From NCBI GenBank assembly GCA_012798695.1, contig JAAZMR010000101.1, positions 1 through 64,000 on the forward strand: a stretch of 64,000 bases of DNA, written 5' to 3'. Of the stretch, positions 1 to 64,000 are shown in pieces. The position numbers were made by a program, and so were the translations under genes. The stretch is from Bacillota bacterium (lineage in GTDB: Bacteria > Bacillota > Limnochordia > DTU087). How positions within the stretch are numbered: the first letter of the stretch is position 1; each line of letters starts with the position of its first letter. The notes beneath the pieces are model-generated. The model saw only the letters and a program-made list of their open reading frames with translations, was not told the origin of the DNA and made no database searches.

Positions 1-1345
1 AGATGCCGGACGTATACTCTACCAAGGTCAAGAAGTTGAGGTCCCCAACCCCAAGGCTGCGCAAGACTTGGGAATAGCCATTATCCATCAAGAGCTGCAC
101 CTGATGCCCCACCTGACCGTAGCTCAGAATATTTTCATCGGACGAGAACCACGCAAAGAGCCCCGTTTTATTCTAGATGAAAAGCAGATTAATCAGAATG
201 CCCAGGATCTGCTGGACATGATGCGTCTCGACTTAGATCCCAAAGCCCGAGTTGGAGATCTGACTGTGGCCAAACAGCAGATGGTAGAAATCGTCCGGGC
301 TCTATCTTTTCGGTCAAAGGTACTAATCATGGACGAGCCTACATCCATGCTGACCGGTGCCGAGATTGATGAGCTGTTTCGCATTATTAGGGAACTGCGG
401 GACAGGGGCGTAGGGATAGTGCACATTTCTCATCGCATGGAAGAACTTAAACAGATCTCCGATCGAGTTACAGTCATGCGTGATGGTCGATACATCGACA
501 CAGTTGATACCCACGCGGTTACCATTGACCAAATCATTAGCATGATGGTCGGTCAGGAAATCTACGAAACCGCTCGCAGCTTGCCTATAGAAGCGGAAAG
601 CGAGGTTGCACTAGAGGTAAAGCACCTTACCCGCAGTGGCGTTATTCATGACATCAGCTTCCAGCTGCGCCAAGGGGAGATTCTCGGTTTTGCCGGCCTC
701 GTCGGGGCCGGGCGAACCGAAGTGGCTAGAGCCATCTTTGGTGCTGACCCCGTTGATTCCGGAGAAATCTATGTTCATGGCCAGAGAGTGCATATTAGGA
801 CTCCCAATGATGCGGTCAGACACGGCATCGGCTATCTCTCCGAAGATCGCAGACGCTATGGTCTGATGCCAACTATGGATGTTGAGACCAACATCATTGC
901 AGCTGCCTTGACGAGGTTCATGAGCCATCTGGGGTGGATAGACAAACTGCAAAGCCAGCTGGCTGCTCAAAGACAGGTAGATGATTTGCGTATCAAGACT
1001 CCTGGCTTACAACAGAGAATTAGATATCTTTCCGGTGGCAATCAGCAGAAAGCAGTCATGGGAAAATGGCTGGTGCGAGATTGTGACATATTGATTTGTG
1101 ATGAACCAACCCGAGGTATCGACGTGGGGGCGAAGAGTGAGATCTATAGGCTTCTCAATAAACTGGCCGAAAGCGGCAAGGCTATTATCGTGATTTCATC
1201 AGAACTGCCTGAAATCCTGCGGATGAGCCATCGCATCATGGTAATGTGTGAAGGGCGTATTACAGGTGAGCTGATGGCAGCAGAGGCCACTCAAGAGCGT
1301 ATCCTGCAATATGCCACTAAGCGTGCAAGTATTGCTCGACATTAA
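1..1345 (+). CDS. Sugar ABC transporter ATP-binding protein (RbsA/MglA type), 5' end outside window
   Basis: This is the energising subunit of a CUT2-family sugar importer; it hydrolyses ATP at the cytoplasmic face of the membrane. The frame is open from base 2, so the start and the first Walker A lie to the left of the window. The first nucleotide-binding half shows a Q-loop region (IIHQEL) and Walker B (VLIMDEPTS). The second half shows the degenerate P-loop usual for this family (GLVGAGRTE), the signature LSGGNQQK and Walker B ([12 protein letters not shown]). The two-domain fused layout is diagnostic of RbsA/MglA/XylG proteins. The permease starts 22 bp after the stop and the binding protein follows, so it is the first or an early gene of a + strand operon. 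The substrate cannot be read from sequence alone; ribose, galactose or another monosaccharide all fit. Confidence 0.95.
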
Positions 1346-1367
1346 GACTAAATTGGGGGTAGTAGAT

Positions 1368-2357
1368 ATGCAGCCTGAACCAGCAGCCGCAGAAATGGAA
1401 TTCACCGAAAGAGAATCCTTCTTCCGTTCCGATGCGGCGCAAAAGCTGCTGGCTTTTGCCAGCCTGATCGTCATGTTCATCGTCTTTTCGCTGGCCTCGC
1501 CAAACTTCGCACGCTTCACCAATATTGTGGGAATTCTACTTTCCACTGCAGTCAATGGTATTCTGGCCGTCGGTGTCTCGTTTATCATCATCACGGGCGG
1601 GATCGACCTATCCATCGGAACAGTCATGACTCTATCTGCGGTAATGGCCGGTGTTGTGATCACATTCTGGCAGCTGCCCATCTTCCTCGGCATCTTGGCT
1701 GGCATCGCCACCGGCGCCCTATGTGGCTGCATAAATGGCACAACCGTTGCAAAAATGAAGATTCCCCCCTTCATAGCCACCCTAGGCATGATGATGATCG
1801 CCAAAGGGCTGTCTCTGGTCATCTCTGGCACCAAACCAATATATTTTGTGGACACACCTGCTTTCCGCAAGATGGCCATGGGTACTGTCCTGGGTATTCC
1901 TAATGCGGTACTGATCTTCTTCTGCTCCGCCATTGTCGCCAGTCTCATTCTCACCAAAACCATACTGGGGAGATACACTTTCGCCTTGGGTAGTAATGAA
2001 GAAGCCGCCCGACTTTCGGGCATCAATGTCGATCGATGGAAAATCGGTGTTTATACCTTTGGAGGAATGTTTAGCGGCCTTGCCGGAATCATCATGGCCT
2101 CCCGCCTGAATTCGGCCCAGCCGGCTCTTGGCCAAGGCTATGAACTAGAAGCCATCGCTGCTGTAGTCATCGGCGGCACCTCCCTCAATGGTGGTGAGGG
2201 GTCCATCTTGGGCACAGTCATCGGTGCCTTTATCATGAGTGTGCTGACGAATGGCCTGCGCATTCTTTCCATCCCCCAGGAATGGCAAACTGTAGTAATC
2301 GGAGCCATTGTCATCTTGGCTGTCTATATGGATATTATACGGCGCCGGAGACGTTAG
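1368..2357 (+). CDS. Sugar ABC transporter permease (RbsC/AraH type)
   Basis: This is the integral membrane permease of the CUT2 sugar importer encoded with its neighbours. The product is 329 residues with about eight to ten hydrophobic segments. The family motif ITGGIDLSIGT is present after the second helix, and the usual VVIGGTSLNGGEGS loop lies near the C terminus, both typical of BPD_transp_2 permeases. I chose the ATG at 1368 because a GGGGG Shine-Dalgarno tract at 1354-1358 precedes it; an upstream in-frame ATG at 1311 would overlap the ATPase gene and has no ribosome binding site. A binding protein follows 76 bp downstream. The protein has a short polar N-terminal extension before the first helix. 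Confidence 0.95.
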   Translation: MQPEPAAAEMEFTERESFFRSDAAQKLLAFASLIVMFIVFSLASPNFARFTNIVGILLSTAVNGILAVGVSFIIITGGIDLSIGTVMTLSAVMAGVVITFWQLPIFLGILAGIATGALCGCINGTTVAKMKIPPFIATLGMMMIAKGLSLVISGTKPIYFVDTPAFRKMAMGTVLGIPNAVLIFFCSAIVASLILTKTILGRYTFALGSNEEAARLSGINVDRWKIGVYTFGGMFSGLAGIIMASRLNSAQPALGQGYELEAIAAVVIGGTSLNGGEGSILGTVIGAFIMSVLTNGLRILSIPQEWQTVVIGAIVILAVYMDIIRRRRR

Positions 2358-2433
2358 CTAATCCGAGATCTAACCAGGTATTGGGTCCCATGAGGGACTG
2401 AAATACAACATCAAAAGCAAGGAGGAATACTGG

Positions 2434-3387
2434 ATGAACACCAAGAGAATCTTGATCAGTGTGTTGAGTGTAGTACTGATGGTAACCCTCTTTAGCTGTT
2501 TAGGCCAAGCCGAGGAGAAAATCTACATACCAGTGATATCCAAAGGATTCCAGCACCAGTTCTGGCAGGCAGTAAAACTCGGTGCAGAGCAAGCAGCGGC
2601 AGAATTGGGAGTAGAAATCACCTTCGAGGGACCCGAGACTGAAGCCCAGGTAGATAAACAGATCGATATGCTGCAGGCAGCTCTCAGCAAAAATCCAGAT
2701 GCCATATGTCTGGCCGCCCTTGATAGTAAAGCAGTTATCCCCCTTCTGGAGCAGGCAGACGCAGCCAATATCCCTGTTGTCGGCTTTGACTCGGGCGTAG
2801 ACAGTGATATTCCTGTCGCCACTGCTGCCACCGACAACATCGCGGCCGCCGCTCTCGCTGCGGACAAAATGGTAGAACTGATTGGCGGAGAAGGCGAAGT
2901 GGCTGTAATCGTCCATGACCAGACTAGCCGCACGGGTATTGACCGCCGTGATGGCTTCGTCAACCGCATCAAAGAAGCCCATCCCCTGGTCAAGATCGTA
3001 GATGTGCAATATGGAGGCGGAGACCACCTCCGATCTACCGACTTAGCCAAAGCCATTATAATGGCCCATCCCAACCTGAAAGGGTTCTTTGGCGCTAATG
3101 AGGGTTCTGCTATCGGAGTACTAAATGCTGTGATCGAGATGAACATGGAAGGCAAGATTGTGGTGATCGGTTATGACTCCGGTAAGCCACAGATGGATGC
3201 TATCCGCTCAGGCATCATGGCTGGTGCTGTAACCCAGAACCCGATCGGTATAGGATATGAAGCCGTCAAGGCCGCCTATCTGGCTGTTAAAGGAGAAAAA
3301 CTCGAGCAAACCATCGATACCGGTTTCTATTGGTTCGATCAGGACAACATCGATGCCGATTATATTAAGCCTCTCTTGTACGACTAA
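2434..3387 (+). CDS. Sugar-binding protein of ABC transporter (RbsB type)
   Basis: This is an extracytoplasmic solute-binding protein of the ribose/galactose type (Peripla_BP_4), which captures sugar for the two preceding subunits. The 317-residue product begins with a signal peptide (positive MNTKR, then a hydrophobic stretch). Cleavage after GQA or lipidation at the Cys in LFSCLG are both possible; the lipobox is not canonical. Two Rossmann-like lobes are evident, with typical segments ISKGFQHQFW near the start, VVGFDSGVD in the middle and VVIGYDSG in the second lobe. The start is fixed by AAGGAGG 8 nt upstream. A hairpin terminator follows, closing the operon. Placing the binding protein last in the operon is less usual than first. 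Substrate is unassigned. Confidence 0.93.
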   Translation: MNTKRILISVLSVVLMVTLFSCLGQAEEKIYIPVISKGFQHQFWQAVKLGAEQAAAELGVEITFEGPETEAQVDKQIDMLQAALSKNPDAICLAALDSKAVIPLLEQADAANIPVVGFDSGVDSDIPVATAATDNIAAAALAADKMVELIGGEGEVAVIVHDQTSRTGIDRRDGFVNRIKEAHPLVKIVDVQYGGGDHLRSTDLAKAIIMAHPNLKGFFGANEGSAIGVLNAVIEMNMEGKIVVIGYDSGKPQMDAIRSGIMAGAVTQNPIGIGYEAVKAAYLAVKGEKLEQTIDTGFYWFDQDNIDADYIKPLLYD

Positions 3388-3409
3388 TCTACGGTATTGA
3401 GCAAGCAGC

Positions 3410-3437
3410 GGGTGGGCTCACAAGCCCACCCTTTCAT
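3410..3437 (+). terminator. Rho-independent terminator of the rbs-type sugar operon
   Basis: A perfect 9-bp stem (3410-3418 with 3423-3431) with a 4-nt loop is followed on the + strand by a T-rich run. It lies 22 bp past the stop of the binding protein and abuts the end of the convergent dehydrogenase gene. Confidence 0.85.
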
Positions 3438-4325
3438 TTATTTCCTCACTTCAACATTCGCTAACTTCTCATAGAACTGAATCAGCCCTCCATGATCCTC
3501 TTTAGCCTTACCATCGACCTTCAGAGCCTGCATAATCTCCAAAACCTGACTAGATAAGGGCAAGGGCACTCCCACAGTATGAGCTGTATCCAGTGCGTTC
3601 AGCAGATCCTTAATATGCAGCTCTATGCGGAAGCCTGGCTCAAAGTTGCCTTCCATGACCAGCGGCATTTTAGCATCCAAGACAGTACTGCCGGCCAACC
3701 CTCCTCGGATCGCCTGAAAAACCTTTTCTGGATCAGTACCCGCCTTGACAGCCAATACCATGGCCTCTGACATAGCCGCTATGTTCAAAGCCACAATGAT
3801 CTGGTTCGCTAGCTTAGTGACATTGCCACTACCGATCTCCCCTACCAAGATGGCTGATGAACCCATATGCAGGAGAATATCTCTTACTTTGGCAAAGACA
3901 TCCTGTGGGCCACCGACCATGATCGCCAGGGTCCCATCAATGGCTTTAGGTTCTCCACCACTTACAGGGGCATCGAGCATAACCACTCCCTGCTTGGCTA
4001 GCTCCTTGGCTATCTCTTGTGAAGCTATAGGAGAAATGGAACTCATATCGATCACAATAGTCCCCGGCTGGGCGCCTTCCGCCACTCCGTTTGCACCTAA
4101 TACTACTTCCTTGACTTCTGGCGAATTGGGCAGCATGGTAATCACAATTTCGCTTTTTGTGGCAACATCTTTGCTGGAACGACCCGCCATTGCCCCACAA
4201 TCTACCAGTTCCTCGACAGCCTCTTGGTTGATGTCATAGACTATCAGCGGGTATCCGGCTTTCAGCAAGTTCTTCGCCATAGGTTTGCCCATAATGCCGA
4301 GTCCAATGAATCCAATCGTTTGCAT
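3438..4325 (-). CDS. NAD(P)-dependent beta-hydroxyacid dehydrogenase (2-hydroxy-3-oxopropionate reductase/3-hydroxyisobutyrate dehydrogenase family)
   Basis: This is a cytoplasmic oxidoreductase of the beta-hydroxyacid dehydrogenase family. It most resembles GarR/GlxR tartronate semialdehyde reductase, which makes glycerate. The 295-residue length is typical. The N-terminal dinucleotide-binding motif is GFIGLGIMGKPMAKNL. The substrate loop reads DAPVSGGEPKAIDGTLAIMVGG. The catalytic-lysine region is GSGNVTKLANQIIVALNIAAMSEA, and the C-terminal part carries the family's KDLLNAL segment. The start has a GGGAGG ribosome binding site. It lies downstream of kbl on the same strand with no clear minus-strand terminator between them, so it may be read as part of the gntR-tdh-kbl operon. 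That would place it in glycine or serine-type C2/C3 metabolism. 3-hydroxyisobutyrate dehydrogenase is the main alternative. Confidence 0.9.
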   Translation of the reverse strand: MQTIGFIGLGIMGKPMAKNLLKAGYPLIVYDINQEAVEELVDCGAMAGRSSKDVATKSEIVITMLPNSPEVKEVVLGANGVAEGAQPGTIVIDMSSISPIASQEIAKELAKQGVVMLDAPVSGGEPKAIDGTLAIMVGGPQDVFAKVRDILLHMGSSAILVGEIGSGNVTKLANQIIVALNIAAMSEAMVLAVKAGTDPEKVFQAIRGGLAGSTVLDAKMPLVMEGNFEPGFRIELHIKDLLNALDTAHTVGVPLPLSSQVLEIMQALKVDGKAKEDHGGLIQFYEKLANVEVRK

Positions 4326-4360
4326 GATCTTTAGCCTCCCTGCTAGCCACTCTCCTAGTC

Positions 4361-4389
4361 TTGACTGTTACTGCCAACTACCCTATAAT
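4361..4389 (+). promoter_or_regulatory. Sigma-A/sigma-70 promoter facing right in the garR-kbl gap
   Basis: TTGACT at 4361-4366 and TATAAT at 4384-4389 are separated by exactly 17 bp: 5 of 6 and 6 of 6 matches to consensus. No protein gene on the + strand lies downstream before the strong terminator at 4460-4487. The -10 element lies in a near-palindrome (CCTATAATATAGG), so it may also serve the opposite strand. Confidence 0.7.
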
Positions 4390-4395
4390 ATAGGT

Positions 4396-4487
4396 AGTAA
4401 ATAATACTTGGCATGAGATACCATCTAGGAATGTATGCTTTCTCCTTCCTATTACCTAACCCGCCGCAACCCCGGCGGGCTTTTTTT
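4396..4487 (+). ncRNA. Candidate intergenic small RNA, about 92 nt
   Basis: A near-consensus promoter (4361-4389) and an intrinsic terminator (4460-4487) bracket about 92 nt with no convincing reading frame; the one ATG-led frame (ATG at 4413) lacks a ribosome binding site. The unpaired part just before the terminator stem is pyrimidine-rich: CTCCTTCCT at 4442-4450. This is a perfect 9-nt complement of the kbl Shine-Dalgarno (AGGAAGGAG, opposite strand of 5698-5706). The layout, a C/U-rich seed followed by a GC hairpin and U run, is that of several Firmicute trans-acting small RNAs. The transcript would also be antisense to any kbl-to-dehydrogenase readthrough mRNA. Expression is inferred, not shown. 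Confidence 0.55.
4460..4487 (+). terminator. Strong intrinsic terminator on + strand
   Basis: A 7-bp all-GC stem (4460-4466 with 4473-4479), a 6-nt loop and a run of seven T (4481-4487). The T run is on the + strand, so it does not terminate the flanking minus-strand genes; it fits the candidate small RNA. Confidence 0.8.
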
Positions 4488-4506
4488 GTTTCTCTGATTC
4501 TCTGAC

Positions 4507-5688
4507 CTACTCAATGAGGCCCATAGCCTTCCCTACAGTCTCAAAAGCCTTAATGCCATAATCAAGATCTTTCTGACTATGGCTGGCAGAGACCATGACC
4601 CGGATGCGAGCTTTGCCTCGAGGAACCGTTGGGAAACCGATAGATTGGGCAAAGACCTTTTCATTAAAGAGCCGGTGGCTAAACTCGGCTGCCTTCGCCG
4701 CTTCCCCGATCATGACTGGAGTAATGGGTGTCTCACTCTTCCCGATATCAAAGCCTAGTTCTTGCATGTGCTGTTTAAAATAACGGGCATTATCCCAGAG
4801 TTTGGTCACCAACTCATCATCATCGTCCAGGATCTTGACAGCTTCGATACAAGCTGCCACATCCGCCGGTGTGACCGCGGAGCTAAAGAGAAATGGCCGC
4901 CCCCGCTGGGACAGATACTCAATCAACTCTTTAGCTCCCGCTACATAGCCACCTACCACACCTAAGGCTTTGGAGAGTGTCCCTACTTCAACATCAACTC
5001 GGCCATGCAAACCAAAATGGTCTACTATACCCCGGCCATTAGAACCCAAAACTCCCTCTCCATGGGCATCGTCCACCATGGTCATCGCACCATATCGCTC
5101 AGCCAATTCGACAATGGCAGGCAGGGGTGCCAAATCCCCATCCATGCTGAAAACGCCATCAGTAATGATCAATTTCTTACCTGTTGTCGGCTCCTGCAGG
5201 CGTTCTTCCAGACTTTCCATATCACAGTGCTCATAGACCTTGATCCCAGCTCGGCTGAGCCTGCACCCATCGATAATACTGGCATGATTGAGGCTATCAC
5301 TGTAGATGGTATCATCTTTACCCACCAATGCTCCAATCACAGCTAGATTAGCGGTAAAACCGGACTGAAAGGAGATCACGGCAGGCACCTGTTTGAACTT
5401 AGCTAAGGCAGCTTCTAGTTGCCGATGCAAGATCATGGTCCCTGCGATCGTCCTTACTGCTCCCGGTCCCACCCCATACTGCTCAATAGCCTTTCTAGCT
5501 GCTTGTTTTAGCCGTGGGTCCGCGGCCAATCCCAGATAATTATTAGAACAGAAATTGAGCATGGACTCACCATTGATCGTCACCCAAGCTCCCTGGGGGC
5601 CCTCCAATGTACGTATGGAATTATATAGTCCATCTTGCTTCAAAGACTCCAATTCTTCCTTGACAAAACTCAATGGCTTGCTCAACAT
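4507..5688 (-). CDS. kbl: Glycine C-acetyltransferase (2-amino-3-ketobutyrate CoA ligase)
   Basis: This enzyme cleaves 2-amino-3-ketobutyrate with CoA to glycine and acetyl-CoA, the second step of threonine breakdown after Tdh. It is a PLP-dependent enzyme of the alpha-oxoamine synthase family; the 393-residue length is normal. Visible motifs are [10 protein letters not shown] near the N terminus, [12 protein letters not shown], the PLP-contact segment [12 protein letters not shown], and GTLSKALG, whose Lys (residue 240) should bind PLP. The pattern is closest to Bacillus Kbl ([26 protein letters not shown]). I chose the ATG at 5688 because AAGGAG sits 9 nt upstream; an earlier ATG at 5709 overlaps that ribosome binding site. 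The order gntR-tdh-kbl and shared strand indicate one operon. Confidence 0.96.
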
Positions 5689-5743
5689 GATTCGACACTC
5701 CTTCCTCATCTCACCTGGTCTTCAGACTGAGCGACTATTCCTG

Positions 5744-6766
5744 TTAAGGAATCAAGAGCACTTTTCCGCAACGGCCTGAGTTCATCAAGGCCATAGCTTC
5801 TTCATACTGCTCAAAACTGAACCTGTGAGTAATCACCGGGCTCACATCCAATCCAGCCGCCAAAGCTGCTTCCATCTGGAACCAGGTATCAAAGATGCGA
5901 CGACCATTGATACCATATAGAGTAAGCTGCTTGAAGATCACTGCATCCAGGTTCATGTCCACCTGATCAGAGAAGATGCCTAATAACGATACCACTGCAC
6001 CTTTTCGCAGTGCATCCAGACCACTGGCTAGTGCGGGGCGAGAGCCTGACATCTCCAGCAGTATGTCGGCACCAATTCCGGTTGCCCCGTGGACAATATC
6101 AGCTAGGTCCTCTTCTTGGGCATTCACCACATAATCAGCACCAAGCTTTTTGGCTAGGTTTATCCGGTAATCATTCACATCTGAGGCAAAAACGCGACGG
6201 GCCCCCGCCTGCCGAGCTAGGGCTATACAAAAGAGCCCAATGGGGCCACAACCCGTGATCACCACATTCTGCCCGGTAAGGCAATGTGTATAGGCAGCAT
6301 GTACAGCATTACCCAATGGATCATGAACAGCTCCGATTGCCGGGTCACCATCTTCTGGCAGAGGCCAGACATTCTTCGCGTCGATCGCGGCATACTCCGC
6401 AAAAATGCCATCGACATCCACACCTAAGATCTTGACATCATCACAGATATGACCCTGCCCAGTCCGACAGTAATAACAACGCCCACAGGTAAAATGCCCT
6501 TCAGCGGTCACCAGCATCCCTGCTTGCAGACCGGTAACATCTGCACCTAACTGTACGATTCTGCCGGTAAACTCATGTCCCAGAATGCGAGGAGGCTGCA
6601 CGCGGTTTGCAGACCAACTATTCCAATTGTAGATATGCAAATCCGTACCGCAAATAGCCGCCATCTCAATTTTGACCAATACTTGATCTGCCCTGATCTT
6701 GGGCACCTCTACCTGACACAGTTCGAGCCCCGGCCCCTTTACCTTCTTCTGTAGTGCTTTCATCAT
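5744..6766 (-). CDS. tdh: L-threonine 3-dehydrogenase
   Basis: This zinc-dependent medium-chain dehydrogenase oxidises L-threonine to 2-amino-3-ketobutyrate with NAD+, feeding Kbl. The product is about 340 residues, the family norm. The catalytic-zinc Cys lies in AICGTDLHIY and the following ligands in GHEFTG. The structural-zinc cluster is CGRCYYCRTGQGHIC. The Rossmann fold shows VITGCGPIGLFCIALARQAGA. The C-terminal segment NGRRIFDTW is characteristic of Tdh rather than other alcohol dehydrogenases. Several ATGs compete for the start: 6766 and 6763 sit at good distance from a G-rich ribosome binding site (6773-6784), while 6772 is too close and 6787 would bury it. It lies between the GntR regulator and kbl, all on the minus strand. 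Confidence 0.95.
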   Translation of the reverse strand: MMKALQKKVKGPGLELCQVEVPKIRADQVLVKIEMAAICGTDLHIYNWNSWSANRVQPPRILGHEFTGRIVQLGADVTGLQAGMLVTAEGHFTCGRCYYCRTGQGHICDDVKILGVDVDGIFAEYAAIDAKNVWPLPEDGDPAIGAVHDPLGNAVHAAYTHCLTGQNVVITGCGPIGLFCIALARQAGARRVFASDVNDYRINLAKKLGADYVVNAQEEDLADIVHGATGIGADILLEMSGSRPALASGLDALRKGAVVSLLGIFSDQVDMNLDAVIFKQLTLYGINGRRIFDTWFQMEAALAAGLDVSPVITHRFSFEQYEEAMALMNSGRCGKVLLIP

Positions 6767-6807
6767 AGCCATTGGCCCCACCCCCATTGTTTGTTATGCC
6801 TATTAGG

Positions 6808-7500
6808 CTATATCCCCAAATCAATATCCTGGTAGTTATACCCTGCCATATGCAGCATGGCAGCATGCATTCTCTGAATATGCTTACGCATTAAAGCCTC
6901 TGCCCGGCTGCCATCTCCCTCTTCAATTGCAGCGAGAATCGCCAGATGCTCTTCATACATCACCCGAGCAGCTTCAGGCGAACGCCGTACATAGGCAGCA
7001 TAGGCCCGGTTACAGAGTGGATCAACCAGGCTTTCCAGGACCCGTATCAGCCGCTTGTTCCGAACCATAGAGACCAACTTGTCATGGTGGGCCCGCTCTC
7101 TATGGTAGAATGCTTCAATAGTCTTGGTCTCTACCGCTTCCTTCACCATATCGAGACTATCCCTGAGTTCCTTGACATCCTCATAAGTCACAGAATAGGC
7201 TAGACGTCTGGCAACATATCCTTCCAGAACACTGCGAATTTCTGTAACATCCACTGCGTCCGAGAAATCATCTGCCTTAACCAGGGCACCTACCTTCGGT
7301 ACCAGCTGGACTAAGCCTTCCTGCTCCAAGAGCCTGAGCGCATCCCTTACCGGTGAGCGACTTACATCGTATTGCCGGGCCAGTTCATTTTGGCTGAGTA
7401 CTGTGCTCGGCGCAATCTCCCCCGATAGAATCGCCTGCTTTAGCTCCTGGTATATCCGTTCTGATTGCGGCACATTGTCACTACTAACATCTATGGTCAA
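6808..7500 (-). CDS. GntR-family transcriptional regulator (FCD ligand-binding domain)
   Basis: This is a DNA-binding regulator of the FadR subfamily, about 230 residues. Residues 1-75 form the winged helix: IYQELKQAILSGEIAPSTVLSQ, then ELARQYDVSRSPVRDALRLLEQEGLV. The rest is a helical FCD effector domain with a probable metal-binding pattern (D/H in the HRERAHHDKL and MYEEHLAIL helices, and a later His in RKHIQRMH). The start is a TTG at 7500 preceded by GGGGAGG; upstream in-frame codons lack a ribosome binding site. It is the first gene ahead of tdh and kbl, and a perfect palindrome lies in its own leader, so autoregulation and control of threonine catabolism are likely. The ligand is unknown. 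Confidence 0.92.
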   Translation of the reverse strand: MTIDVSSDNVPQSERIYQELKQAILSGEIAPSTVLSQNELARQYDVSRSPVRDALRLLEQEGLVQLVPKVGALVKADDFSDAVDVTEIRSVLEGYVARRLAYSVTYEDVKELRDSLDMVKEAVETKTIEAFYHRERAHHDKLVSMVRNKRLIRVLESLVDPLCNRAYAAYVRRSPEAARVMYEEHLAILAAIEEGDGSRAEALMRKHIQRMHAAMLHMAGYNYQDIDLGI

Positions 7501-7643
7501 CCCGCCACCTCCCCACCCCGATGGTGAATAGCCCCTAACCCCTGGACTATCCGAGACTAAGAATACATCCCACATCCGGTTGCCCACGTCGGCCACTACT
7601 AGCCGCCAACACTGGTCTCCAGATCGTATACAGCTGAAATACT

Positions 7644-7657
7644 ACTTGTATACAAGT
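7644..7657. promoter_or_regulatory. Candidate GntR operator, perfect 14-bp palindrome
   Basis: ACTTGTATACAAGT is a perfect palindrome 144 bp upstream of the gntR start. The core TTGTATACAA matches operators known for several FCD-type GntR regulators. The position in the leader of gntR-tdh-kbl suggests autoregulation. A perfect right half (TATACAAGT) recurs at 12052-12060 ahead of the hydrolase gene. Confidence 0.65.
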
Positions 7658-7710
7658 TTCGGCGCTGAAATGATGTTTCCTTCTAATCAGCTCCACGAAA
7701 GAACATAATC

Positions 7711-7750
7711 AAAAAGGACTGTGTCAGTGTTTTCCCACACCACAGTCCTT
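7711..7750 (-). terminator. Rho-independent terminator of the arsR-permease-thioredoxin operon
   Basis: A perfect 10-bp stem (7714-7723 with 7741-7750) is followed, read on the minus strand, by a run of T (complement of 7711-7715). It lies 72 bp past the stop of the thioredoxin-like gene. Confidence 0.85.
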
Positions 7751-7821
7751 CTCAGCGTCTGATATCGGAAGACTTTTCCACCTCGACTAGAAAATCCTAT
7801 AGTGCTAACGTAGGATTCGTG

Positions 7822-8061
7822 TCACACCCCGGCCTGGATCCATCCTTTGATCTCTTCAATACTGGGCAATTTGCCCGAAACCACTACCTTTTCATCAATC
7901 ACCAAAGCAGGTGTCATAAATACACCGTATTCCATGATCTCATTAACGTCAGTCACCTTCACAACCTCTGCTTCCACCCCAAGCTCAGCCAAGGCCGCCC
8001 GCACATTGGCTTCCGTCTCTTTGCACTTGGGACAACCTGTACCTAAGACTTTGATTATCAT
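7822..8061 (-). CDS. Small thioredoxin-like protein (redox-active disulfide protein, CPKC)
   Basis: A 79-residue glutaredoxin/thioredoxin-fold protein of the type called redox-active disulfide protein 2. The active site is GTGCPKCKE at residues 8-16, with the cis-proline segment FMTPALVID near residue 50. It is much shorter than classical thioredoxin and cytoplasmic (no signal peptide). It is the last gene of an operon with an ArsP-type permease and ArsR regulator. In such clusters the protein is thought to reduce or relay the metal(loid) or thiol substrate to the permease; that function is inferred from context. The ribosome binding site is GAGGGGGTGG. Confidence 0.9.
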   Translation of the reverse strand: MIIKVLGTGCPKCKETEANVRAALAELGVEAEVVKVTDVNEIMEYGVFMTPALVIDEKVVVSGKLPSIEEIKGWIQAGV

Positions 8062-8204
8062 ATGGCCACCCCCTCTATGCTTTTCCCTCTAACCGGCCGG
8101 TCCAGTACATCAAGTAACAGCAGCTAACCTTTCCCCAATGAGTCATCATCTGGCAGCAAGCTGCCAAGCCTCTCGTTTGATCTACAAGTGGCATATCAAA
8201 CAAC

Positions 8205-9440
8205 CTACGGTACCAGTAAGCCGAAAATCATGCCACTGATCGTGGCCATTAATACAACTAACGAGATAAAGGTCACCGTCTTGCGGGTACCCAAAACGCT
8301 GCGGATCACCAGCATGCTTGGCAGGCTGAGTGCTGGTCCAGATAAGAGCAGTGCCAGTGCTGGTCCCTGCCCCATGCCCGAGCCAATCAGGCCCTGAAGT
8401 ATGGGTACTTCGGTCAAAGTGGCCATATACATGAAGGCACCCACAACTGAAGCAAGCAGGTTCGCCCTCAGCGAGTTTCCGCCCAACAAGCTCGCCACAT
8501 ACTTGGATGGAATCAAACCAGCATCAGTCTCCGGCCGCCCCATCAGGATCCCAGCAACGAGCACACCACCAAATAACAAGGGTAGTATCTGCTTGGCAAA
8601 ACCCCAAGTCGCATCCAGCCAATCAAGACGCTCCCTTCTATCGAACCACTGTTGGAAAATGCAGCCTAGAACCATCAGCAACCCAACGATCAAATACCAT
8701 TTCACGGCAAATACCGAACTCCAAAACCCCACAGGCTGACTAGGTTTACCCCAGGCAGCGAAGATAAGCACAAACACTAGCGTTATGAAGAAAATCAGAT
8801 TCTGGCCGCCACTGCGATCTGCTGCATCTTTGAGGCTGCCCTGCACTGACCCCAGATTTCTTCCTGGATCTTCCTTTCCGTACAGAGCGGCCATGATCAA
8901 GCCAATCAAGACGGAAAACAACACCGCGCCAACCGCCCGAGCTAGACCCAGCCGCCACCCAAGGATTCGCCCGGTCAAGATGATCGCCAGTACATTAACA
9001 GCTGGCCCTGAGTAGAGAAAAGCCGTCGCCGGGCCAATCCCAGCTCCCCGCCGATAGATACCGGCAAACAATGGCAAGATAGTGCAAGAACACACTGCTA
9101 ATACGGCACCGGCAACTGATGCCACTGAGTAAGTCAACCACTTCGGCGCTTGAGCTCCGAGGTAGCGAATGACATTCCCCTGAGAGATGAAATTCGATAT
9201 AGCACCAGCAATGAACAAGGCCGGAATCAAGCAAGAGAGCACATGCTCCCTGGCATATTCCTGCAGCATATAGAAACCTTCCAAGATGGCCCTTCCCACC
9301 GAGGGATCACCAAATGGAATGAAATATGCTCCCAAGAAAATAGCCAAGAGCAAAGCAAACGATTTCAGTTCCGGGTGCCGCAGGATATCCTTTATGTTGC
9401 GTTTTTTTGCTCTGTCGGACACTGCCCCCAATTCATTCAT
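8205..9440 (-). CDS. ArsP-type permease (UPF0718/DUF318 family), putative arsenical or metalloid exporter
   Basis: A 411-residue inner-membrane protein with about ten predicted helices and a cytoplasmic N terminus. The family core is clear: CSCTILPLFAGIYRRGAG followed by ATAFLYSGPAVNVLAI, with the mirrored second half containing TEVPILQGLIGSGMGQGPALAL and LLSGPALSLPSM. DUF318 permeases include ArsP, which exports trivalent organoarsenicals; other members have unknown substrates. The CSC pair would be the metal-binding candidate. The start overlaps the ArsR stop by 8 nt (ATGAATGA), implying translational coupling. Control by the ArsR protein and the thiol partner downstream support a thiophilic metal(loid) substrate, which remains unproven. 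Confidence 0.88.
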   Translation of the reverse strand: MNELGAVSDRAKKRNIKDILRHPELKSFALLLAIFLGAYFIPFGDPSVGRAILEGFYMLQEYAREHVLSCLIPALFIAGAISNFISQGNVIRYLGAQAPKWLTYSVASVAGAVLAVCSCTILPLFAGIYRRGAGIGPATAFLYSGPAVNVLAIILTGRILGWRLGLARAVGAVLFSVLIGLIMAALYGKEDPGRNLGSVQGSLKDAADRSGGQNLIFFITLVFVLIFAAWGKPSQPVGFWSSVFAVKWYLIVGLLMVLGCIFQQWFDRRERLDWLDATWGFAKQILPLLFGGVLVAGILMGRPETDAGLIPSKYVASLLGGNSLRANLLASVVGAFMYMATLTEVPILQGLIGSGMGQGPALALLLSGPALSLPSMLVIRSVLGTRKTVTFISLVVLMATISGMIFGLLVP

Positions 9441-9762
9441 CTGTATGCCCCCCCTCTTCCAGGTGGGCCTGTCGCCTTCTTAAGTCTTCCTCGAGAACTC
9501 TGTCTAGGCAATCAAAAAAGCCTTGGATGCAGGGAACGCGTATATCATAAAACACCATCAAACCATCCTTGCGCGAGGTGAGGATACCAGCATCCCTCAA
9601 AACGCTGAGATGCTTTGACACCGTAGGCTGTTGGGCTCCTACCTTATCGGTGATCTCACAAACACAAGTCTCACCTTCAGTCAAAAGGATACCGAGGATT
9701 TCTAACCGCAATGGATGGGCTAAGGCTTTAGCCAGATCAGCTCTCATTTCGTAAATACCCAT
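9433..9762 (-). CDS. ArsR-family metalloregulatory repressor
   Basis: A 109-residue winged-helix repressor of the ArsR/SmtB family that would release DNA on binding a metal(loid). The helix alpha-3 segment GETCVCEITDKV carries the CVC pair that binds As(III)/Sb(III) in ArsR proteins. The recognition helix follows (QQPTVSKHLSVLRDAGIL). A third Cys (VPCIQGFFDC) lies in the C-terminal part and could be an extra ligand. It is the first gene of the operon and overlaps the permease start by 8 nt. A perfect inverted repeat 28 bp upstream is the likely operator. Confidence 0.93.
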   Translation of the reverse strand: MGIYEMRADLAKALAHPLRLEILGILLTEGETCVCEITDKVGAQQPTVSKHLSVLRDAGILTSRKDGLMVFYDIRVPCIQGFFDCLDRVLEEDLRRRQAHLEEGGHTDE

Positions 9763-9789
9763 AGGCTCGCCTCTTCGTTCACTATATTA

Positions 9790-9805
9790 CTATATGGGCA
9801 TATAG
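9790..9805. promoter_or_regulatory. Candidate ArsR operator
   Basis: CTATATG-GG-CATATAG is a perfect 7-bp inverted repeat with a 2-bp spacer, 28 bp upstream of the arsR start. Being AT-rich it probably also contains the -10 region, a placement common for ArsR/SmtB repressors. Confidence 0.65.
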
Positions 9806-9875
9806 GTGTCAACTGAGTTCTTCTTCATCCAGCTGCCCCCAACCCGTGGTATGTTATACGCTGCCATGGATGCAT

Positions 9876-9911
9876 CAAAAGTAGAAAGCAGCCCCTCCCC
9901 GAGGGACTGCT
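9876..9911 (-). terminator. Rho-independent terminator of the chemoreceptor gene
   Basis: A hairpin at 9887-9911 (about 11 bp with one mismatch, 3-nt loop) is followed on the minus strand by TTCTACTTTTG. It lies 36 bp past the stop of the chemoreceptor gene. Confidence 0.75.
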
Positions 9912-9946
9912 CTAACCTAAAACGGTTCCCGATGAAATCCGGCCGG

Positions 9947-11863
9947 TTAGTTCACCTTGAACCTATCGACTATCTTCTGCAGTTCTTGAGCCATATTGCT
10001 CAATTCCTGTGAAGCAGAAGCTACTTGTTGGATAGTAGCAGACTGTTCTTCAGTTGCGGCCGCAATTTCCTCGCTGCCACTACTTATCTGCTCTGTGCCC
10101 GAGGAGACTTGTCGGAGTTCATTGGCCAACTGGTCGGTTTCCTTCAAAATCTCCTGAAGGCGTTCGCCACTAGCATGTACTACAGCCAGAGTGTGCTCCA
10201 CTTGAGCCACACTTTCCTGCATGCCGGTGACGGTGCCACTGGTCTCTTCCTGAATTCTATTGATGAGCAGCTCGATCTCAGCGGTTGCTTTGGAGGACTC
10301 TTCCGCCAATGTTCGCACTTCCTCAGCTACTACGGCAAACCCCCGGCCATACTCTCCGGCACGGGCTGCCTCAATAGCAGCATTCAGAGCCAAAAGGTTT
10401 GTCTGATCCGCGATATCACTGATCATGTCCACGATTTGCACTATTTCCTGTGAGCTGACGCCGAGGCTCTCCACCCTGCCCGCCAAATCTGTCATACGCT
10501 CCTGCAACCTACTGGTTTCATCAACAGCTTTGACCACAGCCTCGTTACCAACCACAGCCGTTTCAGCAACACGATCAGCAGAAACAGCCATCCTCTGCAC
10601 ATTACCACTCATATCTGTTGCCATACCCGCGAACTGGTTGGCACTGGCGGCGACTTCCTCGATAGAGGCCCCGGTCTCTTCTGATGAGGCAGAAAGCTCA
10701 TGCGACGTATCAGCAACACGCTGAGAATAGCCCTGGACGTTACTGACGATTCCCCTAAGACTCTCCACCATGCGAGCGAAGCTGGTAGCCAGATTGCCGA
10801 TCTCATCACTATTGCCGGTCTTGACCTCGACCGTCAGATCACCGGCTGCAATCTGTTCCGTTAACCCTGCCAACTGTCCAAGGGGTGCTAGGGAGCGCCT
10901 CGCCACTGCCGATGCCAGAACGGCCACAGAGACTACAGCAACTATGGAGATGATGATGCTGACAGAGACACGTTGGGAGATTGGTGCTGTCAGGGCTTCT
11001 TTGGGAACCACAACACCCAAGGACCAACCGGTTAGGTTCACCGGATTATAGAAAACGAGTTGGGACTCTCCCAGGTAGCTGGCCTCGCCGTAACCAGTGT
11101 TACCAGCCACCATCTTCTGGCAAATAGCCCCAAGATCTCCCTCTAACTCCGTTCCATTAGTGATGAAGACCATTTCTGGATCGGGATGTACTAGGATAGT
11201 GCCATGTCGGTCCATGACAAAAGCATAACCACCCTCAACGGTGTGCACAGAGGAAACAATGCTATTCACCGTATCTAAGAGTAAATCCATGCCAAAGATA
11301 CCCTTAAACGAATCATCTATATGGATGGGATAGGTAACAGAGATGATCGGCTGACCTGTGACTTCATCCAGATATGGATCGGTGAAGTATAAGCTGTCTG
11401 CCTCTTTACCTTCTTGGTACCAATGTCTCCGGCTCACCACATAATCTGCAGTAGCCACCCATTCGTCTACATTAAAAATCGTCTTAGTCTGTTCTGAACC
11501 GAAGTATATGCTTAATATGTTCTCATCTTGCTGCATTGCCCTTCTAATCGTAGATATGTAATCATTATAGTTCCTGTCATTTTGGTATGCTTTCGGACTG
11601 CGGTACATCACCCTGTTGGAGAAGGCTCGCACATCCTCTGAATGGGCTAATGCCTCTAATGCTCCTGCATGCTTCTGAAAATAGCTTTCAATCTCAATAG
11701 ACGCTCTTAGAGCAGCCTCGCTGCCTTCCTTACTGATTGCGTCCCATCCCTGATTGTATAGCCAGACTCCATTCAGGATGCCTACCACCGAGAACCCTAC
11801 CAGCAGCAGCAGTAAGATCGGTAACATAAGCTTTCCTACCACAGACTTGCGATACCAGCGCAC
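9947..11863 (-). CDS. Methyl-accepting chemotaxis protein with dCache sensor
   Basis: A transmembrane chemoreceptor of about 638 residues that would signal through CheA/CheW. One helix lies near the N terminus (KLMLPILLLLLVGFSVVGIL). An extracellular double-Cache sensor of about 260 residues follows, ending with GWSLGVVVPKEAL, a typical dCache_1 signature. A second helix (VSVSIIISIVAVVSVAVLAS) leads to a HAMP domain (IAAGDLTVEVKTGNSDEIG) and the long methyl-accepting coiled coil. The conserved hairpin tip is DQTNLLALNAAIEAARAGEYGRGFAVVAEEVR. I chose the GTG at 11863, 7 nt after a GGGGG ribosome binding site; longer in-frame starts lack one. No che or flagellar genes are in the window, so it is an orphan receptor here. 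The ligand is unknown; dCache domains often bind amino acids or small organic acids. Confidence 0.93.
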   Translation of the reverse strand: MRWYRKSVVGKLMLPILLLLLVGFSVVGILNGVWLYNQGWDAISKEGSEAALRASIEIESYFQKHAGALEALAHSEDVRAFSNRVMYRSPKAYQNDRNYNDYISTIRRAMQQDENILSIYFGSEQTKTIFNVDEWVATADYVVSRRHWYQEGKEADSLYFTDPYLDEVTGQPIISVTYPIHIDDSFKGIFGMDLLLDTVNSIVSSVHTVEGGYAFVMDRHGTILVHPDPEMVFITNGTELEGDLGAICQKMVAGNTGYGEASYLGESQLVFYNPVNLTGWSLGVVVPKEALTAPISQRVSVSIIISIVAVVSVAVLASAVARRSLAPLGQLAGLTEQIAAGDLTVEVKTGNSDEIGNLATSFARMVESLRGIVSNVQGYSQRVADTSHELSASSEETGASIEEVAASANQFAGMATDMSGNVQRMAVSADRVAETAVVGNEAVVKAVDETSRLQERMTDLAGRVESLGVSSQEIVQIVDMISDIADQTNLLALNAAIEAARAGEYGRGFAVVAEEVRTLAEESSKATAEIELLINRIQEETSGTVTGMQESVAQVEHTLAVVHASGERLQEILKETDQLANELRQVSSGTEQISSGSEEIAAATEEQSATIQQVASASQELSNMAQELQKIVDRFKVN

Positions 11864-12190
11864 ATCGGTTCCCCCTTTTCTAGTTCCGACTAATCTCTTA
11901 CTTTTATGGCAAAATCCTCCAATATATTTGCCTGTTACCATACAGACTACCACTTTAAGGTAGATCTTTCAAGATTCAACTAGAACCTTTCCATAATCAA
12001 TAGGAGAGAGTTCCCAGTATTCTCGGATGCTATCGTCTTATGCCCATTCTCTATACAAGTAACAGCCATGGAGTCAGCCTACAAGGAATTTCGCCTGTTG
12101 ATGGTTAAGAGGAAAGTAGTCCCACGGTTTGCCAGATTTCAAACTACAATATCAGACCTTGAGGTGACTAATACAGAAGGAGGCTATACT
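11864..12190. other. Divergent intergenic region between chemoreceptor and hydrolase
   Basis: 327 bp. It contains the AAGGAGG ribosome binding site of the hydrolase (12177-12183) and TATACAAGT at 12052-12060, a perfect half of the GntR-type palindrome. An in-frame upstream extension of the hydrolase from 12068 has no ribosome binding site. No convincing promoter hexamers or flagellar-type promoter were seen. Confidence 0.5.
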
Positions 12191-14233
12191 ATGCGCCCAT
12201 TTGCACCTTTTGTTGATGGCTATTGGGATGTGGAAAACCAGCTAGCTGAGCATATCAAACGCAGAGCAATCGCAGCTGCAGCAGTTGAGGCTGAGGCTAA
12301 GGCTCAGGTGGAAAGCATCACTGACTTTGAAAAGCGACGCTCTCGAATCAAGGAAGTCTTTTATACAGCACTAGGTGGACTACCCACTACAGATGCTCCT
12401 CTTAATGCTGAGATCGTCGGTGTGATTCAAAGATCGGATTACTCTATAGAAAAGGTGATATTCGAAAGCCTTCCCCAATTCCTCGTCACTGGCAATATCT
12501 ATCTACCGGCCACCACTAGCCCTGCACCAGCCATTTTGTTTCTCTGTGGCCATGCCCGTGAAGCTAAGGCCTACCCTGTATACCAAAAGGTATGTCAGGC
12601 TCTGGTCAAGGCTGGCTTTGTTGTCCTGGCGGTAGATCCCTTAGGCCAGGGTGAGCGCATGGGTTATGTAAATCCCCAGACACGTAAACTCGATGTAGAG
12701 TGGGGTGTATATGAGCATTCTCATGCCGGACTCCAATGTACATTAGCTGGATTTAATATTGCTCGCTATTTCATCCATGATGCAATCCGCAGCCTAGATT
12801 ACCTTTGCAGTCGTCCTGAAGTTGACTCCCATAGGATTGGCGTAACTGGCAACTCTGGTGGCGGAACACAGACTAGTTACTTGATGATGGCAGACGAAAG
12901 AATCAAAGCTGCCATCCCTTGTACGTATATCACGGCACGGGAGCACTACCTGTTAACCGGCCAGGCTCATGATGCCGAGCAGAACCTATATGGCGCCTTC
13001 CTGCATGGACTAAACTATGATGACTTACTGACTGCGTTAGCACCTAAACCCGTCCAGTTGGGGGCCGTTGCTTCAGACTTCTTTACCATTGAGGGTACTC
13101 TGCAAAGTGCAAAGCGAGCCCGCAAGGTATACCAGCTCTATGACAAGCCAGAGAACTTCCGCCTGATCGTGGCCAGTGGTACCCACGAATACGCGGATCT
13201 TTTGCGAGAAGAGACAGTGGCATGGTTCCGACACCATTTGCAGGGAGTACCTGGTGATGAGCTAGATGATGTGATTGCCGCTCAGCCCTGGGAACGGCCG
13301 GGGACGCCAGATGCGAAGATGTCTGCAGCCAAGCACTGCTTTGACACGCTGCCAGAGCAGGAGCTGTGGTGTACCCCTTCTGGGCAAATCTCTTTGTATC
13401 GTCCCACCAGCTTGACAGTCTTTGACTTAAATCGGGCGGAATGGAAGCCTAAGGCGAAGGCAACCATACCCCTAGAAAACTCCATACAGAATCTGCAGAG
13501 GGAGGTCTACGGGAAGAGGGCATCAGCTTCGATTTGGACCAGGTGTATCGAATCCGGCAGGGATCGAGATCTTGCGTGGAAAAAGATCTTCTTTTTCTCA
13601 GAACCCGATATTGTCGTCACCGGCATATGGATTAGTGCTGATCCTAACGCGGCTCCTTGGGTTGTCTTGCTGGAGGAAGGGACCAATTCAGTTCAAAAGC
13701 GCCCAGAGTTTGTCAAGCAACTAGCCCGAGACAAGGGCCAGATCTTCCTCTTTGATGTGCGAGGAATCGGGGCAGTAGAGCAGCGACCTATCAATAGATA
13801 CCGGCTAAATGCTACCTATGGCACTGAGTTTACCTTAAATTACAATGCTATCATGCTAGAAGACAGCCTGCTCTGGATGAGGGCCTTTGACGTGACTAGA
13901 GCATTGTCGTATGTGCACGATGCCACCAGCCAAGCTCCGTCACTATTTGGGGAAGGATGGCTAGGGCTCGTTGGATTAGTGGCAGCTGCTGTATGGGAAA
14001 AAGATGCAGAGCTCAGCTCACTTGAGTTCGAACGCTTGCTATACAATACTGCTTCTATCATAGATGAACGTTTCCATATGCGAGATCATCGCATAGAAGC
14101 ATTCAAGCTGGCTATGCTGGTCGATATTCCGAGCCTTTTAGAGCGCTTCCAAGACCGTGCTGCTGTGAATTCGTGGGTAGATGGCAGAGGCCGCCTGCTC
14201 AAATCGCCCCCTGCTTCTATCGACTCCAAATGA
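12191..14233 (+). CDS. Alpha/beta-hydrolase, acetyl xylan esterase-like, with long C-terminal extension
   Basis: A 680-residue probable carbohydrate esterase. The N-terminal half has the alpha/beta-hydrolase fold: AILFLCGHAREAKAYP, then VLAVDPLGQGERMGY, the nucleophile elbow GVTGNSGGGTQTSY (Ser in GNSGG), and the catalytic His in ASGTHEYAD. This arrangement resembles acetyl xylan esterase/abhydrolase_7 enzymes. The C-terminal 300 residues look like a second, related hydrolase-like domain (VVLLEEGTN, FLFDVRGIGAVEQRP) without a clear nucleophile. The start is set by AAGGAGG at 12177-12183. No signal peptide is visible, so it would act inside the cell, perhaps on imported acetylated oligosaccharides. 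The next gene encodes a GH172 protein 86 bp downstream, probably cotranscribed. Confidence 0.82.
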   Translation: MRPFAPFVDGYWDVENQLAEHIKRRAIAAAAVEAEAKAQVESITDFEKRRSRIKEVFYTALGGLPTTDAPLNAEIVGVIQRSDYSIEKVIFESLPQFLVTGNIYLPATTSPAPAILFLCGHAREAKAYPVYQKVCQALVKAGFVVLAVDPLGQGERMGYVNPQTRKLDVEWGVYEHSHAGLQCTLAGFNIARYFIHDAIRSLDYLCSRPEVDSHRIGVTGNSGGGTQTSYLMMADERIKAAIPCTYITAREHYLLTGQAHDAEQNLYGAFLHGLNYDDLLTALAPKPVQLGAVASDFFTIEGTLQSAKRARKVYQLYDKPENFRLIVASGTHEYADLLREETVAWFRHHLQGVPGDELDDVIAAQPWERPGTPDAKMSAAKHCFDTLPEQELWCTPSGQISLYRPTSLTVFDLNRAEWKPKAKATIPLENSIQNLQREVYGKRASASIWTRCIESGRDRDLAWKKIFFFSEPDIVVTGIWISADPNAAPWVVLLEEGTNSVQKRPEFVKQLARDKGQIFLFDVRGIGAVEQRPINRYRLNATYGTEFTLNYNAIMLEDSLLWMRAFDVTRALSYVHDATSQAPSLFGEGWLGLVGLVAAAVWEKDAELSSLEFERLLYNTASIIDERFHMRDHRIEAFKLAMLVDIPSLLERFQDRAAVNSWVDGRGRLLKSPPASIDSK

Positions 14234-14319
14234 CACGTCTTTGAGATGTCTGCCAAATTGGTTCAGGGGTCCAGCATGTATTTCAAAATGAACAGTATGA
14301 ACAGAATGGAGGTAGGAAA

Positions 14320-15402
14320 ATGAAAGGACTTAACGGTCTAGCCATGGGACTCGGTGGATTGGCGCGGTTATCGAAGGCGAAAACTCGCTCCATCAGTGCC
14401 GAGAATTTCACTGGCGAAAAAGGCAAAGGCGGTATGGCAACCGAGGGCACCGGAGCAGCCTGTGCCCGGGAGTTAGGTCAAGGGTGGAAAGTATCGCCAT
14501 CTATCGAGATCCCTGGCAAGACCACCTTCACCTTGGCTGAAATTGATGGGCCCGGGGTAATCCAACATATGTGGATGACTTGCTTCCCGGGTAACTGGCG
14601 CAATTTGGTTCTGCGGATTTACTGGGATGGAGAGGAACAGCCTTCCGTGGAGACCCCCTATGGTGATTTCTTCTGCAACGGCTGGTGCCAACGCTCCAAT
14701 GTCAATTCTCTACCTATAGCAGTCAATCCCGCTGGTGGAATGAACTCTTACTGGGAGATGCCATTTAGGAAATCGGCCCGCGTAACCATCGAGAATCTGG
14801 TGGATGAAAACATCGTACTCTATTACCAGATCACATATGCCCTCACAGAAGTACCCGATAGCCTAGCTTATTTCCATGCACAATGGCGGCGCAGCAACCC
14901 ACTTCCATACAAAGAGGTTCATACTATCGTGGATGACGTCAAAGGTTGGGGGCACTATGTAGGAACATATCTAGCTTGGGGAGTCAATAACACCGGATGG
15001 TGGGGTGAAGGTGAAATCAAGTTCTATATGGATGGTGATGGCCAATTCCCCACAATCTGTGGAACCGGTACAGAAGACTACTTCGGAGGTGCTTGGAATT
15101 GGGAGCATCCTCGAGGAGAATATGGGGTATACTCTACGCCTTTCTTGGGTTTGCCACAAGTAATCAAGCCGGATGGACTGTATCAAAGCCAACAGCGGTT
15201 TGGCATGTATCGCTGGCACATTATGGATCCCATCCGCTTTGAGGAAGACCTGCGAGTCACTATTCAAGCCCTCGGATGGCGCTCAGGTGGTCGTTACTTG
15301 CCCCTACAAGATGACATTGCCTCGGTAGCATACTGGTATCAAACTGAGCCTCACACTCCTTTTCCAACTCTACCAGACAGGGACAATCTAGAAGTCATCT
15401 AG
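14320..15402 (+). CDS. DUF2961 protein, glycoside hydrolase family 172
   Basis: A 360-residue protein of the DUF2961 family, now GH172, whose characterised members act on fructofuranosides or D-arabinofuranosides. The diagnostic elements are SAENFTGEKGKGG near residue 30, GVIQHMWMT, the DFFCNGW and WEMPFRKSARVTIEN segments, and ICGTGTEDYFGGAWNW, which contains the conserved acidic residues. It lacks a signal peptide and lies just downstream of the esterase-like gene, so both may process an imported oligosaccharide. The start has GGAGG 7 nt upstream. GH172 proteins assemble as beta-jelly-roll trimers or hexamers; nothing here contradicts that. The exact substrate is not predictable. Confidence 0.88.
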   Translation: MKGLNGLAMGLGGLARLSKAKTRSISAENFTGEKGKGGMATEGTGAACARELGQGWKVSPSIEIPGKTTFTLAEIDGPGVIQHMWMTCFPGNWRNLVLRIYWDGEEQPSVETPYGDFFCNGWCQRSNVNSLPIAVNPAGGMNSYWEMPFRKSARVTIENLVDENIVLYYQITYALTEVPDSLAYFHAQWRRSNPLPYKEVHTIVDDVKGWGHYVGTYLAWGVNNTGWWGEGEIKFYMDGDGQFPTICGTGTEDYFGGAWNWEHPRGEYGVYSTPFLGLPQVIKPDGLYQSQQRFGMYRWHIMDPIRFEEDLRVTIQALGWRSGGRYLPLQDDIASVAYWYQTEPHTPFPTLPDRDNLEVI

Positions 15403-15424
15403 CCATCTGAGGAAGATGCAAGCA

Positions 15425-15462
15425 AAGGCCCTAGATCAGCTATGCAGCGAACCTAGGGCCTT
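15425..15462. terminator. Hairpin between convergent genes, probable bidirectional terminator
   Basis: A perfect 10-bp stem (15425-15434 with 15453-15462) lies between the stops of the GH172 gene and the convergent dehydrogenase gene. The T runs on either side are short, so termination efficiency is uncertain. Confidence 0.6.
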
Positions 15463-15514
15463 ATTCGAAAGAGAAGCACTCAAATGCTAGGTCGATACCA
15501 CAGGCCAGAAGCGT

Positions 15515-16540
15515 TTAGTACTGTACCTTCACTGGTTTGCCTGTGGCCGCCGATTCGAGAATGGCGAGAATCACCAAGGAGGTATTAGCCGCATCGTCGA
15601 TAGATACCAAGAACTCCTCACCACTGACTAGGCAATCTACGAAATGACGAATGCTTTCATAGGCAAATCCCTTGGGTTTGCCATGGACAAAGTGCTGTAC
15701 CAAGACATCGGGCCGATCGCTTTTCTCTTGGGTGAAGCGCTCAATCATCTGGCTATTACTCAGATCGAGGTTGATCATGCCTTTTGTCCCCGTAATGTTG
15801 AACTTGAGATCATTTACATTGGGGTGGGTATCAGGAGTAATCCAACCATTCTCCATGGTTGCGATACCGCCATTTTTAAACTCCAGTATTGTCTGATAGA
15901 TATCCTCCGTATCCACACCAAGCTTTCTTAACACGCCTGAGCTGGATACCGAGTAGACTTGCTCCACCTCATCGCTGAAAAACCAACGCAGAGTATCCAC
16001 CGAATGACTACCCAAAAACCAGAGAATCGAGGATTCGGCGGCCCAAGGCAGCATATCCGTAGCTACCCATTTGATATCATTTAGACGAAAATACCCACTG
16101 ACAGGATCACCCAATGCCCCACTATCCAGAGATTGCTTCGCAACAGCAAAGGGTGGACTCCATCTATTGTGCAGATCGACCATAACTCGCACCTTGTTTC
16201 TTTCTGCGGCTTCAACCATTGCTTCCACGTCCTGGCGGGTGGTCGCCAAAGGTTTCTCCACCAGTAGGTGCTTGCCAGCATTAGCACAATCTACCCCAAT
16301 CTTGCCATGCGCAAAATCTGGAGTAACGATCGCCACCGCGTCGATCTCTGCCTTTCGCAACATCTCTCTATGATCAGAGAATACATGAGGGATGGTGAAC
16401 TTTGATGCCAACTTTCTGGCCCTGGTGATGTTCAAATCACAGATAGCTGTCACCTCAACCTGCGGGTGTTCTTGATAGAGATACGCATGGGTCTCTCCCC
16501 ACACCCCTGCACCGACAATTGCGAACTTCAATTTCGGCAT
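15515..16540 (-). CDS. Gfo/Idh/MocA-family sugar dehydrogenase
   Basis: A 341-residue NAD(P)-dependent oxidoreductase of the Gfo/Idh/MocA family acting on sugars or inositols in the cytoplasm. The N-terminal Rossmann fold shows FAIVGAGVWGETHAYLY and CDLNITRARKLA. The family hallmark EKPLATTRQDVEAMV holds the catalytic Lys of EKP, and the substrate region has GSHSVDTLRWFF with the usual His. I took the ATG at 16540, which sits behind GGAGG; an in-frame ATG 15 nt earlier would start before the ribosome binding site. It is transcribed away from the BASS transporter gene and converges on the GH172 gene. Confidence 0.92.
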   Translation of the reverse strand: MPKLKFAIVGAGVWGETHAYLYQEHPQVEVTAICDLNITRARKLASKFTIPHVFSDHREMLRKAEIDAVAIVTPDFAHGKIGVDCANAGKHLLVEKPLATTRQDVEAMVEAAERNKVRVMVDLHNRWSPPFAVAKQSLDSGALGDPVSGYFRLNDIKWVATDMLPWAAESSILWFLGSHSVDTLRWFFSDEVEQVYSVSSSGVLRKLGVDTEDIYQTILEFKNGGIATMENGWITPDTHPNVNDLKFNITGTKGMINLDLSNSQMIERFTQEKSDRPDVLVQHFVHGKPKGFAYESIRHFVDCLVSGEEFLVSIDDAANTSLVILAILESAATGKPVKVQY

Positions 16541-16725
16541 TACCTTTCCTCCCATCTACTCTGTTGCTTATCATTTCGGGCTATGTTCAAGTATTCTGTT
16601 CTGTTCTTCACAATCCTGGACCATTTTTCACATAGTAACGCCTATCTCAAAAAAAGAGGATAGGGCCCCCCACAGTAGAAGAAGATCTAGAAACCAATGC
16701 TGAAAAGTAAGTCAAGGAGGATCTA

Positions 16726-17706
16726 GTGACAAATATGACACGTGCTCAACTAATAAATAGCTGGATAAGTTCTAAGTACTGCTTCTTAGTTATTGTCTTC
16801 TTGGCTATAGGTATGCTTTTTTCAAACTTCTTTGGCTCACTTAGATTCATGGTAAGTGCTCTGTTGGCACTCAACATGTTTTCTCTCGCCCTCAACTGTA
16901 GACTTTCTGAGTTTCGCCAGATTGGTCGATTATCAAGTAAGATTGTCTTAATCCTTCTTGTCATCTATGGCCTAGTACCACTCTTTGCTCTGGCGCTCGG
17001 CAAGGTAGCACTTCCCAATGAACCGGGATTGGCTGCCGGCCTGGTACTGATATCCATTTTGCCCGCGGCCATGACATCAGCTTTTTGGACGGAAGAAACT
17101 AATGGCAACCTTGCCCTCACCTTCTCCATGATCATCATGACTACAATACTATCCGGCATACTGATTCCGAGCCTGATGAACCTTTATGTCGGGAAAACTA
17201 TTGAATTTAACGCTTCGGGGTTACTCACAGGATTGATCAAGACTGTCGTGCTGCCAGTCCTAATAGGGCTAGCTGTTCGGCACTACTTTGATACTCCTAC
17301 ACAAATCGTCAAGCCGTATCTAGATGTCTGTGTCAAAATCAGCATGCTAGTAGTTATTTCTATCAATGCGGCTGTGATTATCCCCTATGTGCAGGATCTG
17401 AGGTGGGAGCTCTTGGCAGTTGTTATAGCTATATTGATTCATATTCTGGGATCATATGCGGTTGGATACTGTTCTGCCTATCTCGCCTTTCCCCATAATC
17501 CCGAGATGCGTATCTCTATTGCGTATGCTACTGGGATGAGAAACAACTCGGCCGGCATAGCCATAGCTTTGGCTTACTTCCCGCCTTTAGTGGCTGTACC
17601 GGTGATCCTCAGCATTCTTTTTCAGCAACCCATAGCTGCCATCACTAGAACCATCATTGATAGAAGACGGGAAGCATCCCACTTCGCCTCTATGCGAGCA
17701 AACTAA
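16726..17706 (+). CDS. Bile acid:sodium symporter (BASS/SBF) family transporter
   Basis: A 326-residue membrane protein with about nine to ten hydrophobic segments, matching the SBF/BASS fold. Family-like features are GLVLISILPAAMTSAFWTEETNGNLAL in the first inverted repeat and the crossing-helix segment RISIAYATGMRNNSAGIAIA in the second; the latter resembles the conserved E/TGxxN sodium-site region. It would cotransport an organic anion with sodium; bacterial BASS members carry bile acids, pantoate, pyruvate or similar acids. The start is the GTG at 16726, 5 nt after AAGGAGG; an ATG at 16735 is too far. It is monocistronic with its own terminator and sits among sugar genes, so a sugar acid or keto-acid substrate is plausible. 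Confidence 0.85.
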   Translation: MTNMTRAQLINSWISSKYCFLVIVFLAIGMLFSNFFGSLRFMVSALLALNMFSLALNCRLSEFRQIGRLSSKIVLILLVIYGLVPLFALALGKVALPNEPGLAAGLVLISILPAAMTSAFWTEETNGNLALTFSMIIMTTILSGILIPSLMNLYVGKTIEFNASGLLTGLIKTVVLPVLIGLAVRHYFDTPTQIVKPYLDVCVKISMLVVISINAAVIIPYVQDLRWELLAVVIAILIHILGSYAVGYCSAYLAFPHNPEMRISIAYATGMRNNSAGIAIALAYFPPLVAVPVILSILFQQPIAAITRTIIDRRREASHFASMRAN

Positions 17707-17722
17707 TAGACCTGAAATGTCG

Positions 17723-17747
17723 ATGGGGCCAATAGGCCCCATTTTTT
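17723..17747 (+). terminator. Rho-independent terminator of the BASS transporter gene
   Basis: ATGGGGCC and GGCCCCAT pair across a 4-nt loop, followed by a T run on the + strand. The T run touches the stop codon of the convergent gene, so the two genes share almost no spacer. Confidence 0.9.
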
Positions 17748-19666
17748 CACCATGGAAGTCGAGAACGTTCTACCCCCATGAGAGCATCCCCGTTGTTGAT
17801 GGGATGCTTTTCATCTACACCAGAAGCCAGGAAATGGGCTTCCAGTGGTGTCTCTGTCCTCTCGATCTTGATCAGCACCTGATTCCAACCGGCTTGAAGA
17901 ACTCCTTCGGCATAATTGGAGCCATCCCCACCTTCATTTGGCGCCAATGGTACGATTTTTTCCGTCATATGGAGAAATTCCCCATTTAGGAAAAGCTTCA
18001 TCTTATTTGTGTTCGGAACCCCCAACAGTACTTTTTGAGCCTGCTCAGCCTCAACATAATGCAGCAGATACACGACCCCGGTCTTCTGTTCAAACAGTTC
18101 TTCTATCCTCAGATCATTCGTGCGGCGCCAGATCTTTCGCCAACCCGCAGGCATGCCAGCGAGGATAGCTGCTTCGTTAACACCACAATCACTATTGAGA
18201 CCTTTGCCTGTATAGACCGGTGAAGCTAAGTAGAGAAAACCACCTAGGAAGACCAGGGGAATACGCAACAAACCAGGTCGGCCGATAACACCGATGGTAA
18301 TGGTCCCCTGATTGGATAGGTCGATGGCACTCGAAGGGGAAATTACAGCCATGGAGAGGACAGTTTGACCACCCGCTGGGATATCTACAGAAACCGGTAT
18401 TGAGTCCTCTAGTTGCCAACCATTAGGCAACTCCACAGTTATGTGGGCCGTTAGGGGCTCTGGGTGCGGGTTATTCAGCATAAGTGAGAACCGGGTAGAG
18501 GCATCCCCCACAACTGCTGGTTGATCATCGTAAATCAACACTGCTTCCAAAGTAGCCAGATCGAATGTGAGACTATTTGCTCTATACTCAGAGAGCCCGG
18601 TGGTATCAAATGTATATTCCGGTACGGCATTGCTGCCAGAGCCTTTTCTGATCTCTACCCCAGTATTCCAGTAACCTAAAACAGTCTTAGCCATCTCACA
18701 AACCTCGTCGGTTAGTTCATCCAGATTGACCGGTGCCCTGAGATGCTTAATCCCGCCGGTACCGACATTAGTGGTTATCTCATCACCTAATGGTGCTACC
18801 CACTTTTCCGGGAGATGCTTGCGACCCATGATGATACCAAGTATGGCACCGAGAGTGGCTCCGGTGCAATCAGTATCCCAACCACAATTAACTGCCTTGC
18901 AGATGGCATCACCAAAATCTTCACCATACAACCAACCAATGGTCTGAAAGGCCAAATTGATGGGTGAATACTGGGCTACGGGATTGTAGAACTTCATCCT
19001 GATTTGCTCCCGAGCCACTTTCCAGTCAAGTCCCTGTTCATGCAGGACCAGTACTTCTCTAATTGCCCGATAGGTCTCGCTATCTGAAGGGATGGCACTT
19101 AGCCCCAGGTCAATGAGCTTGAACTTGTCATCGATCACAAACGCACAGGATTCCACCACTGCATTAAAGACTTCACCATATACAGATTCCCCGCCGGCAT
19201 GGTCACAGATAGCATCTTCAAAGGCATAGCGGGCCGCTACATGGGGGGCTGCGGGAGCCACGCAAGCCCAGATCTCTGATCGGATGGGGCTTCCCATACA
19301 GTGGATAAACCAGTTGTTGTGCCAACCAGAAACCGGTGGCTGTAATCCCCGAACTAGGTTAGTCTTGCTCAGTCCATATTCATCGAAGTTGTAGGCAATA
19401 CAGTCCAGCCAATACTCCACTAAGTCTCGGGCGGTGAGCCCCGACCCTTTCTCCTTCAAAGCCTGCAGCCAGATCAGCTGCATCTCCAAATCATCGTTGG
19501 GGATACCCCCTTCTGGCAAATCGGGGTACCACCAGACATCAAACATCTTTTCCTGTCCAAAACGGCGTTCTAAAGGCGTCCCCAGGGTGCCTCCGATATT
19601 CTTGCCGAGCCAACAACCGTATACCTTATCCCTGTAAGTGTTCTCATCTAGATACAGTTTGGCCAT
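17747..19666 (-). CDS. ADP-ribosylglycohydrolase-family protein with C-terminal beta-sandwich domains
   Basis: A 639-residue protein. Residues 1-340 form an all-helical ADP-ribosylglycohydrolase (DraG/crystallin J1) domain: YGCWLGKNIGGTLGTPLE near the start, the metal-binding NDDLEMQ, and CGWDTDCTGATLGAILGI, whose Asp residues bind the second metal. Residues about 360-480 look like a beta-sandwich (LPNGWQLEDSIPVSVDIPAGG), and the C-terminal 130 residues resemble a galactose-binding-like domain (KMKLFLNGEFL, GWNQVLIKIER). Such fusions are frequent in carbohydrate loci and may act on glycan-linked substrates rather than protein ADP-ribose; that role is inferred. It has a GAGGGG ribosome binding site. 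The six-hairpin glycosidase-like gene lies 97 bp upstream on the same strand, so the two may be one transcript. Confidence 0.85.
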   Translation of the reverse strand: MAKLYLDENTYRDKVYGCWLGKNIGGTLGTPLERRFGQEKMFDVWWYPDLPEGGIPNDDLEMQLIWLQALKEKGSGLTARDLVEYWLDCIAYNFDEYGLSKTNLVRGLQPPVSGWHNNWFIHCMGSPIRSEIWACVAPAAPHVAARYAFEDAICDHAGGESVYGEVFNAVVESCAFVIDDKFKLIDLGLSAIPSDSETYRAIREVLVLHEQGLDWKVAREQIRMKFYNPVAQYSPINLAFQTIGWLYGEDFGDAICKAVNCGWDTDCTGATLGAILGIIMGRKHLPEKWVAPLGDEITTNVGTGGIKHLRAPVNLDELTDEVCEMAKTVLGYWNTGVEIRKGSGSNAVPEYTFDTTGLSEYRANSLTFDLATLEAVLIYDDQPAVVGDASTRFSLMLNNPHPEPLTAHITVELPNGWQLEDSIPVSVDIPAGGQTVLSMAVISPSSAIDLSNQGTITIGVIGRPGLLRIPLVFLGGFLYLASPVYTGKGLNSDCGVNEAAILAGMPAGWRKIWRRTNDLRIEELFEQKTGVVYLLHYVEAEQAQKVLLGVPNTNKMKLFLNGEFLHMTEKIVPLAPNEGGDGSNYAEGVLQAGWNQVLIKIERTETPLEAHFLASGVDEKHPINNGDALMGVERSRLPW

Positions 19667-19763
19667 TTCTTTTTACCCCTCTTCCCCCATGTTTGCGATG
19701 CAAGGTTATGTGAGAAAACAGGTCCCCACATAAATGATTCAACGCATGCCGAGCAAATTTGCA

Positions 19764-21821
19764 CTAAAACCAGGGCAATATATCCTCATATTTGACTACC
19801 CAATCCTTGTTACACGGAAAACCAGGTGCATGATGCACACCGCTCCCATCCCACCCGGCTGCCATCATGCCGATTGCTAGCAGCAATCCACCATTCGCCG
19901 GAAGGTAGATGGGGAGATCGGGTCTTTGCCAGACATGTCCATTTGATGAATATGCGTTCTTGGGCGTATCCATCAACAAGATATCTATAGCTAGGGACTG
20001 TTGGCCTAACCGAGCAGCCGTCATTGCTGCCATAGGGTAATCCCAACCCCAGGTGTGTTCCCATTCCCACTCTTTTAGTACCTTCTTTAACGTATTACTC
20101 ATTATGTCCTCATCTACACCAGCACTCCCCGGCAGCAAGCCAAGTGGTGCCAGCATAGAGGGATGATCGTAGTTAAACCTTTCAAAAGTGTCAGGGCAGT
20201 TCTCGTGTGCAACATAGACACCGTCATTTACCGGCAGCTTTGATAGTTTCTCAAGCACATTGTCCCATTGATGATTTCTCTTCAGTCCAAGCCTTTGCCG
20301 CCATTTTTGGGCGATGCTTAGTGCAAACCCCCAGTAAGCCAGCTCGAAGGTTGGATTAATGGTAACCTCTGGTTGATGGTTCTCCTGTGCAGGAATAACT
20401 GGTGGGCCCAAGACATATCGATCCATTTGGGCATCATAGTGAGCAAAGGATGCCATGAACTCGGCTGTGTTGAAGACAACATCTTTGTACGTCTGCAATA
20501 GTGCGATTGACGGCCTAGCTCTATAGCAAAGCTCGGCATAGACAATCGGATGAGGTTGTTGCCAAATCAGCAAGGGATTGATCGGAGAAGGGCTCTCCTG
20601 ACCATCCGGCCCAACCATTTTCGGCCAACGAACTCCTGCATAACCTTGATGTTGAGCCCTCTGACGGGCAGAATCGAGTATGGAATAGTACCACCACAAG
20701 CTGTTTTCCAGCATATGTGTTCGACCCCAGAGGGCAAAGTGTGCTGCATGCCAGAAATGCATCTCAAGGTGTGCCTTCCCATACCAGCTGTTGCAGGTAA
20801 GACCCGTCTCTTGGGGCAGCATAGACCCAGAACACTGAATCGCAGTAAGGTACTGCGATAAAATGACCCGGCGTTCAATTTCATGTGCACGGGGGTCTTT
20901 ACTCTCGGAGAGATCGATGATCCCGCCATGGCTCCAAAACGAATTCCAGTGAGCAGCCGCCGCTCGTTGTACTGGCTCATAAGATGGCAAACTCGCTCGT
21001 AATGGAGCACAGGAAAAACTGCATACGAGCTCCATCATTCTACCGGCATGGTTTTGGTAAAAGAGAAACTCATGTTTGCCGACACGTTGGACCATAACGC
21101 CCTCTGAATATCGTATGGTGACAAAGTAACGTTCACTATTCATGACCCTCAATAGGGTAACCTGATCGGATTGTTGTGCTGCAATCTCTGTTCTATGTTT
21201 ATCAGGGCTCTCCCAGTCTGCCGCGGGCACTGCCGGGGAACCATAAGGGAACTTAAGCAGCACACCCAAGCTTTGCGTTTCGATCAAGCTAGACCTGACA
21301 GAGAACGCAGCTGCATCTAAGGTCGGATGGCAGCAGGTTTCAACCTGTACATCTTGATGCTCGATCTCAAAAGAACTGGTCAGCAAACCATCCCATAGGT
21401 CTAGCTCCTGATTGACCTCCTCGACCTTCTTGATATCTCCTATTTTGCCATTCTCTGCAATCTGGACTAAGCCAAGTCTCCCCAGATGGAATCGATGAGG
21501 ATTCAGTCTTGACCAATAAAAGAGTTCCTCTTGACCTTCTGCACTTGCCGGATATCCTACCTTGCGCCCGTATGTATCGTACTCCTTCAGTCTAAGGCTA
21601 CTGCCGATCAAATCTTGGGGCATCGGTTCAGTATGCCAGCCCCAACTTGATAGAGTACATAGCGGCAGTGCTTGTGAGTACTCTTGCTCGAATGTCTGCA
21701 AACCAGTTATGTCGGCAGAAAAACAGAAATCACCGTTTCCTACAGAAAATGGTGATCTCACGTCCATACCCCTGTGTTTGGGGCTATGTTTCCTTACCAG
21801 TCTTTCCCGACATATGGGCAT
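19764..21821 (-). CDS. Six-hairpin glycosidase-like protein (GH65/GH95-like)
   Basis: A 685-residue protein with an N-terminal beta-sandwich (SPFSVGNGDFCFSADITGLQTFEQEY) followed by an (alpha/alpha)6 barrel. The barrel segments that can be seen are GLTCNSWYGKAHLEMHFWHAAHFALWGR, with a candidate catalytic Glu in KAHLEMHFW, then YAGVRWPKMVGPDG and NPTFELAYW. The WYGKxHxEMxxW pattern is characteristic of GH65-related kojibiose/trehalose-type hydrolases and phosphorylases and their uncharacterised relatives. No signal peptide is visible, so it should act in the cytoplasm on imported disaccharides or oligosaccharides. The start has GGGGAGGG upstream. The bond attacked and whether it is a hydrolase or phosphorylase cannot be decided here. 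Confidence 0.78.
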   Translation of the reverse strand: MPICRERLVRKHSPKHRGMDVRSPFSVGNGDFCFSADITGLQTFEQEYSQALPLCTLSSWGWHTEPMPQDLIGSSLRLKEYDTYGRKVGYPASAEGQEELFYWSRLNPHRFHLGRLGLVQIAENGKIGDIKKVEEVNQELDLWDGLLTSSFEIEHQDVQVETCCHPTLDAAAFSVRSSLIETQSLGVLLKFPYGSPAVPAADWESPDKHRTEIAAQQSDQVTLLRVMNSERYFVTIRYSEGVMVQRVGKHEFLFYQNHAGRMMELVCSFSCAPLRASLPSYEPVQRAAAAHWNSFWSHGGIIDLSESKDPRAHEIERRVILSQYLTAIQCSGSMLPQETGLTCNSWYGKAHLEMHFWHAAHFALWGRTHMLENSLWWYYSILDSARQRAQHQGYAGVRWPKMVGPDGQESPSPINPLLIWQQPHPIVYAELCYRARPSIALLQTYKDVVFNTAEFMASFAHYDAQMDRYVLGPPVIPAQENHQPEVTINPTFELAYWGFALSIAQKWRQRLGLKRNHQWDNVLEKLSKLPVNDGVYVAHENCPDTFERFNYDHPSMLAPLGLLPGSAGVDEDIMSNTLKKVLKEWEWEHTWGWDYPMAAMTAARLGQQSLAIDILLMDTPKNAYSSNGHVWQRPDLPIYLPANGGLLLAIGMMAAGWDGSGVHHAPGFPCNKDWVVKYEDILPWF

Positions 21822-22344
21822 TCGTAATCCCTCCCCATAACTAGCCCTTCAGCCCAGTGGTGCTAATACCTTCAACTAACAAACTACCGGAACAAGGGAA
21901 CGGATTGGATATATAGCACGATAGCTGCGATCGAAGAGTCTTATCGTTACATTGTCGACTTCTACTATCCTCATTTTATGGTATATTATAACTATTTTCC
22001 CGTCAAGGTAGGCCTCTTGCACCTAATTCCCAGTACGTTCATAGTTTTCAACAACTCTTTGCCTATGCTCAAAGCCCCACAGAATCAATAAGTGACTACG
22101 TTTGGTCGAAATTCAGTACTGCAATACCAATTTTAGTCATTTGTCTTACCTTGCCACCCCGAATCTTAAGCTACTGCTTCTCAGCTACCTGCCGCCCCAG
22201 TCTGTCAATCGCTGAGCACCATTTTCAGCCAGATGCACCACGAGGCAGGGGATTATGCCCTCCGATCACGAACACTCTAGAGGTGAAGGGGTTTAGCTCC
22301 TGGGAGCAACCTTACAATAAGAACTATCACTGGAGACTACTAAC
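21822..22344. other. 523-bp intergenic region
   Basis: Divergent spacer between the glycosidase-like gene (-) and the methyltransferase (+). It includes an AT-rich core at about 21960-22000 with the minus-strand promoter candidate. A frame at 22151-22462 overlaps the methyltransferase out of phase and has no ribosome binding site, so I do not call it. No repeats or RNA genes seen. Confidence 0.5.
21978..22006 (-). promoter_or_regulatory. Candidate promoter for the glycosidase-like gene
   Basis: On the minus strand TTGACG (complement of 22001-22006) and TACCAT (complement of 21978-21983) are 17 bp apart: 5/6 and 4/6 consensus matches. It would give a leader of about 150 nt. Confidence 0.4.
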
Positions 22345-22977
22345 ATGCAGAGATGCTCTCTTTGTCACAAACCCTCTATCCTCAAATGGAGCACATCGAC
22401 AAGGGACTATTTCCACTGCCATCATTGTGATTTGGTATTCGTCCCCAAGGAGCAGCACCTAGGTCCTACCGAAGAGAAGGCACGGTATTGTCTCCATGAT
22501 AACACCCTCGAGAACTCTGGTTACGTGCGCATGTTCACAGATAAATTTCCCATATTGGCAGCACACTGGCAGGATGTTGTGACTGTTTTGGACTATGGTT
22601 CCGGGCCCGGCCCAGTCTTGGTAGAATTGCTCAACCGCGAGGGCTACCGTGCGGTTGGTTATGATCCATACTTCGCCCCAGATACGGACTTAGCCGGACC
22701 ATATGATGCCGTGATCTCCACAGAAGCCTTCGAACACTTTTCATCCCCAGCCAGGGAATTGCACCGTATTGTCAGCTCTATCCGTACCGGTGGTTATCTA
22801 GCTATTATGACCATGCTGCGGACCGATCAGGTTGCTTTTCTCGACTGGTGGTATATGGCGGACCCCACCCATGTGGCCTTTTACTCCTCCCATACTCTCT
22901 CCTGGATCGCAGAGGCTTACCGGCTGAGTATCAGGTATAGCAACAACCACGACTTCATCATTTACCAGAAGGATTGA
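22345..22977 (+). CDS. Class I SAM-dependent methyltransferase with N-terminal zinc ribbon
   Basis: A 210-residue protein. Residues 1-30 hold two CxxC knuckles (CSLC and CHHC), a likely zinc ribbon. The remainder is a Methyltransf_23-type Rossmann fold: VLDYGSGPGPVLVELL is SAM motif I, VGYDPYF is motif II, and DAVISTEAFEHFSSP is the motif IV region typical of this family. This architecture is common in methyltransferases of small molecules or cell-surface sugars, but the substrate is unknown. A weak GGAGA ribosome binding site precedes the ATG. It stands alone, convergent with the defence-like module, with only 36 bp between the two stop codons, so it could be an unrelated neighbour. Confidence 0.82.
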   Translation: MQRCSLCHKPSILKWSTSTRDYFHCHHCDLVFVPKEQHLGPTEEKARYCLHDNTLENSGYVRMFTDKFPILAAHWQDVVTVLDYGSGPGPVLVELLNREGYRAVGYDPYFAPDTDLAGPYDAVISTEAFEHFSSPARELHRIVSSIRTGGYLAIMTMLRTDQVAFLDWWYMADPTHVAFYSSHTLSWIAEAYRLSIRYSNNHDFIIYQKD

Positions 22978-23002
22978 GCATGTGCGGGGCCTGATGTTTT
23001 CC

Positions 23003-23038
23003 GGGGAACACGGTCATGTCTGTAAAGAACCGTTCCCC
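23003..23038. repeat. Hairpin spanning the 3' end of the HEPN gene
   Basis: GGGGAA (23003-23008) pairs with TTCCCC (23033-23038), extended by an inner GGT/ACC pairing. It encloses the HEPN gene stop at 23014-23016. Neither strand has a good T run, so it may be a 3'-end stabiliser rather than a classic terminator. Confidence 0.4.
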
Positions 23039-24336
23039 ATGAGATTATGCATTTGATTTATCTGTTGCAGAATCGTAGTGAATTGATCCTTATTCAACGG
23101 GGTATAGTGGGCCAGACTATTTCGCACATCCCGAACGTTATATATGATATCTCGGAAAGTCCTCCAGACGGGGTAGTAATGCACTCTACCATTAAGAAAC
23201 TCTATGATGCTTGTGAATTCGGCCACTGGCTCTCTTGCATCAGTTGCCGCATCTCCTTGCTCGGAGTAGTCTGGTAGTGATGTACAATAACCATTCCAAT
23301 CTAGAAAGCTCCTGTCAAGATACCTGCATACATCCAGCCGCATTCGATCCAAAAGCGGTAGCAGCACACGGGCATGTTCTCGCCAGATCCGGTGTTGAAG
23401 TTCCAGTGAGTTGCCGGTAAGAGCCACTGCTGCAGAGTGGATCACCAGACCCTGACGTGACTGCCAATCTAGTATGCCATTACTCCATAGGTCAACCTGG
23501 TTCTGAGGAGGGCGCGACCAGACCATGCCATGCTGCCACTGCTCATCCCAGTTCGACCCCTCCTGCAATACCCTTATGTTCTCACTGGACCACAGGCGCT
23601 TTTCCTCAGCATAAGTTTTCAGCAGCCGAGCCAAATCGTTGATATCTCTAGCCCCCTCGCCGTTATGGAGGAGCCAATATAGGAGATCCGCATCAAAACC
23701 AGCCAGACCTATAGCACTGCACTCCAGCCAGAGCAGATTACCATCGGTACCCAAGGGGCCTGTCTCATACATATAATTTCTGGCCAATAGCTGCATCTCA
23801 AGTTCTCCTAGCCAACCCCAATACCAGTATAACGCTAGGTTAACATCCTCACTGACGAGGCGACAGAGCTCGGGGTTCTGAGCAGCTATCAAGATGCTTG
23901 CGGGGAAATAGCCCTTAGCTTGCTGCGTCTTAGCTGCGGCAGCCCACTCACCCACAAACGCCACCCATAACTCCAGAGCATCCTTGGCAAGCAGATCAAT
24001 GCCTTTAATGACAAGGAGATCGATTTCCTGAAGTCGCAGCTGCTCCAGAGTCTCCTCTGCTGTTAGGTCCGCTTCTAGGGATTCTTGAAGTCCGAGCCCT
24101 AGGCGTTCATTTAGACACTTCCCTGGCAGTAGATGATCCTCCTCGATTGATACAGTCCTGTGAGATAGACTCTGAGAGCACATCTCGATCACCGCCGCTA
24201 TAGCTCGGTTAGGCGAAATGTACCTAGGAAACAGCCAGAAGACTGTCCGGCAATCACCTAGAGCTTCTGCCACCGCCCGGCACCGTCTTTGAGGCTCCGG
24301 CAAGACATAAGCCGCTACGGTTATCCGCTCATGCAT
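23014..24336 (-). CDS. HEPN-domain protein, putative RNase effector partner of the giant NTPase
   Basis: I do not recognise this 440-residue protein as a named family. The C-terminal 60 residues carry RNSLAH (Arg405 to His410), the R-N-x3-H motif of catalytically competent HEPN RNases, in a helical context (VWRTFRDIIYNVRDVRNSLAHYTPLN) like Swt1-type HEPN domains. The N-terminal 230 residues look like a P-loop NTPase core that has lost its Walker A: a Walker B-like strand (EIDLLVIKGIDLL) and a sensor-like strand (SILIAAQNPE). The ATG at 24336 overlaps the stop of the upstream giant gene by 8 nt (ATGCATGA), so the two are translationally coupled. The likely role is a toxin or effector gated by the NTPase. 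An inferred RNA target is not demonstrated. Confidence 0.75.
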   Translation of the reverse strand: MHERITVAAYVLPEPQRRCRAVAEALGDCRTVFWLFPRYISPNRAIAAVIEMCSQSLSHRTVSIEEDHLLPGKCLNERLGLGLQESLEADLTAEETLEQLRLQEIDLLVIKGIDLLAKDALELWVAFVGEWAAAAKTQQAKGYFPASILIAAQNPELCRLVSEDVNLALYWYWGWLGELEMQLLARNYMYETGPLGTDGNLLWLECSAIGLAGFDADLLYWLLHNGEGARDINDLARLLKTYAEEKRLWSSENIRVLQEGSNWDEQWQHGMVWSRPPQNQVDLWSNGILDWQSRQGLVIHSAAVALTGNSLELQHRIWREHARVLLPLLDRMRLDVCRYLDRSFLDWNGYCTSLPDYSEQGDAATDAREPVAEFTSIIEFLNGRVHYYPVWRTFRDIIYNVRDVRNSLAHYTPLNKDQFTTILQQINQMHNLMGNGSLQT

Positions 24337-27300
24337 GTCCAACCACCGCGCCTGCACTAACCGGCTCAACGGTTAACACATTGCTAGTGACCTCTAGTAG
24401 GCCTAATCGGACCAACATCTCCACCACACCGGTGATTCGTTCTCGAGGCCATGCACCTAGTGCGTGCTTATCCTGCTGGCTCGCAGCATAGACAAGTTCA
24501 TCACATGTAAGACCCTCCCACTGTTTAACCAAGCGCAAGATGGCGTTGGTGGTAGGAAACTCGCTCACCCCGAGAACACCCCTGAATTCATCTCTCAGAC
24601 TATCTTGGTTTTGCTCCAGCATGTACTGAAGCTGGTCTGTTGCTTTACGCAAGGTATCTGCATCCCACTCGCCCCGTATTTCTCCTGCCATAAGGTTGAG
24701 TTTTTGGATAAGCCACGGCCATCCACCAGTAACTTTCAGAATATCCCGTGTAGGAGCCTTCACATCAAAGTCCTGATAGAATCTCTCGATCATATAAGAA
24801 TCCCAACGACCTATCTCGATCAGCATGTCGGCTCGGGATTCGACCTCCAGCCGGGATTGTGAACTATGCATGAACCAAGTACACATCGCCTTAGGGCCAA
24901 GAGTGACAACTAAGCGAATAGATCTACCCCGCCCCTGCAGCCGTGACAACATGCTGATCGCTTCATCAACGGATTGAACCAACCGCTCATCATTAGCAAG
25001 GTCATCTATACTCCAATGTAAGAGATGTCTGCCTGCCCGCTTGTTGTGAATCTTGCCCCGCAGATAGTGCAGCATCTGTTCACTAGTTACATATTCCGGA
25101 GGAGTTTTCTCATAAACCATTCTTATGTGGGTAGCCGCTTGGGCCTGAGCAGCCGCATTCAGTGAATCGTGAACCAGATTGATACCCAGAGCTTCACTGC
25201 CGAATATTAGGGCAACTCCCGATCGAGCTTGGCTCAAGTTGGAGATCTGCTCAACCGTCAAGGGACTACGAATACCCTTTTCGACGTCTAGACTAAATCT
25301 AAGCTGCCTACCCGTCTTGGCCGGTTCCGAAAGCCTTTCATCTAGCTTAAGGGCCCTATCTAGGATCTCATCATAGGAACCAAGGGCTCGAACAACATTG
25401 CCGTTACGGAGCCGGTACTTGCCATTGGCCCGCCTTACTAGTACTCCCAACCCAATCAACTCGTCCACGAGCGTTTTTGCTTCTTGGGCTTCCATAGTGT
25501 CGAACCTTTTGGGCCAAAACTCTCTCAAGAGCTGCAGTATTTCGTGAGCAAAATACTCCCTGCGATATCCGTCGTAATCCTGCAGTTGATCCAGAATCAT
25601 AGAATATACGATGGCCGTATAACGATTATCCAGATCTAGCGTCCACTCGAAACGTTCCTGCATCTGTCGCCGTACTTCCGGACGGCGATAGACTGCTTCT
25701 ACATGGGATAAGGTGACCTTATAAGGAGGACTATCGTTGCGGAGACGGACGAGTTTGACTAGTTCTTGGCAAAATCCTTGAATCAAGGCTGGGTGATAAT
25801 TTGTATAACAGAGGATACGCAATACCGCCGTCATCTGTTCGGGACCAGAGAAATCGAAACCTAGAGCTGACATCGGTTCAATTACCAGCTGTTGTGCTGC
25901 TCTAGGTTCCAGAGGCCCGATGACTATGGGTTGTCGTAATTGGGCAAAAGGATGATTCTCATGGGAATAGAACCGCTGTACTCCGTGAAGCCCCGATAGT
26001 ATGACTTTAAAGCGCATATCAGTTTGGTCCATGACGCTTTTTAAACGCCCTAACTCAGGGAAATCAGACTTAGAATCCTCAGTTAGGAAATTATCGGCTT
26101 CATCAAGAAGAACAATAATGCGCCAAGTTCTGTGTTCTTCCTTATTCATAGCCTCGATAATCTCTCTGGCCAGAGTTTCCGGCTCTTCACTAACTCGCGT
26201 AGGTAATAGATCAATGGAGATCAACCAGGAGCGCAAACGCGGCCATACACTGGAGGGATGCAGCATATTCTCGGGATGTCCGATCTGCCTAATATCATCA
26301 TATAATACATAGAAGTTCCGAGCGGGATTGTGATACTGCCGCTCCACCATGCGTAACAAAGCAGACTTGCCAAACTGGCGCCCTCCATAAACAATCAATC
26401 TCCCATTGGTATCAGCTAGGTCATGCACCAAGATATGGCGGCCTTTGAAGATTTCTGGCGGAATCACACCTGATGCTTGGTAAGGTACCGCATAGCCCCA
26501 CGCCACCCCACAGCTGACAGCAGCCGGCAATCGTGATTCTCTCTGAGTAGCTAGAAAATGTGCAAGCAATTCATCGATGAGTAAGGCCGTAATACTATGG
26601 TTGCGACAATACTCACTCCACTCTTCTCTTTGACGCAATGGCATTCTACCCATGAATAGAATAATCGGACTCGCCGATATCACATCATAATGCTGAAGTG
26701 CCAGACCCATGGACTCAGCACTGGGCCGGCCATAGATCACAACAGCATGATAGAGCCCATTACGGGCTGAGCCGAAATCTGCCAGAGGTGAAAGATTGCC
26801 TGCAGACATCCTTGCTTGATAGTAATACGAGCGGGGGACAGAAACCGTTTGGTCAACTAAGCGGATTTCTGGTTCTTGAAAACCCATATAGGTCAGCATT
26901 GCGCGCACTGCCCGGTCCTTATTGCCTGATCCACCAGTTCTTTTTAGCTGGAACCAAGCCTGCAGCCCATCCCTTATTTCCCGATAACGCGCTCCTGGTA
27001 CTGCTCTCATATTCAGCCCGGCAACAGACTGGCCCTGTGCTAACTGATTGGCTAGAGCTCTAGGGTTATTGCCTGTCTCCAGGGCTTGATTTATCCGTTC
27101 CAAGACTCGAGTAAACTCCATAGGAGCAGTAATCTGCTTGTGCTGCCCCTCAAGTTCTACTTCCACCCCTGCCTGAGCTTGTTCACCATAGTGGAGATAC
27201 TCATCAGCCAGGGGAATATCACCTCGATCTAGTGCCTGATGTGCTAAGCTGACATACTTCGCGGCTGTTGTAATATCGGTTAGGCCATCATTATCCTCCG

Positions 27301-30217
27301 CCTCTAGTTCTGCACTGAGGCCATCGATCCATTCTCGCAGTGACCTGATCCGCTCTTGCCGCAACCTCTCCAGCTCTTCTTTGATGCGACTCAATTCCGT
27401 AAAACCACTGGTCAAACGCTGGGTCTCCATTTCCTCAATGGATAGCAGTACTCCATCTAGATGAGAGCGAGTATCATCACTCAAGACGTGATCAATAGTT
27501 GCTTGTTCAAGCTCTCGTCTTATCTCCATAGTTCTATCTTTAAGGACTATTTGGGTCTCGGACAATTTCTGGCGATACTGTCCAGCCAGTGAGTCCACAT
27601 CCGGCATGCCGCAGCGTTCCATTTCGCCGAGGATCAGGTTGGCTGCTAAGAAATCATTATTCTCCATGTGCAGTCCAAATGCATCCTCAAGAGTCCTACC
27701 TGCTCGTACGACATCAATAAAGGGTTCCCTTGGCTGAAATTCGCCGTCTAGATCAAGGGGCCGCCCCTCAGGATCTACAGGCGGCAAGCTCAGTCGCCAA
27801 AGAGGACGCCCCAGCTTCACCTGCCAATGATGCAGAGCATCTGTACTCACAGCGTTCAGAGGTGTTTCTCCGCCCAGAGTCTGGCAAGCAAAGTCTTTCA
27901 GCATATTGTGAGCTGCCATGCAAATGGCCATCTCCCGCTCCAGTTGGGAAGTGGATTCTCCATTTATCCCTTGGCCAAGAGCTTTTAGTTCATGATCCAG
28001 TTCTGGCCAATACAGAAAGAACCGTTCCCGAAACTCCCTAGAACGCTCCACCTGCCAATCGTAGTTTTCTGAAGCAAAGCCATGCTTGGCCGCATGTACC
28101 CAATCCTCAAGTTCCCTCTTTAAACCCTCAAGCTTACGAACGAGCTGTTCTAGAGCCTTACTGTGTATCGCAGGGACCCTCGGTCCACTGTGAGCCAAGG
28201 ACTGGTTAGTATCATGAATCAAGCTCTCCATTGACTGCCTGTCTCGCAGTGGCCCATTGAGCACTTCCTCTACCTTAGGAATATCTTTCTGTGAACTAAC
28301 ACTCCCTCTCACCAGGTGCAGGGCATCAGCTAAAGGCCCGTTGTCACTGGCCAAGTGACCCAACACACGAGTAGTATGAGGATACATCAGACGGGCTGCA
28401 GATGCATCCGACATCCACTTATCTACGGCCTCTCCAGCCCTCTCTGCATCTTGAAGAAACGCTTCTCTCCCAGCCTCAGTCATGGTACCCAAATTGAGAG
28501 GCTCTCCCTGATGGGCAAACTCAAAAATCGTATCCGAAAGATGCTTTAAGGGATCTCCGCTCTTGAGATAATTCGAAGCATCTTTTATCCAATCATAGGC
28601 AGCAGTCTCGGGGGCCAAGACAGCTGGGCGTAAAGCTGCAGCCAAAGCTGCAAAAACCGCAGCCCGAGGACTGATATCGGCTGATACCATGATCTCTTGA
28701 AGAGGCTTAGAATGAGGCATACCTACCTCTTCATACCAGGCTATCTTCGCATCACCCCGAGTCCAATCCGCGGTAGAGCCTAGCACCAAAGCCAGCAGAC
28801 TCCAATCAGGCAGCATACCCCGAAGTGGCCCCTGCTCTTTGACTAGCCAATATGCTGTGGCGAAATCTCCCTGGGCGACAACCTGCCAAATCGTATTGGA
28901 AGCAGCATTGGGTGAGTCTTGATCTGCCAATGCTGTATCCGGTGAGGGGATCTTCGCTTCTCTGTCAATAGAATCGGCAAGGCCATCGTCTCTGGGAGGG
29001 CTAGCCGTAGGATGATCTACTGGCGTCTTTGTCTGGATAGAACTGCTCTTTTTGGTATCTTTCCTATATGATTCAGAACGACTATCTCTATCAGCTGGTA
29101 GTGGGCTCTCTGCTGGTGGAACCTGCTCTCTTGCTTCAGTATGAGTCTTGGCGTCGGGCTGTTTTGGTATTGATTGCTGTGGCTTATCCATAGAGGGTTT
29201 AGGATCAGATGCCAAAGGCACCTCAGTCTGATCAGATACGGAAGGTTCTTTCTCGTGCTCTTCTTCTTTGGATAACATACTAGTGTTACTTTCCTTAAAG
29301 AAAGCACCCACAGCAGTTGCCTTTGAAACAATCTCCTGGTTGAGGTGATTCATCTGAGCATCGATTTTTCTTCTTTCTGTCATGTTCGAGGGTGCTTGCA
29401 TCTTGAGAACGCTTGCTTCACTACACAGATCATCCAAATCTGATAGCAAAGCAGCAATAGTCATCAAGTCCGCAGCTGCCAAGTGCCTGTAGGTTTCCAT
29501 CTGCATAGGAATCAAGTTTAGTACTTCCTGGAATCGAAGCTCATCTTCGAATTTGGGACTGAGGACACCAGAGATGGCCACCAGAGCTTTGCCTTTCTCG
29601 AAATACTTGTCCTTATGGCTGGCCCAAGCCCGTGTGAGACGTTCCAGTTCCTTATCCATTTTGCCGATATCGACTGTGATGTAGTCTTGCTCAAGCAGCT
29701 CCACTGCCCTATTGACTAGTTGCACTGGACCCAGATCTGGCTCCTGAACCGCAGCAGGGACATCCATGGTTGGTTCTGATTGTGCATTCACTTTGTCCCT
29801 TAGCGCTGGAGGTCCGGGGAACTCAGCTAACCGATCACCATATTCTTCGATCAGCTGAAACCCAATACCCCTCTTAAACTCATCGGGATTTACCACTAGA
29901 GCAAAGGCCAAACCCTGGAGCCCATGAGTTTCTAGCAGTTCATCTCTGGACTCCTCTATTTCTGTCATAGTCTTGTTGCGTATGTCTTCCGCTGCCTGCG
30001 CATGCCTGCTCTCCTCTAAAAACCTGGACACCTCAATACCGGCTTCACGATGGTTCCAATACTTTACCAGGATAGCTCTCATCCGAGTGGAAGACAGTTC
30101 CTGATGCTCATCTGGCCCTCCACGAAATGCTTTTCTAAGCAGCTCAAGTATTTCTAGCACTTCATCGTCATCGAGAGTTTCCACATACCACTTGGTAAAC
30201 TGGCGAAAGGTGTTCAA
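24329..30217 (-). CDS. Giant (1962 aa) multidomain P-loop NTPase, STAND/AAA-like, candidate defence sensor
   Basis: No named family was recognised. Residues 1-310 are helical. Residues about 320-430 are a low-complexity linker rich in Pro, Ser, Asp and Lys. Residues 430-1130 form long helical, TPR- or coiled-coil-like stretches with many Glu/Arg. About 1140-1240 is an alpha/beta domain (HAVVIYGRPSAESM, ASPIILFMGRMPL). The ATPase core follows: IVYGGRQFGKSALLRM (Walker A, about 1278-1285), RIIVLLDEADNFL (Walker B, about 1366-1374), a sensor-like VILSGLHGV, and NYHPALIQGFC typical of STAND-type lids. A second module (about 1700-1850) keeps the lid-like TGGWPWLIQKL but shows no Walker A, and a winged-helix-like end closes the protein. 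The start is TTG at 30217 behind GGGAGGGG. It overlaps the HEPN gene by 8 nt. Sensor-plus-effector defence is the favoured reading. Confidence 0.78.
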   Translation of the reverse strand: MNTFRQFTKWYVETLDDDEVLEILELLRKAFRGGPDEHQELSSTRMRAILVKYWNHREAGIEVSRFLEESRHAQAAEDIRNKTMTEIEESRDELLETHGLQGLAFALVVNPDEFKRGIGFQLIEEYGDRLAEFPGPPALRDKVNAQSEPTMDVPAAVQEPDLGPVQLVNRAVELLEQDYITVDIGKMDKELERLTRAWASHKDKYFEKGKALVAISGVLSPKFEDELRFQEVLNLIPMQMETYRHLAAADLMTIAALLSDLDDLCSEASVLKMQAPSNMTERRKIDAQMNHLNQEIVSKATAVGAFFKESNTSMLSKEEEHEKEPSVSDQTEVPLASDPKPSMDKPQQSIPKQPDAKTHTEAREQVPPAESPLPADRDSRSESYRKDTKKSSSIQTKTPVDHPTASPPRDDGLADSIDREAKIPSPDTALADQDSPNAASNTIWQVVAQGDFATAYWLVKEQGPLRGMLPDWSLLALVLGSTADWTRGDAKIAWYEEVGMPHSKPLQEIMVSADISPRAAVFAALAAALRPAVLAPETAAYDWIKDASNYLKSGDPLKHLSDTIFEFAHQGEPLNLGTMTEAGREAFLQDAERAGEAVDKWMSDASAARLMYPHTTRVLGHLASDNGPLADALHLVRGSVSSQKDIPKVEEVLNGPLRDRQSMESLIHDTNQSLAHSGPRVPAIHSKALEQLVRKLEGLKRELEDWVHAAKHGFASENYDWQVERSREFRERFFLYWPELDHELKALGQGINGESTSQLEREMAICMAAHNMLKDFACQTLGGETPLNAVSTDALHHWQVKLGRPLWRLSLPPVDPEGRPLDLDGEFQPREPFIDVVRAGRTLEDAFGLHMENNDFLAANLILGEMERCGMPDVDSLAGQYRQKLSETQIVLKDRTMEIRRELEQATIDHVLSDDTRSHLDGVLLSIEEMETQRLTSGFTELSRIKEELERLRQERIRSLREWIDGLSAELEAEDNDGLTDITTAAKYVSLAHQALDRGDIPLADEYLHYGEQAQAGVEVELEGQHKQITAPMEFTRVLERINQALETGNNPRALANQLAQGQSVAGLNMRAVPGARYREIRDGLQAWFQLKRTGGSGNKDRAVRAMLTYMGFQEPEIRLVDQTVSVPRSYYYQARMSAGNLSPLADFGSARNGLYHAVVIYGRPSAESMGLALQHYDVISASPIILFMGRMPLRQREEWSEYCRNHSITALLIDELLAHFLATQRESRLPAAVSCGVAWGYAVPYQASGVIPPEIFKGRHILVHDLADTNGRLIVYGGRQFGKSALLRMVERQYHNPARNFYVLYDDIRQIGHPENMLHPSSVWPRLRSWLISIDLLPTRVSEEPETLAREIIEAMNKEEHRTWRIIVLLDEADNFLTEDSKSDFPELGRLKSVMDQTDMRFKVILSGLHGVQRFYSHENHPFAQLRQPIVIGPLEPRAAQQLVIEPMSALGFDFSGPEQMTAVLRILCYTNYHPALIQGFCQELVKLVRLRNDSPPYKVTLSHVEAVYRRPEVRRQMQERFEWTLDLDNRYTAIVYSMILDQLQDYDGYRREYFAHEILQLLREFWPKRFDTMEAQEAKTLVDELIGLGVLVRRANGKYRLRNGNVVRALGSYDEILDRALKLDERLSEPAKTGRQLRFSLDVEKGIRSPLTVEQISNLSQARSGVALIFGSEALGINLVHDSLNAAAQAQAATHIRMVYEKTPPEYVTSEQMLHYLRGKIHNKRAGRHLLHWSIDDLANDERLVQSVDEAISMLSRLQGRGRSIRLVVTLGPKAMCTWFMHSSQSRLEVESRADMLIEIGRWDSYMIERFYQDFDVKAPTRDILKVTGGWPWLIQKLNLMAGEIRGEWDADTLRKATDQLQYMLEQNQDSLRDEFRGVLGVSEFPTTNAILRLVKQWEGLTCDELVYAASQQDKHALGAWPRERITGVVEMLVRLGLLEVTSNVLTVEPVSAGAVVGHA

Positions 30218-30295
30218 GTCTGCCCCTCCCTTCTCGGAAGACTCTGCCTTTATCTATCTCTTCTTCGTTATTGGAGGGAATCCTCTACTACTGAC

Positions 30296-30307
30296 CGCCT
30301 ATAGGCG
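30296..30307. promoter_or_regulatory. 12-bp palindrome in the divergent NTPase/ggt spacer
   Basis: CGCCTATAGGCG is a perfect palindrome 79 bp upstream of the giant NTPase start and 120 bp from the gamma-glutamyltransferase start. It could be an operator for either gene; no regulator is encoded nearby. Confidence 0.35.
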
Positions 30308-30426
30308 CATGCCTGTTCTGTGTCAGCCAGATCAACAGACATAAGCAGGAAGATTATGTCTCATCTAGTACATAGACAGTGGGAAAATAATATAGTGACG
30401 GGATCGAAATAAGGAGGCATCTGATT

Positions 30427-32040
30427 TTGACATTCAACTACTTTCAACCCTTCCCCTCAAGGCGGAGTCCAGTGATGGGAAGAAACGGGGCGGTATCCAC
30501 CAGCCATCCCTTAGCTGCCCAAATAGGTATTCAGGTCCTTGCGGAAGGGGGTAATGCTGTTGATGCAGCAGTAGCTGTAGCTGCTGCCTTGACTGTACTG
30601 GAGCCCACATCCAATGGATTGGGAAGTGATGCATTCGCCATCATTTGGGATGGAGACAAACTGCATGGCTTGAACGCCTCTGGTCGTTCTCCCCAGGAGC
30701 TCACTTTGGAGGAATTGCGGAAGCAAGCGGAAGTGCATAATGGCAAGCCAAGAGTGCCAATAACAGGTTGGCTGCCGGTCACTACCCCTGGGGCTGTATC
30801 TGCCTGGACAGCTCTCGTCGACCGTTTCGGCTCGATGCCCTTATCTCGGCTAGTTGAGCCCGCAGCGAAGTATGCAGAAACAGGACATCCCGTACCCCCA
30901 GTAATTGCCCATTATTGGACATTCTCGGAGAAACGGTATGCCAACCGAGAAGAATTTCGCTCTGTTTTCCTGCCACAAGGGCGAGCAGTTCGAGCCGGCG
31001 AGATTTTCTCTTGTCCTGAGCAAGCCCAAACTCTGAGGCTCATCGGGGAGTCCAATGGTGAGGCCTTCTATCAAGGTGAACTAGCTGATGCTATCGTCAA
31101 GTATGCATCAGAAACCGGTGGTTATCTGACCAAAGCCGACTTAGCTGAGCACCAACCAGAATGGGTAAAGCCCATCTCGACCAATTACCGAGGATATGAT
31201 GTCTGGGAGATTCCCCCAAACGGCCAAGGAATCACCGCCTTGATCGCCCTCAACATCATCGAGGAGTTTGAGATGGATAAGTATCCCCAACTATCTAGTC
31301 GCCGATTGCACCTAATCATCGAGGCTCTAAAACTGGCTTTTGCGGATGCCCATCGATATGTCGCAGATCCACGGCTTGCCAATGTGCCCACTGAAGGCTT
31401 GTTAAGCAAGGCATATGCTAGAGACAGGCGCAACCTCATTGATCCAAAGCGAGCCATGCCATCTGTAAGGCCCGGTGATCCATTGGGAGATACGGTTTAT
31501 CTATGTACAGCGGACAAAGAGGGTCGCATGGTCTCTTTCATCCAGTCCAATTACATGGGATTTGGCTCTGGCATCGTAGTCCCCGGCACCGGGATCACCC
31601 TGCAAAATAGAGGGTGTGGATTTAGTCTCGAGGAAGGCCATCCAAACCTATACTCACCTGGTAAACGACCTTACCATACCATCATCCCCAGCTTTATCAC
31701 TAGGGACGGAGTACCACTAGCTGCCTATGGAGTGATGGGAGGAGACATGCAACCTCAGGGGCACATGCAGGTGGTCAGCGGCATCGCAGATTACCAGCTG
31801 AATCCCCAGGCTGCCATAGATGCTCCCCGCGTAAGAGTACTGGATGATGGTGGTGTTGCGATTGAAACCACCATTAGCCCTGAAGTTGTACGGGAGCTAG
31901 CCGAACTAGGTCATGATGTCCGCATAGATGCAGAAATGGCCGGGTTTGGTGGCGGCCAGATGATCTGGCGAGATCCCGAGACTGAAGTTTACATCGCTGG
32001 CTCAGAACCACGTAAGGATGGGCTAGCATTGGCCTTATAG
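30427..32040 (+). CDS. Gamma-glutamyltransferase family protein, cytoplasmic (YwrD-like)
   Basis: A 537-residue N-terminal-nucleophile hydrolase of the gamma-glutamyltranspeptidase family, which cleaves gamma-glutamyl bonds of glutathione and related peptides or, in some members, acylates. Visible motifs: STSHPLAAQIGIQVLAEGGNAVDAAVA and SNGLGSDAFAI in the large subunit; autoprocessing before Thr356 in LGDTVYLC; then SNYMGFGSGIVVPGTGITLQNRG and GVMGGDMQPQGH in the small subunit. There is no signal peptide, so unlike secreted Ggt it should act inside the cell, as Bacillus YwrD does. The TTG start is fixed by AAGGAGG 9 nt upstream. It converges on an oligopeptide transporter operon, which suggests import followed by intracellular breakdown of a gamma-glutamyl or acylated compound. 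Confidence 0.92.
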   Translation: MTFNYFQPFPSRRSPVMGRNGAVSTSHPLAAQIGIQVLAEGGNAVDAAVAVAAALTVLEPTSNGLGSDAFAIIWDGDKLHGLNASGRSPQELTLEELRKQAEVHNGKPRVPITGWLPVTTPGAVSAWTALVDRFGSMPLSRLVEPAAKYAETGHPVPPVIAHYWTFSEKRYANREEFRSVFLPQGRAVRAGEIFSCPEQAQTLRLIGESNGEAFYQGELADAIVKYASETGGYLTKADLAEHQPEWVKPISTNYRGYDVWEIPPNGQGITALIALNIIEEFEMDKYPQLSSRRLHLIIEALKLAFADAHRYVADPRLANVPTEGLLSKAYARDRRNLIDPKRAMPSVRPGDPLGDTVYLCTADKEGRMVSFIQSNYMGFGSGIVVPGTGITLQNRGCGFSLEEGHPNLYSPGKRPYHTIIPSFITRDGVPLAAYGVMGGDMQPQGHMQVVSGIADYQLNPQAAIDAPRVRVLDDGGVAIETTISPEVVRELAELGHDVRIDAEMAGFGGGQMIWRDPETEVYIAGSEPRKDGLALAL

Positions 32041-32070
32041 GCTTGCTGACTGCAGACGTATACTATAGAA

Positions 32071-32102
32071 CAAGACCGGGCAGTTAGTTTAACCCGGTCT
32101 TG
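32071..32102. terminator. Hairpin terminator between ggt-like gene and peptide transporter operon
   Basis: A perfect 10-bp stem (32071-32080 with 32093-32102) and 12-nt loop. The T runs on both sides are modest. It lies between two converging stops and probably serves both. Confidence 0.7.
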
Positions 32103-32137
32103 CTCGATCTTTCTTAGTTGCAGTTCAGATCCAGCTC

Positions 32138-33661
32138 TTACTTGACATCGACTGGATACAATTCCCAGTCAGCAGTAGGACTCATTTCCAGACCCTCTAT
32201 GTTGGAACGCATGGCGATGACATTTACCTGATGCCAAAGAGGTATCCAAGCTACATCCTTAACCAGGTATTCATTGGCTGCATGCAGCAATTCAAGTCGC
32301 TGATCTTGGTCAGTGGTATTCATGGCCAGATCTATCAGCCTATCTGCTTCCGCATCCCGATAGAAAGTGCGGTTTGAGGAACCAGCATTGGAACTATGGA
32401 GATTAGGAAATACTAACCCGCCACCATCCTGAGTTAAATTAGACCAACCCAGAAGGAACATGTCCTGCTCACCACTGCGAGTCAGGTTCAAATAAGCTGC
32501 CCAGTCCAGTACCTTAATCTCTGCATCAATGCCGATTTTCTTCACTTGAGCTTGGAGAATCTGTGCATTCCTTACATAATCCTCTGAGGAATTGGTTGTC
32601 CAAAGTATTGTCTTAAAACCGTTGGGGAATCCTGCTTGTGCCAAGAGCGCTTTCCCCTGCTCCGGATCATAAGGATACGCGACCTCTTCTATTTCCGGCT
32701 TGTAGCCAAAGACTTGAGGCCCAATAATGCCTCCTGACTGAACCCCGAGCCCGTCCATTGATAAAATGATATCACTCGTATTGACAGCGTGAGCAATAGC
32801 TTGCCGCACCAGGAGATTCTTGAATGGCTCCTTGTCGAAATTGAAGCTTAGATAACGAATTGGGGTACCTGGGCTCTTGACGACCTTGATGTCTGGATTA
32901 AACTCCAGGCGAGGCAGTTGCTCAGGCGGAATGCTATCAATAAAATCGACCTCTCCGGTTTCCAACATAGCTACCCGGGTGGCAGCTTCCGGAATTACCC
33001 GAAAGACGATTTCATCAAGTTGGGCAGGACCGCCCCAATAGCCGTCAAAACGTTCCATGGTCAGTGAATCACCTGAGACCATATTCTTAAACTTGAACGG
33101 TCCGGTGCCTACGGGGTTCTTCATCAGGTTACCGTATTTTTTTACAGCCGCTGGGCTAATAATGGCTGAGTTGTCATGGGTCAGGTTGGCCAGAAACAGA
33201 CCATCAGGCATCTTCGTCTTGATTACAACAGTGTATTCATCTTGGACCTCAACCGACTCAACCGAAGCTAAGAGGCTAGCCCGCGGAGCAGCGACTTCCG
33301 GATCCACCAGGCGGTCAAAAGTAAACTTGACAGCATGGGCGTTGAAGTCAGTACCATCATGAAACTTCACTCCCTGACGCAGCTTGATCACCCACGTGGT
33401 ATCATCAGGAGTCTCATATGAAATGGCTAACCTCGGCTCAATCTCATTGGTTCTGGGGTTACGCACAAACAGCGTCTCATACATTTGTGCCATCGCCGCC
33501 GATGATGCTGAATCATTGGTTAGAATAGGCGATAGACCAGCGACTTCAGCTGCCTGGCCATAGGTCAAGACCTTTTTGGCCATGGCTCCACCACTAATTC
33601 CCATCACCATTAGGGCCAACACAGTAATCAGCACTACGGATTTCTTCACTCTCACCTGCAT
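32138..33661 (-). CDS. ABC transporter peptide-binding protein (SBP family 5, DppA/GsiB-like)
   Basis: A 507-residue extracytoplasmic solute-binding protein that delivers oligopeptides, or glutathione-like compounds, to the two permeases encoded upstream. The signal peptide is clear (MQVRVKKSVVLITVLALMV, cleavage near AMAKK). Family 5 signatures are the MYETLFVRNPRTNEIEPRLA segment, VIKLRQGVKFHDGTDFNAHAVKFTFDR, GTGPFKFKNMVSGDSL and VRQAIAHAVNT. The start has GAGGGG upstream. It is separated from the permease gene by 133 bp containing a hairpin, which may set its higher expression. No cognate ATPase genes are in the window, so the transporter must borrow one encoded elsewhere. Confidence 0.94.
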   Translation of the reverse strand: MQVRVKKSVVLITVLALMVMGISGGAMAKKVLTYGQAAEVAGLSPILTNDSASSAAMAQMYETLFVRNPRTNEIEPRLAISYETPDDTTWVIKLRQGVKFHDGTDFNAHAVKFTFDRLVDPEVAAPRASLLASVESVEVQDEYTVVIKTKMPDGLFLANLTHDNSAIISPAAVKKYGNLMKNPVGTGPFKFKNMVSGDSLTMERFDGYWGGPAQLDEIVFRVIPEAATRVAMLETGEVDFIDSIPPEQLPRLEFNPDIKVVKSPGTPIRYLSFNFDKEPFKNLLVRQAIAHAVNTSDIILSMDGLGVQSGGIIGPQVFGYKPEIEEVAYPYDPEQGKALLAQAGFPNGFKTILWTTNSSEDYVRNAQILQAQVKKIGIDAEIKVLDWAAYLNLTRSGEQDMFLLGWSNLTQDGGGLVFPNLHSSNAGSSNRTFYRDAEADRLIDLAMNTTDQDQRLELLHAANEYLVKDVAWIPLWHQVNVIAMRSNIEGLEMSPTADWELYPVDVK

Positions 33662-33701
33662 TCATCCCCTCTAGTCAATTTGCCTTACTCTATTGCAATA
33701 T

Positions 33702-33722
33702 GGCGAAGCACTTCGCCTTTTT
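33702..33722 (+). terminator. Compact hairpin with T run on the + strand, inside the peptide transporter operon
   Basis: GGCGAAG (33702-33708) and CTTCGCC (33711-33717) form a tight hairpin followed by TTTTT on the + strand. No + strand gene is upstream. For the minus-strand operon it lies between permease and binding-protein genes, where such hairpins often stabilise the downstream message. The directional call as a terminator is tentative. Confidence 0.4.
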
Positions 33723-33794
33723 GCCCACAGTTGTCCCAATAGACCAATCTCTTGATCAGATTTTTGTCCTTAGATCCAAGCCCCGGATTGTCTC

Positions 33795-34694
33795 CTAGAC
33801 ATCTTTCAGGTTCGGGTCCAGGGCATCCCGCAATCCGTCCCCCAGCAGGTTAAAGCCGAAGACAACTAGCATAATAGCCAATCCGGGGACAGTCGCAATA
33901 TGAGGGGCATTATAAAGGAAAGAACGACCCTCGGAAATCATGGCTCCCCACTCGGGTATAGGAGGTTGGGCACCTAGCCCCAAGAAACTCAAAGCCGCAG
34001 CAGACATAATGGATGAAGCTATGCGCATGGTTGCATAGACTATTACAGGGGCCAGGCAGTTGGGTAGGATATGTTTCAGAAGAATTCTATGATCGCGGCA
34101 GCCGATAGCTTGGCTGGCCACGATGTATTCTTCACCTCTAACCGCCAAGACTTGTCCCCGCACGATGCGGGCAAAAGTCGGTATGGACCAGATGCCAATC
34201 GCGATGATTACATTATTCATGCCCGGTCCTAGTGCTGCTACAATAGCGATGGCCAAGAGTACACCGGGGAAAGCCAGCATTATGTCGACTAATCGCATGA
34301 TCAGGTTATCCAGCCGCTGATAGTAGCCGGCCAGCAGCCCCAAAGTCACTCCCAAGATAAGTCCCAAGCCCACCGAAGACAATCCGACAGTAAGCGAAAT
34401 ACGCGATCCATAAAGAAGCCGGCTCAGCATATCTCTACCAAAACTATCTGTACCCAAGGGATATCCCTTAGTACCAATTGGTTTGAAACGCATCATTAGA
34501 TTCTGTTCATACGGATCATGAGGTGCTAACCAATCAGCAAAGATGGAAGTTAGGATTAAAAGTATGAGTACACCCAATCCGAACATAGCAGCTTTGTCTC
34601 GCTTGAGACGGTGCCAAGCACGACGCCACTGAGAATACCCAGATTGGCTTTGCAATACAATATTATCTTGCTGTACTGAATGCTCTATAGACAA
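33795..34694 (-). CDS. Peptide ABC transporter permease (DppC/GsiD-like)
   Basis: A 299-residue inner-membrane permease of the oligopeptide/nickel class. It has an N-terminal cytoplasmic arm, a first helix (MFGLGVLILLILTSIFADW) followed by APHDPYEQNL, and the core EAA-type loop ending GAQPPIPEWGAMISEGRSFL, which is diagnostic of DppC-like subunits. The segment GTDSFGRDMLSRLLYGSR is also characteristic. The start is TTG at 34694 with GGGAGG about 10 nt upstream. It partners the DppB-like protein encoded 15 bp upstream. Confidence 0.95.
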   Translation of the reverse strand: MSIEHSVQQDNIVLQSQSGYSQWRRAWHRLKRDKAAMFGLGVLILLILTSIFADWLAPHDPYEQNLMMRFKPIGTKGYPLGTDSFGRDMLSRLLYGSRISLTVGLSSVGLGLILGVTLGLLAGYYQRLDNLIMRLVDIMLAFPGVLLAIAIVAALGPGMNNVIIAIGIWSIPTFARIVRGQVLAVRGEEYIVASQAIGCRDHRILLKHILPNCLAPVIVYATMRIASSIMSAAALSFLGLGAQPPIPEWGAMISEGRSFLYNAPHIATVPGLAIMLVVFGFNLLGDGLRDALDPNLKDV

Positions 34695-34709
34695 TGCTGG
34701 CTAACCTCC

Positions 34710-35651
34710 CTAATAGTAGCGAATTCTCGGATCCAGTAGTGCATAAGCTATGTCGACTAACAGATTGACAAACACAAATGTTGTTGCCACAAGGAAGACA
34801 GCTCCTTGCACCACTGGAAAATCCCGTGAAGTAATAGCTCGTACCATCAGTCGCCCGACCCCATTAATGGCAAATACTGACTCTGTGATCACTGTACCAC
34901 CCAGCAAACCTCCGAAATTGAGGCCCATGACCGTACTGACTGGGATAAAGGCATTTCTGAGCACGTGTTTGCCAATGGTTACGAATTGACCCAAGCCCTT
35001 GGCTCTAGCAGTGCGTACATAATCTTCTTTCATGATTTCCAGCATCGATGATCTGGTAATCCGGGCGATCAAGGCAGAGGTCCCGATACCGAGTGTCACC
35101 GCCGGCAAAATCAGCTGCCTTATTCCCTCAACTGTCCACCATTGGCCGCTATAACCAGCGACTGGCAGCCAGCGTAAGCGTACTGCAAAAACCAGCATGA
35201 GCATCAGGCCTATCCAGAAACTGGGCAATGATATACCCAGTAATGCCACAATCATACTGAGGGAGTCAAACATTGAGCCCTTGTTCACTGCAGATATGAT
35301 GCCCGCAGTGAGCCCGAGCACTGTAGCCACGATCATCGATGCCACAGCTAGTGCTAATGTATTAGGAAACCGGGTCGCCAGCATCTCTCTGACGGGTTCT
35401 CCCGATTGAATTGATGTACCCAAATCCCCCTTCAGAATCCCTTTCATAAACCTCCAATACTGCACCCATACAGGGTCATCTAACCCCAGCTTGGCCCGCA
35501 GAGCAGCTATATCTGATGCACTGGCCATAGGCCCTGCCAGTATTTCTGCAGGGTCTCCGGGTGCAATATGCATTACCAAAAAGACTACAACTGAGATGCC
35601 AAGAAGAACCGGTATGAGCATCAATAACCGTCGTTGAATATAGGCTAACAT
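34710..35651 (-). CDS. Peptide ABC transporter permease (DppB/GsiC-like)
   Basis: A 313-residue permease, first gene of the peptide transporter operon. The N-terminal helix segment MLAYIQRRLLMLIPVLLGISVVVFLV is typical of DppB. Other family marks are HIAPGDPAEILAGP, SLPSFWIGLMLMLVFAVRLRWLPVAGY and the loop MLEIMKEDYVRTARAKGL, which contacts the ATPase. The terminal LLDPRIRYY is nearly invariant in this family. Ribosome binding site GAGGTGGG. No ATPase is encoded in the operon. Confidence 0.95.
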   Translation of the reverse strand: MLAYIQRRLLMLIPVLLGISVVVFLVMHIAPGDPAEILAGPMASASDIAALRAKLGLDDPVWVQYWRFMKGILKGDLGTSIQSGEPVREMLATRFPNTLALAVASMIVATVLGLTAGIISAVNKGSMFDSLSMIVALLGISLPSFWIGLMLMLVFAVRLRWLPVAGYSGQWWTVEGIRQLILPAVTLGIGTSALIARITRSSMLEIMKEDYVRTARAKGLGQFVTIGKHVLRNAFIPVSTVMGLNFGGLLGGTVITESVFAINGVGRLMVRAITSRDFPVVQGAVFLVATTFVFVNLLVDIAYALLDPRIRYY

Positions 35652-36018
35652 TAGTTTCCCACCTCTTGTTTTCTCGAGACCAGAGCCTAGTATGAGCTAA
35701 ATGCCATGTCGTAATCTGGGCATCGGGAAGCCGCTGGCAGCCAAAAAGCCTGGCCGGGTGTTGGTTTCTGTATATTCTATCACCATTTGCGTCAAGATGG
35801 AAGGATATATAACGAAAAAATCTCATGTATACGGGAATGCAGCCGAAGTCTCGCAGTATGTGAAGAAGTTGTTACGAAATCCAGCATCTGGTCATCAGAT
35901 TTTTCAGCCTGTTCCCTAATTGACAATCGCCCAAGCCACCCCCTAGGGGTAGACTTGAGCGATCTTTGTTAGAGTAGGATAGTTTTCTGACACAGTACAT
36001 ATTTAAGGACTAGAAAGG
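35652..36018. other. 367-bp intergenic region with imperfect hairpin
   Basis: Between the aminotransferase and the dppB-like gene, both on the minus strand. An interrupted hairpin spans 35926-35963 (ATCGC/GCGAT, CAAG/CTTG, CCCC/GGGG) and probably ends the aminotransferase transcript. The rest holds the upstream region of the dppB-like gene. Short frames on the + strand have no ribosome binding site. Confidence 0.45.
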
Positions 36019-37158
36019 CTAGTACAGATACTCTTCCAGCACTTCACAAGTGATAGCACCGATTTTTTCCACTATATCGAGCGGAATTGACTGCAGGGTG
36101 GGCAGAGTTATCACCCGGCTGCAGACATCCTCCGTAACTGGGCAGTGGAAGGGCCCCTTTAGCTGTGCAAAAACTGGACTTGCGTAAAGTGGCTTGGGAT
36201 ACACCACCCCAGCCGGTACCCGTCTTGCTTTCAACTGCTGTACAATTTCATCTCTTTGTGAAGCCAGCCGCTGTGGCAATAGGAAAGAGTAGACATGAAA
36301 TACACTCCATACATCTGGTTTCTCGCCAGGCAGCTGTAAATCCAAATGACTTAGGGCTTCGGTGTAGACAGCCGCTCTTTGTCTCCTCATCTCATTGAAG
36401 CTATCCAGTTTCCGCAACTGTACCAGCCCGATGGCCGCCTGCAAGGCTGTCATCCGATAGTTATAACCAAGACGCTGAATAACGCCCCAGTTTTCCTCCC
36501 CTTGGTGTCTGACCATCCGGCATGTATCAGCTAACTGGGGATTACTGGTTGTAACCATGCCACCCTCACCAGTGGTCATATTCTTTGATTCGTAGAAGCT
36601 GTAGCAAGTGGCATCGGCCAGGTTTCCCACCGGCACGCCCTTGTACTTGGCTCCATGGGCCTGGCAAGCATCTTCGACAAATAGCAGATCATGCTGGGCC
36701 GCCAGCTCCCTCAAAGGCTCAAGGTCAGCAGGATGCCCGAACACATCCACTGGCATTATGGCTTTTGTCCTGGGAGTTATCTTGCGGGCAGCATCATCCA
36801 CTGCCAAGCAGAATGACTCGGGATCAATATCGGCAAATACCGGTACAGCCCGTTGCTGAAGAATGGGCCCCACTGTACCAATAAACGTAAAAGCCGGCAC
36901 AATCACCTCATCACCAGGCCCTATACCGGCAGCGGTCAACACTGTATGCAGTGAAGCAGTGCCAGAGTTCACCGCTATGGCTGCTGGGGCTCCCACATAA
37001 TCGGCAAAGGCTTTCTCAAATTCCTTGACAAGTTCACTGCTAAATTGCGTCAATCGGCCAGACCGGATCACCTGAGTGACCATCTGCACCTCTTCTTCAT
37101 CTAGTAGAGGACCAAAATGCATGTCCAGAGGCAGCTCAAGCCTGCTCTCTTTTCCCAT
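36019..37158 (-). CDS. DegT/DnrJ/EryC1/StrS-family PLP aminotransferase
   Basis: A 379-residue PLP-dependent enzyme of the StrS family, usually a sugar aminotransferase that converts a nucleotide-linked keto-sugar to an amino sugar. The N terminus shows the family's FGPLLDEEEVQMVTQVIRSGRLTQ. The PLP-phosphate region is AIAVNSGTASLHTVLTAAGIGPGDEVIVPAFTF. The cofactor Asp and Gln are in FVEDACQAHGAKYKG and the Schiff-base Lys in SFYESKNMTTGEGG. It stands alone on the minus strand, without other nucleotide-sugar genes in the window, so the substrate is open. Free-sugar aminotransferases for myo-inositol or catabolic keto-sugars are also in this family. A GGAGG ribosome binding site precedes the ATG. 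Confidence 0.92.
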   Translation of the reverse strand: MGKESRLELPLDMHFGPLLDEEEVQMVTQVIRSGRLTQFSSELVKEFEKAFADYVGAPAAIAVNSGTASLHTVLTAAGIGPGDEVIVPAFTFIGTVGPILQQRAVPVFADIDPESFCLAVDDAARKITPRTKAIMPVDVFGHPADLEPLRELAAQHDLLFVEDACQAHGAKYKGVPVGNLADATCYSFYESKNMTTGEGGMVTTSNPQLADTCRMVRHQGEENWGVIQRLGYNYRMTALQAAIGLVQLRKLDSFNEMRRQRAAVYTEALSHLDLQLPGEKPDVWSVFHVYSFLLPQRLASQRDEIVQQLKARRVPAGVVYPKPLYASPVFAQLKGPFHCPVTEDVCSRVITLPTLQSIPLDIVEKIGAITCEVLEEYLY

Positions 37159-37316
37159 GATAACACCTCCGTCAATCTCATGTCCTATGTTAATCGCCTT
37201 CCGGCCGCTTATCCTCTAGGCCTGTGCACCTGTGCAGTCTTCTCCACAATGCAGCATGATTCCTGTGAATTGCCATAGATAGTGGGGCTAACCAGTGAGC
37301 AATCTGCCATAAATGA

Positions 37317-37342
37317 ACCAGGCCTTGTTACCAAGGCCTGGT
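37317..37342 (-). terminator. Strong hairpin after the M24-like gene
   Basis: An 11-bp perfect stem (37317-37327 with 37332-37342) with a 4-nt loop, 28 bp past the stop of the M24-like gene. The tail on the minus strand is only moderately T-rich. Confidence 0.65.
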
Positions 37343-37370
37343 CCAGTACAGAAAACTCGGCTGCTCGAGG

Positions 37371-38792
37371 TTACCTGATGGCGAAGGCATTACCTTTGCT
37401 CAGAAGAAATGGCCTATAGTACCCGAATATGTCTGACATGGGCAAGACCTCATCCCCTAGTTCTATCCCCAATACATCTCGGATATACTGCCGCCGCCGT
37501 TCAAACCGAGCCCATGTCTCCGGGGATTTCGCCTGAATACTAGCCCTCAAACCCTCATCGGCTAAGACGATACCATCTTCTAAGTCTGCTCCAAAATACG
37601 GAGGGTCAGGGGCAATGATCAGATCATACTGTATATAGTTTCCACTCTGCAACTTCACATCAGAACCAGGCATAAAGGGTGTCGAAACCCATTCATCAGC
37701 GGCAATGAAATGACCGGGATTCAATTTCCAGCCGAACTTTGCTTTGGGTAAATGGGTTATAGCCATATCCCAGATCACACCACCTTCAATACCGATGCGA
37801 ATGGTCTGGAACCATGTGACCGCGGTAGCAAAATACGGAATAGCCATCTGCTCAAGCCAATCCTGAGTATCAGTGGCGAGATCATTTTCATCACGGGCAA
37901 TATATGCTGCGCGGCAGGCAAGTGCACCCTCGATCCCATAGGCGGTGGTCATAAAGTCTCCCCGCTCAGCTTGCCTATTGCTAGGGCTAGTTAAGCCAAA
38001 CCGGGCTTTCTCTCCGACAGAAAGCATAGGATGACATGAAAGAGGGATGCCTCTGCTTTGCAGTTGGCCGGCTATCTCCAACTCTGTCTTTCCCACATCT
38101 ACATAATCCATCAAAGCCAACATGGAGTGGGCCACAAGACATGCTGCATACTCAAAAACAATCACTTGCTCCGGTTCCAACACAACCCGCAATCCGTCAT
38201 ATGGAGACATGAATATATCAGTCGCATTTCTGACTCTACTGTCCTCATCTTTGCTGGAACTGCCTGAGGAAGTCTCCCCCACTATTTCAAAAATAGTCTC
38301 AACTATATAGTGAGGTATTTCAAAGGACCCAACCGGGCATCCATCTTTTTCGTCGTAATATTTCCAGCCGACAGTCCCCACGTTCATGCCACGCTTAAGT
38401 CCAGCGGCTTGCAGGATCTCCTGCAGAGACTTGACGTCATCCCGTGGCTGTCCCATCAGACTAAAAGTGGGGTAATGAATCCCTTCCAGTTCTGCAGCAG
38501 TGTATTTCACCATATCGATGTTCTCTGTCCCGAGTACGGCTTGAGGAGTGCCGGACAGGCCGATGATGAGCAGTGCCTCCTCAAAGCGAGGACCAAACCC
38601 CGCCAAGTACGCGAAGTTGGCTGCATGCTCGCGGTCAGCATAGATGATGACCTGGTCGAGACCGACCTCTTTCATTCTCCCGCGCAAGCGTTCCAGTCTC
38701 GCTCGATAGACCTCTACAGGCAGCTCGGGGCGTTGGGAGGGAATCTCACTGGCTGGTGGTGGCATGTTGAGCAGTTTCACTTTGTTGATCAT
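37371..38792 (-). CDS. M24-family (Xaa-Pro aminopeptidase-like) protein, probably catalytically inactive
   Basis: A 473-residue protein with a creatinase N-terminal domain ([30 protein letters not shown]) and a C-terminal pita-bread domain related to peptidase M24. The first metal ligands of M24 (the D-x-G...D pair after GD) are replaced: after RGDF the sequence reads [20 protein letters not shown] with no Asp in the expected places. The later region [21 protein letters not shown] keeps the shape of the HExP/EPG segment only loosely. I therefore infer a non-metal or non-peptidase role, perhaps binding an imidopeptide or creatine-like ligand. It lies downstream of a xylFGH-type transporter operon on the same strand, 79 bp after the permease, so it may be cotranscribed. 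Confidence 0.78.
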
Positions 38793-38871
38793 TAGATATC
38801 ACATCCTTGATTGTTCTCATCTGGCGAACCGATTACAAACTACCACCCAAAAACGATTTGTTTCCAGATGC

Positions 38872-40101
38872 TTACCTAGACTTGACGTCCATGAGCACCG
38901 CCACCATCAAGATAAGGCCCTTGATGATCTGCTGCCAAAATGCTTGCACATTGAGCATGCTCAGCCCATTATCTATGCTAGCCATAACCAAAGCTCCCAG
39001 CAAGGCACCCGGGATACTGCCAGAGCCTCCCTGCAGGCTGGTGCCCCCAATCACACACGAGGCGATGGCATTTAACTCAAACTGATTGCCGGCATTGGCC
39101 GTAGCTGCATTGAGCCGGGCAGTCAAGACGATGCCGGCGATACCGCCTAAAGCACCCATTAGGGCGAAGATCTGCACCATCACCCGGCGTACATTTAGGC
39201 CAGACAAACGCGCAGCTTCCAGGTTGCCACCAATAGCACAAGTATAACGGCCCAACTGGGTTCTATTGAAAAGAAAGGAGCAAAAGGCTGCTATGACAAT
39301 CAAGAGCACCACCGGAACCGGCACACCTCGATAATGGTGCATGATGATGACAAAACCAATGGCCAGTCCTGAGTAAAGGGCAGTCAAGACCAGTTCTGTC
39401 CACAATGGCTTGACGGCAAAATCATACTTGAGCTTATTTCTCCTGGACACCATGGTGAATAAGACAATCACAGCCACAGCCACAATAGCCAGCACTATTC
39501 CAGTAGTACGGGAAAGATATGCCTGACCGAAGCCTTGAAAGGTCGGGTCCATCGGCCCAATGTTTACTCCTTTGGTGATACCTAAAATCGAGCCCCGAAA
39601 GATCAGAAGCCCTCCCAAGGTCACAATAAAGGCCGGCACCTGGCCATGGGCTACCCATATACCCTGCCAAATGCCGATAATGGTGCCTACGATCAGTGCG
39701 GCAGCGATACTGATCATAGTCGACGGCCAACCGGGTTGCAGCCAAGTCACACCCAGTCCTGCACCTAATGCCGGCAGCCACCGGACCTGCAGCATCGCGG
39801 CAATAGCACCGGTCAGTCCTGCTACAGCTCCCACCGATAGGTCTATATGTCCTGCGGTAATCACGAAGACCATCCCAATGGCCAGATAGCCATTAATAGC
39901 TGTCTGCCGGAAAAGATTCGATAGATTGCGGGGCTCTAGAAAGGTACCCTGTGTGGCAATGGCCAAAGCCAGCCAGATAGCTAGTAGTGCAAAAACCATG
40001 GTATATGCCCGTAAGTTATCTTTGAACTTTCTCCCACCAACTTGCTCTACGAGAGACGCATCTACAGTGGATTGACTTTTTTCTAACTGTACCCTTCCCA
40101 C
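38872..40101 (-). CDS. Sugar ABC transporter permease (XylH/GguB/MmsB type)
   Basis: A 409-residue permease with about 12 or more hydrophobic segments, longer than RbsC-type proteins and matching XylH/GguB length. Motifs: [40 protein letters not shown], and the cytoplasmic loop [21 protein letters not shown], followed by [17 protein letters not shown]. It is the last gene of the three-gene transporter operon, preceded by its ATPase (33 bp) and binding protein. The start appears to be GTG at 40101 with GGGAG upstream. The probable substrate is xylose, other pentoses or multiple sugars. Confidence 0.93.
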
Positions 40102-40134
40102 TTGACCACAGCTCCCTTGTCGCGATTTGCTACT

Positions 40135-41673
40135 CTAGCCCCTTCCAGCACCCATCGCCGCCAATGACATAATCAATTCGGGATTAGCTGCTTCCGACTC
40201 AACTATGCCCGCCATAGTGCCTGCATGCATGACGAGGATTCTATCACTCATCCCCAGAATTTCCGGTAGATCGGATGAAGCCATAATGATCGCCATTCCA
40301 TCAGCCGCTAACTCGTCCATCAGCTCATAGATCTGATATTTCGTCCCTACATCGATTCCCCTGGTGGGCTCATCCAGCATCAATATGCGGGGATTGGTCA
40401 TCAGCCATTTGGCAATAGAAACTTTCTGCTGGTTACCGCCACTGAGTGTTTCCACCCTAGACTCAATCGATGGAGCTCTTATGTTCAATTCCTTGACAAG
40501 CCCTAATGTAGAAGCCAGCTCCAAACTTGTATCAACCATTGGACCATTGCTGAGATTAGGCAGGGAAGGTAGTGTCATATTGTGGGTAACTGAGTGCATC
40601 GGGATCAGGCCTGTGTTCTTTCTATCTTCGGTAACCAGTCCCATTCCCAGAGCAATAGCATCACGGGAAGAGTTGACCTTATGTCGTTTTCCATCAATCA
40701 TGAGTTCACCAGATGGCTGAAGTCCGTATTCTCCAAATAGGCTCTGCAAAAGTTCTGTTCTACCTGAACCCATCAGGCCCGATATGCCTAGGATTTCGCC
40801 GGCCCGCACGTCAAAAGATATATTACGTACTGCATAAAGATCCCTGTTTTCGGGATTGCGCACTGTCCAGTTCCTCACAGAAAACATCACCTTGCCAGCC
40901 TGCCTCGTTCTGGGAGGGAATCGCCCAGTAGGAGCACGCCCCACCATCATGGCTATGACTTCATCTTCGGTAAGATCACAAGTTGCGGCAGTCCCAATAC
41001 ACCTGCCATCCCTCAGAACGGTGATGTGATCGGCGATGTCAAACAGCTCCCTAAGCTTATGGGATATATATATACAGGTTACACCACTATGCTTTAACTC
41101 ACGTAAGGTCTGCATGAGATTCTCAACCTCAGCATCATTCAAAGCTGAGGTGGGCTCATCTAGGATGAGGAGTCTCACATGCCCTCGCAAGGCTTTGGCG
41201 ATCTCCACCATCTGCTGTTGACCTACACCGAGAGTCCCTACCAGAGCAGTCCCAGGAACATTGAGCCCCGACCGGCCAAGCAGCTCTCGGGTATCGCTAT
41301 ACAGCCTCATTTCATCGACAATCCCATGTTTGGCGGGTTCAGCACCTAGGAAAATATTCTCAGCCACAGTCATCTGTTTGACTAGGGCTAGTTCCTGATG
41401 GATAATTCGAATGCCTCGGGCCTCTGAATCTCGTATACCCGCAAATCTCACTGGTTCACCCTGGAAAAACACCTGTCCTTCATAGGTTCCATATGGGTGA
41501 GAGCCACTAAGTATCTTCATGAGGGTGGATTTGCCTGCCCCATTCTCACCACAGAGTCCATGGATTTCTCCTTCCTTGACTTCCATGGAGACATTGTCGA
41601 GGGCTCTGGTTCCGGGGAAATCTTTGGTTACATTGCGAATATCGAGCAGAGTGCTGGATCCTATTTGCACCAT
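40135..41673 (-). CDS. Sugar ABC transporter ATP-binding protein (XylG/GguA/MmsA type)
   Basis: A 512-residue fused two-domain ATPase. The first half has Walker A GLCGENGAGKSTLMKILSG, Q-loop IIHQELAL, signature-like LGVGQQQMVEIAKAL and Walker B LLILDEPTSAL. The second half has the degenerate P-loop GISGLMGSGRTELLQSLFG, signature [15 protein letters not shown] and Walker [24 protein letters not shown]. The whole protein is collinear with XylG and GguA. It energises the permease encoded downstream. A G-rich ribosome binding site lies almost against the ATG, so the adjacent GTG codon could be the true start. Confidence 0.95.
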   Translation of the reverse strand: MVQIGSSTLLDIRNVTKDFPGTRALDNVSMEVKEGEIHGLCGENGAGKSTLMKILSGSHPYGTYEGQVFFQGEPVRFAGIRDSEARGIRIIHQELALVKQMTVAENIFLGAEPAKHGIVDEMRLYSDTRELLGRSGLNVPGTALVGTLGVGQQQMVEIAKALRGHVRLLILDEPTSALNDAEVENLMQTLRELKHSGVTCIYISHKLRELFDIADHITVLRDGRCIGTAATCDLTEDEVIAMMVGRAPTGRFPPRTRQAGKVMFSVRNWTVRNPENRDLYAVRNISFDVRAGEILGISGLMGSGRTELLQSLFGEYGLQPSGELMIDGKRHKVNSSRDAIALGMGLVTEDRKNTGLIPMHSVTHNMTLPSLPNLSNGPMVDTSLELASTLGLVKELNIRAPSIESRVETLSGGNQQKVSIAKWLMTNPRILMLDEPTRGIDVGTKYQIYELMDELAADGMAIIMASSDLPEILGMSDRILVMHAGTMAGIVESEAANPELIMSLAAMGAGRG

Positions 41674-41807
41674 TCTCCCCCATTCCGAAGCTTGCTGCGG
41701 TTATCCCTTATGTCAAGCGTGAGCCATTTAGAGGTGCCGCGTCTCTCCTCCACACCCCCAAAGAGTATGGGTTTGGGAAAAGACGCAGCACTCTCCGGGA
41801 AATGAGA

Positions 41808-42863
41808 TTATCCTTCTGGCCACTCATCCTTGGGAATGTTGCGATAGACATCCTCTAGCTTATGGAAACCACCTTGGACAATTACTTCATATAAATTTGC
41901 TTGCGTGACAGGTATTACTTCTACGAAGATAGCATCCTGCTCAACGCCTTTCTGTTCATTCACATACTTGCCATTAATGCCGGATGGGCGCTTACCCTGG
42001 GCTAACTCCATGGCAGCCTCCATGGCGGCATCAGCCAATATCCGGACATCTTTGAATATGCTGACCGTCTGGGTGCCTTCTGCTATTCTCTGGCATGCTA
42101 CGAGATCAGCGTCCTGCCCACATGTCGGCACCTTACCGGCTAAGCCTTGCTCCTTCAAGGCTTGCACAGCACCACCGGCTGTACCATCATTAGAGCAAAC
42201 CACAGCATCAATCTGGTTGGCATGAGCAGTCAGTGCATTCTCTACATGCTTGAGAGCTTCCTCGGGGCTCCAAGCATCACACCACTGCTCTCCCAAGAGC
42301 TCGATATCGCCACTGTCGATTGAGGGCTGCAATACCTGGAAATGACCCTTACGCACCAGATAGGCATTGTCATCGGTGGGAGAGCCACCTATCCAAAAAT
42401 AACGGCCCTGAGGAACCTGCTCGACCACGGCCTTAGCCATCTCATAGCCGACTCTCACACTGTCAAAGGAAACATAGATCGCGTCAGGATGGTAGATGGC
42501 AACATCATATGCAATACAGGGAATACCCTCTTTGGTGGCCATATCTACACCATTAGCAGCAACATCGCTATTTCTAGCGATAATAATCAGGGCATCGACA
42601 CCCCGCGCAATCAGGTTCTCAATCTGAGAGTTCTGCACAAACTCATCATTATTGGCGTCAGTGAATATGATGTCTATCCCCAGCTCCTTGGCCTTCTCAT
42701 CCATGAGTACTCTTTCTCTAGCCCAGCGTTCTTCGGAAAGGCTGCGAATCGAGACTCCAATGGAAACTGGTTTAGCAGCAAAGGCTGGCATGGTCAATAT
42801 CAGTGAGAACAAGAAAACAAGTAGCACAACACCGGCAGCTAGTTGGGAACCCTTAACTGTCAT
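41808..42863 (-). CDS. Sugar-binding protein (XylF/ChvE type)
   Basis: A 351-residue extracytoplasmic binding protein, first gene of the transporter operon. The signal peptide is clear, with cleavage near AFAAK. Mature features of XylF/ChvE proteins are IGVSIRSLSEERWARERVLM, the QNSQIENLIARGVDALIIIA segment, AYDVAIYHPDAIYVSFDS, YFWIGGSPTDDNAYLVRKG and CSNDGTAGGAVQAL plus GQDADLVACQRIAEGTQTVSIFKD. The last motif is typical of xylose and multiple-sugar binders. Ribosome binding site GGGGGAGGAG. With the GH31 gene elsewhere in the window this supports xyloglucan- or xylose-type sugar use; the exact ligand needs binding data. Confidence 0.93.
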   Translation of the reverse strand: MTVKGSQLAAGVVLLVFLFSLILTMPAFAAKPVSIGVSIRSLSEERWARERVLMDEKAKELGIDIIFTDANNDEFVQNSQIENLIARGVDALIIIARNSDVAANGVDMATKEGIPCIAYDVAIYHPDAIYVSFDSVRVGYEMAKAVVEQVPQGRYFWIGGSPTDDNAYLVRKGHFQVLQPSIDSGDIELLGEQWCDAWSPEEALKHVENALTAHANQIDAVVCSNDGTAGGAVQALKEQGLAGKVPTCGQDADLVACQRIAEGTQTVSIFKDVRILADAAMEAAMELAQGKRPSGINGKYVNEQKGVEQDAIFVEVIPVTQANLYEVIVQGGFHKLEDVYRNIPKDEWPEG

Positions 42864-43179
42864 CCTTGTCTCCTCCCCCTTCTTACTTATGACGAGTAAT
42901 CCCCCCGTTTGACCTCACATACTCCTAGGTTGTATGAAGTCGAGTTCACCTCCTTATTTTCTTTGCTTTTTCTCTCTTTGTTCCTTGTTATGACTCTACT
43001 TCGCTAGCTTTTTGACTATTCCTGCTTCCTGTGCTTATGTGAGACATTGCTCTCTAGGTATGACGCCTGTGGGACAAAGGGAGTTTGGCCATACAGGTCG
43101 AATGTTTGGGCAGTGCCAAGGAAGGATCTGGAGGCCATGCTGTCACTGGCTTGGATCACAGTGGAAGGAGAGAGTTTTC
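42864..43179. other. 316-bp divergent intergenic region with an orphan Shine-Dalgarno
   Basis: Between the xylF-like gene (-) and the helicase gene (+). On the minus strand a perfect AAGGAGGTGA (complement of 42946-42955) has no start codon within 12 nt. The + strand carries T-rich sequence and then the helicase ribosome binding site (43165-43170). No catabolite-repression cre box was recognised. Confidence 0.45.
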
Positions 43180-45993
43180 TTGGCAAAAACCGCCTTTGAA
43201 CTTCTTCACGAACTAATTCAACTCTGGCGAAAATGGGAAACCAACGAAACCTATTACCTAAACACCCTCGCCCCTGCCATCATGCGTGGAGATGATTCCT
43301 TTGATCTCAAGGACAGGGAAAAGGAGATTATAGCCCAGTTGCGGGAGCTGTTATCACCTGAGGAATGGTCTCATCTCCCCCAACTGATTGCCCAATGTCG
43401 AACTGGTACACTCAATTCCCTGCCATCTGACGAGCAGCGCAAACAGGCATCGCCTACGAAAGCTCAGCAGAGGGTTAGGCAGCTTTTGGCAAACCACGGG
43501 AAACAACAACACCAAGAGCGACTCAAGCGAAGGCAAGAGCAAACAACAAGAGAGCGCCAACGGCGTATGCAAAAAGAGTTCCAGACTATTTTACAGAGAG
43601 ATTTCCTGGGTGCCGACCAAGCCTTTGCCGCACAAGCTGATAACAGCTTACTGACACCTGACGATTATGTACTGCTGAAAACAGCTTTCGTCCAAGAATG
43701 GGTACGCAATAACACCAAGAAGCCGCTGGACCAAGACCAGGCGGCAGCAGTGGCCGCTGCTACCGGTGATATTCAGGTCACCGCCCGAGCCGGTAGCGGC
43801 AAAACCAGGACCCTAGTGGCACGAACCATCTTTCTGCAAAAGCATTGTTCTATATCCCCAGATCAGATCTTGCTGCTGGCTTTCAATAAAAACGCTGCCC
43901 AGCATATGCTCAGTGAGCTTGAGTCGGAGTCACTAGATAACCTACCTCATGTCATGACTTTCCATGCTTTGGCATATGCACTGATTCACCCTGGGGAAAG
44001 CCTAATTTTCGATGATGCATCAACAGACCAGTTGGGCCTCAGCCGGGAAGTCCAAGAGGTGATCGATGAGCATATCCGTTCCAATGATTACTCCAACCGG
44101 ATTCGGGATCTGATGCTTGCCCACTTTCGGCATGATTGGGAGCAAATTGTGAATGGGCGTTTTCAACTGGCTCGTGATGAGTTTCTAGCATATCGCCGCT
44201 CATTGCCCCGCGAGAGCTTGGGGGGCGATTTTGTCAAATCCTTCGGTGAAAAAGTCATTGCCAATGCACTTTTCGAACACGGTGTGGACTATAGATATGA
44301 GGCCAATGTCCGTTGGAATGGACTCAACTATCGGCCTGACTTCATGATTCGCACAGAGCGCCATGGGGGCATCATCATCGAGTATTTCGGCTTACAGGAC
44401 GATCCCGATTATGATGAAATGAGCCAGCAAAAGCGTGGATTTTGGGCATCCCGCCCCACGTGGAAGCTGCTTGAATTTACACCCGATGATTTGATCGCCA
44501 ATGGTGAGGAGGGGTTTGTCGAGCTCCTTATTCAAAAACTCAAAGAAGAGGATATCCGCTGCAAACGTCTATCAGAGGATGAGATCTGGGAAAAGCTTAG
44601 AGCAAGAGATCCTGACTTCTTCTCAGCGGCCATGAAGACCTTTATCGAACGCTGCCGGAAACTGAACTGGAGTCCGGAAGATCTGGAAAGATATACAGCT
44701 ATTCACACCCCGTGGTCCCTTTCCGAGCAGGAGTTTGTCATGATCGGAGCCGCTGTATACCGGGCCTACTTGGACCGCTTGGCCAGTCATAACAGACAGG
44801 ATTTTGATGGATTGATGTGGGAAGCTGTATCACGTGTATGTGCAGGGCAAACACGCTTCATCCGCCAACGAGGTAAAGAGCAAGGCGATCTCGCCAAACT
44901 CAAGTTCGTAATGATCGATGAATTTCAGGATTTCACACCCGCTTTTGCGGCAATGGCCGCTGCCATTAGACAAGTTAACCCCAAGGTAAACTTTTTTTGC
45001 GTAGGTGATGATTGGCAAGCGATTAATGGATTTGCCGGATCAGACTTGAAGTTTTTCCGGGATTTCGATCAGTATTTTGAGAATACATCAAGGCTGTATA
45101 TTCCTACTAATTACCGCTCGGACAAGTCCATCGTGCGCACCGGCAATGCTCTCATGTATGGCAAGGGCACCGAAGCCAAGGCTCATTCCAAGAACCAAGG
45201 GCGGGTACAGGTATATCATCTAGATGAGATTCAGCTTCTGCCCCGCGAAGAGGACATACACGATGGCGATGAGATCACTCCTGCCGTGCTCAGATTGATC
45301 AAGCACTTCTTGGACTGGGGGCATGATGTAGTGTTACTGTCCCGCAGAAACTCTGTCCCCTGGTACGTCAATTACCGCAACCCGATGAGCAGAAGGCTGA
45401 GAACCATCGAATGTTTCCTTAATCATATCCGGCTGTTCATGCCGAAAGAGGACTGCAAACGAGTTACCATATCGACGGTTCACAAATATAAAGGCAAGGA
45501 GTGCAGTGCTGTCATCTTACTGGATGCAGTGCAAAGTAGTTATCCCCTCATGCATCCTAACTGGGTGTTTTACCGGATTTTCGGCGACACCCTCAGCCAC
45601 ATTGAGGCAGAAGAAAGAAGGCTCTTTTATGTAGGCCTGACCAGAGCCGAGCATCATCTGGCGATCATTACCGAATCCGGCCGGGAAAGCCCATACCTCC
45701 ATGACATCAACCAGCGCTTCCAGCTGGCAAAGGCAGATTGGGATGAGCTGCCGCCCATGCCATCTTTGGATGGAGAGTACCTAGTTATTTCTGCCTGGGT
45801 AGCATATGAGGTAAGAGACTCTTTGAAACAGCAGGGCTATATATGGAATGCTGCCGATCGCTGCTGGCAAAAAAGTGTTCCCAGAAATGGCTTCTCCTTA
45901 GAGGTCTTTTCCTGTACCCAACCCTGGATAGAATGGGCGAGAAAAGTCGAAATCCGGGCTGAAACAGGTGAGCTGTTGGCCACTATTCCTTAA
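43180..45993 (+). CDS. UvrD/Rep-family DNA helicase with internal PD-(D/E)XK-like insertion
   Basis: A 937-residue SF1 helicase. A helical, Gln/Arg/Lys-rich N terminus (to about residue 150) precedes the ATPase. Motif I is TARAGSGKTRTLVA (about 202-209), motif II is MIDEFQDFTPA (about 578), motif III is CVGDDWQAINGFAGSD as in helicase IV (HelD), and motif VI is YVGLTRAEHHL (about 819). Between motifs Ia and II is an insertion with YRPDFMI and GGIIIEYFG (about 384-402), the strand pattern of a PD-(D/E)XK nuclease with Tyr in the usual Lys place. The last 75 residues form an extra domain rich in Trp. The start is TTG at 43180, 9 nt after AAGGAG. A DNA-repair or defence role is possible. Confidence 0.86.
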   Translation: MAKTAFELLHELIQLWRKWETNETYYLNTLAPAIMRGDDSFDLKDREKEIIAQLRELLSPEEWSHLPQLIAQCRTGTLNSLPSDEQRKQASPTKAQQRVRQLLANHGKQQHQERLKRRQEQTTRERQRRMQKEFQTILQRDFLGADQAFAAQADNSLLTPDDYVLLKTAFVQEWVRNNTKKPLDQDQAAAVAAATGDIQVTARAGSGKTRTLVARTIFLQKHCSISPDQILLLAFNKNAAQHMLSELESESLDNLPHVMTFHALAYALIHPGESLIFDDASTDQLGLSREVQEVIDEHIRSNDYSNRIRDLMLAHFRHDWEQIVNGRFQLARDEFLAYRRSLPRESLGGDFVKSFGEKVIANALFEHGVDYRYEANVRWNGLNYRPDFMIRTERHGGIIIEYFGLQDDPDYDEMSQQKRGFWASRPTWKLLEFTPDDLIANGEEGFVELLIQKLKEEDIRCKRLSEDEIWEKLRARDPDFFSAAMKTFIERCRKLNWSPEDLERYTAIHTPWSLSEQEFVMIGAAVYRAYLDRLASHNRQDFDGLMWEAVSRVCAGQTRFIRQRGKEQGDLAKLKFVMIDEFQDFTPAFAAMAAAIRQVNPKVNFFCVGDDWQAINGFAGSDLKFFRDFDQYFENTSRLYIPTNYRSDKSIVRTGNALMYGKGTEAKAHSKNQGRVQVYHLDEIQLLPREEDIHDGDEITPAVLRLIKHFLDWGHDVVLLSRRNSVPWYVNYRNPMSRRLRTIECFLNHIRLFMPKEDCKRVTISTVHKYKGKECSAVILLDAVQSSYPLMHPNWVFYRIFGDTLSHIEAEERRLFYVGLTRAEHHLAIITESGRESPYLHDINQRFQLAKADWDELPPMPSLDGEYLVISAWVAYEVRDSLKQQGYIWNAADRCWQKSVPRNGFSLEVFSCTQPWIEWARKVEIRAETGELLATIP

Positions 45994-46094
45994 GTCCATT
46001 AGCTGCCGGATTGTGCAGGCGGGATCCCTTCAGCGATGATCTGTATGCATCGCCGGGAGATAGCATAATTAAATGATGGGAGGTGATTTCGTTG

Positions 46095-46646
46095 ATGTGG
46101 AAAACTGCTGGGCCAGAAAACACAACAGCAACCTTGGAAACAGCTGTCAGAAGAGCCGCCACTGAAAATATCCGCTGGTTAGTGGTAGCCTCTAATACCG
46201 GCGCAACTGCAAGAAAGGCCCTAGAACTTGCTGGAGACAAGCTTTCCATAATCTGCATCACTCATCATGTAGGATTTCAAGGGCCGGGTATCGATGAGAT
46301 GCCAGACGAAGAACGCTGCTATTTGTCGGACCAAGGAGTAAAGATCCTCACGACCACACACGTGCTTGCGGGGGTTGATCGGAGTGTCCGCACCAAGTTT
46401 GGAGGCATCTATCCACCAGAGATCATGGCCAATGCCTTGCGCATGCTGGGGCAAGGTGTAAAGGTCTGTGTGGAAATATCCATTATGGCACTTGATGCAG
46501 GCCTGATTCCCTACGGTGAGCCGATCATCGCTGTAGGTGGCAGCAGATCCGGGGCCGATACCGCAGCAATTATCCGGCCAGCACACTCCAATCATGTCTT
46601 CGATCTAAAGGTAGAGGAAATCCTCTGCAAACCGAGGACTTGGTGA
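46095..46646 (+). CDS. Stand-alone pyruvate kinase C-terminal (alpha/beta) domain protein
   Basis: A 183-residue protein matching the C-terminal allosteric domain of pyruvate kinase but with no catalytic barrel. It shows NTTATLETAVRRAATENIRWLVVASNTGATARKAL, then VKILTTTHVLAGVDRSV and PYGEPIIAVGGSRSGADTAAIIRPA. This family is widespread in Firmicutes and archaea without a known function. It cannot catalyse phosphotransfer on its own; ligand sensing is inferred. GGGAGG precedes both TTG 46092 and ATG 46095, either of which could be used. It follows the helicase by about 100 bp on the same strand. Confidence 0.85.
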   Translation: MWKTAGPENTTATLETAVRRAATENIRWLVVASNTGATARKALELAGDKLSIICITHHVGFQGPGIDEMPDEERCYLSDQGVKILTTTHVLAGVDRSVRTKFGGIYPPEIMANALRMLGQGVKVCVEISIMALDAGLIPYGEPIIAVGGSRSGADTAAIIRPAHSNHVFDLKVEEILCKPRTW

Positions 46647-46673
46647 GCACCAGCACATCTTGGCACTTGTGGC

Positions 46674-46701
46674 AACCCCCTAGGCACCTGCCCAGGGGGT
46701 T
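46674..46701. terminator. Hairpin between convergent genes
   Basis: AACCCCCT (46674-46681) pairs with AGGGGGTT (46694-46701) over a 12-nt loop, between the pyruvate-kinase-domain gene and the convergent mscL. There is no T run, so function as a terminator is tentative. Confidence 0.45.
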
Positions 46702-46741
46702 AGCATCGTATTCTGCCAAAACCGACATGGTGTTCCTTGGC

Positions 46742-47206
46742 TTACGCGATATCGGAAAGATCTGCTGTACAATGGGCACACCGAACTGCCTTGATGGGTA
46801 TTTCTGATAGGCAATACGGGCATTGCTTGGTGGTGGGGGCAGCAGGAGCTGCTGCTTGCTTTTCCTCTGCTGAAGCCAGAGACCTGAGGTTGTTAATCCA
46901 CTTGACCACGAGAAACAGGGCAAAAGCAACAACAATGAAATCGATGATGTTGTTGATAAACAGGCCATAATTGATCGTGGGGGCTCCTGCCGTCTTAGCC
47001 TCGGTAAGAGAAGCATATCCTTGACCAGACAGATCAATAAAGAGATTTGAGAAATCAACTTTACCAATCAACAGACCAATGGGCGGCATGATGACATCAT
47101 TCACGAGCGATGATACGATCTTACCAAAAGCTCCTCCTATGATAATTCCCACTGCCATATCAACAACGTTGCCTTTTACCGCAAACTCGCGAAACTCCTT
47201 AAACAT
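46742..47206 (-). CDS. mscL: Large-conductance mechanosensitive channel with C-terminal zinc ribbon
   Basis: A 154-residue MscL: homopentameric inner-membrane channel that opens under hypo-osmotic shock. The N-terminal helix [34 protein letters not shown] and TM1, the periplasmic loop, and TM2 ([21 protein letters not shown]) are canonical. In place of the usual short cytoplasmic bundle the C terminus has an Ala/Pro linker and a zinc ribbon, CPYC...CAHC ([20 protein letters not shown]). That fusion could sense zinc or redox or bind a partner; its role is unknown. The start at 47206 has GGAGGGAG upstream, and longer in-frame starts lack a ribosome binding site. Between HAD and mscL (47207-47360) lie two small hairpins. 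Confidence 0.95.
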
Positions 47207-47360
47207 GCAATGCTCCCTCCTTCTTCCATAAGTATGCTCGCCTTGGCGATCATAGGTAGGGGATTCGCCACTCCCCACCAGGTACCTGCTGGAAATAAAA
47301 ATGGGGTATCGCAGAATCCAGCAGCAAGATAGGTTCTAGTGAGCTCGATAGGACTTTTGT

Positions 47361-47954
47361 CTACCTAAGGAGACGAAAAAGCTCCTGGATTAGCTCCCCA
47401 GTTGAGCTGAAATGGATGGTGTGAAAACCAAGAGCCTGTGCTCCCACCAGATTGGCCCTAACATCATCAATGAAGACACTTTCCTGTGGGGCGAGGCCAT
47501 ACTGATCGATCAGTGCTTGGTAAATCTCTGGTTCCGGCTTGATGGCATTGATCTCATAGGAGATTACCATTCCATCGAACAGATCAAACCAGGCATACTT
47601 GCTCCGTACGTAGTGGAAGGCCTCTCGGTGGAAGTTGGATAAAGCATAGAGCCTGTACCCCTCAGCCTTGAGTGTATGAAGCAGTTCAATACTCTCTTCC
47701 ACGGGACTAAACATTGCATACCAGTTGGCAAATATCCGTCTGATCCCAGCAGTATGCTCCGGATAAGTGGCAGTCAGCCTGGTTATCACTTCCTGTTCGT
47801 TGGCAATACCTCGATCGAGGTCTAGCCAGAGACTACTGCCAAAGATCATCTTTGCATATAGGTCTATATGCTCTTCATCCAAGGAAAGACTGCTCAAATA
47901 TTCACGGGGGCGGAATGTCAATAAGACATTGCCAATATCAAAAATAATATTCAA
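47361..47954 (-). CDS. HAD-superfamily hydrolase (subclass IA)
   Basis: A 197-residue haloacid-dehalogenase-type phosphatase. Motif I is IIFDIGNVLLTF with the nucleophile Asp; the usual second Asp of DxD is replaced by Gly-Asn (DIGNV), the pattern seen in YihX-like sugar phosphatases. Motif II is LYALSNFH, motif III is NAIKPEPEIYQAL with the Lys, and motif IV is SVFIDDVRANLVGA. It probably dephosphorylates a sugar phosphate. The start is TTG at 47954, about 10 nt after AGGAGG. It follows the RidA gene on the same strand with about 100 bp between them. Confidence 0.9.
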   Translation of the reverse strand: MNIIFDIGNVLLTFRPREYLSSLSLDEEHIDLYAKMIFGSSLWLDLDRGIANEQEVITRLTATYPEHTAGIRRIFANWYAMFSPVEESIELLHTLKAEGYRLYALSNFHREAFHYVRSKYAWFDLFDGMVISYEINAIKPEPEIYQALIDQYGLAPQESVFIDDVRANLVGAQALGFHTIHFSSTGELIQELFRLLR

Positions 47955-48057
47955 CCAACTGACACCTCCTGTTCCCCAATCCCCCATGTCTCGGTTGGCC
48001 AATGGCAAAGCCAGACCCCTAAGGAGAGGCCTGACTCTACACATTGGCCTAAGATGC

Positions 48058-48519
48058 TTAGAGGTTCACCTTAACTATGACTTCAATCTCGACCGGGGCA
48101 CTAAGGGGCAATCCTGCCACCCCGATGGCTGACCTAGCGTGCTGCCCCTTGTCCCCAAAAATATCGATCAGGAGTTTGGAAGCACCCTCGACTACAGCCG
48201 GCTGTTGATTGAAGCCTTCTGCAGATGCCACAAATCCTGTCAGCTTGATGACTTCTTCGACTCGGTTAAGATCACCGATCACTGATTCGATTGCGGCCAA
48301 GCAGTTGAGCACAGACTGACGGGCTGATGCTTGAGCATCCTCCAAACTGACTTCCCTGCCTACCTTGCCTTGCCACCGCAGCTGACCATCAACTGTCCCT
48401 GTTTGCCCAGATGAGAATACTAGATCTCGGTAGACTCTAGCCGGGACATAAGATGCTAATGGCTTGGGCACTTTTGGTAGTGCTAAACCCAATTCTTTGA
48501 TCCGCTGATATACATCCAC
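48058..48519 (-). CDS. RidA-family protein (reactive enamine/imine deaminase)
   Basis: A 153-residue member of the RidA/YjgF/YER057c family, of the longer subtype with an N-terminal extension (YQRIKELGLALPKVPKPLASYVPA). These trimeric cytoplasmic proteins hydrolyse reactive enamine/imine intermediates released by PLP enzymes. The core shows VFSSGQTGTVDGQLRWQGKVG, SVLNCLAAIESVIGDLNRV and ARSAIGVAGLPLSAPVEIEVIVKV. The Arg in HARSAIGVAGLP is at the place of the catalytic Arg of RidA. I chose GTG at 48519 because GGAAGGGG sits 8 nt upstream. A link to Kbl or the other PLP enzymes of the window is possible but not shown by synteny. Confidence 0.9.
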   Translation of the reverse strand: MDVYQRIKELGLALPKVPKPLASYVPARVYRDLVFSSGQTGTVDGQLRWQGKVGREVSLEDAQASARQSVLNCLAAIESVIGDLNRVEEVIKLTGFVASAEGFNQQPAVVEGASKLLIDIFGDKGQHARSAIGVAGLPLSAPVEIEVIVKVNL

Positions 48520-48713
48520 TTGACAATCCCCTTCCATAACTCACTACTGCTCGTTAAACGACTAATCGGCTGTGTCAAAGCATCATACTAACTTGGCTAT
48601 GCATGTGAGTGCCTGTCGTCCCGCTTCTTCGAAACCACAGACAGCATTTTCCCATCCCCAAATCACCCGGCAATTTAACCATCCATATCAAGATATCTGA
48701 TGTCTTCCCCACT

Positions 48714-50102
48714 CTAAGCGGAAATACCGTTTTCGGCAATATGATCAACAATCTGTACCCTCTTGATCCATTTTTCGCTTCTCAATCGGAAAATACACCA
48801 GATCGATTTGATAATATGATCGATACGCAAAAAGAAAAAGACTACATAAGGGGGCAGCCCCCAAACAAAGGCTGACAAATACCCAAGGGGAATGGAACTT
48901 ACCCAAAGAAACAATACATCTGCTAACATCAAGAACCTAGTATCTCCACCACCTCGAAGCACCCCTTTGGTCATCACTGATTGGATCGTCTGAAAGACCA
49001 CGAGGAAACTGACCACCGTCATCAGCTGAGTGGCAATGAGCTTGGTTTCCGTAGTCACATTATAGAAGTTGATTACATGGGGCTTGAGCAGATTGATCAG
49101 AATACACCCCATCCCTCCAATGATCATGCTCAAGATGAGAAAGGTCACTCCTTGCTGTTGTGCCTGCTCATAGTCACCCCGTCCGACGGTATTGGCCGTC
49201 ATGACACTACTGGTGCTGGCTAATCCCATATTAAATACAACACTAAGCTGGACTGTCACCGCGGTGATGGTATTGGCGGCGACCATTTCCTTGCCCATCC
49301 TACCCATAATCATCGCGATGGCGTTGCTGCCCAAAGTCAGCAGGCCATCACTGATAATCACCGGTACAGCCGTATGAATGAATTGTTGAATGATGGCCAT
49401 CTCTACTTTGGCAAAGATATTCTTTAACCGGAAGAAGATCCGCTCATCGACCAACAGCAGATACCCAAAGGTGACACTAAATTCGACGATCCTAGCAATC
49501 ACGGTACTCAATGCCGCACCGGCGATCTCCAGCCTCGGAGCACCTAGGTTGCCAAAGATGAAGACCCAATTGAAAAAGACGTTGACCATGAATGAAAGGC
49601 ATGCAGTGTAAAATCCCAAACGAGCTAAGCCTACGGTACGCAGCACGATGATTGTGGTCAAATTGAGGCCATGAAACAAGAACCCAAAAGCTAGTATCCG
49701 TAGATATCTAGCCCCATTCTCGATTACAGCTGTCTCATTTGTATACAGTGACAAGATCTGAGTGGGGAAGAAAAAAGCGAGACAAGAAAATATTAAGGCA
49801 ACTACCGCGCAAATGCGCATCAATAAGGCCATGGTCTTGTGAATTGATTCTCTATCTTCTAGCCCCCAGTACTGCCCTGTCATTACCGCCGCGCCACCAC
49901 CCATGCCCAGGCAAAGCACATTGAAAATGAAAAAGAACTGGTTAGCCAATGATGAACCAGAGATCGGGACCTCTCCTAGAGAGCCTAACATGACCGTATC
50001 TGCTAGATTGACCCCGATATTGATCGTCTGCTGTGCTACTACCGGTAAAGCAATGAAAAGCGCTGTCTTATAGAAATTCCTATCCCTAACCAATAGCTTC
50101 AT
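48714..50102 (-). CDS. MATE-family multidrug or metabolite exporter
   Basis: A 462-residue inner-membrane transporter with about 12 hydrophobic segments in two homologous halves, the MATE (NorM/DinF) length. Early motifs are ALPVVAQQTINIGVNLADTVMLGSLGEVPISGSSLANQ and GMGGGAAVMTGQYWG. The second half shows VIISDGLLTLGSNAIAMIMGRMG and TANTVGRGDYEQAQQQG. It would exchange sodium or protons for cationic drugs or metabolites. The start is ATG with GAGGAGAG upstream. It is separated by about 190 bp from the RidA gene and may be monocistronic. Confidence 0.94.
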   Translation of the reverse strand: MKLLVRDRNFYKTALFIALPVVAQQTINIGVNLADTVMLGSLGEVPISGSSLANQFFFIFNVLCLGMGGGAAVMTGQYWGLEDRESIHKTMALLMRICAVVALIFSCLAFFFPTQILSLYTNETAVIENGARYLRILAFGFLFHGLNLTTIIVLRTVGLARLGFYTACLSFMVNVFFNWVFIFGNLGAPRLEIAGAALSTVIARIVEFSVTFGYLLLVDERIFFRLKNIFAKVEMAIIQQFIHTAVPVIISDGLLTLGSNAIAMIMGRMGKEMVAANTITAVTVQLSVVFNMGLASTSSVMTANTVGRGDYEQAQQQGVTFLILSMIIGGMGCILINLLKPHVINFYNVTTETKLIATQLMTVVSFLVVFQTIQSVMTKGVLRGGGDTRFLMLADVLFLWVSSIPLGYLSAFVWGLPPYVVFFFLRIDHIIKSIWCIFRLRSEKWIKRVQIVDHIAENGISA

Positions 50103-50256
50103 TATGCCTACTCTCCTCTATATCAATCCAGCTATGGGCATTTATGGATCGAGCTTATCATATTTATGATTATGTCACAAACCTGGATTTCCTGCTTGTC
50201 GGCTCTTCACGACTGCTCCCGTGTTATCAGTACCGGCGGATTTGACTAGCTAATAG

Positions 50257-50286
50257 CAAAAAAACATGCAGGACATAGTCCTGCAT
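50257..50286 (-). terminator. Rho-independent terminator of the fmdE-metal-chelate transporter operon
   Basis: ATGCAGGAC (50266-50274) and GTCCTGCAT (50278-50286) form a perfect 9-bp stem, 3-nt loop. On the minus strand it is followed by a run of seven T. It lies 42 bp past the stop of the binding protein gene. Confidence 0.92.
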
Positions 50287-50327
50287 AGGCAAATTATATG
50301 AACAAATACAATTATGCGTGCCCAGCC

Positions 50328-51425
50328 TTAATCTAGTTTCACCTTCATGTATCCACCGAAATCTGCGGCCATCTGTGAGTACAATTCCTTACCCAAGAGA
50401 AACCGATAGATCTCATTAGCTTTCACTACAGGTTCAATATCTTCAAACTCGCTCGGGTAGAGCACTTTACCTATATAGTAGGCATTGGCAATAGCCGTAT
50501 CGATGTTGGTAGTATAGTAGTTATACGGCAGCTGGGCATAGACTTGATCGTTTCTTACCGCGGCAAGCACCCTATAATATCTACTATTCTTGTTATAGTC
50601 CTGCTGGACAGCCTCGATCCCGCCCCCATCTAAGAATATTATATCAGGATTCCACCCAATCAGTTTCTCTTTATCGATCATAATCGACCCTGTCCTGCCC
50701 AATTCGTCTACCACATTCTTGGCGTTGACAGCATTAAACAAAGCATAATCCCCTTGGGTACTTTCTATACCATGGGCACCTTTCATGTTCAGTGCACCCA
50801 TATATACACTGGGTTTGTCGGCATCAGCAATGTCTTTCGTCCTATCGTATAGATCTCTTCGACAAGCCTCCATGTAATCCACAATCGCCTGGGCCCTTTC
50901 TGGCTGGCCGGTAACCTGGCCGATCAGTTTAATGGAATCATATGAGTCCGGGTCAAATACAGCAGTGGTACCATAGCTAATGGCAACTACTGGGATACCC
51001 GTCTTTGACTGGAGCTTATCTGCAGAAGCTCTATCCCCATAGGTGCTAAATATCACATCAGGCCTGACAGCCAGTATTTTCTCAGGGTCAGGTGCATTAT
51101 TCGGCCCTCCTGGTCCAATCAAAGGCAAATCGGCATAGGAGGGATTGGCGATCACGTAAGGTTTGCCTAGAGGATTGCCTTTGTCCATTTGCTCAATGCC
51201 CACGATCATCTCAACGTTCTTGAAGTAGGCACAGAGCCTCAAGGCACCGGGGCCAATGGCTATCACCCGCTCAGCCCCTGAACTAAGTTCCACTTGCCTC
51301 CCCGTCATATCTGTAATGATCAAGCCCTGCACGTCGGCATAGGCCCCACTAGTCGAAAAAAGCAATATCGTGGAAAGAAAAATCGTCAATACAAGAGCCT
51401 TATTCCTCAAAAACATGACCCCCAT
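50328..51425 (-). CDS. Metal-chelate ABC transporter binding protein (siderophore/cobalamin/molybdate type)
   Basis: A 365-residue extracytoplasmic binding protein of the class III (TroA/BtuF-like) fold. It has a signal peptide (MFLRNKALVLTIFLSTILLFS, cleavage near AYA). The N-terminal signature is ITDMTGRQVELSSGAERVIAIGPGALRL, with LAVRPDVIFSTYGDR in lobe one and PDIIFLDGGG in lobe two. Partners are the FecCD permease, ATPase and FmdE protein encoded upstream. Ligands of this class are usually iron-siderophores, cobalamin or heme, but FmdE association suggests a molybdate/tungstate-related or other metal chelate; this is inference. The start may be ATG at 51425 or 51416. Confidence 0.92.
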   Translation of the reverse strand: MGVMFLRNKALVLTIFLSTILLFSTSGAYADVQGLIITDMTGRQVELSSGAERVIAIGPGALRLCAYFKNVEMIVGIEQMDKGNPLGKPYVIANPSYADLPLIGPGGPNNAPDPEKILAVRPDVIFSTYGDRASADKLQSKTGIPVVAISYGTTAVFDPDSYDSIKLIGQVTGQPERAQAIVDYMEACRRDLYDRTKDIADADKPSVYMGALNMKGAHGIESTQGDYALFNAVNAKNVVDELGRTGSIMIDKEKLIGWNPDIIFLDGGGIEAVQQDYNKNSRYYRVLAAVRNDQVYAQLPYNYYTTNIDTAIANAYYIGKVLYPSEFEDIEPVVKANEIYRFLLGKELYSQMAADFGGYMKVKLD

Positions 51426-51448
51426 CTCTTTTGTATTTCAGCATATAA

Positions 51449-52201
51449 CTAGGCTGGTATTACGACCGGCACATCACCAAATTGCTCTATGCGAACTGGT
51501 ACAGAATATACGTTTTCAATGTTTTCCTGATTCATTACTTCCAGGCCTCCGGCCGCGAAAATCGTACCCTCCTTAAGCAACATGAACCGGTTGGCAAAAC
51601 GCATGGCTAGATTCAGATCATGCATGGCCACAATGGCGGCCAATTGCTCCTTTTGCACTATTTTCTTGATGAGCCTGGCCACATCCAGCTGGTTTTTCAG
51701 ATCAAGACTACTCGTCGGTTCATCTAGTAGAAGCAACTGCGGTTTTTGTGCCAAGGCCCTGGCAATCATTACTTTCTGTTGCTCTCCCCCACTTAACTCA
51801 TCTACATACCGCAGGGCATAGTCATCTAGCTTGAGGGTCTGTAGAACCGAGTGCACGATCTTTAGATCGCGACTAGAGACATCCCATTGGATGTATGGCC
51901 TTCTTCCCAGCAGTACAGCATCAAAGACAGTTATCCTCCCATTTTGATGGTATTGTGCAACATAGCCTATCCGCTTGGCCAGCTCCCGGCGGCTGAGCTT
52001 AGATGCATCATCACCTTGGATATGTACTGTCCCCATTTGAGGCTTCAAAATCCTGTTGATGCACTTGAGTAATGTCGATTTGCCAGCTCCATTAATGCCC
52101 AGAACAGCCAGGAGGTCTCCTTTGGAAATGGAAAAGGTAATATCCCGAATGATCGGACGACTAGGGTATGCAAACTCCAACCCCTCAATTGCCAGAATCA
52201 A
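51449..52201 (-). CDS. Metal-chelate ABC transporter ATPase (FecE/FepC type)
   Basis: A 250-residue cytoplasmic ATPase energising the FecCD-type permease. Walker A is AVLGINGAGKSTLLKCI, Q-loop VAQYHQN, signature LSGGEQQKVMIARALAQ, Walker B LLLLDEPTSSLD, and the H-loop AAIVAMHDLNLAM. The start is TTG at 52201, overlapping the permease stop by 4 nt (TTGA), a sign of translational coupling. All four operon genes lie on the minus strand between 53835 and 50328. Confidence 0.95.
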   Translation of the reverse strand: MILAIEGLEFAYPSRPIIRDITFSISKGDLLAVLGINGAGKSTLLKCINRILKPQMGTVHIQGDDASKLSRRELAKRIGYVAQYHQNGRITVFDAVLLGRRPYIQWDVSSRDLKIVHSVLQTLKLDDYALRYVDELSGGEQQKVMIARALAQKPQLLLLDEPTSSLDLKNQLDVARLIKKIVQKEQLAAIVAMHDLNLAMRFANRFMLLKEGTIFAAGGLEVMNQENIENVYSVPVRIEQFGDVPVVIPA

Positions 52202-53283
52202 TTCTGCTTATACCCCCTTGCCAAGAGATAGAGAAACAATGGTGCACCAAAGAAGGAAGTGATCGCACCGACAGGCAGGACTACAGGAGCAATCATGGTC
52301 CTAGCTAATGTGTCGGAAACCAGCAATAGCAATGAGCCGGCCAGTGCTGAGGCGAGGATCAGGTATCGGTGATCTCTGCCCATTACCCTGCGCATGATCT
52401 GAGGAGCCACCAAACCAATAAACCCAATGATTCCCAAAAACGAGACCGTCACAGCCGTAATCAGGGATGAGGCCAACATGCCTCCCAAGCGAACACGCTC
52501 CACCTGTACGCCTAAGCTCTTGGCAGTCTCCTCACCACTATCCAGAGCGTTGTAGTCCCACCTCCTGAACATAAAATAGATGATCGCTAAGATCACAACA
52601 CCTGTCAAGATGGTGACTTCCTGCCAGTTCACTCTGCCCAGATCGCCAAAGGTCCAAAAAACCGCGGCAGCGACCTGTACATCTTCAGCGAAGTACTGGA
52701 TAAGTATGGTGCCTGCCGAAAAAAGTGAGCTTAAAGCTACACCCGATAGCAATATAGCCTCTGGCGAAAAACCCCGTATCCTGGCCAAAATCAGGATGAC
52801 GGCAGCCGCTACCATAGACCAAGCAAAAGCCGAAAGGGTGACAAAGTACGGATGGTCGATATTGACGGCATCGGCACCGGTACTGCGGATAGTTCCAGCT
52901 CCAAATACGATAATGGCCATGTTAGCCCCAAAGGCTGCGGCATTGGATATGCCCAAGGTCGAGGGAGAGGCTAATGGGTTTCTCAGGTTGTTTTGCATGA
53001 CACACCCGGCCACAGATAATCCCGCCCCGGCAATAATGGCTGCTGTGATACGGGGCAAGCGGATCTGCCAGATGACAATATCGGCAACATCGGCACCCTT
53101 GCCCATAACAGCCAAAATGACTTGATACAGATTTAAGTCGATTGAGCCGGCATTAAGGGCAATTACAGCTGCCGTGATAATCAATAGAACCAAGGTTAGT
53201 GTCATGCCGACTTTTTTCGCTGTGTAGCGTTGGTACTGATGCATCTGGTTGACATCGCCACCACTGGATGTTCGCTGTGTCAA
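52198..53283 (-). CDS. FecCD-family metal-chelate ABC permease
   Basis: A 361-residue permease with about ten helices. Family motifs are IRLPRITAAIIAGAGLSVAGCVMQNNLRNPLASPSTLGISNAAAFGA, LLSGVALSSLFSAGTILIQYFAED, WTFGDLGRVNWQEV and the ATPase-contact loop around SLGVQVERVRLGGMLASSL, then LGIIGFIGLVAPQIMRRVMGRDHRYL. These are standard for FecCD/BtuC permeases importing iron-siderophores, heme, cobalamin or similar. The apparent start is TTG at 53283 with AAGGAG about 10 nt upstream; an internal ATG at 53241 is an alternative. Confidence 0.95.
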   Translation of the reverse strand: MTQRTSSGGDVNQMHQYQRYTAKKVGMTLTLVLLIITAAVIALNAGSIDLNLYQVILAVMGKGADVADIVIWQIRLPRITAAIIAGAGLSVAGCVMQNNLRNPLASPSTLGISNAAAFGANMAIIVFGAGTIRSTGADAVNIDHPYFVTLSAFAWSMVAAAVILILARIRGFSPEAILLSGVALSSLFSAGTILIQYFAEDVQVAAAVFWTFGDLGRVNWQEVTILTGVVILAIIYFMFRRWDYNALDSGEETAKSLGVQVERVRLGGMLASSLITAVTVSFLGIIGFIGLVAPQIMRRVMGRDHRYLILASALAGSLLLLVSDTLARTMIAPVVLPVGAITSFFGAPLFLYLLARGYKQN

Positions 53284-53310
53284 AGTTTTCCGTCTCCTTC
53301 TGGCCTGAAC

Positions 53311-53835
53311 CTACCAGCCCCTTGAATAGTCCGTAAAGCAATCAAGACATAGCTTCAGGCCACCGCTTAATCGCATCTTATGCTCCGGCGCCCCTTCACC
53401 ACAGTTTTCACAAATGACCGTATCAAACAGTCTGGCCCTTTCCGGGAGCTCAAAGGCAGGTTTACCAAAATCGAAGATCTGATCAACAGGTGCATTGAGC
53501 AGGTATGCTTGGCGCGCTTGGCGATCCATTTCTTGCTTGGCCGGCTTGAGGATCATCCTCAGGCTTTCTCCATTGCTCCGGTTAAAAAAGCTAAAGGCCA
53601 TCTTGCCCGTACCTCTGTAGAGCAGGTTGCCTTTGCCTAGAGTACAACCGGTAATCAACTGAATGGCATCTACCCCACATGCATCGTTTTCGGTGACACA
53701 AACAATTTGTTCATCCGGTGAAAACGTAATCCCCATCTTTTCTCTGGCTGCTTCACAAGCCTTGAAGCCTATGGCGAGACCAGGACACTGGTGTCCATGA
53801 AACGCCACCGCTGCTTCCCATAACTCTCTCTGCAT
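53311..53835 (-). CDS. FmdE-family protein with C-terminal zinc-ribbon-like domain
   Basis: A 174-residue FmdE protein. The N-terminal FmdE domain shows AAVAFHGHQCPGLAIGFKACEAA with the conserved His-Cys pair, VTENDACGVDAIQLITGCTLGKGNL and MAFSFFNRSNGESLRMIL. The C-terminal 45 residues contain CENCGEG...CLDC, a ribbon-type zinc site. FmdE was first seen in molybdenum formylmethanofuran dehydrogenase operons; in bacteria it is often found beside ABC transporters and its role is unknown. Being the first gene of an operon with a siderophore-type transporter suggests handling of the imported metal or its chelate in the cytoplasm. The ATG at 53835 has GGGAGGAG upstream. Confidence 0.9.
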   Translation of the reverse strand: MQRELWEAAVAFHGHQCPGLAIGFKACEAAREKMGITFSPDEQIVCVTENDACGVDAIQLITGCTLGKGNLLYRGTGKMAFSFFNRSNGESLRMILKPAKQEMDRQARQAYLLNAPVDQIFDFGKPAFELPERARLFDTVICENCGEGAPEHKMRLSGGLKLCLDCFTDYSRGW

Positions 53836-54084
53836 TGGGCTCCTCCCTCTCGATAGCACTATGTCTGCTGGCAATAGCGCCCCATCGTGCTACGTTTTCT
53901 ATGATTGGTGCTACGTTCCTGCTGTGATCCAATTCTATATCCACTCGAGTTCTCCTGCTATTTTCCAATGATCTTAAACGCCTACCCCAATTAATAGCTG
54001 CCATAGTCGGTGTAGGCGTAAGAGGCTGGTATCCGAGTTAGAGAAACCAAGTAGAGGGAGGATGCACTACCTTAACAAAAGCAA

Positions 54085-54117
54085 AATGCGGATAAGCTCA
54101 GGCAGCCTATCCGCATT
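54085..54117 (-). terminator. Terminator-like hairpin downstream of the CD3324 gene
   Basis: AATGCGGATA (54085-54094) pairs with TATCCGCATT (54108-54117), a perfect 10-bp stem with a 13-nt loop. On the minus strand it is followed by TTGCTTTTGTT, a T-rich tail. It may end the CD3324 transcript or act as the terminator of an attenuator for fmdE. Confidence 0.7.
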
Positions 54118-54126
54118 CCCTATTAC

Positions 54127-54202
54127 GGAGTCTAAAGCTGACTCCACCTCGGGTTGATCAAATCAACCACCTCCTCACCGGGATCATCATAAGCCTGATC
54201 CC
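54127..54202. repeat. Three tandem perfect hairpins
   Basis: GGAGTC/GACTCC (54127-54132 with 54140-54145), GGTTGAT/ATCAACC (54152-54158 with 54162-54168) and GGGATCA/TGATCCC (54180-54186 with 54196-54202) follow one another with only 6-11 bp between. With the hairpin at 54085-54117 they make a four-stem array, unusual for simple intergenic DNA. Confidence 0.6.
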
Positions 54203-54244
54203 AATACTAGCTTACCAGGATTCTTCCGCTTGGTATACCGAGTT

Positions 54245-54526
54245 CTAATCAGAACTGTTCTTTCTTTCGACCTTACGGACTATTTTTCGGATACTATCAT
54301 AGCCTAGATAATACGCGTCCATCAGGCTATGAATATGCTCTCCCGCGGCATACCGATGGCGAATCTCCTGGTTGCGCAATTCCAGCCTACGCTTGGTGCC
54401 ATTGCGCTGTCCCCAGCCGGCCCGTTCTTCTGATCCCTTGGGGATATAGAGTTCTTGTCCTTGGACATACTCCTGAACCTGGCGGAGGAGACGGGGTGGT
54501 AAGACATCTTCAGCATTCAAATACAC
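54245..54526 (-). CDS. CD3324-family small protein (Mor-like helix-turn-helix)
   Basis: A 93-residue protein of the family named after Clostridioides CD3324. The pattern is Y-[LV]-N-A at the start, LPPRLLRQVQEYVQGQELYIPKGSEERAGWGQRNGTKR, then a helix-turn-helix-like end (AGEHIHSLMDAYYLGYDSIRKIVRK), similar to Mor/C transcription activators. It probably binds DNA, though no member's function is known to me. The start is GTG at 54526. The 8-bp stem 54530-54537/54559-54566 ends just before this GTG and holds the G-rich ribosome binding region in its loop, so translation may be structure-controlled. Confidence 0.8.
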   Translation of the reverse strand: MYLNAEDVLPPRLLRQVQEYVQGQELYIPKGSEERAGWGQRNGTKRRLELRNQEIRHRYAAGEHIHSLMDAYYLGYDSIRKIVRKVERKNSSD

Positions 54527-54840
54527 TGGGCCAACAACCCCCTGTGAGTTCTTTCCCGTTGGCCCCCATTAGACTGCTATACTGCAGCCCTCCAGTGATG
54601 GATACCATCCATCAACCCAGTATTGGCAGGCCAATCATCTCCGATTTCAGTTCGAACTCGAACTAGACAGTTAGAGTATCTCACTATGGCCCACCTCCTT
54701 TCCCCTGTGTTCCCCATTTTACTTATACCCTATATATACTTATCCTGCAGGATATCTTACTTCCGAACCGTCTTTTCCGATACCTCTCCCTTGACTCTCG
54801 ATGTCCTTACAGGCGAATGCCGGTTTACTGCCTAACCAAT
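54527..54840. other. 314-bp intergenic region with start-proximal hairpin and palindrome
   Basis: GGGCCAAC (54530-54537) pairs with GTTGGCCC (54559-54566) next to the CD3324 start. TATCCTGCAGGATA (54741-54754) is a perfect 14-bp palindrome about 87 bp past the GH31 stop and may be a terminator stem or an operator. A 70-codon + strand frame at 54623-54835 has no ribosome binding site or homology that I recognise. Confidence 0.5.
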
Positions 54841-56841
54841 TTATCTGAGCATCTCTAATGATCCTGCTCTGACGAAAACAGGGATGGAATCTATAGGGGC
54901 ATCACATAGGAAACTTGTGTTACCTTCATAAACCTTTTTGCTGTCCAGATGCATCCATCTGCCAGCCGGTAAGTAGACTTCTCTTTCCCTGGCATTCTCA
55001 TAGAGAATCGGACAAACGAGAATATCGCTTCCGAACATATACTCATCTGCGATTTCCCAGGCCTGCTCATCCTCTGGAAAATCATAAAACAGGGGACGCA
55101 TTAATGGAGTGCCCTTTGCATGGGCTTCCTGCATAAGTCGCTTGACATAGGGGCGCATCATTTCTCGGATTCCCATGTATTTTTTGCATATTGCATATAC
55201 CGCTTCACCATAACTCCATACTTCGTTATCCGCCCCACTTCTCTTCATGCCACCCCCGGTAGTCCCCAATGGTTCCTGAAACGGCTCCCGACATCCATGT
55301 AGGCGAAATACGGGACAGAAAGTGCCAAACTGGAACCAGCGCACAAAACACTCCTTGAACTCATCAGAATGAATATTGCCACCATGAAATCCACCTATAT
55401 CAGTGGTCCACCACGGAATACCGGCCAGACCCATGTTGAGTCCCGCCACCAGTTGATTTCTCAGTGAGCGGAAGCTGGAGTCGATATCTCCAGACCATAC
55501 CAAAGCCCCATACCTCTGGGAACCTGCCCAGGCACAGCGCAGCAGATTAACTATGTTTTTCTGACCGGCAGCCTCCATTCCCTCATAGGCCATACGCGCG
55601 TAATCCCTGGGATACAGATTGCCCACTTCGAGAACAGAGCCCAGGGAATAACGATAGTGACTGTACTCGTACCCGGCAAACTCAGGTTCGGCTTCATCCA
55701 ACCAGAAGATCCTGATGCCCTTGTCGTAATAGTTTTTCTTGATCTTGCTCCAGACATACGCCCGGGCATCCGGATTGGTCACATCTATGAAACAGGCATT
55801 GCCCAGCTGCCCAATGCGTTTTCCGGCTTCTGAACGAGTTAGATAACCCAACTCTTTCATCTCTTTGTAGTTCTCGCTACCTTCTTCTACAGTTGGCCAA
55901 ATGGATACCATGAGCTCGATACCCATTTCTCTGAGTTCTCCAACCATTTTCTCCGGGTCGGGCCAATAATCTAGATCAAATCTCCAGTCTCCCTGAAACG
56001 GCCAATGGAAAAAGTCCACAACAATTACCGAGATAGGCAGGCCTCTCTTTTTATGGCCCCTGGCCACCTGCATGATCTCCTCCTGGGTCTGATAGCGAAG
56101 TTTACACTGCCAGAACCCGGTACCATAATCAGGCATCATTGGCACCTTCCCGGTTGCATCAGCATAGGCTTCCACGATCTCTGCCGGTGTATCCCCGACG
56201 GTGATCCAGTAATCCATCTGCTTGGTAGAATATGATACCCACTCGGTCAAGTTCCGGGCAAAGCTCACTTTTCCGAGGGCCGGATTATTCCACAACATCC
56301 CATAACCCTTGCTCGATACGGCAAATGGTACACTTGCTTGGGAGTTCCGGTGGGCTAACTCCAACACACATCCCTTTAGGTTGAGATATGGTTGCTGGTA
56401 TTGTCCCATTCCATAGAGCTTCTCTTCGTCAGACGACTCAAATCGAACTGTTAGCCGATAGTTGTTAGTACCATGATGAGGTTCAAAAGTGCGAGGGTCA
56501 ATTTCGAGAGCACTGTTAAACTCCCCTTCAACCTCATCCCGCATGCGATTGCGGTCATATTCTTCTAGGAGGAGTTCCCTTCGTTGGTTATAGAACCTCA
56601 ACTTGCCTGTTGACATGATTTCACATTTAATTTTTCCGTTAGTAATGAAGGTACTTTGGCCCTCTGTGGTGATCTCAGCCTTTCCATTGCCTGCCTCCAG
56701 AAGGGCAGAAAAATACTGATCATCTTGGAATCTGTGCAAGCAAGTAGCACGCACTCTGAGACTATTCTCACCCCATGGTTCAATACAGAGCAGCTCCTGA
56801 TCATTGCGTCTTAATATCTTGTTTCCTTCTTGTCTGATCAT
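54841..56841 (-). CDS. Glycoside hydrolase family 31 (alpha-xylosidase/alpha-glucosidase type)
   Basis: A 666-residue retaining alpha-glycosidase. It has the N-terminal beta-sandwich (YGMGQYQQPYLNLKGC), the (beta/alpha)8 barrel with VIVVDFFHWPFQGDWRFD, the nucleophile Asp382 in FWLDEAEPE and the acid/base Asp452 in WSGDIDSSF, then GIPWWTTDIGGF. Conserved RLHGCREPF, MRPLFYDFPEDEQAW and LVCPILYENAREREVYLPAGRW follow. The sequence around the nucleophile (LDEAEPE) resembles alpha-xylosidase and related subfamilies more than classical alpha-glucosidases. No signal peptide: cytoplasmic. The ATG at 56841 has GGGGAGG 9 nt upstream and overlaps the preceding methyltransferase gene by 41 nt. Confidence 0.93.
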   Translation of the reverse strand: MIRQEGNKILRRNDQELLCIEPWGENSLRVRATCLHRFQDDQYFSALLEAGNGKAEITTEGQSTFITNGKIKCEIMSTGKLRFYNQRRELLLEEYDRNRMRDEVEGEFNSALEIDPRTFEPHHGTNNYRLTVRFESSDEEKLYGMGQYQQPYLNLKGCVLELAHRNSQASVPFAVSSKGYGMLWNNPALGKVSFARNLTEWVSYSTKQMDYWITVGDTPAEIVEAYADATGKVPMMPDYGTGFWQCKLRYQTQEEIMQVARGHKKRGLPISVIVVDFFHWPFQGDWRFDLDYWPDPEKMVGELREMGIELMVSIWPTVEEGSENYKEMKELGYLTRSEAGKRIGQLGNACFIDVTNPDARAYVWSKIKKNYYDKGIRIFWLDEAEPEFAGYEYSHYRYSLGSVLEVGNLYPRDYARMAYEGMEAAGQKNIVNLLRCAWAGSQRYGALVWSGDIDSSFRSLRNQLVAGLNMGLAGIPWWTTDIGGFHGGNIHSDEFKECFVRWFQFGTFCPVFRLHGCREPFQEPLGTTGGGMKRSGADNEVWSYGEAVYAICKKYMGIREMMRPYVKRLMQEAHAKGTPLMRPLFYDFPEDEQAWEIADEYMFGSDILVCPILYENAREREVYLPAGRWMHLDSKKVYEGNTSFLCDAPIDSIPVFVRAGSLEMLR

Positions 56842-57484
56842 CGTGAGATGCCTCCCCATTTTTCTGTTTGAAAAGCTCTTGGTGCTGCTTCGGGAAACGG
56901 TAAATCAGGAATTTCTCTCGCTCGTCGCTTACTCCCGGCACCCTGACCTTGTTAATCAGTCTAAAGGGGGTCTGGTGTTTCAGAACCCGTTTATACCCTG
57001 GCATCGGATAGTAAAGGATAAGATCCACAGACCGATTGTCACGGTGGATGGATTGCATGATGTTCTGAACAACCTTCTGAAAGATCTTGCTGGAAAATGG
57101 GTTAAAGAAGTAGAAACAGTTGTCATGAGGTTTCACTTCATAGTGCTCGGCCAGGCCATACTTCAAACGAATCGGTGCCTGGATATGCTGAGCCCTGTGC
57201 CGATAGCGAAACTTATTATCCAATGCTTCTGCATAGGTCTTATCATGTGCCTCAATTCCCACCACCGGAACATGAAAATGATGATGAATATAGAAAGCTA
57301 CTCGCCCTCTTCCACACCCAACATCGACGGTACGACCCGTTTTACTGAATCTGTATGTTTGAAAGAGTTCATCTAAGGCTTCATAGGGCGTGGCCTCGTA
57401 GCGGTGATAATGGCCATGGCCCTCCATTTCCCGCAGACCAACTGTTTTGATGCCAAGTAATCGATCATATTTTCTTGCACCCAT
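56801..57484 (-). CDS. SAM-dependent methyltransferase-like protein
   Basis: A 227-residue class I methyltransferase-like protein. Motif I is VDVGCGRGRVAFYIHHHF, motif II VVGIEAHDKTYAEAL, and a distinctive NCFYFFNPFSSKIFQKVVQNIMQSI replaces the usual motif IV region; I know this NPFS pattern from uncharacterised Firmicute methyltransferases. The target is unknown. Two ATGs (57490 and 57484) follow GAGAGGAAG; 57484 has the better spacing. It lies 25 bp after an ABC exporter gene and overlaps the GH31 start by 41 nt, so exporter, methyltransferase and GH31 form one operon. Confidence 0.82.
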   Translation of the reverse strand: MGARKYDRLLGIKTVGLREMEGHGHYHRYEATPYEALDELFQTYRFSKTGRTVDVGCGRGRVAFYIHHHFHVPVVGIEAHDKTYAEALDNKFRYRHRAQHIQAPIRLKYGLAEHYEVKPHDNCFYFFNPFSSKIFQKVVQNIMQSIHRDNRSVDLILYYPMPGYKRVLKHQTPFRLINKVRVPGVSDEREKFLIYRFPKQHQELFKQKNGEASHDDQTRRKQDIKTQ

Positions 57485-57509
57485 TGCCATTCTTCCTCTC
57501 ACTTAGCGG

Positions 57510-59249
57510 TCATGAGCCCGGCAGCTCATAGTCTCTGATCAGCCACTTGTGCAAAGCAAAGTAGAATCCCTTTCTGGCCATCAACTCAATGTGAGTACCC
57601 TGTTCTTGAATCTGGCCATTGTCCAAAACGACAATCTCATCGACATGCCAAATAGCGGGCAAACGATGTGTAATAATCAATGTGGTTCGCTTTGCGCATA
57701 GGCGGCCCAGAACCTCTTGGATCTCGCGTTCCGTAACTACATCCAAGGCGGAAGTCGCCTCATCAAGTATGAGAATGGGTGGATCCTTGAGAAATGCCCG
57801 AGCAATGGAGATTCGCTGCTTCTGCCCACCTGAGAGCCTAATCCCCCGCTCACCTACATATGTATCGTACTGGTCTGGAAGTGTCATGATAAAATCATGG
57901 ATCCGAGCATTCTTGGCCGCCTCTACCAACTCTGCGTCTGAGGCCGTAGGTTGCCCGTATAGGATATTATCTCGAATAGTACCGGCGAATAAGAACACAT
58001 CCTGCTGGACCAGCCCGATGTTCTTCCGCAAGGACTGTAGTTGGATTTCCCTGATGTTTATGCCATCAATCAGAATCTCTCCTGAACAGGCATCATGGAA
58101 TCGGGGGATCAGATGGCATAGTGTCGTCTTACCCCCACCGGAGGGCCCGACAAAAGCCACAGTCTGCCCAGGCCGAATCGTCAGATTGATGTTATCTAAC
58201 ACCTCGGACTGCTCTTCATATTGGAAAGATATGTCCTTTAGTTCGATCGTTCCCTTGACATTACGCAGCTCGACAGCAGCCTCACTATCAATGATGCTCG
58301 GTTCAATATTCATAATCTCCAAGAAACGATGGAACCCTGTCATCCCCAGTTGCCAAAGCCGGGTAAAGTTGGTCAGCCGCCGAATTGGCTGTAAGAAGAG
58401 GTTCACAAAGATCAGATAAGCGGTCAGATCAGCTAGGTCGATATGGCCATGATAGGCATAAATAGAGCCTGCCGCTAGCACGGTCAGGTTCAACAGATTC
58501 GTGAGAAAGGTCATCCCCGAAGAATACTGAGCCTCAACCTGATATCCTCTCTGTGTAGCTCTCCTGAATGCTGTATTAGCCTGATCAAAACGACGTTCCT
58601 CATAATATTCATTGGCAAAGCTTTTTGCCACCCGGATTCCTGAGAGGCTGTCCTCAAGTTCGGCATTCACATCCGCTATTTTGCGCCGCTGCTCTTGGAG
58701 CGCATTGCTCATTACCGGCCATTTGGTCATCGCGAACCAACACATGATGAGGACAAAGCCAAAGATAATCAGTGTCAGACCCATATTGATTCTGAACAAG
58801 TACCAAAAGGAGCCCACGAGCATTACACCGGCTATGAATAGATCCTCAGGCCCATGATGGGCCAGTTCCGCCACTTCTCCCAAGTCATTAATGATCCTGG
58901 ACATGAGATGGCCAATCTTGTTCTCATCGAAAAACCGGATATCCATTATCTGCAGGTGTTTGAATAGGTCTTTACGCATCGCGTATTGCATACGGAGTCC
59001 AACGACATGACCCCAGTAATCGGTCGTATATTGACAACCAAGATGGACTATATATAACGCAATCAGTACCCCGATGTAGACTACTATGGAGTGTAGATCC
59101 AGGTTAGGGATGAAGTCCTTCATAAATAACCTCGTCATCATGGGAAAGATTAGGTCCATCCCAGCCATTAACCCTGCACAGACCATGTCTACTGCAAGGA
59201 GTTTCCATTCAGCCCGGTAGTATGATGCAAATCGCCTCAGTTGGTGCAC
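57510..59249 (-). CDS. ABC exporter half-transporter (MsbA/BmrA type)
   Basis: A 579-residue fusion of a six-helix transmembrane domain (residues 1-310) and an ATPase. Transmembrane features include EWKLLAVDMVCAGLMAGMDLIF and the long coupling segment NEYYEERRFDQANTAFRRATQRGYQ. The ATPase shows Walker A VAFVGPSGGGKTTLCHLIPRF, signature IRLSGGQKQRISIARAFL, Walker B ILILDEATSALD and H-loop LIITHRLPAIW. It should act as a homodimer that expels lipids, drugs or peptides. The start appears to be GTG at 59249, with GGGAG close before it. It is the first gene of the operon with the methyltransferase and GH31 gene. Confidence 0.93.
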   Translation of the reverse strand: MHQLRRFASYYRAEWKLLAVDMVCAGLMAGMDLIFPMMTRLFMKDFIPNLDLHSIVVYIGVLIALYIVHLGCQYTTDYWGHVVGLRMQYAMRKDLFKHLQIMDIRFFDENKIGHLMSRIINDLGEVAELAHHGPEDLFIAGVMLVGSFWYLFRINMGLTLIIFGFVLIMCWFAMTKWPVMSNALQEQRRKIADVNAELEDSLSGIRVAKSFANEYYEERRFDQANTAFRRATQRGYQVEAQYSSGMTFLTNLLNLTVLAAGSIYAYHGHIDLADLTAYLIFVNLFLQPIRRLTNFTRLWQLGMTGFHRFLEIMNIEPSIIDSEAAVELRNVKGTIELKDISFQYEEQSEVLDNINLTIRPGQTVAFVGPSGGGKTTLCHLIPRFHDACSGEILIDGINIREIQLQSLRKNIGLVQQDVFLFAGTIRDNILYGQPTASDAELVEAAKNARIHDFIMTLPDQYDTYVGERGIRLSGGQKQRISIARAFLKDPPILILDEATSALDVVTEREIQEVLGRLCAKRTTLIITHRLPAIWHVDEIVVLDNGQIQEQGTHIELMARKGFYFALHKWLIRDYELPGS

Positions 59250-59625
59250 TCTCCCGGTATACCCCCTCTTTATTGGTGCAGCATGTTCTAGATGATATCG
59301 CCAGGCATAGGCAAAGCGGCATTTCCCACTAAGGGAGAATTCACCGCTATGCAGCCTATCTAACAGAATTATATACTACTAGGCCGAAAAAGCTTGGCAA
59401 AAATCAGTATGGACTAGTTTTTCCTCAATTAAGTGGGGCTTCAAATTGCGCTTGCCAATGATCATGTTCAATACTTCTCTCTCATGTTTTCTGTAATCTC
59501 TACTGCTTTCCTGCCGAGATCACGGCCAGCCCAGGGAGAATCCGTCTGGTGTGACCTTATAGACGAGCTACATGTCTAGGAGTTCTGCATTTGACAGAGA
59601 AAGTAGATATTGGGGAGGGAGTACC
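59250..59625. other. 376-bp divergent intergenic region
   Basis: Between the ABC exporter (-) and cutC (+). It contains AT-rich tracts and the cutC ribosome binding site GGGAGGGAG. An in-frame upstream extension of cutC from 59572 has no ribosome binding site. No repeats, RNA genes or clear promoters were seen. Confidence 0.5.
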
Positions 59626-60399
59626 ATGTCTTATACAGTGGAAGTATGTTGTTACACGATTGAAGATGTGTGGCGGGCTGAGCAAGCTGGTGCTACCCGG
59701 ATCGAATTGTGTGCTGATCGACCAGCCGGTGGGACTACTCCAAGCTATGGTCTAATCGAGCATGTGCTGGCGACTGTCGCCATCGATGTCGCGGTCATGA
59801 TCAGGCCACGGGGTGGCGGCTTCCTATATAGTGATGACGAGCTGATGATTATGCAGCGAGATATCTCTATGGCTGGGCGACTGGGAGTTGAAGGCGTCGT
59901 TTTCGGTGTGTTGGATGCCGAAGGCTTTCTTGATGTTCCCAAAATGCAGACCTTAGTAGATACTGCCAAGCAAAACAAGCTCATGGTCACTTGTCACCGC
60001 GCCTTTGACCAAGCCCAAGATCCCCACCGAACTCTAGAGGAACTGATTAACCTTGGTGTTGACCGCCTACTTACATCTGGTCAAAAACCCACTTCCATTG
60101 AGGGTCTCCCCTTATTAAAAGAGCTATCAGAGATTGCCGGTGATCAGCTAGTCATCATGTCGGGAGGTAGCGTCCGGAGCAGCAACATTGATGCCATTCT
60201 AGCAGCTGGTATCCGCCATATCCATACAGGCAGCGCGCAAATCATTCAATCCCAGATGCTCACCGGCCAACCGGGGTTATCCATGGGTGGCCCTACCTAT
60301 GATGAGGATATACAAATGATCATCAACCAAAAGGATGTAGCAGATATTGTGAAGGCAGTGAAACGAAAAGCCGGGCAAAGTCAAGAAGAGAATGGCTGA
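59626..60399 (+). CDS. cutC: CutC family protein (copper homeostasis)
   Basis: A 257-residue TIM-barrel protein of the CutC family. The name comes from copper tolerance, but the biochemical function is unsettled. Diagnostic segments are VEVCCYTIEDVWRAEQAGATRIELCADRPAGGTTPSYG at the start, VMIRPRGGGFLYSDDEL, GVVFGVLDAEGFLD, VTCHRAFDQAQDP, LLTSGQKPTSIEGL and IMSGGSVRSSNI. Cys residues in VCCY and LCAD could bind copper. The ATG at 59626 follows GGGAGGGAG. Monocistronic as far as the sequence shows; the region after it is a scar (60400-61095). Confidence 0.93.
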   Translation: MSYTVEVCCYTIEDVWRAEQAGATRIELCADRPAGGTTPSYGLIEHVLATVAIDVAVMIRPRGGGFLYSDDELMIMQRDISMAGRLGVEGVVFGVLDAEGFLDVPKMQTLVDTAKQNKLMVTCHRAFDQAQDPHRTLEELINLGVDRLLTSGQKPTSIEGLPLLKELSEIAGDQLVIMSGGSVRSSNIDAILAAGIRHIHTGSAQIIQSQMLTGQPGLSMGGPTYDEDIQMIINQKDVADIVKAVKRKAGQSQEENG

Positions 60400-60596
60400 A
60401 AGAAGCGGCAGAAAGTTTCTTCTATTCCGACTGGCTGGGAGGGTCATTAGCTTTCTGGCTGGTACTCGTCCTATCCTATGGTTTGGTATGGTTAATCAAC
60501 AGGGATGAAGATGGCTGGATCCTCGTGGGCAAGACCAGCAGTAGAAAACGCCAGTCTAGTGTGATGTCGACCGGTGCCAGGGAGACTGAGGGGCAC

Positions 60597-60815
60597 TCAA
60601 TCACGCTTTAGAATGTGAATCGAGGTCAGCCCACAGCAGTCAGCTAAGCTAGTGATAGTCTCCTCTACCCTCGCCCTGCTGCTGCGTTCTGGAGTCTTCG
60701 CCCAGCGATCAGGATAAAGCTCTAGGTTATAGATACCGGTGTATCCGGACGCCTTCAGCATCTTCACACACTGATCAATATAGCTATCCCCGGATAGGAA
60801 GTATGAATGAGTCCT
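60597..60815 (-). pseudogene. 3' remnant of a sugar phosphate isomerase/epimerase (xylose-isomerase-like TIM barrel)
   Basis: The last 70 or so codons of a minus-strand frame match the C-terminal end of sugar phosphate isomerase/epimerases: SYFLSGDSYIDQCVKMLKASGYTGIYNLELYPD, then helices to LTSIHILKRD. In intact members this part follows about 200 residues with metal-binding Glu/His/Asp residues. Here the sequence upstream of about 60815 is unrelated and a TTG or ATG start with a ribosome binding site is missing. I read it as a gene truncated at its 5' side. An intact homologue, or its end, lies at the right edge of the window. Confidence 0.6.
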
Positions 60816-61041
60816 TGTTGTAAGAGTGACCACTATGGTGTTCCATGAGTTCCGCGAGTTTCCTGCCCCAAACAATACCGGTTTGAATCACCCCACGAGA
60901 GAGGCCGAAGCCAGGGAAGCCACCGAGAAGGATTCGATCGAGGCATAGTTCACAGCGGAGGGTTTCGGTTGGTGGAGTAGAGTGTGCATCGAGCGTCTGT
61001 CATGTCGAGTGTGGCAAACCGACGTATGAACACACGCATGA

Positions 61042-61076
61042 AGCTGTCCCGAAGACTGGCTGGTCTTAGGACAGCT
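61042..61076. terminator. Long hairpin after the Gfo/Idh gene
   Basis: AGCTGTCC (61042-61049) pairs with GGACAGCT (61069-61076), extended inside by AAGAC/GTCTT. It is 20 bp past the Gfo/Idh stop on the minus strand. There is no T tail, so it may be a 3'-end stabiliser or a Rho-assisted terminator. Confidence 0.5.
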
Positions 61077-61095
61077 CCCAAGTAAGAGACTTAGG

Positions 61096-62112
61096 CTACT
61101 TGGCTGCCTGATATATGCTTTGAATCAGCTTGATAGACTTAAGTGCTTCTTCACCGGTTACTGCTGGCTTACGTTGCTTTCGAACGGCTTCTGTCATATC
61201 GCCTATGACCTGTACATGACCCCAATCAGCTATATCTGCTGGATCCATACCCCCACTAGAGGACTGGTCTACTCTCCCGAATTGACTCACTGGCTTCAAG
61301 GTGGGATCATCTATAGACAAGTAGATAAGCCGCTCTCCCGCTAGAATCGCTGATCCTTTTGTTCCGTGAACAGATAGCAGTGCCCGCAGACCGGGATAGG
61401 CGGCAGTGGAGGCACTGATTGTTCCTACTGTACCTGCTTCGAATTCCAATGCTGCTACTGCGGTGTCTTCCGTCTCAATGCTGTGAAACAGGGTTCCTAC
61501 ATGGCTCTTGACATCCCTGACCGGTCCTACGAACCACTGCATAAGATCAATGGTATGGATAGCCTGGTTCATCAGAACTCCACCGCCATCAAGGGCCCAG
61601 GTTCCCCGCCAACTAGAATTTTCGTAATAGGCCTTGGGCCGATACCATTTCACCTGGGCTTCCGCTAAGACTATCTTACCTAGGGAGCCCGCATCAATTA
61701 GTTCCTTCACTCGACGAACATCATTGTAAAAACGGTACTGAAAGACGCATCCCAATATGACGCCTTGTCTGTGACACCCCGCGATAGTCCTCTCAGCACG
61801 CTCCACCGTAACTTCCAAAGGCTTCTCAGCTAAAATATGTTTTCCTTGTTGAGCTGCTGCGAGAGCTATGGGTAACCGCCCCCCACTTGGTGTGCAAATA
61901 CTCACAACATCAACGTTCTTGCAGCTAAGCAACTTGTCCAGGCTCTCATAGGCAGGTACACCATACTCTTTTGCAAAAGCTTGAGTGACTTCTTTATGCC
62001 TATCATAGAATCCTACCAGTTCTGCTCCTTGGGTCTTAAGGATAGCAGACGTATGGAATCTAGCAGCTGTGCCACAACCGATTATTGCATACTTGATGGT
62101 ATCAGTGTGCAT
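61096..62112 (-). CDS. Gfo/Idh/MocA-family sugar dehydrogenase
   Basis: A 338-residue NAD(P)-dependent oxidoreductase. The Rossmann fold is YAIIGCGTAARFHTSAILKT, the hallmark EKPLEVTVERAERTI contains the catalytic Lys, and the substrate region shows GGGVLMNQAIHTIDLMQWF with the conserved His. About 40 residues after EKP is YRFYNDVRRVKELID, typical of inositol- and glucose-fructose-oxidoreductase-like members. It is the third gene of a minus-strand operon with an enolase-superfamily enzyme and an isomerase/epimerase, probably for a sugar or polyol acid pathway. The ATG follows GGGGG. It differs clearly from the other Gfo/Idh protein at 15515-16540. Confidence 0.92.
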   Translation of the reverse strand: MHTDTIKYAIIGCGTAARFHTSAILKTQGAELVGFYDRHKEVTQAFAKEYGVPAYESLDKLLSCKNVDVVSICTPSGGRLPIALAAAQQGKHILAEKPLEVTVERAERTIAGCHRQGVILGCVFQYRFYNDVRRVKELIDAGSLGKIVLAEAQVKWYRPKAYYENSSWRGTWALDGGGVLMNQAIHTIDLMQWFVGPVRDVKSHVGTLFHSIETEDTAVAALEFEAGTVGTISASTAAYPGLRALLSVHGTKGSAILAGERLIYLSIDDPTLKPVSQFGRVDQSSSGGMDPADIADWGHVQVIGDMTEAVRKQRKPAVTGEEALKSIKLIQSIYQAAK

Positions 62113-62161
62113 TGGTCCCCCCTACATTTTGCGAATTTCCAATAAGTCTTGTCGAGACACG

Positions 62162-63568
62162 TTATGCCCCGAAAGATGCAGCAACAGGTGGCAGTTTTCT
62201 CGCTATCTCTTCTACCCGGTACCCAAAACCGGGACCGGCAATACTACTCAGGTCGATCTTCCCATTGGACCTTCGATAGACACCGGGATGTACTACTGCC
62301 TCAGGGCCTGAAGCTTCTGGATAAAACTGCATGGAATTGGTCTCAACCCCCATAATCGTGTCAGCATGGGCCGCCAATAATACGTGGGGAATTTGGGCTA
62401 ACATAGGGTTGGTCAAATCTTGCACCATTAGAGTCATTCCATGTGCTCTAGCCCAGCACAGACTCAGAATAGCACCTGTTTGAGTCTTGCAGGTCTTGAG
62501 AGCAACTCCTGTCCATCCCAGTCGCCGTCCCAGTTCAATTAAATGCCAATCATGGGCACTCTCGTCTAGAAACAGTGGTTTTCTCGCTGATACACTATGG
62601 ACATCGATTTTATGTTTCTCCAGATCATATGGAAACGGCTGTTCAACGTAGAGGATCATGGCATAGATATCCGGATGTTCACGGAGTAGACGATCGAGAA
62701 TATCTGTCACGTATACCGGTTGGTCAACAGTGCAGTTGAAATCGGCAGAGAGCCACAGTACGTCGTGTTCAATGGCTATCTTGCCAACCGCAACGATTCG
62801 GTCATAGTCCCAAACCGGGTCATTACCTCGAAGCTTGACTTTCAGACACTTAAGTCCATCTCGCTTGATCCAATCCGACAATAGGAATGGATATCCATCA
62901 TCAGCTTCCTCACCAGTCAAATGTGAAGGATGAATCGCATCCTCTCCCCCCACCAGATGCCAAGCCACTAGACTTTTGGGTGGTTGCGGATTGAGAAATT
63001 CATCCGGGTACTTTCCCTTGAAGGACATGCTAGCTCCTTGAGCTGGAGTCAGAAAATAGGACAAATCGGTATTCATGAATTCTTTCGTATACGTTTCATA
63101 TACCGGCAAACTATGCAGTCTACCGTAGGCATCATGCAAAGCTATGTCGAAGGCTGATGAACATACTAGAGCTGCTAACCACGGCATTGATTCCTTGCCA
63201 ACCTGTTGTCTAGAGTTGAACTTGGTTAGCTCAGCCGGTAGAATTGCTTGCCAAAAAGCGTGGCCGATCTCCATGGGATGCCCTCTTAGACCACTTTCCA
63301 CCCATGCCCCTGCCAGCACACAGCAAAAATCTTGCATGGCTACATGCCTCATCTCGTACGTGCTGTCACTGGGCCATACCCATTGGACACTGAGGGGAGT
63401 TTCCCCCCATCCAGTGGCTTGTCGGCCATTTTCATCTGCTATCGTCATACATACGCGTACACACGTGACATGGGTAAGCGTTTCAGGACCGAACTTAAGC
63501 GGAACTCGCGTTTCTACTGGCAAAAAGTGGATTTTGTTTCCTACTATGTGAACACCTCTATTGCGCAA
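62162..63568 (-). CDS. Enolase-superfamily enzyme (mandelate racemase/muconate lactonizing type), probable sugar-acid dehydratase
   Basis: A 468-residue enzyme, longer than the usual 350-400, with an N-terminal capping domain (residues about 1-200) and a (beta/alpha)7 barrel. Barrel marks are LKVKLRG (Lys at the end of strand 2), LSADFNC (Asp ligand), LYVEQPFPYD (Glu ligand), LFLDESAHD (acidic ligand) and ALKTCKTQTGAIL (Lys at the end of strand 6). These are the metal ligands and general bases of the superfamily. The start is TTG at 63568, 7 nt after GGGGAGG, 30 bp after the preceding gene's stop. Context with an isomerase/epimerase and a Gfo/Idh dehydrogenase suggests a catabolic sugar-acid pathway; the reaction itself (racemase, dehydratase or lactonizing) is open. 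Confidence 0.88.
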   Translation of the reverse strand: MRNRGVHIVGNKIHFLPVETRVPLKFGPETLTHVTCVRVCMTIADENGRQATGWGETPLSVQWVWPSDSTYEMRHVAMQDFCCVLAGAWVESGLRGHPMEIGHAFWQAILPAELTKFNSRQQVGKESMPWLAALVCSSAFDIALHDAYGRLHSLPVYETYTKEFMNTDLSYFLTPAQGASMSFKGKYPDEFLNPQPPKSLVAWHLVGGEDAIHPSHLTGEEADDGYPFLLSDWIKRDGLKCLKVKLRGNDPVWDYDRIVAVGKIAIEHDVLWLSADFNCTVDQPVYVTDILDRLLREHPDIYAMILYVEQPFPYDLEKHKIDVHSVSARKPLFLDESAHDWHLIELGRRLGWTGVALKTCKTQTGAILSLCWARAHGMTLMVQDLTNPMLAQIPHVLLAAHADTIMGVETNSMQFYPEASGPEAVVHPGVYRRSNGKIDLSSIAGPGFGYRVEEIARKLPPVAASFGA

Positions 63569-63597
63569 TTGGAAGCCTCCCCTGTCTTGAGCAGCAC

Positions 63598-64000
63598 CTA
63601 GGTCGTAGCGAAAAGGATCTTGGCGTAAGCAATATCTTCTTTGATCAATCTATCGACATCCTGGGTGGCGCTATACTCGGCAGTTAGGCAAACGACACCA
63701 GAGTAGTTTCTCTCTTTCAGGTATTTGATAGTCCGAGGCCACGAGGCCAGACCTTGCCTTCCACTTGTCCAATAGACAGCCCATTCGACGTCTGCGGCTT
63801 CGGGACCAGTGGTACGCCGCCAGTATCCGTTTTTCAAATTCACCATACAAAGATGAGGCCAGACTATATCTAGACCCATCTCTGGTTCTTCGCCATCTAG
63901 AGCTGTATGGGCTGCATCCCAAATCGCTGCTATATGGCAAGGATCATAGTCTTCCAAGAGATGACGTAGCCCCATGGAATGCGGTGGCACGAAAAACTTA
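63598..64000 (-). CDS. Sugar phosphate isomerase/epimerase (xylose-isomerase-like TIM barrel), cut by the right edge
   Basis: The last 134 codons of a gene whose start lies beyond base 64000; the frame is open to the edge. Visible: CHIAAIWDAAHTALDGEEPEMGLDIVWPHLCMVNLKNGYW, with the Asp/His region of the metal site, and the C-terminal LKERNYSGVVCLTAEYS with the family's final Glu. Such enzymes interconvert ketoses or inositol derivatives. It is the first visible gene of the operon continuing to the enolase-superfamily and Gfo/Idh genes. The remnant at 60597 belongs to the same broad family but shows no close match here. Confidence 0.82.
   Translation of the reverse strand, partial: KFFVPPHSMGLRHLLEDYDPCHIAAIWDAAHTALDGEEPEMGLDIVWPHLCMVNLKNGYWRRTTGPEAADVEWAVYWTSGRQGLASWPRTIKYLKERNYSGVVCLTAEYSATQDVDRLIKEDIAYAKILFATT

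Follow-up and report, generated by a model that had tools for sequence, protein, structure and literature searches.

A conserved small RNA in a Limnochordia family with predicted pairing to the leader of the primary sigma factor gene rpoD

A predicted small RNA gene opposite to its neighbours

The window analysed here is a stretch of 64,000 nucleotides from the genome of a Bacillota bacterium of the class Limnochordia. Two minus-strand genes, encoding a 2-hydroxy-3-oxopropionate reductase (3438-4325) and Kbl (4507-5688, with its ATG at 5688), flank a candidate small RNA (sRNA) gene on the plus strand; genes for a sugar ABC transporter permease and binding protein lie upstream of it, also on the plus strand. 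The sRNA promoter (4361-4389, plus strand) consists of a -35 element, TTGACT (4361-4366), a 17-bp spacer and a -10 element, TATAAT (4384-4389). It matches 11 of 12 consensus letters and is the best sigma-70 type site within the surrounding 2 kb. Because the -10 position places the expected start at about 4396 and the terminator T-run extends to 4487, the predicted transcript is ~92 nt long (4396-4487, plus strand). It ends in an intrinsic terminator (4460-4487, plus strand) composed of a 7-bp GC stem-loop, CCCGCCG-CAACCC-CGGCGGG (4460-4479), followed by a C and seven T (4481-4487). Each of these elements, and their orientation opposite to both neighbours, had been proposed in an initial annotation made from the letters alone, and each is present.

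The conserved 5' domain of the RNA, around ACCATCTAGGAATGTATGCTTTCTCCTTCCT, spans 4419-4450 (plus strand) and overlaps the pairing segment, or seed, UGCUUUCUCCUUCCUAUUACCUAA (4436-4459, plus strand), which is complementary to the leader of rpoD. Within the seed lies an anti-Shine-Dalgarno stretch, CTCCTTCCT (4442-4450, plus strand). The RNA is predicted to be mostly unstructured, with a CU-rich seed that is mostly single-stranded. In the consensus fold, UAGGAA in the 5' domain can pair with UUCCUA, forming a stem that may hide part of the seed and in this way gate it; the consensus fold of the sRNA homologues contains no covariation in this stem. An Rfam scan of the window returns no match at gathering scores, including none to 6S RNA.

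The initial annotation found no credible reading frame in the RNA, and we concur. The ATGs at the conserved AGGAATGTATG might suggest a short mRNA for a small protein, but both frames that they open read through the terminator into unconserved sequence, the conserved block lacks synonymous-type variation, and one of the sRNA-bearing relatives (G002) does not possess these ATGs. The probability of a small-protein mRNA is therefore close to nil.

An inverted repeat, ACTACC-N10-GGTAGT (window 4377-4398), spans both the sRNA -10 element and the divergent promoter region of the reductase gene (3438-4325). It is not preserved as such in relatives.

Conservation of the small RNA within the family

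A DNA search of relatives identifies a single copy of the sRNA in each of eight other family genomes, which together with the window's own genome (G000) span five genera. A covariance model likewise recovers single-copy homologues in nine of the eleven family genomes and finds no significant homologue in 62 further genomes of the class outside the family. Weak blastn matches were inspected as possible extra homologues and dismissed, and a viral contig collection contains no match to the 24-nt seed.

TTGAC and TATAAT are invariant in all nine homologues and their flanks differ; the spacer and the first 20-30 nt of the RNA are variable, and the alignment contains no conserved block upstream of the -35 element. 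A block of ~67 nt reaching to the terminator, ACCATCTAGGAATGTATGCTTTCTCCTTCCTATTACCTAACCCGCCGCARCCCCGGCGGGCTTTTT, is the same in eight genomes apart from a single loop base and differences in T-run length, and 24 nt (4438-4461) are identical in all nine. The exception is G002, where the 5' half of the sRNA, including the 5' domain, has diverged, while the 24 nt CTTTCTCCTTCCTATTACCTAACC and the terminator are retained, the latter with a compensatory change of a G-C to an A-U pair; the terminator is kept in every homologue. In the adjacent kbl, third codon positions show just 45-53% identity between G000 and G004, G001 and G002, so the identity of the ~67-nt block goes far beyond neutral expectation.

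The genomic context of the sRNA is more fluid. A sugar-binding-protein gene and then kbl adjoin it in G002, a different binding-protein gene is its neighbour in G004, and in genus g6, where kbl is elsewhere, it has a sugar-binding-protein gene on one side and a chemotaxis-receptor gene on the other. Since the neighbours change and the sequence is kept, the sRNA behaves as a stand-alone element whose direction is set by its own promoter and T-run. These observations also bear on the idea that there is no sRNA here and that the hairpin, which sits just past kbl in a region flanking the minus-strand reductase gene on its 5' side, is a terminator or cis-element of one of these genes, belonging either to the kbl 3' end or to the leader of the 3438-4325 gene. 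Against it, the T-run follows the hairpin on the plus strand only, the plus-strand promoter is conserved in all nine genomes, and the g6 copy adjoins neither gene, making a cis-element highly improbable.

Conservation of the gene, its promoter and its terminator is a direct computational observation, as is the conserved complementarity to rpoD described below. Loss of promoter and hairpin in close relatives, which would have spoken against a small regulatory RNA, was checked, and both are retained. With promoter, body and terminator all preserved in eight additional genomes, the sRNA signals represent more than chance, and there is strong support for the earlier claim of a small regulatory RNA: the 92-nt stretch is very probably a real regulatory RNA encoded by a conserved gene. 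As expected of a trans-acting base-pairing sRNA, it combines its own promoter and an intrinsic terminator, independent of neighbours, with an unstructured seed that is conserved together with the target site it complements.

Complementarity to the kbl ribosome binding site

The target initially proposed was kbl, and with it threonine catabolism. The complementarity on which this rested is real: over 9 nt, CTCCTTCCT can pair with the Shine-Dalgarno sequence AGGAAGGAG before the kbl ATG (5698-5706, minus strand), and the sRNA and kbl are adjacent in G000, G001, G002 and G004. By itself, this match is weak evidence. Anti-Shine-Dalgarno matches are common, as had been cautioned from the start, with AGGAAGGAG occurring in 3 and GGAAGGAG in 10 of 1,234 initiation regions of the window's genome. 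Conservation of the seed match, which had been suggested as a check, is lacking at kbl. The kbl ribosome sites read AAAAGGAGAGGAG in G004, AGAAGGAAGGGAG in G001, AAAGATAAGGGG in G002 and GAGGAAAGGGGG in G005; complementarity is not conserved in G004, G002 and G005, and of the genomes read only the window's own has the 9-nt match, whereas the sRNA motif is invariant. Moreover, kbl ranks only 77th (duplex energy) or 167th (cofold binding) among the 1,234 initiation regions, stands apart from the sRNA in g6, and is present in both family members without the sRNA. Regulation of kbl and threonine catabolism is thus very unlikely. The broader suggestion of other GGAGG-led messages fares better, in that it pointed in the right direction; the match that is conserved is the one to the long Shine-Dalgarno region of rpoD.

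Complementarity to the rpoD leader

Potential targets were ranked across 1,234 initiation regions, drawn with a simple start-codon choice from 1.45 of the 2.68 Mb (~54%) of the window's genome. The first rank by two energy measures (duplex -32.3 kcal/mol, cofold -30.6) goes to rpoD, the primary sigma factor gene, whose product is identified as RpoD by NCBIfam (664 bits against a cut-off of 572). Independently, the seed's reverse complement, used as a search pattern, matched the leader of rpoD in G010. In most relatives, G-U pairs allowed, the invariant sRNA segment GCUUUCUCCUUCCUAUUACCU can form a helix of 22-24 contiguous pairs with AGGUAAUGGGAAGGGGGGAGC, a site that spans the rpoD Shine-Dalgarno. 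The leader of the window's genome reads TTCAGGTAATGGGAAGGGGGGGAGCGCG-gtg; G004, G007, G008 and G009 share AGGTAATGGGAAGGGGGGAGCGCG, and the corresponding sequence is GGGTAATGG.. in G001, AGGTGATGG.. in G005 and AGGTAATAGG.. in G010. With sRNA UGCUUUCUCCUUCCUAUUACCU(AA), uninterrupted helices of 22-24 bp form on the leaders of G001, G004, G005, G007, G008 and G009, and G010 has an equivalent perfect site. A seventh G in the window's genome leaves 19 bp plus a one-G bulge, and one broken pair in G002 brings the run down to 16. The helix spans the Shine-Dalgarno and stops 2-5 nt before the GTG start.

Throughout the 26 Mb of the eleven family genomes, a zero-mismatch pairing-compatible 20-mer is confined to two loci, the sRNA itself and rpoD; seven of the nine sRNA-bearing genomes have it at rpoD. 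Upstream of the G-run, the rpoD site shows four substitutions, three of which preserve pairing (A-to-G in G005, A-to-G in G001 and G-to-A in G010, all opposite U); compensatory sRNA-mRNA changes do not occur because the seed never varies. Seeds shuffled with dinucleotides kept served as a control. On the eight rpoD leaders tested, shuffled seeds form helices of 8.9 bp on average (maximum 14.75 in 400), compared with 21.6 for the true seed. Within the window's genome, one of 60 trials with shuffled seeds yields a 19-bp helix in some part of the 1,234 regions, so that the case for rpoD rests on conservation across species: the match is modest in the window's genome alone and strong across species.

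Part of this complementarity has a more general origin. Outside the family, rpoD leaders keep the purine Shine-Dalgarno GGAAGGGGGGA, lack the AGGUAAU part and pair over 9-13 bp. With a long purine Shine-Dalgarno present class-wide, any CU-rich RNA pairs with about half of the rpoD site. In genus g4, which lacks the sRNA, pairing runs with the rpoD leader measure 17 and 15 bp, and the leader of one of its genomes, G006, still pairs with one mismatch at -33 kcal/mol, indicating that part of the match reflects shared ancestry. The protein tree places g4 next to G002 (support 0.91), which suggests that the sRNA was lost in g4.

Such considerations could favour a global CU-rich sRNA resembling RoxS/RsaE or S17/bdhR1, which would act on many Shine-Dalgarnos and on rpoD as one of them because of its long purine stretch. 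The seed is nearly an anti-Shine-Dalgarno and forms helices of 12-16 bp at many initiation regions, and a precedent exists in Bordetella S17, in which one segment is fully conserved and for which there are 70 candidate targets, at or close to ribosome binding sites (PMC11722255). However, the true seed matches no more initiation regions of the window's genome than its shuffles do (678 against 504-702 regions at or below -16 kcal/mol). The conserved seed also runs 7-8 nt past what Shine-Dalgarno pairing needs (AUUACCU), an extension that finds its complement at rpoD. The family genomes contain no further perfect 20-mer site, and the match at tyrS is not conserved. A global regulator is consequently a rather unlikely account, albeit one to be taken seriously.

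The tyrS gene was considered as a target in its own right for its 12-nt perfect match, AGGAGAAAGCAT, in the window's genome, and was rejected as non-conserved; a search for further targets with a short 5'-domain pattern was too unspecific. A separate sequence before tyrS, GGGTGGTACCGCGGGAGCCTCTCGTCCCT (L355-L364), resembles a T-box leader. In G005, a large-protein gene (L274:11391-13254, G005:C13) contains an 18-bp run of potential pairing, G-U allowed, with AGGGAGGAGAAAGCGUGC on the 5' side of the sRNA seed.

The rpoD leader has further features. An unusually long purine Shine-Dalgarno (GGAAGGGGGGA or close) precedes rpoD in most class genomes read (L295 to L324), far outside the sRNA-bearing family too. 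In nearly all family genomes, a second ribosome-site-like AAGGGG-N7-GTG lies ~45 nt before the rpoD start (L295-L303, L323). The upstream ORF that it opens stops, in G000, G004, G007 and G009, with a TGA that overlaps the GTG of rpoD, and in most others it overlaps out of frame; translational coupling between this ORF and rpoD is possible. We considered the ORF as the cause of leader conservation and rejected it, as the frame over AGGTAATGGG and the ORF end vary by genome. Since the reading frame differs between genomes, amino-acid constraint fails to explain why the rpoD leader is conserved.

Relationship to known regulatory RNAs

RoxS/RsaE, FsrA and CsfG are C-rich sRNAs of Bacillota, and RoxS pairs with the ppnKB Shine-Dalgarno (PMC8216469). 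Like these, the RNA described here is short and has a pyrimidine-rich single-stranded region suited to Shine-Dalgarno pairing. Unlike them, it carries the motif CUUUCUCCUUCCUAUUACCU rather than C-rich repeats, its predicted main target is rpoD, and no ResD or Rex control is known for it; the RsaE/RoxS family is absent among Rfam matches up to an E value of 10. RF02278 (bdhR1), a betaproteobacterial toxic sRNA, and S17 similarly have a UCUCCU segment followed by a terminator, and a fully conserved segment covering ribosome binding sites (PMC11722255), but the hairpin that encloses the motif in RF02278 is absent from our RNA and deleted in the alignment, which scores 23.6 bits against a gathering threshold of 50, mostly from the terminator. 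The suhB/mmgR family (RF00519) resembles it in a UCCUCCCU-like segment ahead of the terminator hairpin and differs in a 5' hairpin for which the sRNA has no counterpart; the match reaches 17 bits against a gathering threshold of 41, again mainly from the terminator.

RNA control of the transcription machinery is also known from 6S RNA, Ms1 and CoRP, structured RNAs of ~160 to >500 nt that bind RNA polymerase (PMC11077062). In contrast, the present RNA is ~92 nt long, mostly unstructured and predicted to pair with rpoD mRNA. Its fold is different from that of 6S RNA, defined by a long helix with a central bubble, a length of ~160-200 nt and an Rfam match. Closer in mode of action are DsrA, RprA and OxyS, which act on the mRNA of rpoS, an alternative sigma factor. 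These RNAs likewise exert base-pairing control over sigma factor translation, whereas the predicted target here is the primary sigma factor. No sRNA acting on a primary sigma factor mRNA was found in the literature searched, which excludes most subscription journals, and rpoD figures as a reference gene in two of the retrieved papers. The sRNA is a new family of a known kind, outside Rfam, with an apparently unreported target.

A model for control of primary sigma factor synthesis

The conserved complementarity makes it probable that the sRNA acts in trans, pairing with the rpoD leader and blocking rpoD translation. In this model, transcription of the ~92-nt RNA would be driven by a sigma-A type promoter of its own and stopped by the intrinsic terminator, and the RNA's CU-rich segment (4436-4459) would base-pair with the rpoD mRNA leader over ~16-24 bp. 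As the pairing covers the rpoD Shine-Dalgarno to within a few nucleotides (2-5) of the GTG, ribosome binding would be expected to be blocked and synthesis of the primary sigma factor lowered, perhaps followed by mRNA decay. We infer expression of the sRNA, its pairing in the cell and the resulting repression from these computed features.

Negative feedback, in which a sigma-A-driven sRNA holds sigma-A in balance, is speculative; it would be the simplest circuit, given that the sRNA promoter is near-consensus for sigma-A and nothing is conserved upstream of the -35 element. More tentatively still, one may picture a family-wide homeostatic loop in which the sRNA transcribed by sigma-A RNA polymerase shuts off sigma-A translation through a near-antisense duplex of ~22 bp, so that RNA pairing sets the level of the primary sigma factor, and in which one genus first lost the sRNA and then saw the matching portion of its rpoD leader decay. 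This extended scenario is conceivable, and we would not be surprised to see it fail.

To our knowledge, the RNAs described so far as adjusting the transcription machinery do so by binding the polymerase or by acting on messages for alternative sigma factors. If the model holds, an sRNA directed at the primary sigma factor would place growth-wide transcription under a simple RNA switch. Although the hosts are uncultured, pairing with rpoD is testable because the duplex is long and conserved. For a Bacillota lineage represented solely by metagenome-assembled genomes, the RNA also provides a concrete sRNA family that Rfam lacks.

All nine genomes that carry the sRNA encode Hfq, a candidate partner. 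Within genus g4, no Hfq is detected in G003, and its sister G006, likewise without the sRNA, encodes Hfq.
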